Made by a program: the position numbers and the translations under genes. From positions 1 to 35,143 of the forward strand of contig CAJWIY010000019.1 of the NCBI GenBank assembly GCA_913042205.1: a stretch of DNA of 35,143 nt. Reading direction: 5' to 3'. Positions 1 to 35,143 of the stretch are shown here, one piece after another. Source of the DNA: an uncultured Gammaproteobacteria bacterium (GTDB lineage Bacteria > Pseudomonadota > Gammaproteobacteria > Pseudomonadales > Litorivicinaceae). The number at the start of each line of letters is the position of its first letter. Within the stretch, counting starts at the first letter, position 1. A model generated the notes under the pieces. The model saw nothing but the letters and a program-made list of their open reading frames with translations. It was not told where the DNA came from and did no database searches.

Positions 1-584
<584 letters not shown>

Positions 585-585
<1 letters not shown>

Positions 586-2141
586 TGAGAAGTCTTCATG
601 ATGATCGATTACTGATCCTCGACTTCGGCTCTCAGTATACTCAATTAATTGCGCGTCGCGTGCGTGAACATGGCGTTTATTCGGAAATATTACCGTGTGA
701 CGTGGATCCGCTTCGGATTCAAGCGTCTGCCCCAAAGGGAGTCATCTTATCGGGTGGCCCAGAATCCACCACAGACGCGGCCGGATGGAAAATTCCGAAG
801 GAAGTGTATGACCTGAATGTTCCTTTGTTGGGTATTTGTTATGGCATGCAGGCTCTGGCACAGGAGCTCGGTGGCCGCGTCGAATCAAGCGATTTACGAG
901 AGTTTGGTCACGCGGATCTTGTCATTGAAAACGAGGAGTCTTTACTGACTGGGATGTCGGATACAGGCTCCCTATCTGTATGGATGAGTCACGGTGATCG
1001 AGTCACGGAACTCCCCCCAGGCTTTAAAGTTATCGGCTCAAGTGTTCACGCGCCTATCGCCGCCATGGCCGACGAGGAAAGAGCGATCTATGGGCTGCAA
1101 TTTCACCCAGAGGTAACCCACTCTGAGGGTGGCTCCGAGATACTTGCAAAGTTTGCACATGCTGTCTGTGGATGTGGTCGTGAGTGGACCCCTGAAAACA
1201 TCATTGATGATGCGGTTGCAAAAGCCCGTGAACAGGTCGGCGATGGACAGGTTCTTCTGGGCTTATCTGGTGGTGTAGATTCATCGGTGGTAGCCGCATT
1301 ATTGCACAGAGCTATCGGTGATCAGTTGGTGTGTGTGTTCGTGGACAACGGACTCTTACGCCTTTACGAAGGCGCTCAGGTAATGGAAACACTTGCCCAG
1401 AATTTGGGGGTACGCGTTATTCGAGTCAATGCTGAAGAACGGTTCTTGACCGCGTTGAAAGGCGAATCGGATCCGGAATGTAAACGCAAAATAATCGGCC
1501 GGACCTTCATTGAGATATTTGAAGAACAAGCAGCGCAGTTGAAGGATGTTCGTTTCTTAGCACAGGGGACAATTTATCCCGATGTGATTGAATCCGCAGG
1601 CGCTGATTCAGGTAAGGCGCATGTGATCAAGAGTCATCATAACGTGGGTGGTTTGCCCGCAGAGATGCGTATGGAGCTTGTCGAGCCCTTACGCGAGCTC
1701 TTCAAAGATGAGGTGAGAATTTTGGGTGTGACACTTGGCCTTCCCAAATCAATGATCTACCGTCACCCGTTCCCGGGTCCTGGCCTTGGGGTCCGGATCT
1801 TGGGCGAGGTCCACAAACATTCGGCGGACATTCTCCGTAAAGCCGACCATATCTTCATTGAGGAACTTAGGGGGGCAGAATTATACGATAAGGTCTCGCA
1901 GGCGTTTACCGTTCTATTGCCAGTGAACTCTGTTGGTGTGGTAGGTGATCAGCGTCGATATGCGCCAGTGATTGCCTTGCGCGCCGTCGAGACAATCGAC
2001 TTCATGACAGCACGCTGGGCGCATCTACCCTACGAATTTATCGAACGGGTCTCCAGCAGAATAATTAACGAGATCGAGGACGTTAGTCGGGTAGTATATG
2101 ACGTAAGTTCAAAACCGCCTGCAACGATAGAGTGGGAATAA
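585..2141 (+). CDS. guaA: GMP synthase (glutamine-hydrolysing)
   Basis: Converts XMP to GMP using ATP and glutamine. The 518 residues are close to the 525 of the E. coli enzyme. The N-terminal class I glutamine amidotransferase carries GGP (57-59), the nucleophile in GICYGMQA (Cys85) and the FHPEV motif (His174, Glu176). The ATP-pyrophosphatase domain has the P-loop LSGGVDSS near residue 228, and the C-terminal dimerisation domain ends with the conserved KPPATIEWE. The ATG overlaps the guaB TAA by one base, so translation is probably coupled. It completes the IMP to XMP to GMP branch with the upstream gene. Nothing abnormal is seen. Confidence 0.98.
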
Positions 2142-2191
2142 AAGCCTGGGAATTAATGAAAACTCGATAATCTGGAAATAAAAACCAACTA

Positions 2192-2219
2192 AAAAAGATT
2201 CTTGAAGAATTATCTTTTT
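2192..2219. terminator. AT-rich hairpin downstream of guaA, possible terminator
   Basis: A perfect 6-bp dyad ATTCTT/AAGAAT around a single G (2198-2210) is extended by AAAAAG (2192-2197) and CTTTTT (2214-2219), with a 3-base bulge TAT. The flanking A and T runs would let it act in either direction. It lies 50 bases after the guaA stop. It is GC-poor, so as an intrinsic terminator it would be weak. The rest of the 254-base gap (2142-2395) is AT-rich, and I see no gene in it. Confidence 0.4.
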
Positions 2220-2395
2220 CTTCTTCTTCAAAAATCGCGAAGTGTCGAAAACGTGGATATGTTGCTGAGATAGCGGTCTTACTCCGAGCTTTGTTGAGAA
2301 GAATAAGTTGTTCGATTTATGGATAAGGATGTAAGCGATGGGAAAAAGAATCATAACATTGCAAATCAGTCCGCCACTGAGAATTTAGTTAGTAA

Positions 2396-4177
2396 ATGGC
2401 AAAAGTTAATAGGAAGCTGGCTACCATTTTAGCTACTGATTGTGTGGGCTTCAGTAAGTTCATGGAAACTCAGGAAGTGCTTACGCTCGCCAATTTAACG
2501 GCGTGTCGTGAAATTATCGATCCGATAATTGAAGAGCACGGCGGAAGAATTTTTCATACAGCGGGGGATTCTGTTATTGCTGATTTTGCAAGCCCTGTTG
2601 AATGTGTTCATGCGGCCATGAAATTTCAGGAAGCGCTCACCTCTCGAAATGAGACGGTCGACGAAGGCCCAAAATTGGAATGGCGAGTAGGTATTCATGT
2701 AGATGATGTTATTACTGAGGGTGAAAATATATATGGAAGTGGAGTGAATATTGCCGCGCGTTTGGAAGCACAATGTGAGCCTGGCAAAATTCTGTTGTCT
2801 CGAATAGTCCAAGAACAAGTCCAAAAACGAGTCGATTTTATTGTTAGTCCAGCCGGCACCCGCGCTCTAAAGAATATTTCAGATGAATTCGAGGTTTTTT
2901 ATATCGCCAAGAGTATGGATGACAGAGGTGTAGATGATAAAGCTCCGTCCATCAGAGCAAAAGTAACTCCTCGAGTTAATAAGGAAGGCGCTAGTAAAAA
3001 ACCGAGGTTAGCGATTCTTCCGTTCTCAAACGACGGAAGAGACCAAGACAGCAATTACCTTGCTGACGGAATTGTCGAGGACCTGATCACCGAATTTTCG
3101 ATGATACGTGAATTTGAGATCGTATCGAGTAAAACTAGTTTTGATTTCAGAGACAGAGGGGGAAATACTGCAGAATTTGCAGCTACCTACAAATTGGACT
3201 TCATTATTTCGGGAGGAATTAGATCCTCCGGTAAGCGCGTCAGAATCTCGTTAGAATTGAGTGAAGTCGAAAGTGGTAAAGCTGTATGGAGAGACAGGTA
3301 TGACCGCGTAATAGAGGACGTTTTCGATTTACAAGACGAAATAGTCCGCACCATAACAATATCAATTTTGGGAGAAATCGAGATATCGAGTCTACAGCGA
3401 GCTAAGCGCAAGGCCACAGAAAATATATCGTCTTATGAATCTTTATTACGCGGTAAGGAAATGCATCATAAGTTCACCAGAGAAGCGAATAGCCAAGCGC
3501 TTGAATTTTTTGACCAAGCGATCGAAGCTGATCCATCAAACGCGCAAGCCTATGCGTGGAGGGCATGCACGATTGGACAGGGAATTTTTCGTGGTTTTCT
3601 TGAGGGGGATCCTGATAAATTTATAGGCGACGCTATGGATAGTATTTCTAGCGCGTTGGAACTGAACGAGAACGACTTCGAATGCCACAGAATGTTGTCA
3701 GCTGTCTATTTGAGTCAGCACGAGTATCAATTAGCCGAAGAGCATGGGCGAAGAGCGTACGATATGAACCCCAATGACCCACGAGTTCTTGCTGGTTATG
3801 GGGAGGTATTGGCTAGATTAGGGAAACCAGAAAAAGGTGTCGAGTTGCTAGAGAAAGCTCTCTCCCTCGATCCTATCCCGCAAGGTCAACTGAATTCAGA
3901 TAACAGATACACAGACCTGACCATGGCGTATTTCTTCGCAAGTGACTTCGAAAAATGTGTAGAAACTGGGGAAAAAGTTGAACATCTAAACTTTAAATCC
4001 TGGTTATTTGTGAATTACTCAAAGTTCAAGCTTGGCGGTTTCGATCAAAACGATGTGTACTTTCAGGAGGGGCTGAAGGAATTTAAGGAGGGTAATTGGG
4101 ACCTGCAAGTAGACAGACTTCATCTGCCGGATGGAGAGACTCAATCAGACCTGTTAAATTTTCTAAAGAATCTGTAA
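2396..4177 (+). CDS. Class III adenylate/guanylate cyclase with TolB-like and TPR domains
   Basis: Predicted to make cAMP (or cGMP) from ATP (GTP). Residues 1-170 form a class III cyclase domain: metal-binding Asp15 in ATDCVGFS, Asp58 in HTAGDSVIADF, and the transition-state Asn118 and Arg122 in GSGVNIAARLEA, so the core catalytic set is complete. Residues about 203-330 (RLAILPFSND, YLADGIVEDLITEF) match the TolB-amino-terminal/FlgO-like domain often found in such proteins. Residues about 345-520 contain TPR-like helical repeats (ALEFFDQAIEADPSNAQAYA, AEEHGRRAYDMNPNDPRVLA). No transmembrane segment is apparent. The start has no clear Shine-Dalgarno. The gene stands alone between purine and GST genes and is AT-richer than its surroundings (two 60-base samples counted at 45 and 47 % GC, against 53 % in a ybbA sample), which may point to transfer. 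Substrate and signal are unknown. Confidence 0.88.
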   Translation: MAKVNRKLATILATDCVGFSKFMETQEVLTLANLTACREIIDPIIEEHGGRIFHTAGDSVIADFASPVECVHAAMKFQEALTSRNETVDEGPKLEWRVGIHVDDVITEGENIYGSGVNIAARLEAQCEPGKILLSRIVQEQVQKRVDFIVSPAGTRALKNISDEFEVFYIAKSMDDRGVDDKAPSIRAKVTPRVNKEGASKKPRLAILPFSNDGRDQDSNYLADGIVEDLITEFSMIREFEIVSSKTSFDFRDRGGNTAEFAATYKLDFIISGGIRSSGKRVRISLELSEVESGKAVWRDRYDRVIEDVFDLQDEIVRTITISILGEIEISSLQRAKRKATENISSYESLLRGKEMHHKFTREANSQALEFFDQAIEADPSNAQAYAWRACTIGQGIFRGFLEGDPDKFIGDAMDSISSALELNENDFECHRMLSAVYLSQHEYQLAEEHGRRAYDMNPNDPRVLAGYGEVLARLGKPEKGVELLEKALSLDPIPQGQLNSDNRYTDLTMAYFFASDFEKCVETGEKVEHLNFKSWLFVNYSKFKLGGFDQNDVYFQEGLKEFKEGNWDLQVDRLHLPDGETQSDLLNFLKNL

Positions 4178-4245
4178 ATTCCTGTCCCCTGTGAGGTTTT
4201 TGATTGGATTCCCGGCTGTTTTAAGTCTTCCGAGGGTAAACCAGC

Positions 4246-5172
4246 GTGTCAGAACTTATTCTTCATCACTATTGGCAGTCACCATTTGCACATAAAATTC
4301 GCCTTGTGCTTGGGTTGACCGATTTCTCATGGAGGTCGGTTGAGATTCCCAGAATCCCCCCGAAACCGCTGTTGATTCCGTTAACAGCAGGATATCGCAG
4401 GACTCCTGTTTTACAGTGTGGAGCGGACGTTTTTTGTGATACCCAAAATATTGTAGTGGCTATAGGTGAGCTGTCCGATGATCATCGACTGATTCCAGAG
4501 TCTGAGCGTGGGAAAATTCTAACGTTCACCGATTGGATTGATGGCACGGTCTTCAACTTAGCGGCGAGAGTTATATTGACTTCGGCGATGGGCACAGCGC
4601 CACCAGAGTTTATCCAAGACCGGGCGGGTTTGTACTTCGGATCGAATTGGACACCCGATGGACTCAAAGGCGAGCTACCAGGGGTTATTTTGCAGCTGAG
4701 TGCCCATTTGAAATCAATTGATCAGGGCTTGTCTGGATCTGGTGGCTTTATGACCGAAGTGCTTTCATACGCAGACATTTCTATTGCCTACATCGCCTGG
4801 TTTATCAGAGGTCGTTGGGAGCACGGCCCAATTTTTTTAAAGCAATTCCCGAATATTGAGCGTATTGAACAAGAGATTCATGAGCAGACTACTGAGTGCT
4901 ATGACAACCTCACTGCTGAGGCGGCGTTAGCGATCGCCCATGATTCACTTTCCCGGTCGCCTAATGGTGTCCAAAGTCAGATTGAATGTTCCATGCACGA
5001 GGGCATGCGAGTTTCGATCAAGCCACAGGCTGATACTTCGGATCCTTCTGTGATTGGCCAACTTCGTTATTTGGATGATATTCGCGTTTCGATTGATCAC
5101 AATGCGCCTGAGGTTGGTGATGTAGTGGTTCACCTACCAATCGCTGGGTATCAGATTCAACCTTGTGATTAA
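4246..5172 (+). CDS. Glutathione S-transferase-like protein with extra C-terminal domain
   Basis: GTG start preceded by GAGG about ten bases upstream. Residues 3-75 look like the thioredoxin-fold N-terminal domain of GSTs: LILHHYWQSPFAHKIRLVLG, then a cis-Pro segment RRTPVLQ, then CDTQNIVVAI in the place of the usual glutathione-binding Glu-Ser. Residues about 90-230 are helical, as in a GST C-terminal domain. A further 70 residues (about 240-308), with strand-like alternation and ending in VVVHLPIAGYQIQPCD, lie beyond the usual GST length of 200-230. Substrate is unknown. The stop overlaps the start of the next gene by 8 bases, so GST and exporter are probably co-translated. A fosfomycin- or dehalogenase-type role cannot be told from the sequence. 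Confidence 0.8.
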   Translation: MSELILHHYWQSPFAHKIRLVLGLTDFSWRSVEIPRIPPKPLLIPLTAGYRRTPVLQCGADVFCDTQNIVVAIGELSDDHRLIPESERGKILTFTDWIDGTVFNLAARVILTSAMGTAPPEFIQDRAGLYFGSNWTPDGLKGELPGVILQLSAHLKSIDQGLSGSGGFMTEVLSYADISIAYIAWFIRGRWEHGPIFLKQFPNIERIEQEIHEQTTECYDNLTAEAALAIAHDSLSRSPNGVQSQIECSMHEGMRVSIKPQADTSDPSVIGQLRYLDDIRVSIDHNAPEVGDVVVHLPIAGYQIQPCD

Positions 5173-6046
5173 GCAGACCACCCCAGAAGAAAATATTCGT
5201 TGTATCGCGTTCATGGTTGTAGCGATGGCTGGCTTTGCTGTCGAGGACGCGGTAATCAAACAGCTGTCATATACGATGCCGATTTCGCAGGTACTTTTAC
5301 TCATTGGAATCGGTGGACTGTTGATGTTTGGAATGGCAGCACTAAAGACCGATGCGCCTCTTCTGACCGATGAGATGGTGAAGGGCTGGTTTATCATCAG
5401 AACGATGTCTGAGCTGGCTTCCGCTATATGTTTCGTGATCGCAATCGTCTACGCATCACTCTCGATTTCTTCAGCGATCCTTCAAGCCACACCGTTGGCT
5501 GTCTCTCTGGCCGCGGCACTGTTTCTTAAACAGCGCGTTAGTCTTGGGCAATGGTTGTTGATCGGTATCGGATTCGTCGGGGTTCTCTGTGTTATCCAGC
5601 CAGGCCTTGATGGTTTCAAGCCGGCCGCGCTATCTGCGGTGTTAGGTGTGATGTTTCTCGCGCTAAGAGATTCGATCACTCGTTCGATTTCTGTATCGAT
5701 TCCCGCAGTCTCTGTGTCTTTTTGGGCATTCTTCGCGCTTTTCAGTGCTGGTATTTTTACTATCCCTTTCTTTGGCAAATTTGGCGTAATTACTACTGGT
5801 GATATCGGCCTTCTGGCGATTTCTGCCTTAGCAGGGAGTGGGGCATATTTTTGTATAGTTATGGCAACTCGGGGCGGTGATGTAGCCGTCGTAGCTCCCT
5901 TTCGGTACACCCGTTTGTTGTTTGCCCTCGGACTTGCCGTGGCATTCTTCGATGAGCAGATCGATCCGATGATGATTGTAGGCAGTAGCCTAATCATCGG
6001 ATCCGGTATAGTTGTGTTTTTATCGGGCGGCACGGTCCGGCAATGA
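5165..6046 (+). CDS. EamA/DMT-family membrane transporter
   Basis: The 293-residue protein has about ten hydrophobic helices arranged as two EamA repeats, for example the segments around 14-33, 41-60, 74-96, 103-120, 129-146, 152-168, 182-202, 213-230 and 266-287. The first half has the typical helix with SSAILQATPLAV. The second ends with FDEQIDPMMIVGSSLIIGSG, the conserved E-x-x-x-x-x-G segment before the last helix. DMT exporters of this size move metabolites or amino acids across the inner membrane; the substrate cannot be read from sequence. The GTG start overlaps the upstream GST gene. The 3' end overlaps the convergent BKACE gene by 27 bases. Confidence 0.85.
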   Translation: MIKQTTPEENIRCIAFMVVAMAGFAVEDAVIKQLSYTMPISQVLLLIGIGGLLMFGMAALKTDAPLLTDEMVKGWFIIRTMSELASAICFVIAIVYASLSISSAILQATPLAVSLAAALFLKQRVSLGQWLLIGIGFVGVLCVIQPGLDGFKPAALSAVLGVMFLALRDSITRSISVSIPAVSVSFWAFFALFSAGIFTIPFFGKFGVITTGDIGLLAISALAGSGAYFCIVMATRGGDVAVVAPFRYTRLLFALGLAVAFFDEQIDPMMIVGSSLIIGSGIVVFLSGGTVRQ

Positions 6047-6805
6047 CTCGACTAGGGCGCTAACGAGCGCAGCATTGCTTTCGGCAACTGTTCCATCGGG
6101 CAACCATATGCCATTTTCGAAACCGATGCGAAGATCGATACCTTCCGAAGCCGCACGGAGTAGGCACGGAATCTGGCCTCTGCCGAATGCGCAGATCATT
6201 TCTCTAGTAGGCGTAAAGGTCTTTTTGAATCGTTCTCTGATATCCAAAAATGGATCAAGTTGGTCAGGAGTACTTTCCTGATCAGCCGAGTACTTACCGA
6301 GGACGTAGAGCACTTCGATTACCTTGGTTTGAATAATCGACTGATCAATGAGAGAGGCTAGTGTTTTGAAATCATCCACATCATATAAAATAAATTGCAC
6401 CCGGCTCTTCGTGAGTAATTGATAAAAAAATGGCCGTAATTTTTTTGGATCCTGAGCACGCAAGATCTCCCGTATTGCGACGGAAACCCATGGTGCCCTA
6501 ATCCGCGATAATAAATCGATCTGAGCATCCGACTCGTAGATTCCTGCTGCCTCCGAGGTAACTTGAACTTCTAGATTTGGTGATCGTTCGGTGAGTTTTG
6601 AAATCAGTGTCTCATAACGCCCGACATCCAGAAGATGTGTTTGTTTTTGAGTACGGATGTGTGCGTGGAGACCGCGGGCTCCTGCGTCATAACAGGCCAC
6701 TGCGGTTTCGATCAAATCCTCGTCAATTACCGGAATTGCCGGATGATCCTGTGTGGTCCTGCGAGCACCGTTCGGCGCAACCATTATAAACTGCACAGGC
6801 TGCAC
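6020..6805 (-). CDS. BKACE-family protein (DUF849), beta-keto acid cleavage enzyme-like
   Basis: The family cleaves beta-keto acids with acetyl-CoA to give acetoacetate and an acyl-CoA, using Zn2+. The 261 residues start with a GTG that aligns with the start of characterised Kce. The zinc ligands are present: His47 and His49 in GLHAHIR and Glu230 in GFEN, with the substrate Arg226 just before. The N-terminal VAPNGARRTTQDHPAIP and the C-terminal AESNAALVSAL are typical of one subgroup. Compared with my memory of the Kce sequence, catalytic Glu143 corresponds to Ile139 (QFILYD) and Asp231 to Asn231. The activity may therefore differ, and the substrate is unknown. It lies 76 bases downstream of the class V aminotransferase gene on the same strand, so the two are probably one transcription unit. 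Confidence 0.85.
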   Translation of the reverse strand: MQPVQFIMVAPNGARRTTQDHPAIPVIDEDLIETAVACYDAGARGLHAHIRTQKQTHLLDVGRYETLISKLTERSPNLEVQVTSEAAGIYESDAQIDLLSRIRAPWVSVAIREILRAQDPKKLRPFFYQLLTKSRVQFILYDVDDFKTLASLIDQSIIQTKVIEVLYVLGKYSADQESTPDQLDPFLDIRERFKKTFTPTREMICAFGRGQIPCLLRAASEGIDLRIGFENGIWLPDGTVAESNAALVSALVESLPDRAAR

Positions 6806-6881
6806 TCTGCGGGGCTAAAAATCTCGTTGGATCTTCGAGGCGATTGTTTAATTACTACCGTATAAGCCATAGTGAATGAAT

Positions 6882-8039
6882 TTACCTCAGTTCCTTTAGA
6901 GCCTTGTCTAAATAGGAGACTGTACGATCGACGTTCAACAGTTTGTCGAGACCGAATAATCCAATACGGAAGGTTTGAAAGTTAGGCGATTCATCACACT
7001 TGAGGGGAACACCCGCGGCGATCTGCATGCCGATACGAGCAAATGCGCTACCGTTTTTGAAGTCAGCCCGATCGGTGTGGGAAACCACAACGGTTGGCGA
7101 CTTGAATCCCTCGGCGGCAAGACTTTTAAACCCATATTCTTCGATCAATGACCGAGTTTCATTCCCTAACTCAATTTGTTGGTCTTTCAGGAAATCAAAT
7201 CCAATACTCGCCATTTCTTGGTATGTTTCGTAGAGTTTTGTGAGCCCATCGGTAGGCAATGTCGTATGATAGGTATGGCCTCCGTTAAGGTAGGCTGCCA
7301 TGACGCTGTGCCACTTTTTAAGATTTAGAGCGAAGCTGTCTGATTCAGTAACTAGCATCCGCTCCAAGGCGCGATCGGAGAGCATCACCACTCCCGCGCA
7401 TGAGGTCGACGTCCAACCTTTCTGTGGGGCAGTGATCAAAACGTCTATCCCGAGCATTTGCATGTCCGTCCAGAGCGCTCCGGCTGCAACACAGTCCAGA
7501 ACGAAAATAGCGCCGACCTCGTGCGCCGCGTCAGTGAGTTGTTTGATGTAACCATCAGGCAGGAGCATGCCGGCCGATGTCTCCACGTGGGGTGCAACAA
7601 CAACGTCAGGCTGTAACGACAGGATCTGCATACAGATTTCGTCCACAGGCGCTGGCGCAAACTGTTGATCCGATTGATCACTGTCCGGGCGTGCTTTTGC
7701 TACCTCTACATGTGTCGGCGATACGCCCTGATCAAAAATTTGGGTCCAGCGGAAACTGAACCATCCATTACGTACTACAACTACTTTTTGGTTTCTAGCA
7801 AATTGTCTAGCGACAGCCTCCATGCCGAAGGTTCCACCGCCTGGTATCAATACGCAGGATGACGCGTTATAGACAGATGTGAGACCCTGATGTAGTCCAC
7901 GCATGGTGTCCTGGAAGGCTTGAGACATGTGATTTATAGAACGATCGCTGAATACGACGGAATATTCGAGTAGTCCGTCTGGATCGATTTTTGGATATAG
8001 TATCGACAATGTTGCCATCCTATGTTCTGAACGAATCAA
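6882..8039 (-). CDS. Class V PLP-dependent aminotransferase
   Basis: Fold type I aminotransferase of the alanine/serine-glyoxylate type, where PLP serves as cofactor for amino group transfer. The visible motifs are GGGTFGMEA (67-75, phosphate loop), HVETSAG (151-157), the PLP-pyridine Asp in LDCVAAGALW (Asp182) and the Schiff-base Lys207 in APQKGWTS. The C-terminal small domain has FRIGLFG at about 347. Length 385 is normal. The start is uncertain: the first codon is TTG (8039), while an ATG seven codons in (8018) has no good Shine-Dalgarno either. The downstream BKACE gene suggests a catabolic pair in which an amino compound is deaminated to a keto acid. The exact substrates (glyoxylate, pyruvate or others) cannot be assigned. 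Confidence 0.88.
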   Translation of the reverse strand: MIRSEHRMATLSILYPKIDPDGLLEYSVVFSDRSINHMSQAFQDTMRGLHQGLTSVYNASSCVLIPGGGTFGMEAVARQFARNQKVVVVRNGWFSFRWTQIFDQGVSPTHVEVAKARPDSDQSDQQFAPAPVDEICMQILSLQPDVVVAPHVETSAGMLLPDGYIKQLTDAAHEVGAIFVLDCVAAGALWTDMQMLGIDVLITAPQKGWTSTSCAGVVMLSDRALERMLVTESDSFALNLKKWHSVMAAYLNGGHTYHTTLPTDGLTKLYETYQEMASIGFDFLKDQQIELGNETRSLIEEYGFKSLAAEGFKSPTVVVSHTDRADFKNGSAFARIGMQIAAGVPLKCDESPNFQTFRIGLFGLDKLLNVDRTVSYLDKALKELR

Positions 8040-8102
8040 ATGGCCGTGTAGGAAAACCTATTCGGAATAGCTCGTCAACTTTCATGAGCTCGCGGAAACT
8101 TT

Positions 8103-8594
8103 ATGACAGCCATTGAATTTACACACGATGATGTTTGTTGGATGAGGCAGGCACTCGAGTTGGCACGACACGCCGCTTCACTTGAGGAAGTGCCAGTCGG
8201 CGCTGTTTTGGTTCGGGACGGAATCCTGCTTGGTGAGGGTTGGAATGCTCCGATTTCGAGTTGCGACGCCAGTCATCACGCCGAAATCGCAGCAATTCGG
8301 GAGGCCAACCGTTCGGTAAATAATTATCGGCTACCGGGCTCCACGCTTTATGTCACCCTTGAGCCCTGTACGATGTGTTTTGGTGCGCTTGTCCATGCGC
8401 GAGTTGAACGAGTTTTCTATGCAACAGAGGAGCAGAGGGCAGGTGTTTTGGTCTCTCAACTACAACTCGCAAACACTGATTTTTATAACCATCAGATTCA
8501 GGTTACTGGAGGCCTTTTGGCGGAGGAATCGGCTAAACTTCTCAGGCAATTTTTTCGATCGCGGCGGGCCTCAAATCGTTTGGCTTCGGAGTAA
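8103..8594 (+). CDS. tadA: tRNA-specific adenosine deaminase
   Basis: Deaminates adenosine 34 of tRNA-Arg(ACG) to inosine, an essential decoding modification. The 163 residues have the canonical zinc deaminase set: His59-Ala-Glu61 (HAEI), with Glu61 as proton shuttle, and Cys89/Cys92 in PCTMC. EVPVGAVLV precedes the first motif, and the family-typical NNYRL and ALVHARVERVFYA segments are present. It is divergent from the aminotransferase gene (63-base gap) and sits 83 bases upstream of purL; these neighbours share a strand but not a pathway. Confidence 0.96.
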   Translation: MTAIEFTHDDVCWMRQALELARHAASLEEVPVGAVLVRDGILLGEGWNAPISSCDASHHAEIAAIREANRSVNNYRLPGSTLYVTLEPCTMCFGALVHARVERVFYATEEQRAGVLVSQLQLANTDFYNHQIQVTGGLLAEESAKLLRQFFRSRRASNRLASE

Positions 8595-8620
8595 AAAATC
8601 AACGGAAAACTCCGGCGCGG

Positions 8621-8650
8621 TTGCAGGCTCTGCTAAACTCTCACTTTAAT
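8621..8650 (+). promoter_or_regulatory. Possible promoter for purL
   Basis: TTGCAG (8621-8626) and TTTAAT (8645-8650) are 18 bases apart and end 27 bases before the chosen purL start. The -10-like box matches five of six consensus positions; the -35-like box only three. No PurR-type operator was recognised here. Weak evidence. Confidence 0.25.
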
Positions 8651-8677
8651 CTCCAATCGCATCAAGGATCGATTGAC

Positions 8678-11600
8678 ATGCTCATTCTGCAGGGAGGTCG
8701 TGCTCTATCCTCTTTTCGTATTCAGTCACTTGTCGCCAGCGCTCAGGCCGCTGGAATCCAGATTAAGGGATTGACTTGTACCTCCCTATTCTTCGTTATG
8801 GGTCAGATCCGTGATTCCAAGAAATTAAGGCAACTTCTCGAAGCAGATTCCTTGAGTGTGGGTTCGGGTAGTATCGTATTACCGCGCTCGGGGACGATCT
8901 CCCCTTGGAGCTCTAAGGCCACTGAAATCGCTAAAAATTGTGGGTTTGAGGGAGTTTCGCGGATCGAACGTGGTATGCATGTGGTGGTCGAAGGTGATTA
9001 CGGAGAAGCTGACCGGGGCCTCTTAAATCGATTCATATCCGATCCGATGATGGAGGACGTCCTTGACTCACTTCCTGCTGACAACTTCTTTACTCCTGGC
9101 GCACCTGAGCCGCTTGGTATTGTAGAACTCGGGGCCGAACCTTTGATGGCCCTCAGCGCAGCCGATCAGAAATATGGGCTGGCGCTGTCACAGGATGAGA
9201 TTGACTACCTAGCACATGCGTACGATAGACTCGGCCGCGATCCGACCGATGTAGAGTTAATGATGTTTGCGCAAGCAAACTCAGAGCACTGCCGGCACAA
9301 AATTTTCAATGCATCCTGGACGCTTGATGGTCGGGATCAGCCGAGGAGTTTGTTTCAGTGGATTAGGAATACCCATAAAATCTCTCCCGCTGGTGTCCTG
9401 TCTGCCTACACCGACAACGCCGCCGTTGTAGAAGGGCCTCTGGCCGAAAGATTCCACGTCAATCCACTCACGAACAGTTATCGATCAGTTCTCGAGCCGA
9501 TCCATCTGGTGATGAAAGTGGAAACTCACAATCATCCTACAGCGGTATCTCCGAATCCGGGTGCAGCAACGGGTGCTGGTGGCGAGATTCGGGATGAGGG
9601 TGCAACCGGGCGTGGCGCTAAGCCCAAGGCTGGTCTTACCGGATTTAGTGTGAATTATCTCAGGATCCCAGAACTTGAAATGCCGTGGGAGCATGATCTT
9701 CCGATGCCCAGTCGTCTGGCCTCTTCCTTGCAGGTCATGCTGGAGGCACCAATCGGTGGCGCCGCCTTCAATAATGAGTTTGGCCGACCGAACCTGAATG
9801 GCTACTTTAGAGCTTACGAGGCCTCTGAACGGAGACCTTCAGGCACTCGGCGCCGTGGTTATGTGAAACCAATCATGATTGCAGGTGGTATTGGATCTGT
9901 TACGGATGGCCAAGTTTACAAAAAACCATTTTCTACCGGCACACCTTTGGTTGTCTTGGGCGGTCCAGCTATGCTTATCGGGTTGGGTGGAGGAGCAGCT
10001 AGTTCGGTCGGTGAGGGTACCTCTGGGAGTGATTTTGACTACGCGTCTGTTCAGCGTGCGAATCCAGAGATGCAAAGACGTTGCCAGGAGGTGATCGACC
10101 GCTGCTGGTTACGCGGACCGGATAATCCGATTGTCTTTATTCATGACGTTGGGGCTGGTGGTCTGTCGAACGCTTTGCCCGAATTGGTTAAAGATGGGGG
10201 TGTGGGCGCTAATTTCTCGATGGATCGGATTCCGTCGGCCGATCCATCGTTATCTCCGCTAGCGTTGTGGTGTAACGAATCCCAAGAACGCTATGTTCTC
10301 GCGATTGACTTGAACAAGCTGGACACATTTGAGTCTATTTGTGTGCGTGAACGGTGTCCCTTTGCGGTGGTCGGTTACGCCCACGATAAACCGCACCTAT
10401 CTGTCGAAAAAACAGCTGAAAAAATCGCGCCAGTTGACCTCCCGGTTGATGTACTGTTTGGCAAGCCTCCCAAAATGCATCGTGATGCGTCGACGATCCC
10501 AGTTGAGCTTGTTCCCGCTGACTTTTCTGAGATTACATTTCTTGAGCTCGTCCACCGCGTCCTCAGGCATCCAACCGTGGCATCTAAGAACTTCCTCATA
10601 ACCATTGGTGACCGGTCAGTATCTGGCTTGGTTCATCGAGATCAGATGATCGGTCCCTGGCAGGTGCCTGTAGCGGACTGCGCAGTCACTCACTCCGCAA
10701 TCGGTTCTTTAACCGGCGAGGTGATGGCAATGGGTGAGAGGACCCCACTGGCCCTTGTTAACGCCGCAGCATCCGCTCGAATGGCTGTGGCAGAGACCGT
10801 TTTGAATATGGCGGGTGCTGCCATTGGTGATTTGGGTCAGATTAAACTCTCGGCTAACTGGATGTGTGCAGCGGGCACAGAGGGTGAGGATGCCAGGCTT
10901 TATGATGCAGTGCGAGCTCTAGGCGGTGAGTTCTGTCCCGCACTTGGGATTTGTATTCCTGTGGGCAAGGATTCCATGTCGATGAAAACAGGCTGGAGTG
11001 ATTCTGACGGCGTCCACGAGGTAGTCAGCCCGATGTCTCTGATCTGCTCCGGATTCGCGCCTGTTACAGATATCGAAAAGACAAGAACCCCGTTGCTACG
11101 GGGCTTCGATTCAGCGTTGATTGTGGTTGATCTTGGGCAGTGTCGGTTGGCCGGTTCGATCGCATGTGAGGTAACGTCGCAGTTAGGCGATCTATCACCG
11201 GACGTAGCTCCCAACGAATTGAAAGCATGTTTTGAGCTACTGCAACGGTTAAATTCCGACGGTCGATTATTGGCCTATCATGACCGCTCAGATGGTGGCC
11301 TACTTGCGGCCGTTGCAGAGATGCTATTTGCATCTCGTATGGGTCTGAAGGCGCAAACTCCTGTCGGACTAGATCCAATAGCTTTTTGGTTTAACGAAGA
11401 AGCGGGGTGTGTTTTCGAGGTCGCAAACGCAGACGTTGGGGCAGTGCTTGACCAATGCGCGGACGTAGCTCTGCGTGCGCATGTGTTGGGTGAGGCCGAC
11501 CGCACACAAACCTTAACAATTATTTCCGATGACTCGGTTATTTTTGAGGAGAGCCGCATAGCGCTAGAGCGGTCTTGGAGCGAGGTCAGCTTCGCGATGG

Positions 11601-12508
11601 CAGGATTGCGTGATAATCCGAGTTGCGTAAAAGAGGAGTCGCTGAAAATCGAGAACGAGACAAAAGGCTTAGCAGCATCAGTGATTCCCGAGAAGATAGA
11701 GATCCCTGATAGACGTCGAAGCGAGGGCCCCAAGCCTCGAGTCGCAATTCTGCGTGAACAAGGGGTCAACGGTCAGATTGAAATGGCCTATGCATTCGAT
11801 CATTGCGGATTTGAGGCCATCGATGTGCATATGTCGGACCTGATGAGTGGTCGACAGACCTTGGAGTCTTTTGATGCCTTGGCTGCCTGTGGCGGATTTA
11901 GCTACGGTGACGTCCTTGGTGCCGGATCCGGATGGGCCCGCTCAATCCTTTTCAACGACGAATTGTCAAGGATGTTCTCCGATTTCTTCCATAGAGAAAA
12001 TACCGTATCACTAGGTATCTGTAATGGATGCCAGATGATGGCCCAGTTGGCGCCATTGATACCCGGTGCGAACCATTTTAAGCCTCTGCTATCGAACAAG
12101 TCTCAACAATTTGAGGCGCGTCTGACACTGGCGGCTCTACCACAGAGTCGATCAGTATTACTGAAGGATTTAACGGGTACACGTTTCCCGATTGCTGTTG
12201 CGCACGGAGAAGGCCGATTTTCACATGATACCTCAGAGGTGCGGGCATTGGCTGGGGCTGGACTTACAAGTCTCCTGTATACCGACGGTAGTGGACACCC
12301 AGAAACGAGCTATCCCGGTAACCCGAACGGATCTGCGGCAGGGCTCGCTGGTCTTTGTAACGAGGATGGGCGAGTTACCATTATGATGCCGCACCCAGAA
12401 CGGGTCGTGTTGCGTTCACAGCTATCCTTCGTGCCAGCAGGTACCTCGCGGATAACGCCTTGGATGGGGCTGTTTGATAATGCCTGGCGCTTCGTCACGG
12501 GAATCTGA
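8678..12508 (+). CDS. purL: Phosphoribosylformylglycinamidine synthase (FGAM synthetase, large form)
   Basis: Fourth step of purine synthesis: FGAR + ATP + Gln to FGAM. The ATG at 8678 was chosen because MLILQGGRALSSFR matches the E. coli N-terminus and AAGGA lies 9 bases upstream; the frame is open to a TTG at 8621, but that extension is not conserved. The protein has 1276 residues. In order it shows a PurS-like N-terminal domain, the AIRS-type halves with AQANSEHCRHKIFNA, METHNHPTA and GAATGAGGEIRDEG, then HDVGAGGLSNALPE and later PVGKDSMSM and YHDRSDGGLLA. A C-terminal class I amidotransferase follows with ACGGFSYGDVLGAG, nucleophile Cys1115 in LGICNGCQ, and MPHPERV. The complete single-chain form is typical of Gammaproteobacteria. 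Its end overlaps rsmJ. Confidence 0.98.
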   Translation: MLILQGGRALSSFRIQSLVASAQAAGIQIKGLTCTSLFFVMGQIRDSKKLRQLLEADSLSVGSGSIVLPRSGTISPWSSKATEIAKNCGFEGVSRIERGMHVVVEGDYGEADRGLLNRFISDPMMEDVLDSLPADNFFTPGAPEPLGIVELGAEPLMALSAADQKYGLALSQDEIDYLAHAYDRLGRDPTDVELMMFAQANSEHCRHKIFNASWTLDGRDQPRSLFQWIRNTHKISPAGVLSAYTDNAAVVEGPLAERFHVNPLTNSYRSVLEPIHLVMKVETHNHPTAVSPNPGAATGAGGEIRDEGATGRGAKPKAGLTGFSVNYLRIPELEMPWEHDLPMPSRLASSLQVMLEAPIGGAAFNNEFGRPNLNGYFRAYEASERRPSGTRRRGYVKPIMIAGGIGSVTDGQVYKKPFSTGTPLVVLGGPAMLIGLGGGAASSVGEGTSGSDFDYASVQRANPEMQRRCQEVIDRCWLRGPDNPIVFIHDVGAGGLSNALPELVKDGGVGANFSMDRIPSADPSLSPLALWCNESQERYVLAIDLNKLDTFESICVRERCPFAVVGYAHDKPHLSVEKTAEKIAPVDLPVDVLFGKPPKMHRDASTIPVELVPADFSEITFLELVHRVLRHPTVASKNFLITIGDRSVSGLVHRDQMIGPWQVPVADCAVTHSAIGSLTGEVMAMGERTPLALVNAAASARMAVAETVLNMAGAAIGDLGQIKLSANWMCAAGTEGEDARLYDAVRALGGEFCPALGICIPVGKDSMSMKTGWSDSDGVHEVVSPMSLICSGFAPVTDIEKTRTPLLRGFDSALIVVDLGQCRLAGSIACEVTSQLGDLSPDVAPNELKACFELLQRLNSDGRLLAYHDRSDGGLLAAVAEMLFASRMGLKAQTPVGLDPIAFWFNEEAGCVFEVANADVGAVLDQCADVALRAHVLGEADRTQTLTIISDDSVIFEESRIALERSWSEVSFAMAGLRDNPSCVKEESLKIENETKGLAASVIPEKIEIPDRRRSEGPKPRVAILREQGVNGQIEMAYAFDHCGFEAIDVHMSDLMSGRQTLESFDALAACGGFSYGDVLGAGSGWARSILFNDELSRMFSDFFHRENTVSLGICNGCQMMAQLAPLIPGANHFKPLLSNKSQQFEARLTLAALPQSRSVLLKDLTGTRFPIAVAHGEGRFSHDTSEVRALAGAGLTSLLYTDGSGHPETSYPGNPNGSAAGLAGLCNEDGRVTIMMPHPERVVLRSQLSFVPAGTSRITPWMGLFDNAWRFVTGI

Positions 12509-13301
12509 GTTGGCGGCGGGTTGGGTTGGTGTAGATCCACTTTGTCAGGTGGTGAGTCGAGATGCTGCCATGGCTCAGATTCACTGGCTAAGTGTTGAAT
12601 GGCAGGTCGACGTTCCCGATTTCGGGCATTTTCTCTGGTGGGACGACAAAGGCCTATCGCTGAAGTCAGCGGCGTTCGATTTTCGTTCCAGTGTTCATGT
12701 TGATTTTGTTGGGGGTACTCAGGCACGCCGGATCAAGGCTGTAACGGGTGAAGCACTTACCCGTGCGATGGGTTGCCAGAAAGGATTACGTCCCGCGATT
12801 TTTGACGCAACCGCGGGTCTAGGTGGTGATTTGAGTGTTCTCGCAAATATCGGGTGCGCGGTATGTGCGGTCGAGCGGCAGCCTGTCGTGGCCGCTTTGT
12901 TGAGAGACGCGCTGCGTCGTGCTGAAGACAGCAATGCTGGCTGGTGTGAGCATGTTCAACTGTGGTGTGCGGACAGTGTTGATCTGCTGTCGCAAGTTTC
13001 GCATGGAGTCGTTTATATTGATCCAATGTTTCCAAAAGACCGTAAATCAGCTCCCTCATTGTCAATGCAGGTTTTGCATACTCTCGGAGGGACAACAGAA
13101 CAACCCGAACGACTCATTAATGCTGCTCTGGATTCGGGTGCGGCACGCGTTGTCGTAAAACGGCCAATCAAGGCTGACTTTTTGGCCGGTCGCGTACCTT
13201 CATCGCAAGTGATGGGTAAGACAGTTCGTTTCGATCTGTACCCCCGACGGAAGCTAACGGACGAAGATGAGTATCCACATCAGGGACTAATTGACAGATG
13301 A
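12480..13301 (+). CDS. rsmJ: 16S rRNA (guanine-1516 N2) methyltransferase
   Basis: SAM-dependent methylation of G1516 in 16S rRNA. SAM-binding motif I is FDATAGLGGD (108-117), then VERQPVVAALLRDALRRA, and the catalytic-type motif DPMFPKDRKSA (181-191). The C-terminus has VVVKRPIKA and the family-typical RFDLYPRRK. All of this fits RsmJ (about 250 residues). The start is not certain: ATG 12480 gives 273 residues and overlaps purL by 29 bases; TTG 12474 and TTG 12510 are alternatives. The stop overlaps the dgt start as ATGA, so purL-rsmJ-dgt are likely read as one unit. Confidence 0.93.
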   Translation: MPGASSRESELAAGWVGVDPLCQVVSRDAAMAQIHWLSVEWQVDVPDFGHFLWWDDKGLSLKSAAFDFRSSVHVDFVGGTQARRIKAVTGEALTRAMGCQKGLRPAIFDATAGLGGDLSVLANIGCAVCAVERQPVVAALLRDALRRAEDSNAGWCEHVQLWCADSVDLLSQVSHGVVYIDPMFPKDRKSAPSLSMQVLHTLGGTTEQPERLINAALDSGAARVVVKRPIKADFLAGRVPSSQVMGKTVRFDLYPRRKLTDEDEYPHQGLIDR

Positions 13302-14650
13302 TGGATTGGAATACATTGCTCTCAACTGCCCGCATGGAGCGTAACCATGTTTGGGTGCCCCAGGGGTCAGGAGATGAGCGCAGTCAGTGGCAACGCGATC
13401 ATGATCGTCTAATTTTTTCGGGTGCGTTCCGGCGTTTGGCACTGAAAACGCAGGTCCATTCATTATCGGATAATGACCACGTGCACACCCGTCTCTCTCA
13501 CTCCTTGGAGGTTGCATCGGTCGGTCGATCCTTGGGCGTACGGCTCGGTCGTTGGATGCGGGAGCAAGGATTATTGTCTGGCCAGCATTCCGATCTAGGG
13601 ATTGGTGCGTTGGTTCAGGCTGCTTGTTTGGCACATGATATTGGTAATCCACCGTTTGGTCATGCGGGGGAGCGGGCTATGCGTCAATTCTTTGAATCTA
13701 GACCAGAGAGTTTGGATGGATTAACGTCCGCTGAGCGTTTAGATCTCTTAGGTTTCGAGGGAAACGCACAGGGATTTCGGGTGATTACTTGTCTCGAGCG
13801 GCACTGGCTCGACGGGGGGATGCGTTTGACAGCCGCTACGCTTGGTACCTTCTTAAAATACCCGTTCGCTGCCGCTTCTGTGTTTGGTCAGACCAAGTGC
13901 AAACACGGAGTAAATCAAGCGGAACTTCCATTCATGCGAGAGCTAGCATGTCAATTGGGCCTAGTGGAGAAGATACCTGATGTTTGGGCTCGTCATCCGC
14001 TTGTGTATGCGGTCGAGGCTGCTGACGACATTTGTTATGCGCTGATTGATCTGGAAGATGCGGTCGAGCTCGGACATCTCGATTACGAGGAGGTCTCTTC
14101 GATCATGAAAGAGCTCGTTGACCGAGGGGCGAGACGGAATCTATACGAACAACTGCTCGACGACTCGGATGCAAAGCTTGAGTTGCTGCGCTCTGCAGCG
14201 ATCGATGCCCTAGTCAATGAAGCACAAGCAAGATTTCAGGCGCATTATGACGATATCCTCAAAGGTGTCTTTGAGGAAGACTTACTTGATTGGCGGCGAG
14301 CGTCCGCTGGCGAGGTTATTCAGCGAGCGAAATCTCTGGCCCACGAGCGGATTTATGTCGATCTAACCAAACAGTCTGATGAGGGTCGGTGTGATCACTT
14401 ACTAGGCGGCGTGCTATCACATTTAATTGACGGCGCAGAGGCTTTCTTTAACTCCGATGGTGGGACCAATATCGGCTCAAAAGCACACGACGCATTGACC
14501 CGTCTTGGTAAATTTAGACCCCAACCCGGGGACTCAAAATATCAGCGCTTGTTGAGAGTGACGGATTACGTTTCTGCTATGACGGATAGGTATCTGATCC
14601 GATTGGCTGATGATCTGAAGCGGTTGAATTATCTTGACATTGATTCCTGA
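13298..14650 (+). CDS. dgt: dGTPase-like HD-domain deoxynucleoside triphosphohydrolase
   Basis: Hydrolyses dNTPs (dGTP in the best-known member) to nucleoside and triphosphate. HD metal ligands are visible: His68 (TRLSHSLEVA), His113-Asp114 (CLAHDIGNPPFGHAGE) and a later Asp at about 243 (EAADDICYALIDLEDA). The N-terminal WQRDHDRLIFSGAFRRL and the QVHSLSDNDHVHTRLSHS segment are conserved in the family. At 450 residues it is shorter than E. coli Dgt (505) and closer to the dGTPase-like group found in many bacteria, so nucleotide preference is not certain. The ATG overlaps the rsmJ stop. Its 3' end overlaps tesA by 22 bases. Confidence 0.93.
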   Translation: MMDWNTLLSTARMERNHVWVPQGSGDERSQWQRDHDRLIFSGAFRRLALKTQVHSLSDNDHVHTRLSHSLEVASVGRSLGVRLGRWMREQGLLSGQHSDLGIGALVQAACLAHDIGNPPFGHAGERAMRQFFESRPESLDGLTSAERLDLLGFEGNAQGFRVITCLERHWLDGGMRLTAATLGTFLKYPFAAASVFGQTKCKHGVNQAELPFMRELACQLGLVEKIPDVWARHPLVYAVEAADDICYALIDLEDAVELGHLDYEEVSSIMKELVDRGARRNLYEQLLDDSDAKLELLRSAAIDALVNEAQARFQAHYDDILKGVFEEDLLDWRRASAGEVIQRAKSLAHERIYVDLTKQSDEGRCDHLLGGVLSHLIDGAEAFFNSDGGTNIGSKAHDALTRLGKFRPQPGDSKYQRLLRVTDYVSAMTDRYLIRLADDLKRLNYLDIDS

Positions 14651-15240
14651 AGGAATCGACCAACGTATTCGGCAATGATTGGTTGTGCATCCGCCGTTGG
14701 GTGTAGTCCGTCATCCTGAAAAAGACTCCTATCAAGCGCCACGGGCTCTAAAAAGAATGGCAAATAGGATGTGCCGGTCTCTTCGGCGACCGAGTCCTGA
14801 GCGTCTCGAAATGCACGCGTGAATGGGCCACCGTAATTTCGTGGTAATTCAACACCGGCATATAGAACTTGAGCCCCCGTTGCTTCCACTAAAGCGAACA
14901 TGGCTTTTAAGTTTTCTTGCATTGTTTCTAAGGGCAGACCACGCAGTCCGTCATTCGCTCCCAGCACAATGAGAACTGAAGTAGGTTGGTGGCGATCCAA
15001 CAAACCAGGAAGACGTGATAGACCACCGGTAGTAGTCTCACCTGAAATCGAGGCGTTTAAAACCTGTAAATCTGTCCCCAGTAATCGCTTGGGATTTGAG
15101 GCCAAGATATCAACCCAACTACTGCCTTGATCCAGTCTATAACCCGCACTTAAACTGTCGCCGACGACCAGTAAAGTCGGTGCGGCGAAGGTGGGCGAGA
15201 TAAAAGTTAGCCAAAGGAAAAAGACGCGTAATGTCTGCAC
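14629..15240 (-). CDS. tesA: TesA-like GDSL esterase/thioesterase/lysophospholipase, secreted
   Basis: Periplasmic SGNH hydrolase acting on acyl-CoA, aryl or lysophospholipid esters. I chose GTG 15240 because AAGGA lies six bases upstream and it gives a clean signal peptide (MQTLRVFFLWLTF, cleavage near Ala19/Ala20). The frame remains open to another GTG at 15270. With this start the catalytic Ser29 lies in VVGDSLSAGY, the oxyanion residues in block II (SISGET) and block III (GANDGL, Asn96), and Asp177/His180 in DDGLHPTA. Length 203 fits the family. The gene is head to head with ybbA, and the two 5' ends overlap by ten bases, as in other Gammaproteobacteria where tesA and ybbA are divergent neighbours. 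Confidence 0.92.
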   Translation of the reverse strand: MQTLRVFFLWLTFISPTFAAPTLLVVGDSLSAGYRLDQGSSWVDILASNPKRLLGTDLQVLNASISGETTTGGLSRLPGLLDRHQPTSVLIVLGANDGLRGLPLETMQENLKAMFALVEATGAQVLYAGVELPRNYGGPFTRAFRDAQDSVAEETGTSYLPFFLEPVALDRSLFQDDGLHPTADAQPIIAEYVGRFLQESMSR

Positions 15241-15923
15241 AACCAGTCCTTCATGTTCGCAATGTGTCACACGGGTTCGAGGACCAAACCGGTCATCGTC
15301 TTTCAGTTTTAGAGTCTCTCGAACTGAAGATCAACCCTGGAGACAGTGTAGCGATTGTCGGCCCATCGGGCTCTGGAAAGAGCACGCTACTGTCTCTGTT
15401 AGCGGGTCTGGATGTCCCGGGGTCTGGTGATATTTTGTTTAACGGAGAGACGTTCAGCGGTCTGACCGAAGATCAGCGTGCGAGTATTCGCCGTGGTCGC
15501 ATTGGGTTCGTGTTTCAAAGTTTCCAACTCCTGCAGGGTCTAACGGCTATGGAAAACGTTATGCTGCCACTCGAACTGATGGGCCTATCGGTGAATGAAT
15601 CGAAAAAACGCTCGACCGGTTGGCTTGACCGGGTTGGCCTCGAGGCCCGCATCCATCATCGACCGAGGATGTTATCAGGTGGTGAGCAACAACGTGTCGC
15701 TGTCGCTCGGGCATTCGTCAACGAGCCCGCTCTTTTATTTGCCGACGAACCAACTGGTAATCTCGATCGTAAAACTGGTGAGTCTATAACTGAACTATTG
15801 TTTAAACTTAACCGAGAGACCGGTACAACTCTGATTCTGGTAACCCACGACGAGCGCCTAGCTGATCAGTGTCGACGCGTGCTCCATCTGGAAGACGGAC
15901 AACTGAATGAGGTCGCTGCGTGA
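15231..15923 (+). CDS. ybbA: ABC transporter ATP-binding protein YbbA-like
   Basis: ATPase of a LolD/MacB-like exporter paired with the following permease. Complete nucleotide-binding set: Walker A GPSGSGKS (44-51), Q-loop in FVFQSFQL (Gln96), signature LSGGEQQ (148-154), Walker B LLFADE (168-173), D-loop GNLD, and switch His206 in VTHDE. The 230 residues are normal. The ATG has AAGGA about 12 bases upstream, inside tesA. The stop overlaps the permease start as GTGA. The exact cargo of YbbAP is not established; linkage to tesA suggests lipid or ester-related substrates. Confidence 0.94.
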   Translation: MSAQPVLHVRNVSHGFEDQTGHRLSVLESLELKINPGDSVAIVGPSGSGKSTLLSLLAGLDVPGSGDILFNGETFSGLTEDQRASIRRGRIGFVFQSFQLLQGLTAMENVMLPLELMGLSVNESKKRSTGWLDRVGLEARIHHRPRMLSGGEQQRVAVARAFVNEPALLFADEPTGNLDRKTGESITELLFKLNRETGTTLILVTHDERLADQCRRVLHLEDGQLNEVAA

Positions 15924-18385
15924 TTGCATTACGGCTCTTGTGGCGTGAGTTTACGAGCGGCCAACTGACCCTGTTGGCGCTGGCAATTGTTGTATCCGTC
16001 GCTGCGATGACCACCACTGAGGTACTTACCGATCGCATAGACCGCGCCATGCGGGCGGATGCGGCCGCTTTACTTGGTGGCGACCTAAAGCTAAGGGGCC
16101 CCCGTCCTATCGAGACAGAGTGGCTCGCGCAGGCCAAATCGAGGGGGGTCCTTGCCACGGAGACCATTGAATTTCCCTCAGTTATTGGCAGTGGCTCGAC
16201 CTTTGAACTAACGGGTATCAAGATTATTACCGATGGCTATCCACTGAAGGGGCACCTCGAAATCGCTGACAGTCGAGCGGGGCTTGGCTATCCGACCTCG
16301 AGAATCCCAGACCCCGGTACCGCTTGGGCTGATCCCCAATTGGTGTCGAAACTTGATATCGATGTCGGAGATCGAGTTTCTGTCGGTGAGATCGAGCTTG
16401 AAATTTCCAAGATCCTTGTTTTTGAGCCAGATCGGGGCGGTTCGTTTGTGTCACTAACACCAAGACTGCTCATGAATAGAGTCGATTTGGAGTCTTCCCA
16501 ACTGATTCAGCCAGGTAGTCGGGTGCGTTATATCACCCTATTCGCTGATGGCGATATTGAGGGTTTTCAAGCCTACGTCGAACCGAAACTCGATATCAGT
16601 CAGCGGTTACGTGGGGTGGTGGACGGTCGCCCCGAGGTAGGTAATGTACTCACACGAGCAACAACCTATTTGTCTCTGGCGGGACTCCTAACCGTTCTGT
16701 TGTCTGGGGCCGCGATCGCTACAACCGCGAATCGGTGGGCCTCGGATCACGTCACCGATAGTGCGTTATTTCGAACATTCGGGCTGAGCGGTCGTGAGAC
16801 GTTCAAGATTTTCGCTACCGAGCTTGTGGTCCTCGGTGGTGTGGCAAGTAGTTTTGGAGTAATTATCGGTTACTTTCTGCAGATCGTTCTTGTCGATACC
16901 ATCGCAGGGCTCCTGACAATCAGCTTGCCTGAACCCAGTGGTCGGCCCGCCTTATTAGGACTATTGACTGGCTTTGTTACTCTGTTCGGGTTTGCGGCAC
17001 CGGCATTAATGCTACTCTCGAATGTACCACCAATCCGGGTTTTTAAGCGCGATTACCCGGTCGCTGTTATGGGACAACTTGGTCGGTATCTGTTCGCACT
17101 TTTTGCTGTTGGGGCACTCGGATACCTCTACAGTAACGACTTGCGTCTAACCGGTTGGGTGTTGTTAGCTGTTATTATTCTGGTGGCTGCAGTTACTCTG
17201 ATCGGTCGTGTCGTCATCCTGGGCCTTAGTCCGCTGGAGCGACTGGGTCCTGCATGGCGGTTCGGCATACAGCAGTTGATTCGAGATCCTGCATCCTCAG
17301 GCGGTCAACTGATGGCGTTTTCACTCACCGCACTTGCTGTTGCCATGGTCGCGTTAATCCGATTTGATCTGATTTCTACTTGGGAAACACAGGTACCAAA
17401 CGATGCCCCCAATACCTTTGCCTTAAATATTACCGATCAGGATCAATTCGATTTTATTCAGGCAGTGACCTCGAAAGGTGGTGATGTGGCGCCCTTGTAT
17501 CCGATTGTCCGGGGGCGTTTGGAGATGGTGAATGGAACGCCGTTGGTTAAGCATCTAGGAGGGATGGAGCCGCCAGGATCGGTCAGACGTGAACTGAGCT
17601 TGACAGAATCAGGCGTTCTCGGCCGTGACAATTTTATCGATCGTGGGCGTTTTTTCAAATCTACGGATGGCCCCGGGCTTGTCACTGTTGAGTCAAAGCT
17701 ATTCGATGAACTGGATTTAGAAATAGGGGATTTCATTGTTTACACCATTGGCCCAGATCGTGTTTCGGCTGAGGTCATTGGTACCCGCAAAGTGCAGTGG
17801 GAATCCATGCTTCCAAACTTTTTTATGATTTTTTCACCAGGGACCCTTGCACCATTTCAGTCGACACGATTGACCAGCATGCGGCTTCCGAATCCTTCGG
17901 TGCAAACGGCCGAGATTAGCAGTGAGTTTCGACAGGTAACCTTACTTTCGGTGGACGCAATTTTGAATCAGATACGTGACATCCTCGGTCGTGTGTCTCA
18001 GGCTGTTAGCGTGGTTCTCTACTTTGTTCTGGTTGGCGGTATCTTGGTACTGGCGGCAAGCATCCAAACGTCACTTCCTGAGCGCCGCAAGGAGTCAGCA
18101 ATCCTCAGGAGCCTTGGTGGCTCCGACAATTTATTGTCGCAGTCGCAGTGGGCCGAGTTTCTTACTTTGGGGATCATCAGCGGTATTTTGGCAGCGCTTG
18201 GGACTGATTTTCTGAGCTGGTTCGTCTACTCAAAAATCTTCAACCTTGAGTGGTCACCGAAGTGGCAGGTCTGGGTACTTGCACCGTTTATGACAAGTGC
18301 TATCGTTGGAGTGATCGGTCGTTGGTCAGCGAGGCAGGCGCGAAAAATGCCTCCAGCCCATTTATTGAAAATTGCAGATGCGTAA
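15920..18385 (+). CDS. ybbP: FtsX-like ABC transporter permease, YbbP-like
   Basis: Inner-membrane subunit of the YbbAP transporter. The 821 residues match the large YbbP type (about 800). One N-terminal helix (about 15-34) precedes a long extracytoplasmic region (about 35-245). A helix bundle follows (about 247-270, 295-318, 345-372, 390-430), then a second extracytoplasmic region (about 480-690), and the last three helices near 705, 755 and 785. AERRKE-type coupling segments (LPERRKESAILRSLGGS) sit near residue 717. The GTG start overlaps the ybbA stop. The last 8 bases overlap the longest likely SCO1 start. Confidence 0.93.
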   Translation: MIALRLLWREFTSGQLTLLALAIVVSVAAMTTTEVLTDRIDRAMRADAAALLGGDLKLRGPRPIETEWLAQAKSRGVLATETIEFPSVIGSGSTFELTGIKIITDGYPLKGHLEIADSRAGLGYPTSRIPDPGTAWADPQLVSKLDIDVGDRVSVGEIELEISKILVFEPDRGGSFVSLTPRLLMNRVDLESSQLIQPGSRVRYITLFADGDIEGFQAYVEPKLDISQRLRGVVDGRPEVGNVLTRATTYLSLAGLLTVLLSGAAIATTANRWASDHVTDSALFRTFGLSGRETFKIFATELVVLGGVASSFGVIIGYFLQIVLVDTIAGLLTISLPEPSGRPALLGLLTGFVTLFGFAAPALMLLSNVPPIRVFKRDYPVAVMGQLGRYLFALFAVGALGYLYSNDLRLTGWVLLAVIILVAAVTLIGRVVILGLSPLERLGPAWRFGIQQLIRDPASSGGQLMAFSLTALAVAMVALIRFDLISTWETQVPNDAPNTFALNITDQDQFDFIQAVTSKGGDVAPLYPIVRGRLEMVNGTPLVKHLGGMEPPGSVRRELSLTESGVLGRDNFIDRGRFFKSTDGPGLVTVESKLFDELDLEIGDFIVYTIGPDRVSAEVIGTRKVQWESMLPNFFMIFSPGTLAPFQSTRLTSMRLPNPSVQTAEISSEFRQVTLLSVDAILNQIRDILGRVSQAVSVVLYFVLVGGILVLAASIQTSLPERRKESAILRSLGGSDNLLSQSQWAEFLTLGIISGILAALGTDFLSWFVYSKIFNLEWSPKWQVWVLAPFMTSAIVGVIGRWSARQARKMPPAHLLKIADA

Positions 18386-18974
18386 AGAGGTAGGCCCATT
18401 GAAGCGTTATGCACCATTAATTGCCGCGTGTCTGTTAGCTGGCTTGGTTGCGTTTCCATTCTTGCGCAACGTGGTTACCGGCGAGCGTGGAATGCCCGGT
18501 GCGCAGATTGGCGGGCACTTTACACTTCAGACATCAGCTGGTCCTTTGGATACAGCATCCTTAGGAACAGAATTAATCATGATTTATTTTGGTTATACAT
18601 ACTGTCCTGATGTTTGCCCGACTGAACTCGCACGGATGGCACAAGTGTATCAAGGGCTTGGCAGCGATAAGACTCGTGTCTCTGGGCTATTTGTCACTGT
18701 TGATCCTGAGCGTGATACGGTTGCGGCCGTCACCGAGTACGCGCGGGTATTTGAACCTACCTTTAAGGGCCTGTCTGGAGACCGCGTAAGGATCGAGCAG
18801 GTTATGCGTCGTTATCAGGTGTATGCGCAAAAGGCGGGGGAGGATCCGAGCAACTACACGGTCGATCACTCGTCACGGATCTACCTGATGAACCAAGACG
18901 CTAAGCTGATGGCCCTTTTTTCGATGGATACCGACATCCCCACGATGATCGATCAAGTGAAAACGTTTCTTTGA
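18378..18974 (+). CDS. SCO1/SenC/PrrC-family copper-binding thioredoxin-like protein
   Basis: Membrane-anchored periplasmic copper chaperone or thiol reductase for the CuA site of cytochrome oxidase. An N-terminal helix (about residues 10-28) anchors a thioredoxin fold. Copper ligands are visible: the CPDVC motif (Cys76 and Cys80 counted from ATG 18378) and His164 in TVDHSSRIYL. FVTVDPERDT is the family's DPxxDT signature. The start may be ATG 18378, overlapping ybbP by 8, or TTG 18399, which has a better-placed GAGG. The position after ybbAP suggests co-transcription; no cytochrome oxidase gene is in the window, so its partner is elsewhere. Confidence 0.9.
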   Translation: MRKEVGPLKRYAPLIAACLLAGLVAFPFLRNVVTGERGMPGAQIGGHFTLQTSAGPLDTASLGTELIMIYFGYTYCPDVCPTELARMAQVYQGLGSDKTRVSGLFVTVDPERDTVAAVTEYARVFEPTFKGLSGDRVRIEQVMRRYQVYAQKAGEDPSNYTVDHSSRIYLMNQDAKLMALFSMDTDIPTMIDQVKTFL

Positions 18975-19044
18975 TCACTATCTTTTGATTTGGTCGCCTC
19001 GAGACGATTGTCGTATTGGGAGTTTTTCGTTAAGGGTTGAAAAT

Positions 19045-19055
19045 TTGACCGTCAA
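19045..19055. promoter_or_regulatory. Inverted repeat in the acs leader
   Basis: TTGACCGTCAA is a perfect 5-bp dyad with one central base, 31 bases before the acs start. The heptamer TTGACCG also occurs 28 bases before the response-regulator gene (21135-21141). It could be an operator, but short dyads arise by chance. Confidence 0.2.
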
Positions 19056-19075
19056 GTGTGTTACGAGGAGTGTTC

Positions 19076-21019
19076 ATGACCGATTCCAAGTTGTATCCGG
19101 TTGACCCTGCGCTTTCGGCGAGTGCTTGGGCAGACGAGAGAACCTATGAAGCGATGTATCGTCAATCCATCGATGATCCAGACACATTCTGGGCAGAGCA
19201 GGCCAGGCGTCTCGATTGGATAAAGTTTCCGACGAAAATTAAGAATACTTCGTTCGCTCCCGGCGATATTGACATCCGTTGGTATGAAGACGGTATTTTG
19301 AACGTCTCATATAACTGCCTTGATCGTCATCTTCAGGGTCGTGGCGATCAAACAGCGATCATCTGGGAAGGCGACGATCCAAGCGCTGATGAGAAAGTGA
19401 CCTATCGAGAGTTACACGAGCGTGTCTGTCGTTTTGCAAATGGTCTGCGCGCTCAGGGTGTGAAGAAGGGTGATGTCGTCACTCTCTACATGCCAATGAT
19501 TCCTGAAGCAGCCGTGGCGATGCTTGCGTGCACTCGGATTGGTGCCGTTCACTCCATTGTTTTTGGTGGATTCTCTCCGGACGCTCTAGCTGTGCGTGTT
19601 GAGGAATCGGGCTCCAGGATCATTATTACTGCTGACGAGGGTCGTCGAGGTGGTCGTGCTGTTGCATTGAAGGCCAGCGTTGATAAGGCGATGGATCTTG
19701 AATCATGCAAAGGCGTTGAAAAAGTCTTCGTTGTGAAGTGCACGGGTGGTGATGTCGCCATGGGTCCGAAGGATATGTGGTACCACGATGTATGTGCCGA
19801 CCAATCGGATGACTGTGATCCAGAGCCAATGAACGCGGAGGACCCGTTGTTCATACTCTACACCTCAGGCTCAACAGGCAAGCCAAAGGGTCTTAAACAT
19901 ACCACTGGCGGTTATCTCGTTTATGCCTCGCTGACTCACCAGTATGTGTTTGACTACAAGGATGGGGATATTTACTGGTGCACGGCTGACGTGGGCTGGA
20001 TCACAGGCCACTCGTATATCGTTTACGGGCCGCTTGCCAATGGTGCAACCACCTTGATGTTCGAGGGTGTGCCGACCTATCCCGATACTTCTCGTGTTGG
20101 TCGTGTCATTGAGAAGCATAAGGTCAACCAGTTCTATACGGCGCCCACAACTATTCGGTCGTTAATGGTCAAAGGTGAGGGTGTGCTTGGTGACTCGGAT
20201 CTTTCGTCACTCCGTCTCTTGGGCTCTGTCGGTGAACCGATTAACCCGGAGGCTTGGGAATGGTATCGCCGTGTTTTTGGGGAAGGAAGATGTCCGATCG
20301 TTGACACATGGTGGCAGACAGAGACTGGTGGCATCATGATAGTGCCGTTGCCGGGGGCAACCGCGGCCAAACCCGGTTCCGCGACACTACCATTCTTTGG
20401 CGTGCAGCCAGCACTGGTTGATAATGATGGCAACATCCTCGAGGGTGCTGCAGACGGTAATCTAGTAATACTCGACTCCTGGCCGTCATCAGGCCGCAGT
20501 TGCTGGGGGGATCATGAGCGCTTTGAAAAAACCTATTTCTCTTCATTTGCCAACCGCTATTTTACGGGCGACGGTGCGCGTCGTGATGAGGACGGATACT
20601 ACTGGATTACCGGCCGCGTAGACGATGTATTGAACGTTTCGGGGCATCGGATGGGTACCGCTGAAATTGAGTCAGCGATGGTTGCTCACAGTGCAGTCGC
20701 CGAAGCAGCGACAGTGGGTTATCCGCATGACATTAAGGGGGAGGGTATCTATGTTTATGTGACCCTGCAACAAGGCTTCGAGCCGACGGAGGAGCTCCGT
20801 ACCGAACTCAAGAATCAAGTGCGTTCCGAGATAGGGCCTATCGCATCGCCTGACTTCATCCAGTGGGCACCAAGCCTGCCTAAGACCCGGTCGGGTAAGA
20901 TTATGCGACGTATTCTGCGGAAAATTGCCGCTAACGACTACGGTGCGTTGGGTGACACGTCAACTCTCGCCGATCCGTCAGTTGTTGACGAATTGATCGA
21001 TAATAGGATGAACCGCTGA
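19076..21019 (+). CDS. acs: Acetyl-CoA synthetase
   Basis: Activates acetate to acetyl-CoA through acetyl-AMP. The ATG at 19076 is preceded by GAGGAG at a 5-base spacing; an upstream in-frame start (19058) lacks such a site. The 647 residues are close to 652 in E. coli. Adenylate-forming motifs: [11 protein letters not shown] (262-272), [28 protein letters not shown] with the hinge Asp, and the C-terminal [11 protein letters not shown] with catalytic Lys608, the residue acetylated by Pat-type enzymes in relatives. It stands alone, with a terminator after it and a CrbR/ErdR-like regulator gene next, which fits regulated acetate scavenging. Confidence 0.98.
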
Positions 21020-21037
21020 TTTATGACCACACGTCGG

Positions 21038-21074
21038 AATACCCGTGAGGTTGGAACTATTGCGGGTATTTTTT
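21038..21074 (+). terminator. Rho-independent terminator after acs
   Basis: Stem AATACCCG (21038-21045) pairs with CGGGTATT (21063-21070), an 8-bp perfect match over a 17-base loop, followed by a T-run ending at 21074. It starts 19 bases after the acs stop and separates acs from the regulator gene. Confidence 0.75.
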
Positions 21075-21162
21075 ACTAAATACCGTACAAATTCGCGGTT
21101 GTTATCGCTTATCTCTAAAACTTTGGTATCTTTGTTGACCGGAAGAGTAACGGATCTACATT

Positions 21163-21816
21163 ATGCATCATTGCAAGATTGTGATCGCGGATGATCACCC
21201 CTTATTTCGAGCGGCTCTAAAGCAAGCTGTGTCCAAGGTAGCCAAACAGGTGGATATCGTCGAAGTATCTTCAATGGGTGAATTACAAGATGCAGCATCG
21301 GAGCACAATGACGCAGATTTGGTGCTTTTGGATTTAACGATGCCAGGGGCCAGTGGTTTTTCGAGCCTTGTTTATTTGAAGGGCCAGAGTCCAGAAATGC
21401 CGGTGGTCGTAGTGTCTGGAAGCGAAGATCATGCAGTTATTCGTCGCTCGGTTGAGTATGGTGCGCTTGGATTTATTCCGAAGAGCGTTGCTCTAGAAAC
21501 CATAGTCGAGGCGGTTCAGGCGGCGCTCGAGGGTGAGGCATGGATACCTGACGATGTGAATCTGGATACGCCTGTTGTGGATGATAAAGAAGCAAAAGTT
21601 GCTGAAGGGATCGCGTCGCTTACGCCACAGCAGTTCCGTGTTCTGGTGATGTTGATGCAGGGGCTCTTGAATAAGCAAATCGCTTACGAGTTGGATGTCA
21701 GTGAGGCAACTGTCAAGGCCCACGTCACGGCTATTCTGAGAAAACTCAAGGTGCATTCACGAACGCAGGCCGTAATAGCGGCCCGATCATTAGACATTGA
21801 GTCACTGGCCAGCTGA
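21163..21816 (+). CDS. LuxR-family (NarL-type) response regulator, CrbR/ErdR/AgmR-like
   Basis: Two-component regulator. The receiver domain (1-120) has acidic pocket Asp10/Asp11, phospho-acceptor Asp57 in LVLLDLTMPG, switch Ser85 in VVVSGS and Lys107 in GFIPKS. The C-terminal LuxR helix-turn-helix (about 150-210) reads LTPQQFRVLVMLMQGLLNKQ, with recognition-helix region SEATVKAHVTAILRKLKVH. NKQIAYELDVSEATVKAHV strongly resembles the regulators that control acs and acetate use in Vibrio (CrbR) and Pseudomonas (ErdR). Its place directly after acs supports that role by inference. No sensor kinase is in the window, so the partner would be encoded elsewhere. The 3' end overlaps rnt by 15 bases. 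Confidence 0.9.
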   Translation: MHHCKIVIADDHPLFRAALKQAVSKVAKQVDIVEVSSMGELQDAASEHNDADLVLLDLTMPGASGFSSLVYLKGQSPEMPVVVVSGSEDHAVIRRSVEYGALGFIPKSVALETIVEAVQAALEGEAWIPDDVNLDTPVVDDKEAKVAEGIASLTPQQFRVLVMLMQGLLNKQIAYELDVSEATVKAHVTAILRKLKVHSRTQAVIAARSLDIESLAS

Positions 21817-22497
21817 GTCTTCGTGCGGGTTCCACCCACCCAGGTCGCGCCATCGATTGACGATTTCGCAAAACAGCTGCGCGGTTAAGGCCGCGTCGTA
21901 GCGAGCCGAGTGTGCTTCCTCATGATTAAACGTCAAACCAGCCGCATCGCAAGCTCTTGCGAGCACGGTCTGACCATATGCGAGCCCACCAAGCGTCGCG
22001 GTATCAAAACATGAGAATGGGTGAAAGGGTGCGCGCTTTAACCCTGACCGTCCGATCGCCTGATTAAGAAACCCAAGATCAAAGTGAGCATTGTGGCCAA
22101 CTAATACGGCGCGATTACACCCATGATGCTTAATGGCGTCGCGAATCGGTTTAAACATGCGACTGAGCGCCTCTTTTTCAGTCTCAGCCATGCGCAGGGG
22201 GTGATGGGGGTCGATGCCAGTAAACTCGAGTGCTGCTGGCTCTAGGTTAGCACCCTCAAATGGCTCAATGTGGGCGTGGACCTGGTCATGGATGAAAATC
22301 GTGCCGTCTTGATCCATATCCAATATCACCATAGCGACCTCGAGCAATGCGTCGGTTTCGGCATTGAACCCCCCGGTTTCTAGATCAACTACGACTGGCA
22401 AGAATCCCCTAAAACGTTCGCCAAGCCGTGTTTTCTTTTTTGGCTTCTGTGTTTCGTTTGAGTCGTCATTATTTGAAACAACATCGGGTTCAATCAT
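21802..22497 (-). CDS. rnt: Ribonuclease T (DEDD 3'-5' exoribonuclease)
   Basis: Trims 3' ends of tRNA and other stable RNAs. Exonuclease motifs: Asp and Glu in VVVDLETGGFN, Asp in GHNAHFDLGFL, His and Asp in AHSARYDAAL; RFRGFLPV and CEIVNRWRDLGGW are RNase T hallmarks. ATG 22497 was chosen because it overlaps the pyrC stop as ATGA and has GGAG 7-8 bases upstream; an ATG at 22509 would add four residues. The N-terminus carries a hydrophilic lysine-rich extension (about residues 1-25) compared with E. coli. It is transcribed with pyrC, as in Pseudomonas. Confidence 0.95.
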   Translation of the reverse strand: MIEPDVVSNNDDSNETQKPKKKTRLGERFRGFLPVVVDLETGGFNAETDALLEVAMVILDMDQDGTIFIHDQVHAHIEPFEGANLEPAALEFTGIDPHHPLRMAETEKEALSRMFKPIRDAIKHHGCNRAVLVGHNAHFDLGFLNQAIGRSGLKRAPFHPFSCFDTATLGGLAYGQTVLARACDAAGLTFNHEEAHSARYDAALTAQLFCEIVNRWRDLGGWNPHEDSAGQ

Positions 22498-23519
22498 ATG
22501 ACGCTCCATGTCACGGGCTCTCCACCGCGGAGTATACGGACTTCCTTTTCGCCAAATGCTTTTGCGAGTGGGATTATTGATTCTTTTTTGATCAGCGTCA
22601 CGGTGTCGGTATTTCTCGGAAGACCGTAAAAATCGGGACCATTTAGGCTCGCGAATGCCTCAAGTCGGTCAAGCTTACCATGGGTCTCAAAGACTTCGGC
22701 GTAGAGCTCTAAGGCGAAGGGTGCGGTGTAGCAGCCGGCGCATCCACAGTCAGATTCTTTGTCGCTTATCGCATGAGGCGCCGAATCGGTTCCAAGAAAG
22801 AACTGACCTTCTCCAGAGGTCGCTGCCTCGATAAGAGCATCACGGTGTGAGCTACGTTTCAGTATCGGTAAGCAATACAAGTGAGGTCGGATACCCCCCG
22901 CGAGCATGTCGTTACGTTCATACATCAAGTGATGTACCGTAATGGTGGCGCCCATCTCTGGGTGTGCTTTGACAAAATCAACGGAGTCCTCGGTCGTAAT
23001 ATGTTCGAGAACTACACGGAGAGTGGGTAGTCGCTCCATCAATGGGCCAAGAGTCTTGTCAAGAAACACAGCCTCGCGATCAAAGATGTCGATCGAGCGG
23101 TCTGTGACCTCACCATGGATTAAAAGTGGTAGACCGACCTCGGCCATTGTTTCGAGCGTTGTCATCACACCATTAAGATTCGCTACCCCGGCATCAGAAT
23201 TGGTTGTTGCACCCCGAGGGTAGAGTTTTACTCCCTGGATATGAGCGGATGCGACGGCCTCTCGAATTGTGCTTGGACTGAGTTCTGGAGCAAGATAGAG
23301 GGTCATCAGTGGGTCGAATGACATGCCCGACGGAAGCGCGTCGAGGATACGCTCGCGGTAGCCGATCGCAGCTTCCACCGTTGTCACAGGAGGCTTGAGG
23401 TTTGGCATCACGATCGCACGATGAAATGTTCTAGCGGTATCGGGAACAGTGGTTAAGAGAGCGGCGTCGTCACGGAGATGCAGGTGCCAGTCATCGGGGC
23501 GGGTGAGGGTTAGTTCCAC
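22494..23519 (-). CDS. pyrC: Dihydroorotase (class II)
   Basis: Third step of pyrimidine synthesis, cyclisation of carbamoyl aspartate. Metal ligands: His-x-His in DDWHLHLRD, the carboxylated Lys in GVKLYPRGATTNS, His in LLIHGEV and in EHITT, and Asp in FLGTDSAPH. The 341 residues are typical of the short class II form. GTG start with AAGGA seven bases upstream. It overlaps rnt by 4 bases. The 139-base gap upstream is shared with the divergent argG. Confidence 0.97.
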   Translation of the reverse strand: MELTLTRPDDWHLHLRDDAALLTTVPDTARTFHRAIVMPNLKPPVTTVEAAIGYRERILDALPSGMSFDPLMTLYLAPELSPSTIREAVASAHIQGVKLYPRGATTNSDAGVANLNGVMTTLETMAEVGLPLLIHGEVTDRSIDIFDREAVFLDKTLGPLMERLPTLRVVLEHITTEDSVDFVKAHPEMGATITVHHLMYERNDMLAGGIRPHLYCLPILKRSSHRDALIEAATSGEGQFFLGTDSAPHAISDKESDCGCAGCYTAPFALELYAEVFETHGKLDRLEAFASLNGPDFYGLPRNTDTVTLIKKESIIPLAKAFGEKEVRILRGGEPVTWSVI

Positions 23520-23613
23520 AAAATGATCCTTTGTCTATGTGTGATAGGGTAGAGGAAAATGACGATTCATTCATCCGTTTCCATGGCAAAGACTCTGCAA
23601 GTTTCATGTGCTC

Positions 23614-23622
23614 TGGTATCAT
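23614..23622 (+). promoter_or_regulatory. Possible extended -10 promoter for argG
   Basis: TGG followed by TATCAT (23617-23622) fits an extended -10 element (TGnTATAAT with one mismatch), about 36 bases before the argG start. The -35 region is poor. No ArgR box was recognised with confidence. Confidence 0.3.
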
Positions 23623-23658
23623 GCGCGCCCAATCCATAAAGTCGTTCAGGATTCTTCG

Positions 23659-24879
23659 ATGTCGGATATTAACAAGATTGTTTTGGCATACTCCGGTGGT
23701 CTGGACACCAGTGTGATAGTGCGTTGGCTTCAGGAAACTTATCAGTGCGAGGTAGTAACCTTTACAGCTGATTTGGGGCAGGGCGAGGAAGTTGAGCCGG
23801 CGCGAGCGAAGGCTGAGGCACTCGGTGTGAGAGAGATCTTCATCGAGGATTTGCGCGAAGAGTTTGTGTCCGAATATGTGTTCCCGATGTTTCGAGCAAA
23901 CACGATTTATGAAGGTGAATATTTGCTTGGTACGTCTATCGCGCGTCCCCTTATTGCTAAGCGTTTGGTGGAGATTGCCGAAGAAACTGGAGCGGACGCT
24001 ATCAGCCATGGCGCGACGGGCAAGGGTAACGATCAGGTGCGGTTTGAGCTGGGTGCGTATGCGCTGAATCCGGCGATTCAAGTCATTTCGCCTTGGCGCG
24101 AATGGGACCTCACTTCGCGTGATACTCTGCTTTCATATTGTGAACAACACAGCATTCCGGTTGAACAAAAACGCGGGAAAAAATCACCTTACTCGATGGA
24201 CGCCAATCTGCTTCATATCAGCTACGAGGGTGCGGTCTTAGAGGATCCATGGACAGAGCCCGAGGAGGACATGTGGCGCTGGTCGGTGTCTCCAGAGATG
24301 GCCCCCGATAGAGGCGAGGAAGTCGTCTTGGGCTTCGAAAAAGGCGACCCAGTGAGCATCAACGACCAATCAATGTCACCCGCGAGTTTGCTTGCCGAAC
24401 TTAACACGCTAGGGGGTCGGCATGGTGTTGGCCGTTTGGATATTGTCGAGAACCGCTATGTGGGGATGAAGTCACGTGGTTGTTATGAGACACCGGGCGG
24501 GACCATCATGTTGAAAGCGCACCGCGCACTCGAATCGATCACACTGGATCGTGAGGTCGCTCACTTTAAGGACAGTTTGATCCCGAAGTATGCTGATCTT
24601 GTGTACAACGGATACTGGTGGTCGCCAGAGAGAAAAATGATGCAGTCAGCTATCGATGAATCACAGACTGAGGTGAATGGTGAGGTTCGATTGAAGCTTT
24701 ATAAGGGCTCTGTCTCGGTAACTGGTCGTCGTTCAGACCGGTCTCTGTTTGATGAAGCGATCGCGACCTTCGACGATGATGCTGGTGCATACAACCAAAA
24801 GGATGCGGAGGGTTTTATCAAACTCAACGCACTTCGGTTGAGGACCGCTGCCAAGAGGGGCCGTTCGCTGCGGAAATAA
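23659..24879 (+). CDS. argG: Argininosuccinate synthase
   Basis: Condenses citrulline and aspartate using ATP in arginine synthesis. The 406 residues belong to the short-chain type common in Pseudomonas-like bacteria. The ATP-binding loop AYSGGLDTS is at 10-18; [30 protein letters not shown] and [20 protein letters not shown] are family motifs. The start is the ATG at 23659 (AGGA 8 bases upstream); the frame continues 17 codons further upstream without conservation. The TAA directly abuts the TTA that is the nth stop on the other strand, with no space for a terminator. Confidence 0.97.
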
Positions 24880-25515
24880 TTAAACACTAGGTTTACCTTT
24901 ATATTCACAGAGGTCGGAAATTAGACAATTAGGACAGTCTGGTTTACGGGCTTTGCACACATAGCGGCCGTGCAAAATCATCCAATGGTGTGCATCCTTT
25001 AAGAATTCCCGTGGAATCAGGCGTACCAGGCGGTCTTCGACTTCTCTGACATCTTTGCCCGGAGCGATTCGTGTCCTATTTGCGAGCCGGAAAATATGGG
25101 TATCGACAGCCATAGTAGGCTCGCCAAATGCCGTGTTCAGAACCACGTTGGCAGTTTTACGACCAACACCTGGTAATGCCTCCAACGCGTCGCGAGTCCT
25201 CGGAATTTCGCCCCCATACTTATCAAGTAAAATAGTACAGGTCTTCATCATGTTCTCTGCTTTCGAGTTATAGAGGCCGATGGTTTTAATGCAGTCTTTG
25301 ACGGCCTCGATACCGAGGAGAAGGATGGCTTCTGGTGTATTCGCCTTCGCGTAGAGCTTGCGTGTGGCCTGGTTTACCGAGACATCGGTCGCTTGTGCAG
25401 AGAGTAGAACCGCGATTAAGAGTTCAAATGGTGTTGCCCACTCGAGCTCTGTTGTTGGATTAGGGTTTTGATCTCTTAGACGTGCAAAAATTTCCGCACG
25501 GATATCCCTGTTCAT
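24880..25515 (-). CDS. nth: Endonuclease III, DNA glycosylase/AP lyase
   Basis: Base-excision repair enzyme for oxidised pyrimidines. The 211 residues match E. coli Nth in length. Helix-hairpin-helix [12 protein letters not shown] with catalytic Lys120, the conserved Asp138 in [11 protein letters not shown], and the [4Fe-4S] ligands Cys187, Cys194, Cys197 and Cys203 are all in place. The ATG overlaps the rsxE stop as ATGA. It is the last gene of the rsx operon, the same linkage as in E. coli and many relatives. Confidence 0.98.
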
Positions 25516-26129
25516 GGGATATCTCCAGTCGTTCGAACTCGACGGTATTGGGTATTAGGTTGAGGTTTTGACCTGAATCGTTTGAGTATTTTCTGAATAG
25601 CTTGATGTAGAGCGATCAGCATACCAAGGGCGATAAACGCCCCAGGAGGTAGGGCCGCCAGAATAATGGTGTCTGAGGCCCACTCTCGGATGGCGCCGAG
25701 GCTGACCAGCACCAAGAAAAAACCGAGACCCTGGGCTAGACCATCCATAGTACTGACAAGTAATGGTTCCCGTCGGGCGAGTGCCTCAGCACGTCCGAGT
25801 ATCAAACAATTGGTCACGATAAGTGGCAGGAAGATACCGAGTGATTGATACAGGGGGTAATCAAATGCTTGAATCAATAGCTCTGCAGAAGTGGTCAGTG
25901 TCGCAATCACGAGAACAAAAGCCGGCAGACGGATCGCCTCATCCACGAGGTGTCTAATCAGGCTAATTGATGCATTGGATATAACCAACACAAAAAGTGT
26001 GGCGAATCCAAGACCGATCGCGTTGTCCACGGTATTGGATACCGCTAGGAGCGGGCACAGTCCTAGTAGTTGAATCAGCCCCGGATTTCGGTCCCACAGA
26101 CCGTCGAGCCAGACTGTGGCGAGCCTCAT
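25512..26129 (-). CDS. rsxE: Electron transport complex subunit RsxE/RnfE
   Basis: Six-helix membrane subunit of the Rsx/Rnf complex. The paired cysteines that, with those of RsxA, hold the intramembrane [2Fe-2S] cluster are present: Cys25 in [12 protein letters not shown] and Cys108 in [13 protein letters not shown]. Length 205 is normal, and the C-terminal basic segment is usual. ATGA overlaps join it to rsxG upstream and nth downstream. Confidence 0.96.
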
Positions 26130-26725
26130 TTTTCACCCCCCACAATCTCAGGATGGGTTTCAACATAGGCCAGCGTCTTCGCCAAGGCGTTGACAACAGC
26201 CCGTGGTGTTATGGTTGCACCAGTAAAGCTATCGAACTGTCCACCATCTTTAGCCACAGCCCATTCCGTAGGACTGAGATCCACATATCGCAGACCATTG
26301 AATTGCAAAATCCAATCGGTTTTTCGGGTATCGATTTTATCACCAAGTCCCGGTGTCTCCTTGTGATCGATCGCTCGGACCCCGACGATTCGTCGCTCGC
26401 GGTCAAGCGCGAGCAGTAACTTGATCGTTCCACTGTACCCATCGAGAGCTCGAAATGGGATCACCGCACCGATCTGTAGTTCGCCGTCATTGATTGGGGT
26501 AACCGGTAATGGGTTGATGAGTGAAACCGGTGCGTTGCTAGTTAACACTTCATTAACCGGGTTACCGATTCTGCCATCGTTGAGGAGGGGCTCGGCGAGC
26601 GAGTATAGCCGCTTAGTCCGCGCCTCTTCTTTGGATTCAATAATCATGGGCTCCGTAATCACGTAAATAACGCTGACAAAGACACCGGCAATTAGGCCAA
26701 AGAGTGCGAGGCGAAGGGTCATCAT
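26126..26725 (-). CDS. rsxG: Electron transport complex subunit RsxG/RnfG
   Basis: Periplasmic flavoprotein subunit with one N-terminal membrane anchor (about 4-24). FMN is attached to Thr171 in the motif [17 protein letters not shown]. The [11 protein letters not shown] segment (121-131) is typical of FMN-binding domains. At 199 residues it is standard. Overlaps by 4 bases with rsxD and rsxE. Confidence 0.96.
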
Positions 26726-27738
26726 CGTCCCCCCGAGCCCTTTACACTGGACTCACGGCCTATAATGCGTGGTCTTGTGTAGTGATCAATCGTGGGCGCG
26801 GCGAAGTTCATCAGCAGCACCGAAAAAGCAATCGCATCCGGATATTGTCCGTAGGTCCTAATGAAGTAGGTTAGAAGACCAACACCGATCGCAAAACAGA
26901 GCCGTCCCCTGGGGCTGGTCGCTCCCGAGACGGGATCTGTCAGAATGAAAAACGCGGCGAAGATGCCCGCTCCTGCGACTAGGTGAACCCACACAGGTGT
27001 CGCGGTGTCGGGATCGACACTGAAAAATCCGGTAATCACAATCAGCGTGACCAAGAGCCCGACTGGGGTATGCCAGGTGATAACACGCTGATAGATGAGC
27101 CACAGGCCACCGATCAGGTAGGCCAATGCAGCCCACTCATAGCCATAAATAAAACCGAGATGGGCATTAGTAAAGAGTGGATGATCTGATGCCTCTATTG
27201 CAGTTAACGAGAGGAATTCGGTCCTGTAGAGATCCAGCATGGTGGCGCCTGTAAGCGCATCGTTCGCCTGACCAACGTACGCTACCCAGGCAGCGCCGAA
27301 GCCTGGAGTTGTTAACGGGTTTATCCAGAGCGTTGTCATCGCCACGGGCGCTGAAATCAGCATCAACGCATATCCGAGCATGGCAGGGTTAACAGGATTT
27401 TGACCAAGACCCCCGTAGAGGTGTTTGCCAAGAATGATTGATGAACCACTCGCGGCGACGGTTAACCACCATGGTGCTGCCTGAGGCAGTGACAGAGCGA
27501 TCAGGACACCCGTGAGTGCAGCCGAGAGATCCCTGAGGCGTGGTCTCAGTGCGCGGCCACGCAATGACACACAGAGCGCCTCTGCAGCGACCGCTGTCAG
27601 GACAGCGGTCACCAGATTAAATAGAACCCCCGGCCCAAAAAAGATCGTCATGGTTACGATACCTGGAATCAATGCCAGCAATACGGAACGCATCACGGTT
27701 ACGGTATCCCGAGGTGGATAAGCAGGCCGCTTGATCAT
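26722..27738 (-). CDS. rsxD: Electron transport complex subunit RsxD/RnfD
   Basis: Multi-helix membrane subunit carrying covalent FMN, with Thr166 in ALTGATMLD as the attachment site. The helices and the [21 protein letters not shown] loop (104-124), [13 protein letters not shown] and ISLP-like segments are typical of RnfD/NqrB. At 338 residues it is close to the usual 350. It follows the rsxB-C fusion with an ATGA overlap; no rsxC gene lies between, where it would be expected. Confidence 0.96.
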
Positions 27739-28706
27739 GAGGCCGCTTCCCGGGCCTTTCTGGCTTTTTCCAAGGCCTCGCCGCTTTTCGTTTTGCGTGC
27801 CGCACGTTTTAGGTCCTGTTCCGCGGCGATTCGTTTTAACCGTAGGTTACGATTCTCGAATCGTTCTCGTGCCTCTGATGAAAGTTTTCGTTCGATCAAA
27901 ACTTGTTTGGCCTGAAACTGACCAAGACGAAACCATTCAGCGAGAGGGATATGACTCGGACACACTGCATTGCAAGCGGCGCAATCAACACAGTCTGTAA
28001 GGCCCTCGTGGACTGCGTGATCTAACGCTCCTCCTTTCAGAGCAAATAGCATCAGTTGTGGTTGCAGGCGGACGGGGCACACGGTGGCACATGCGCCACA
28101 ACGGATACAGGGTGACTCTGGTTGAAGCTCGACCCCTCTGGACCGGTCTGATGAAATTAAATCGGGATGCTGTGGCATCCAGAAATCTGGTGCTTTTGGT
28201 CTTGGAACCATGTCTATGCAATCCACAGGACAGGGGTCAACGCATAAATCACAGCCTGTACAGTCATCGATAATGACGGTGTGCATGAGCTTGTTGGCGC
28301 CGACGATTGCGTCCACCGGACATGCCTGAATACACTTCGTGCACCCGATACATTCTTCTTCGATGATGAGGGCAACCAGGTCCTGGTCGACGATGTTTTC
28401 ATCAGCGTCTAGCACGAGAGAGTCGGTACCCAGAAGATTCGCTATACGATCAACCGTGGCTTGCCCGCCCGGTGGACAACGATTTATCGCCTCTCCATCC
28501 GCTATGGCTTCGGCATAGGGAAGGCACCCTGGGTGCCCGCACTGGCCGCATTGCGTTTGCGGTAGCAGTGCGTCGATAGAATCGACCAAGGGATTTCCGT
28601 TGACCCTGCATGCTTTTGATGCCTGGTGAAGTAAGGCTCCTCCGATCAAACCGATCGCTGAGAGCCCGAGGACGCCTAAGCCGATTGACATCATAGACAC
28701 TGTCAC
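27735..28706 (-). CDS. rsxB: RsxB/RnfB fused to the C-terminal iron-sulfur part of RsxC/RnfC
   Basis: The 323 residues compare with about 190 for ordinary RsxB. Residues 1-30 form the membrane anchor. The Fe-S domain has Cys53, Cys56, Cys61 and Cys77 ([18 protein letters not shown]). The double [4Fe-4S] ferredoxin uses Cys119/122/125/129 and Cys149/152/155/159 ([24 protein letters not shown]). After a linker at about 168-197, the sequence [13 protein letters not shown] (Cys200/203/206/210) and [17 protein letters not shown] (Cys239/242/245/249) reproduces the two cluster motifs of RnfC, followed by the RnfC-type charged tail ([14 protein letters not shown], 279-292). The RnfC NADH/FMN-binding, barrel-sandwich and SLBB parts are absent. 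GTG start overlaps the rsxA stop, and the stop overlaps the rsxD start. The fusion keeps all cluster ligands, so it looks functional. Residue assignments are seen; the functional meaning is inferred. Confidence 0.93.
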
Positions 28707-29284
28707 GATCGGGTCATCCCGCTAAAGCCCATGAACGCGAGAGCCATAAAACCAGCAGTAATCAGCGCAACTGAGGCACCTCGGAATGGTTCGGGAATAT
28801 CGGCCAGTTGTAAGCGCTCTCGGACCCCTGCAAACAATATCAAGACCAACGAGAACCCTGACGCAGCACCAATCCCATAAAATACGGATTCCGCAAGCGT
28901 GTGGGCCCGGTTGGTGTTCAAGAGAGCGACTCCCAAGACAGCGCAATTGGTCGTGATCAGTGGAAGATAAATACCAAGCACGCTGTGGAGTAGTGGTGAC
29001 GCCTTCTTTACGGCGAGTTCGGTAAATTGAACGGCTACAGCTATAGCGACAATGAAGGCCAACGTCCTCAGCCACATCACGTCCAATGGAATCAGCAAAA
29101 GACTCTGCAGCAGATAGGCCGCGACAGACGATAATGTGAGAACAAAGGTCGTAGCGATTGACATACCGAGGGCACTGTCAATTCGTGACGAGACGCCCAT
29201 AAACGGACAAAGCCCGAGAAATTGGACCAATACGAAGTTGTTGACCAGGGCTGCTGAAACAATTAGCAGCAATAAATCTGTCAA
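28703..29284 (-). CDS. rsxA: Electron transport complex subunit RsxA/RnfA
   Basis: Six-helix membrane subunit, 193 residues, normal length. It contributes Cys26 ([11 protein letters not shown]) and Cys114 ([15 protein letters not shown]) to the [2Fe-2S] cluster shared with RsxE. The start is a TTG with GGAGA about seven bases upstream, and it overlaps the TGA of a 27-codon ORF as TTGA, so translation may depend on coupling. The stop overlaps the fusion gene as GTGA. Confidence 0.95.
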
Positions 29285-29364
29285 TCGGTCTCTCCAGACA
29301 ATCTAGAACTGTTGATAGGAGTACAGAACCGAGACAAAACGGCTTCTTCTTTGTTGTGTTCCAT
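29281..29364 (-). CDS. Possible 27-residue small protein or coupling leader between metG and rsxA
   Basis: An ATG at 29364 lies nine bases after the metG stop with GGAG at a 5-base spacing. It opens 27 codons (begins [13 protein letters not shown], ends SGETD) whose TGA overlaps the TTG start of rsxA. The product is hydrophilic with one Cys and no membrane segment. I do not recognise a family. The good ribosome site and the exact overlap suggest it is translated, perhaps mainly to couple metG and rsxA expression. It could also be fortuitous. Confidence 0.35.
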
Positions 29365-29373
29365 CGAAACTCC

Positions 29374-31407
29374 CTAGCGAATGCGCTGTCCAGCCTTCGC
29401 GCCTCGATCCGGTTCCAACAAATAGATGTCTGATCCGCCCGGGCCTGCCGCGAGGATCATCCCCTCTGATACTCCAAATTTCATTTTTCGAGGCGCCAGA
29501 TTCGCGATCATTACCGTTTGGCGACCGACGAGATCTTGGGCGTTATAAGCCTCTTTGATCCCACTGAAAACCTGACGGGTTTCACCGCCAAGATCGAGCG
29601 TGAGTCTTAATAACTTGTCGGCACCCTCAACAGTCTCTGCGGCAACGATCGTTACGACTCGTAAATCCACTTTGGTGAAGTCATCAATCGTGCACTCTGG
29701 TGCGATCGGTTCAATATTGGTTGCGGTCTCGGATTTCGAAGAATTATCAATTTCAGTTACTTCAGGCTGGATCATGGCCTCTACATCGCTCATCTCAATC
29801 CGTTTTAACAGTGGCGTGAATGGGGCGATAGTATGATCGAGAAGTGTGTCATTCAGTGTCCCATAGTCGAGCGAACTAACTTGAAGGAATTCTTGCACCT
29901 TGCTCGCGAGCACGGGTGTCACGGGCTTCAGATAGAGCACTAGGATCCGGAATGCATTTATGGCTGTGGTGCAGATCGGTTGCACTTCTGCCAACGTTTC
30001 TTCGCTCTTAGCGAGGTGCCATGGAGCTACATCCGCTATCCAGGCGTTGACGTCATCAGCGAGCGCCATGATTTCGCGTGTACCTTTCGAGAACTCTCGT
30101 CTTTCAAAGGCAGAACGAATATCCGGGCACTTGGCACGGATGGCTTCAATCAGTTCGGGATTTGCCAGATCAGTAGCCAACTGACCGTCGAATTTCTTGG
30201 TAATGAATCCTGCGGTTCTGCTCGCAATGTTGACGAGTTTTCCGACCAGATCTGAGTTGACCTTCTGCACGAAATCTTCGAGTGAAAGATCGATGTCCTC
30301 GACGTTAGCAGAAAGTTTGGTTGCGAAGTAATAGCGCAAGTATTCAGGGTCCAAATGATCGAGGTAGGTTCGTGCCTTGATAAAGGTGCCACGAGACTTT
30401 GACATCTTACGCCCGTCAACGGTCACGAAACCATGCACATTGACACCGGTTGGGGTGCGGTAATTTGCTTGATTCAGCATTGCTGGCCAAAAAAGGCAAT
30501 GAAAATTTACAATATCCTTACCGATGAAGTGATAGACCTCTGCATCACTTTCGGGGCCCCAAACAGAATCAAAGTCAAAATTGTTCTTGTCACACCACTC
30601 TTTAAAAGCACCCATGTAGCCGATTGGTGCATCGAGCCAAACATAAAAATAGATTCCGGGGTGATCAGGGACTTCGAAGCCGAAGTATGGGGCATCGCGA
30701 GAAATGTCCCAACTCTTGAGCCCGCCTTCGATCCATTCAGCGAGCTTGTTGGCGACTTCTGATTGTAGCCGGCCTGATCGAGTCCAGTCCTTCAAAAACG
30801 CCGTATGCTGATCTAGCTCAAAGAAGAGGTGCTCCGTGTCCTTGAGTACAGGGACCGCTCCGGATAGCGTTGATTTCGGATCTTGAAGTTCTGAGGCCTG
30901 GTAGGTCGCGCCGCAGGCCTCGCAGTTATCGCCGTACTGATCATTGGCACCACATTTGGGACAAGTACCCTTAACGTAGCGATCTGCAAGGAACAGCCCT
31001 TTCTCGGGATCGTACAGTTGTGAGATGTTGCGCACAGCGATGCCGCCCGCATCACGCACGCGCGAATAGATCAGTTCCGAGTAATGTCGGTTGGTTTCAG
31101 TGTGCGTCGACGAGTAGTGATCAAAATCAATGTGGAAACCACTAAAATCTGCCTCGTGCTCTGCCTTCACCTCAGAGATAAGTTCCTCCGGTGTAATACC
31201 GAGCGTTTGTGCGCGGAGCATGATCGCTGTACCGTGAGCGTCATCGGCGCACACATAGACGCATTGATGCCCGGACTGCTTTTGATAGCGAACCCAAATA
31301 TCAGTTTGGATATACTCAAGCATATGGCCCAAATGAATTGAACCATTGGCATAGGGCAGGGCGCTCGTGACTAAAATCGTGCGTCTGTCTGTCGGCACAG
31401 GCTGCAT
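29374..31407 (-). CDS. metG: Methionyl-tRNA synthetase
   Basis: Charges tRNA-Met. HIGH-type motif SIHLGH (23-28) and KMSKS (334-338) flank the class I Rossmann core. A zinc knuckle uses Cys149/152/162/165 ([17 protein letters not shown]). The C-terminal EMAP-like tRNA-binding domain (about 570-677) has [26 protein letters not shown] and [15 protein letters not shown]. At 677 residues it equals the E. coli-type long enzyme. Divergent from mrp (84-base gap), as in E. coli and Pseudomonas. It is the first gene of the block that continues through rsx to nth. Confidence 0.98.
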
Positions 31408-31432
31408 TCCTTGTTACGGTGCAAGTGGGAGA

Positions 31433-31451
31433 CCAAGTATACCGGTACTGG
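31433..31451. promoter_or_regulatory. Imperfect palindrome between metG and mrp
   Basis: CCAAGTATACCGGTACTGG (31433-31451) is a near-palindrome centred on CCGG in the 84-base divergent gap. On the minus strand it contains TATACT, which could serve as a -10 for metG, so an operator or promoter role is possible. No regulator can be named. Confidence 0.2.
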
Positions 31452-31491
31452 CACTATTTTTGGCTGACTGTTATTCAAAACGGAGACGATT

Positions 31492-32592
31492 TTGACCACC
31501 TCCATCCATGACCGTGTAATTGCTGTCCTTTCAGAACATAACGATCCCTATCGTGAAACTAATCTTGGGCGCAATGGGGCTCTAACCAGATGCGAGCTAG
31601 ACGGTGACGAACTGCTGATCGAGCTCACATTTCCATACCCCTTGGCTGGGGTTACACGTACGCTCGTCGGACAATTGAAACCCATGCTTGAGGGAATAAA
31701 CGATGTCCGGGAAGCGTTCATCCGGGTTCGTCACGAGGTTCCTATCACCACCGCGCGTGAGGGGACGGAATCTATATTGGGTATTCGGCAGGTATTTTGT
31801 GTGGCTTCGGGTAAAGGTGGGGTGGGGAAGTCTACAACAGCGGTGAATCTCGCTCTGGCATTACAGGCGGAGGGCGCACGTGTTGGACTTTTAGATGCGG
31901 ATATTTACGGGCCCTCCCAGGCCTTGATGCTTGGGGTTCAGGGTCAACGTCCTGAGACACCGGATGGTAAATCATTCAATCCAGTGATCGCGCACGGTAT
32001 CTCCGTGATGTCGATGGCATTTTTACTGACAGAGCGCTCGCCAACAATTTGGCGAGGACCCATGGTCAGCAGTGCATTTACGCAGATGCTCCGCCAGACA
32101 AATTGGGGAAATCTAGATTATCTTGTGATCGACTTGCCACCCGGAACAGGGGATATCCAACTGACGCTCAGTCAGCAAGTTCCGGTCAACGGAGCGGTCA
32201 TTGTGACTACTCCCCAAGATATAGCGTTACTTGATGCGCGACGTGGTATTGAGATGTTCAGGCGCGTTGAGGTGCCTGTGCTAGGTGTGATAGAGAATAT
32301 GTCACTTCACTGTTGTTCAAAATGTGGACACACAGAGCATTTATTTGGAGAGGGCGGTGGAGATAAAATTGCGGCAGAATATGATACCGAACTGCTGGGC
32401 GCTTTACCCTTGGATCTGGATATCAGGCAGAAGGCTGATAGTGGTAAACCCTCTGTAATAAGTGACCCGGATGGTTCTGTGGCGCAGATGTATAGGGGTA
32501 TTGCGCGGAGGACAGGAGCGAGGCTATCTATGTTTGCCGAGCGGGACGGCTCCAGCAATTTAATTACCAAAACCAAAGGGACCGGTGAGTAA
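31492..32592 (+). CDS. mrp: Mrp/ApbC-family Fe-S cluster carrier ATPase
   Basis: P-loop scaffold that binds and transfers [4Fe-4S] clusters to apoproteins. The N-terminal MIP18/DUF59-like domain (about 5-85) is followed by the deviant Walker A GKGGVGKS (107-114), LLDADIYGPSQ (133-143), DLPPGTGD (214-221) and the cluster-binding Cys275-x-x-Cys278 in CCSKCGHTEHLF. TTG start with GGAGA five bases upstream. At 366 residues it is the usual size. The neighbouring rsx operon and nth encode many Fe-S proteins, which fits a supply role, though the mrp-metG linkage is common anyway. Confidence 0.96.
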   Translation: MTTSIHDRVIAVLSEHNDPYRETNLGRNGALTRCELDGDELLIELTFPYPLAGVTRTLVGQLKPMLEGINDVREAFIRVRHEVPITTAREGTESILGIRQVFCVASGKGGVGKSTTAVNLALALQAEGARVGLLDADIYGPSQALMLGVQGQRPETPDGKSFNPVIAHGISVMSMAFLLTERSPTIWRGPMVSSAFTQMLRQTNWGNLDYLVIDLPPGTGDIQLTLSQQVPVNGAVIVTTPQDIALLDARRGIEMFRRVEVPVLGVIENMSLHCCSKCGHTEHLFGEGGGDKIAAEYDTELLGALPLDLDIRQKADSGKPSVISDPDGSVAQMYRGIARRTGARLSMFAERDGSSNLITKTKGTGE

Positions 32593-32595
32593 CCC

Positions 32596-33162
32596 ATGAC
32601 TATTAAATCTGACCGCTGGATTCAGCGAATGGCAGAAACTCAGGCAATGATTTCACCATTCGAAGCAGGACAAATACGTGAGCGTGATGGCGATAAACTG
32701 ATCTCGTACGGCACGTCGAGTTACGGCTACGACGTTCGCTGTGCTGACGAGTTCAAGGTATTTACCAATATCCATTCTGCTGTCGTTGATCCAAAAAACT
32801 TTGATGACACGAGCTTTGTAGATATTAAATCGGAAGTCTGTATTATCCCCCCGAACTCCTTCGCACTCGCACGTACCGTCGAGTACTTCAAAATCCCGGA
32901 GGACGTGTTGACTATTTGTCTGGGTAAGTCGACTTATGCGCGTTGCGGAATCATCGTAAACGTCACCCCGCTGGAGCCCGAGTGGGAGGGGCATGTCACG
33001 CTCGAATTCTCGAACACGACAAATCTGCCAGCGAAGATCTACGCAAACGAGGGCGTAGCGCAGATGCTCTTCTTTCAATCTGACGAGCGTTGCCTGACGA
33101 CATACCGAGATCGTGGCGGCAAGTACCAAGGACAAACTGGGGTAACCCTCCCAAAAGCCTAA
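32596..33162 (+). CDS. dcd: dCTP deaminase
   Basis: Deaminates dCTP to dUTP for thymidylate synthesis. The 188-residue trimeric dUTPase-like fold shows [24 protein letters not shown] with Arg116, and the catalytic Glu in GHVTLEFSN (Glu137). This matches the Pseudomonas-type Dcd. ATG starts three bases after the mrp stop, so the two are co-transcribed; the arrangement metG-mrp-dcd is conserved. Confidence 0.97.
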
Positions 33163-33170
33163 GGATGCAA

Positions 33171-34040
33171 ATGAACATAACAGACCGCTATTTGCTCCGG
33201 ATCACTTGTCCAGGACGGACCGGTTTGGTTGCCGCAATCACTGGTTTCTTGGCCGATCAGGACTGTTTCATCACAGAGCTCTCGCAGTTTGATGACATCC
33301 AAACCGGTCAATTTTTTTGTCGTGCCGAATTCTGTAAGCCAGAATCTGGTTTGACCCCAGAAGAATTCTCATACCGGTTCTCGACGATTGGTGAACGTTT
33401 CGAGATGGATTGGAAATTTATCGATCCATTAGTTCCACATCGGACATTGATCCTAGTCTCAAAATTTGACCATTGCCTGAATGATCTACTGTATCGAAAG
33501 CAGACAGGTGAGCTGAATATTGATGTAACAACTGTGGCCTCCAATCATCCGGATCTAGAGCCATTGGCGCGCTTCCATCAGGTGCCTTTTGAGGTGCTTC
33601 CCGCTAGGCGATCGAAACTCGCTACCAAGGCTGCGCAGGAAGAACGGATTTGTGATCTGATTGAGGGGCAGGGTGTCGATCTGGTTGTACTCGCACGCTA
33701 CATGCAAGTGCTGTCTAATGAATTATGTCAAAACCTTGCCGGGCGTTGTATCAACATCCATCACTCATTTCTACCGAGCTTCAAAGGAGCCCGGCCATAT
33801 CATCAAGCGTACGAGCGTGGCGTCAAGGCGATCGGTGCCACAGCCCACTACGTCACGATTGATTTGGATGAGGGTCCGATCATTGATCAAGAGGTGGCAC
33901 GGGTCGATCACACCTACGGACCAGATCAATTATTGGCGACGGGTCGGAATATGGAAAACTATGCGCTATCTCGGGCAGTGAAAGCACATAGCGAGCATCG
34001 AGTTTTCCTGAACGGACATAAAACGGTGGTACTAAAGTGA
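33171..34040 (+). CDS. purU: Formyltetrahydrofolate deformylase
   Basis: Hydrolyses 10-formyl-THF to THF and formate, balancing one-carbon pools. An N-terminal ACT domain (about 5-85, [20 protein letters not shown]) is followed by a formyltransferase-type domain with LARYMQVLS, the catalytic [15 protein letters not shown] and [21 protein letters not shown] 33171 was chosen for AAGG six bases upstream; ATG 33165 is also possible, and the open frame further upstream lies inside dcd. About 289 residues, as expected. The stop overlaps the folD start. Confidence 0.95.
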
Positions 34041-34903
34041 TGGCAACCCGGATCGATGGTAAAGAGTTAGCAGAACAAGTTCGGAAAGAAGTTTCAGAGG
34101 GTGTTAAAAACCTTAAAGCATCGCATGCTGTTACTCCAGGCTTGGCAGTAGTTTTGGTTGGAGAAGATCCGGCGAGTCAGGTATACGTTCGTAATAAGGT
34201 AAAACAGACAGAAGCCTGTGGAATGAACTCCTTCCACCATGTGATGGACGTGGGGACTTCCCGGGAGTCGCTACTATCGCTTATCGAGTCATTAAATACA
34301 GATCCCGCGGTACACGGAATTTTGGTTCAGTTGCCCCTTCCGGCTCACCTCGACTCGAGAGACGTGATTCAGACAATCGACCCCGTAAAGGATGTAGACG
34401 GGTTTCATTCCAGTAATGTTGGTAATTTGTGGACAAGCGGTAAGTCTTTTGTTCCTTGTACTCCCCTAGGCTGTCTCAAGCTTCTCAAGTCAGTAGAACC
34501 CAATATAGCAGGCAAGAACGCAGTCGTTATAGGTCGCTCGAATATTGTCGGTCGTCCAATGGCTGCGCTTTTGTTGAACGAATCGGCGACAGTGACTATT
34601 GCTCATTCGAAGACAAAGGATCTTCCCGCACTTTGTCGTCAGGCAGATATCTTGGTTGCAGCTGTGGGTCGGCCTCGGATGATTAAAGCTGACTGGGTCA
34701 AACCAGGCGCAATCGTCTTGGATGTCGGTATCAATCGCGTTGAAACAGCAGATGGCGGAGGTTGTCTTGTGGGCGATGTCGATTTTGAGGACGTATCGAC
34801 AGTCGCCGGTGCAATTACGCCAGTACCTGGCGGGCCTGGTCCGATGACAATCGCCTGTCTACTTGCAAATACCCTCGAGGCAGCGAAGCGAGCGGTTTCC
34901 TAG
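34037..34903 (+). CDS. folD: Bifunctional methylene-THF dehydrogenase/methenyl-THF cyclohydrolase
   Basis: Interconverts 5,10-methylene-THF and 10-formyl-THF with NADP. The catalytic Tyr/Lys pair is in [11 protein letters not shown] (YxxxK), then [28 protein letters not shown] (NADP binding) and the C-terminal [11 protein letters not shown]. It starts with GTG 34037 (overlapping purU by four bases) or ATG 34040. About 288 residues, normal. With purU directly upstream the pair controls 10-formyl-THF formation and hydrolysis. Confidence 0.97.
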
Positions 34904-34953
34904 CTCAAGCATGGGGCTTACAGCCCAGACGAGCCTCTAGGCCCGCAAGGCTG

Positions 34954-35143
34954 TCAACGTTGAGTAAGGATCTTTGACTCTCTGGAGCGCCTGAAGCCTG
35001 CGTAAATAGCACTCCCGGCAATGAATGCGATAGCCCAATATGCCGAGCTCGAGAATGCTGCTGGCGCGTATTTGAGTTCGCGGCTAATGAATTCACTGAG
35101 AGTGGGCTCAAAGTTCCCGGACCAAAGGTAAAAACTACCGCTA
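34954..35143 (-). CDS. C-terminal end of an unidentified membrane protein (5' end outside window)
   Basis: On the minus strand a frame open from the window edge runs 62 codons to a TGA at 34954-34956. It contains one clear hydrophobic helix (SSAYWAIAFIAGSAIYAGF) followed by a positively charged end (RRSRESKILTQR), as expected for a helix whose C-terminus lies in the cytosol. I do not recognise the family from this fragment. It converges on folD with a 50-base gap that contains small GC-rich inverted repeats but no T-run, so no terminator is called. Confidence 0.5.
   Translation of the reverse strand, partial: SGSFYLWSGNFEPTLSEFISRELKYAPAAFSSSAYWAIAFIAGSAIYAGFRRSRESKILTQR

Follow-up and report, generated by a model that had tools for sequence, protein, structure and literature searches.

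A Gammaproteobacterial rnf operon with an RnfB-RnfC fusion that lacks the NADH-binding half of RnfC

Introduction

Bacterial Rnf is defined as a ferredoxin:NAD+ oxidoreductase, and SoxR is the proposed target of Rsx in E. coli. Here we describe an rnf operon that raises the question of which electron partner such a complex would have when the NADH-binding half of RnfC is missing. The operon lies in a window of 35,143 nucleotides (the whole of the stretch analysed, contig CAJWIY010000019.1) from an uncultured member of the Litorivicinaceae. A first-pass annotation of the window had read one gene of the operon as RsxB joined in frame to the cysteine motifs and charged tail of RsxC, and had proposed a membrane complex that exchanges electrons with a partner other than NADH bound on RsxC. 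We examined the gene and its operon, the genome to which they belong, and related loci across the class.

Results

The rnf operon and its fused rnfBC gene

The gene order on the minus strand of the window is rnfA - rnfBC - rnfD - rnfG - rnfE - nth, with the following features:

28703..29284 (-): rnfA, upstream of the fusion; TIGR01943 264 bits, cut-off 229; membrane Cys26 and Cys114
27735-28706 (-): fused rnfBC gene; single 323-residue frame, GTG start, no inner stop
28164..28706 (-): RnfB part, residues 1-181; TIGR01944 242 bits; PRK05113 above cut-off; Pfam FeS and Fer4_21
28133..28142 (-): joint of the fusion, the putative deletion site relative to the closest unfused relative; DNA alignment with L045 (G011)
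27738..28142 (-): C-terminal RnfC part, residues 189-323; PRK05035 positions 357-484; 8ahx_C residues 368-487
26722..27738 (-): rnfD; TIGR01946 333 bits, cut-off 207; flavin Thr166; 4-base overlap with rnfBC
26126..26725 (-): rnfG; TIGR01947 155 bits, cut-off 102; flavin Thr171
25512..26129 (-): rnfE; TIGR01948 216 bits, cut-off 213; membrane Cys25 and Cys108
24880..25515 (-): nth-like gene, its product presumably endonuclease III (Nth); 4-base overlap with rnfE

RnfA, B, D, G and E all score above their curated cut-offs within this one operon, which places it in the Rnf/Rsx family. RnfD is above the rnfD cut-off and below the nqrB cut-off, and neither NqrF nor NqrB was found in the rnf operon of the window, so that it does not belong to Na+-NQR. 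The sequence motifs of the Rnf/Rsx feature set are present: the flavin threonines of RnfD and RnfG, both in TGAT motifs, the four membrane cysteines of RnfA and RnfE, and an ApbE elsewhere in the genome (247 bits, below the cut-off of 498). These threonines and cysteines are intact, and rnfBC ends 4 bases into rsxD, as the first-pass annotation had it. No partner gene linked to the rnf locus was found, and no neighbour gene is conserved.

The RnfB part of the fused protein comprises an N-terminal helix, an Fe-S domain (Cys53, 56, 61 and 77) and a ferredoxin domain (Cys119-129 and 149-159). Residues 6-178 match RsxB PRK05113 with 248 bits (cut-off 203) and residues 12-181 match TIGR01944 rnfB with 242 bits (cut-off 69). 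The RnfC part consists of two four-cysteine motifs (Cys200, 203, 206, 210 and Cys239, 242, 245, 249) followed by a long charged tail. Residues 188-315 match RsxC PRK05035 at positions 357-484 (E 5e-32) with nothing upstream, and the score of 111 bits is far under the cut-off of 345. Against TIGR01945 rnfC the protein reaches 74 bits with a cut-off of 246, and it is therefore not an RnfC with an NAD(H)/FMN half. Pfam (E 0.01) lists only Fe-S domains for the fused protein, and none of RnfC_N, Complex1_51K or SLBB. The in-frame fusion of 323 residues, the place of each cysteine and the missing NADH-binding half had all been described from the letters of the window, and the analysis bears out each of them.

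The two [4Fe-4S] motifs of the RnfC part align to those of 8ahx_C, 7zc6_C and 9eri_C. By sequence the C-terminal part corresponds to residues 368-487 of A. vinelandii RnfC (8ahx_C), a region that takes in the long helix described at the C-terminus of this protein (PMC12174285). A structure of the fused protein predicted from a 7-row alignment was poor (mean pLDDT 51, pTM 0.27).

Searches for the NADH half elsewhere in the genome

We searched the genome of the window (2.02 Mb, estimated 98.4% complete) for an rsxC, or its NADH-binding half, at another locus. Complex1_51K (PF01512) had no match, and since NuoF carries the same domain, NuoF was not found either. RnfC_N (PF13375) had a single match of 29.7 bits, which is the NqrA of a separate nqrABCDEF-apbE operon on contig C43. 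The presence of an RnfC half elsewhere in this genome was thus rejected for both domains, in line with the earlier reading.

The same search for RnfC_N was made in 12 genomes with a fused gene, four of the genus, three of distant groups and five from the class survey described below. In all 12, RnfC_N was absent or matched at the level of NqrA only (E 9e-7 or weaker): G016, G057-G059, G304, G320 and G434 had no match, and G000, G007, G017, G345 and G421 had weak matches, of which the one in the genome of the window was identified as NqrA. No RnfC-N frame is present in any of the 59 fused loci.

Sodium-translocating NADH dehydrogenases have been reported in OM252 / 'Ca. Halomarinus', the genus of the window, in a paper whose available text makes no mention of Rnf (PMC8269220). 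Given this report and the Nqr operon of the genome, NADH oxidation would be served by Nqr.

A deletion at the joint and selection on the fused gene

In the closest unfused relative (G011) rnfB and rnfC are separate genes. In a base-by-base alignment to its locus (L045), the rnfB match ends and the rnfC match begins at 28133..28142, and ~1,092 bases of L045 are missing. A single deletion of ~1.09 kb explains the window gene relative to G011. By codon arithmetic the missing bases span about the last nine rnfB codons, the rnfB stop and about 355 rnfC codons. The Complex1_51K, RnfC_N and SLBB domains of the G011 RnfC are all gone from the window gene.

The RnfC of this relative (L006) has a changed glycine loop in its NADH/FMN half, GLSGASFP, where L005 and L007 have GLGGAGFP. 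Eleven RnfC rows from the genus keep 47-62 of 70 conserved positions, the median of 70 in the other rows being given by construction, as the columns were chosen as conserved there. The loop and the lower number of conserved positions are suggestive only, and the NADH half may have been degenerating before its deletion.

The same fusion recurs in three congeneric genomes, at 95, 86 and 85% protein identity, and the four genes differ by many silent changes. Pairwise dN/dS of the fused genes is 0.17-0.20 in five of the six pairs, the wider ones, and 0.43 in the closest pair; for the RnfC part it is 0.11-0.27, and 0.47 in the closest pair. These values point to purifying selection on the fused gene within the genus, and not to a slip of assembly. 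An assembly deletion had been named beforehand as a threat to the reading of this gene, and because three congeneric genomes share the fusion, assembly error is excluded. Those records of the fused form that carry a name are metagenome bins, which would speak for an artefact of assembly or binning, or for a pseudogene. The many silent differences among the four genomes of the genus rule out an assembly artefact, and with at least 59 genomes of several lineages carrying the fusion, any explanation of this kind is exceedingly improbable.

Distribution of the fused form and conservation of its residues

A survey profile was built from seven fused proteins, and candidate frames were then fetched and checked. 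Of 97 relatives of G058, at least 36 have a fused single frame, as do at least 14 of 95 relatives of G057 (the unfused genomes being partly common to the G058 set). An even sample of 370 genomes from the class yielded at least 6, and RnfD was above its cut-off in 223 of the 370. The fused frame occurs in at least 59 distinct genomes and several gene lineages; in two of them (L154, L218) the locus ends inside the RnfB part and truncates the frame. Confinement to one assembly would have counted against the first-pass annotation, and the fusion is not so confined. Two further genomes of the class survey, G424 and G520, have RnfD (E ~1e-100), no RnfC_N match and weak matches to the RnfB-C profile (E ~1e-9).

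Across the aligned fused proteins the RnfC part has each of its eight cysteines without exception (58/58), and the RnfB-part cysteines are kept in 57-58 of the 58. RnfA adjoins the fusion in 56 of 59 loci, the other three loci being cut, and RnfD follows directly in 50. For the nine loci without an adjacent RnfD, longer stretches revealed D 3-7 kb downstream in four; in the remaining five the stretch ended without an RnfD being found. In L231, L233 and L234 (G186, G165 and G172), several kb of other sequence lie between the B-C fusion and rnfD, followed by D, G, E and nth. In L236 (G434), ~3 kb of other sequence separate the fused B-C with RnfA from RnfD and nth, and no RnfG or RnfE was found between the latter two.

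RnfD, RnfG and RnfE are present in all 16 fused loci of the first survey that reach nth, and the motif threonine of RnfG is present in each of these (15 [ST]GAT, one VGAT). Among fused-locus rows, RnfA has Cys26 in 53 of 56 (two His, one gap) and Cys114 in 55 of 56, RnfE has its membrane cysteines at both positions (24/24), and RnfD has Thr166 in 49 of 50. Thr171 of RnfG is seen in 28 of 46 rows, the other 18 being gaps of the trimmed alignment.

Number of origins and other reduced forms

It had been suggested that homologues with the same RnfB-RnfC order might form a clade lacking RnfC. An RnfC-N frame lies in 0 of 59 loci, and the single clade does not hold: placing all fused rows in one clade lowers the log-likelihood by 266 and is rejected (p-AU 9e-72). 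The quick tree of RnfA plus the RnfB part contained 52 fused and 59 canonical rows (111, after thinning from 175) and showed 8 label changes, at least 5 of which are forced by starred branches. A tree of RnfA only, which lies outside the fused gene, showed 9 label changes with at least 5 forced. Long branches in the quick trees that are unsure are L166, L201, L210, L211/L212, L220 and L221/L222. With at least five forced changes, the fusion appears to have arisen several times on the gene trees. The tree itself is blind to gain versus loss, and repeated deletion is much likelier than regaining a lost half together with splitting of the gene.

Eight loci (L191-L196, L198, L199) all carry B, nth and a short RnfC encoded by a gene of its own. 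RnfD was found in five of them and RnfA weakly in two; RnfG and RnfE were found in none of the eight. The RnfD-like protein of L192 is short, and the TGAT motif was not seen in it. In L219-L225 the N-half of RnfC is retained, full or shortened. Losing the NADH half is one stage of a reduction series, and the eight short-C loci suggest that reduction can go on to a form that may no longer pump.

Where a fused locus extends 3,600 bases or more beyond the B frame, nth lies downstream in every case (5 of 5); at 2,250 bases or more it does so in 16 of 17, the miss being L204, which is cut in rnfE. The nth gene is near rnf in all eight short-C loci and in 41 of 66 canonical loci, and is a usual rnf neighbour, not special to the fusion or to the reduced forms. 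A redox connection of Rnf to Nth, an Fe-S enzyme, is conceivable.

The C-terminal tail of RnfD has a median of 15.5 residues in 48 fused loci as compared to 24 in 74 canonical loci. Of the independent pairs, one differs in the same direction, none in the opposite direction and two show no difference, and the tail is not shortened in the genus of the window. Short RnfD tails occur in unfused neighbours too (L080, L219-L222). With no support from independent pairs or from this genus, we set aside the shortened tail as a sign of lost RnfC contact.

Discussion

Relation to known systems

The window form shares with the solved RnfABCDGE/RsxABCDGE complexes (8ahx of Azotobacter vinelandii, 9eri of Acetobacterium woodii and 7zc6 of Clostridium tetanomorphum) the subunits A, B, D, G and E, the cofactor residues, the gene order and the two RnfC clusters. 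It differs in that its RnfC is without the barrel, FMN/NADH and SLBB domains, the remainder being fused behind RnfB. Judged by sequence, it is Rnf-like up to the RnfC clusters and fails in the defining NAD(H) feature. The Rnf of Methanosarcina acetivorans is described as having no interaction with NAD or NADP while keeping RnfC for two 4Fe-4S clusters (PMC4023990; PMC12174285). That complex has six subunits, a multihaem cytochrome and a separate RnfC (the NCBIfam model rnfC_Methano has 438 positions), whereas in the window RnfC is cut and fused and the operon has no cytochrome gene. Na+-NQR has a homologous membrane core, and its NqrA is a relative of RnfC that lost its cofactors. It keeps the fold and lost the clusters, while the window form keeps the clusters and lost the fold, in an operon without nqrF. 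Proteins of the RsxB-type NCBIfam families PRK06991 and PRK08764 share the N-terminal RnfB domain; the window protein falls below both cut-offs, and its second half is RnfC-derived and lies within a full rnf operon.

No description of an RnfB-RnfC fusion, or of a bacterial Rnf without the NADH half, was found in the open-access literature, a weak absence as most subscription papers and all bioRxiv preprints lie outside it. In the available parts of PMC12718326, PMC4287430 and PMC11208148, 'RnfBC' refers to operon names or cloning constructs. An NAD-independent Rnf is already in print for M. acetivorans, and the fused bacterial form is undescribed in the literature searched.

A complex that may trade electrons with a soluble carrier

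The reading that we prefer, with about an even chance of being right, is a working Rnf/Rsx-type complex whose RnfC clusters would trade electrons with a soluble carrier and not with NAD(H). Its basis is the architecture of the operon, the missing NADH half in the genomes searched, the repeated origin of the fusion, the invariant cluster cysteines and the purifying selection within the genus; from these we infer assembly, electron transfer, pumping and the choice of partner. The proposal that the complex has an electron partner other than RnfC-bound NADH gains support from the lack of an RnfC NADH half in the genome of the window and from the presence of the fusion in at least 59 genomes and several lineages.

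In solved Rnf the two RnfC clusters link the riboflavin of RnfD with the FMN of RnfC (PMC12174285). From the complex of A, B-C, D, G and E the NAD(H)- and FMN-binding half of RnfC would have been excised, and the retained RnfC clusters would still wire the RnfD riboflavin to the cytoplasm, now covalently tied to RnfB. The exposed RnfC clusters would most likely be the point at which electrons enter or leave, by way of a soluble one-electron carrier; an example is a ferredoxin, which an Fpr-type NADPH reductase might charge. The other end of the electron path would be RnfB as usual, with the ion-translocating core unchanged, and a possible chain is NADPH - Fpr - ferredoxin - complex. The genome encodes a 108-residue ferredoxin (L230), which we take to be of the FdxA kind, and an Fpr-like reductase (L228) of 243 aa that scores 147 bits, far below the NCBIfam cut-off of 390. 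The clusters of RnfB and RnfC are >30 A apart and the C-terminal helix of RnfC contacts RnfB (PMC11889175); since the fusion retains the wire and this helix, it need not short-circuit the B and C clusters.

Several points stand against a working complex of this kind: the unlinked partner, the score of the Fpr-like reductase, the closest pair with dN/dS 0.43, the loci without D or without G and E, and a result from Bacteroides. There, altering the NAD-binding residues of RnfC abolishes Rnf function (PMC12718326), so the canonical complex depends on them.

We also considered reduction of SoxR as the function, which is unsupported in the genus: a search of 16 members, incomplete genomes among them, gave no SoxR above cut-off, and the genome of the window has only a 43-bit relative. 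RseC is present in that genome (58 bits).

Other functional readings

NAD(P)H could still be the ultimate partner if an unlinked flavoprotein dehydrogenase docked on the exposed RnfC clusters. Three FNR-fold matches occur in the genome, NqrF and the Fpr-like reductase included, and Nqr uses a module of this type, NqrF (PMC11889175). No neighbour gene is conserved at the fused loci, though, no RnfC_N protein that would fill the space was found in the genomes searched, and the genome of the window has no 51K protein; the difference in RnfD tails (15.5 versus 24), unsupported by independent pairs and absent in the genus of the window, lends no help. We consider a docked dehydrogenase rather unlikely. 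The quinone, reached straight from RnfD as in Nqr with the RnfC clusters merely structural, is a much weaker candidate. RnfD and NqrB are homologues, and a derivation of Nqr from Rnf, in which RnfC lost its cofactors, has been proposed (PMC4014512). Yet all 58 aligned fused proteins have the cluster cysteines that NqrA lost, RnfD is described as lacking the quinone-site helices of NqrB (PMC12174285), and the genome already has Nqr. Electron transfer to quinone by this route is very improbable.

The series of reduced forms is the main argument for reductive decay, in which there would be no pumping or NAD(H) balance and B plus C would act as a polyferredoxin that only feeds Fe-S enzymes, perhaps Nth. 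The eight short-C loci, which retain B and nth along with RnfD in five cases, RnfA in two and G and E in none, fit such decay, as does G434, where fusion, D and nth remain without G and E between D and nth. The nth gene downstream of the fused loci (5/5 and 16/17 at the two lengths) and the GLSGASFP loop in the RnfC of the closest unfused relative, as compared to GLGGAGFP in L005 and L007, fit as well. However, D, G and E are kept with their cofactor residues in 16 of 16 nth-reaching fused loci of the first survey, 41 of 66 canonical loci likewise have nth downstream, and G and E may be overlooked through divergence. Decay to a polyferredoxin is, on balance, an unlikely account of the fused form.

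Implications

A 2025 review raises the open question of why SoxR is reduced through Rsx and an ion gradient, given that NADH would suffice (PMC12174285). The fused form bears on this question, as the complex is kept though SoxR is not above cut-off in the members of the genus searched. Repeated loss of the NAD(H) site with every cluster cysteine kept would mean that the site is dispensable and that another electron partner exists. We tentatively suggest, at somewhat less than an even chance, that NAD(H) is not an essential partner of Rnf in many Gammaproteobacteria, and that these bacteria have an NAD(H)-free class of the complex, with at least five origins, from which the NADH half was excised and in which the cluster wire was kept. 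Such a class may act as an ion-coupled carrier-to-carrier oxidoreductase, with ferredoxin or flavodoxin at both ends.
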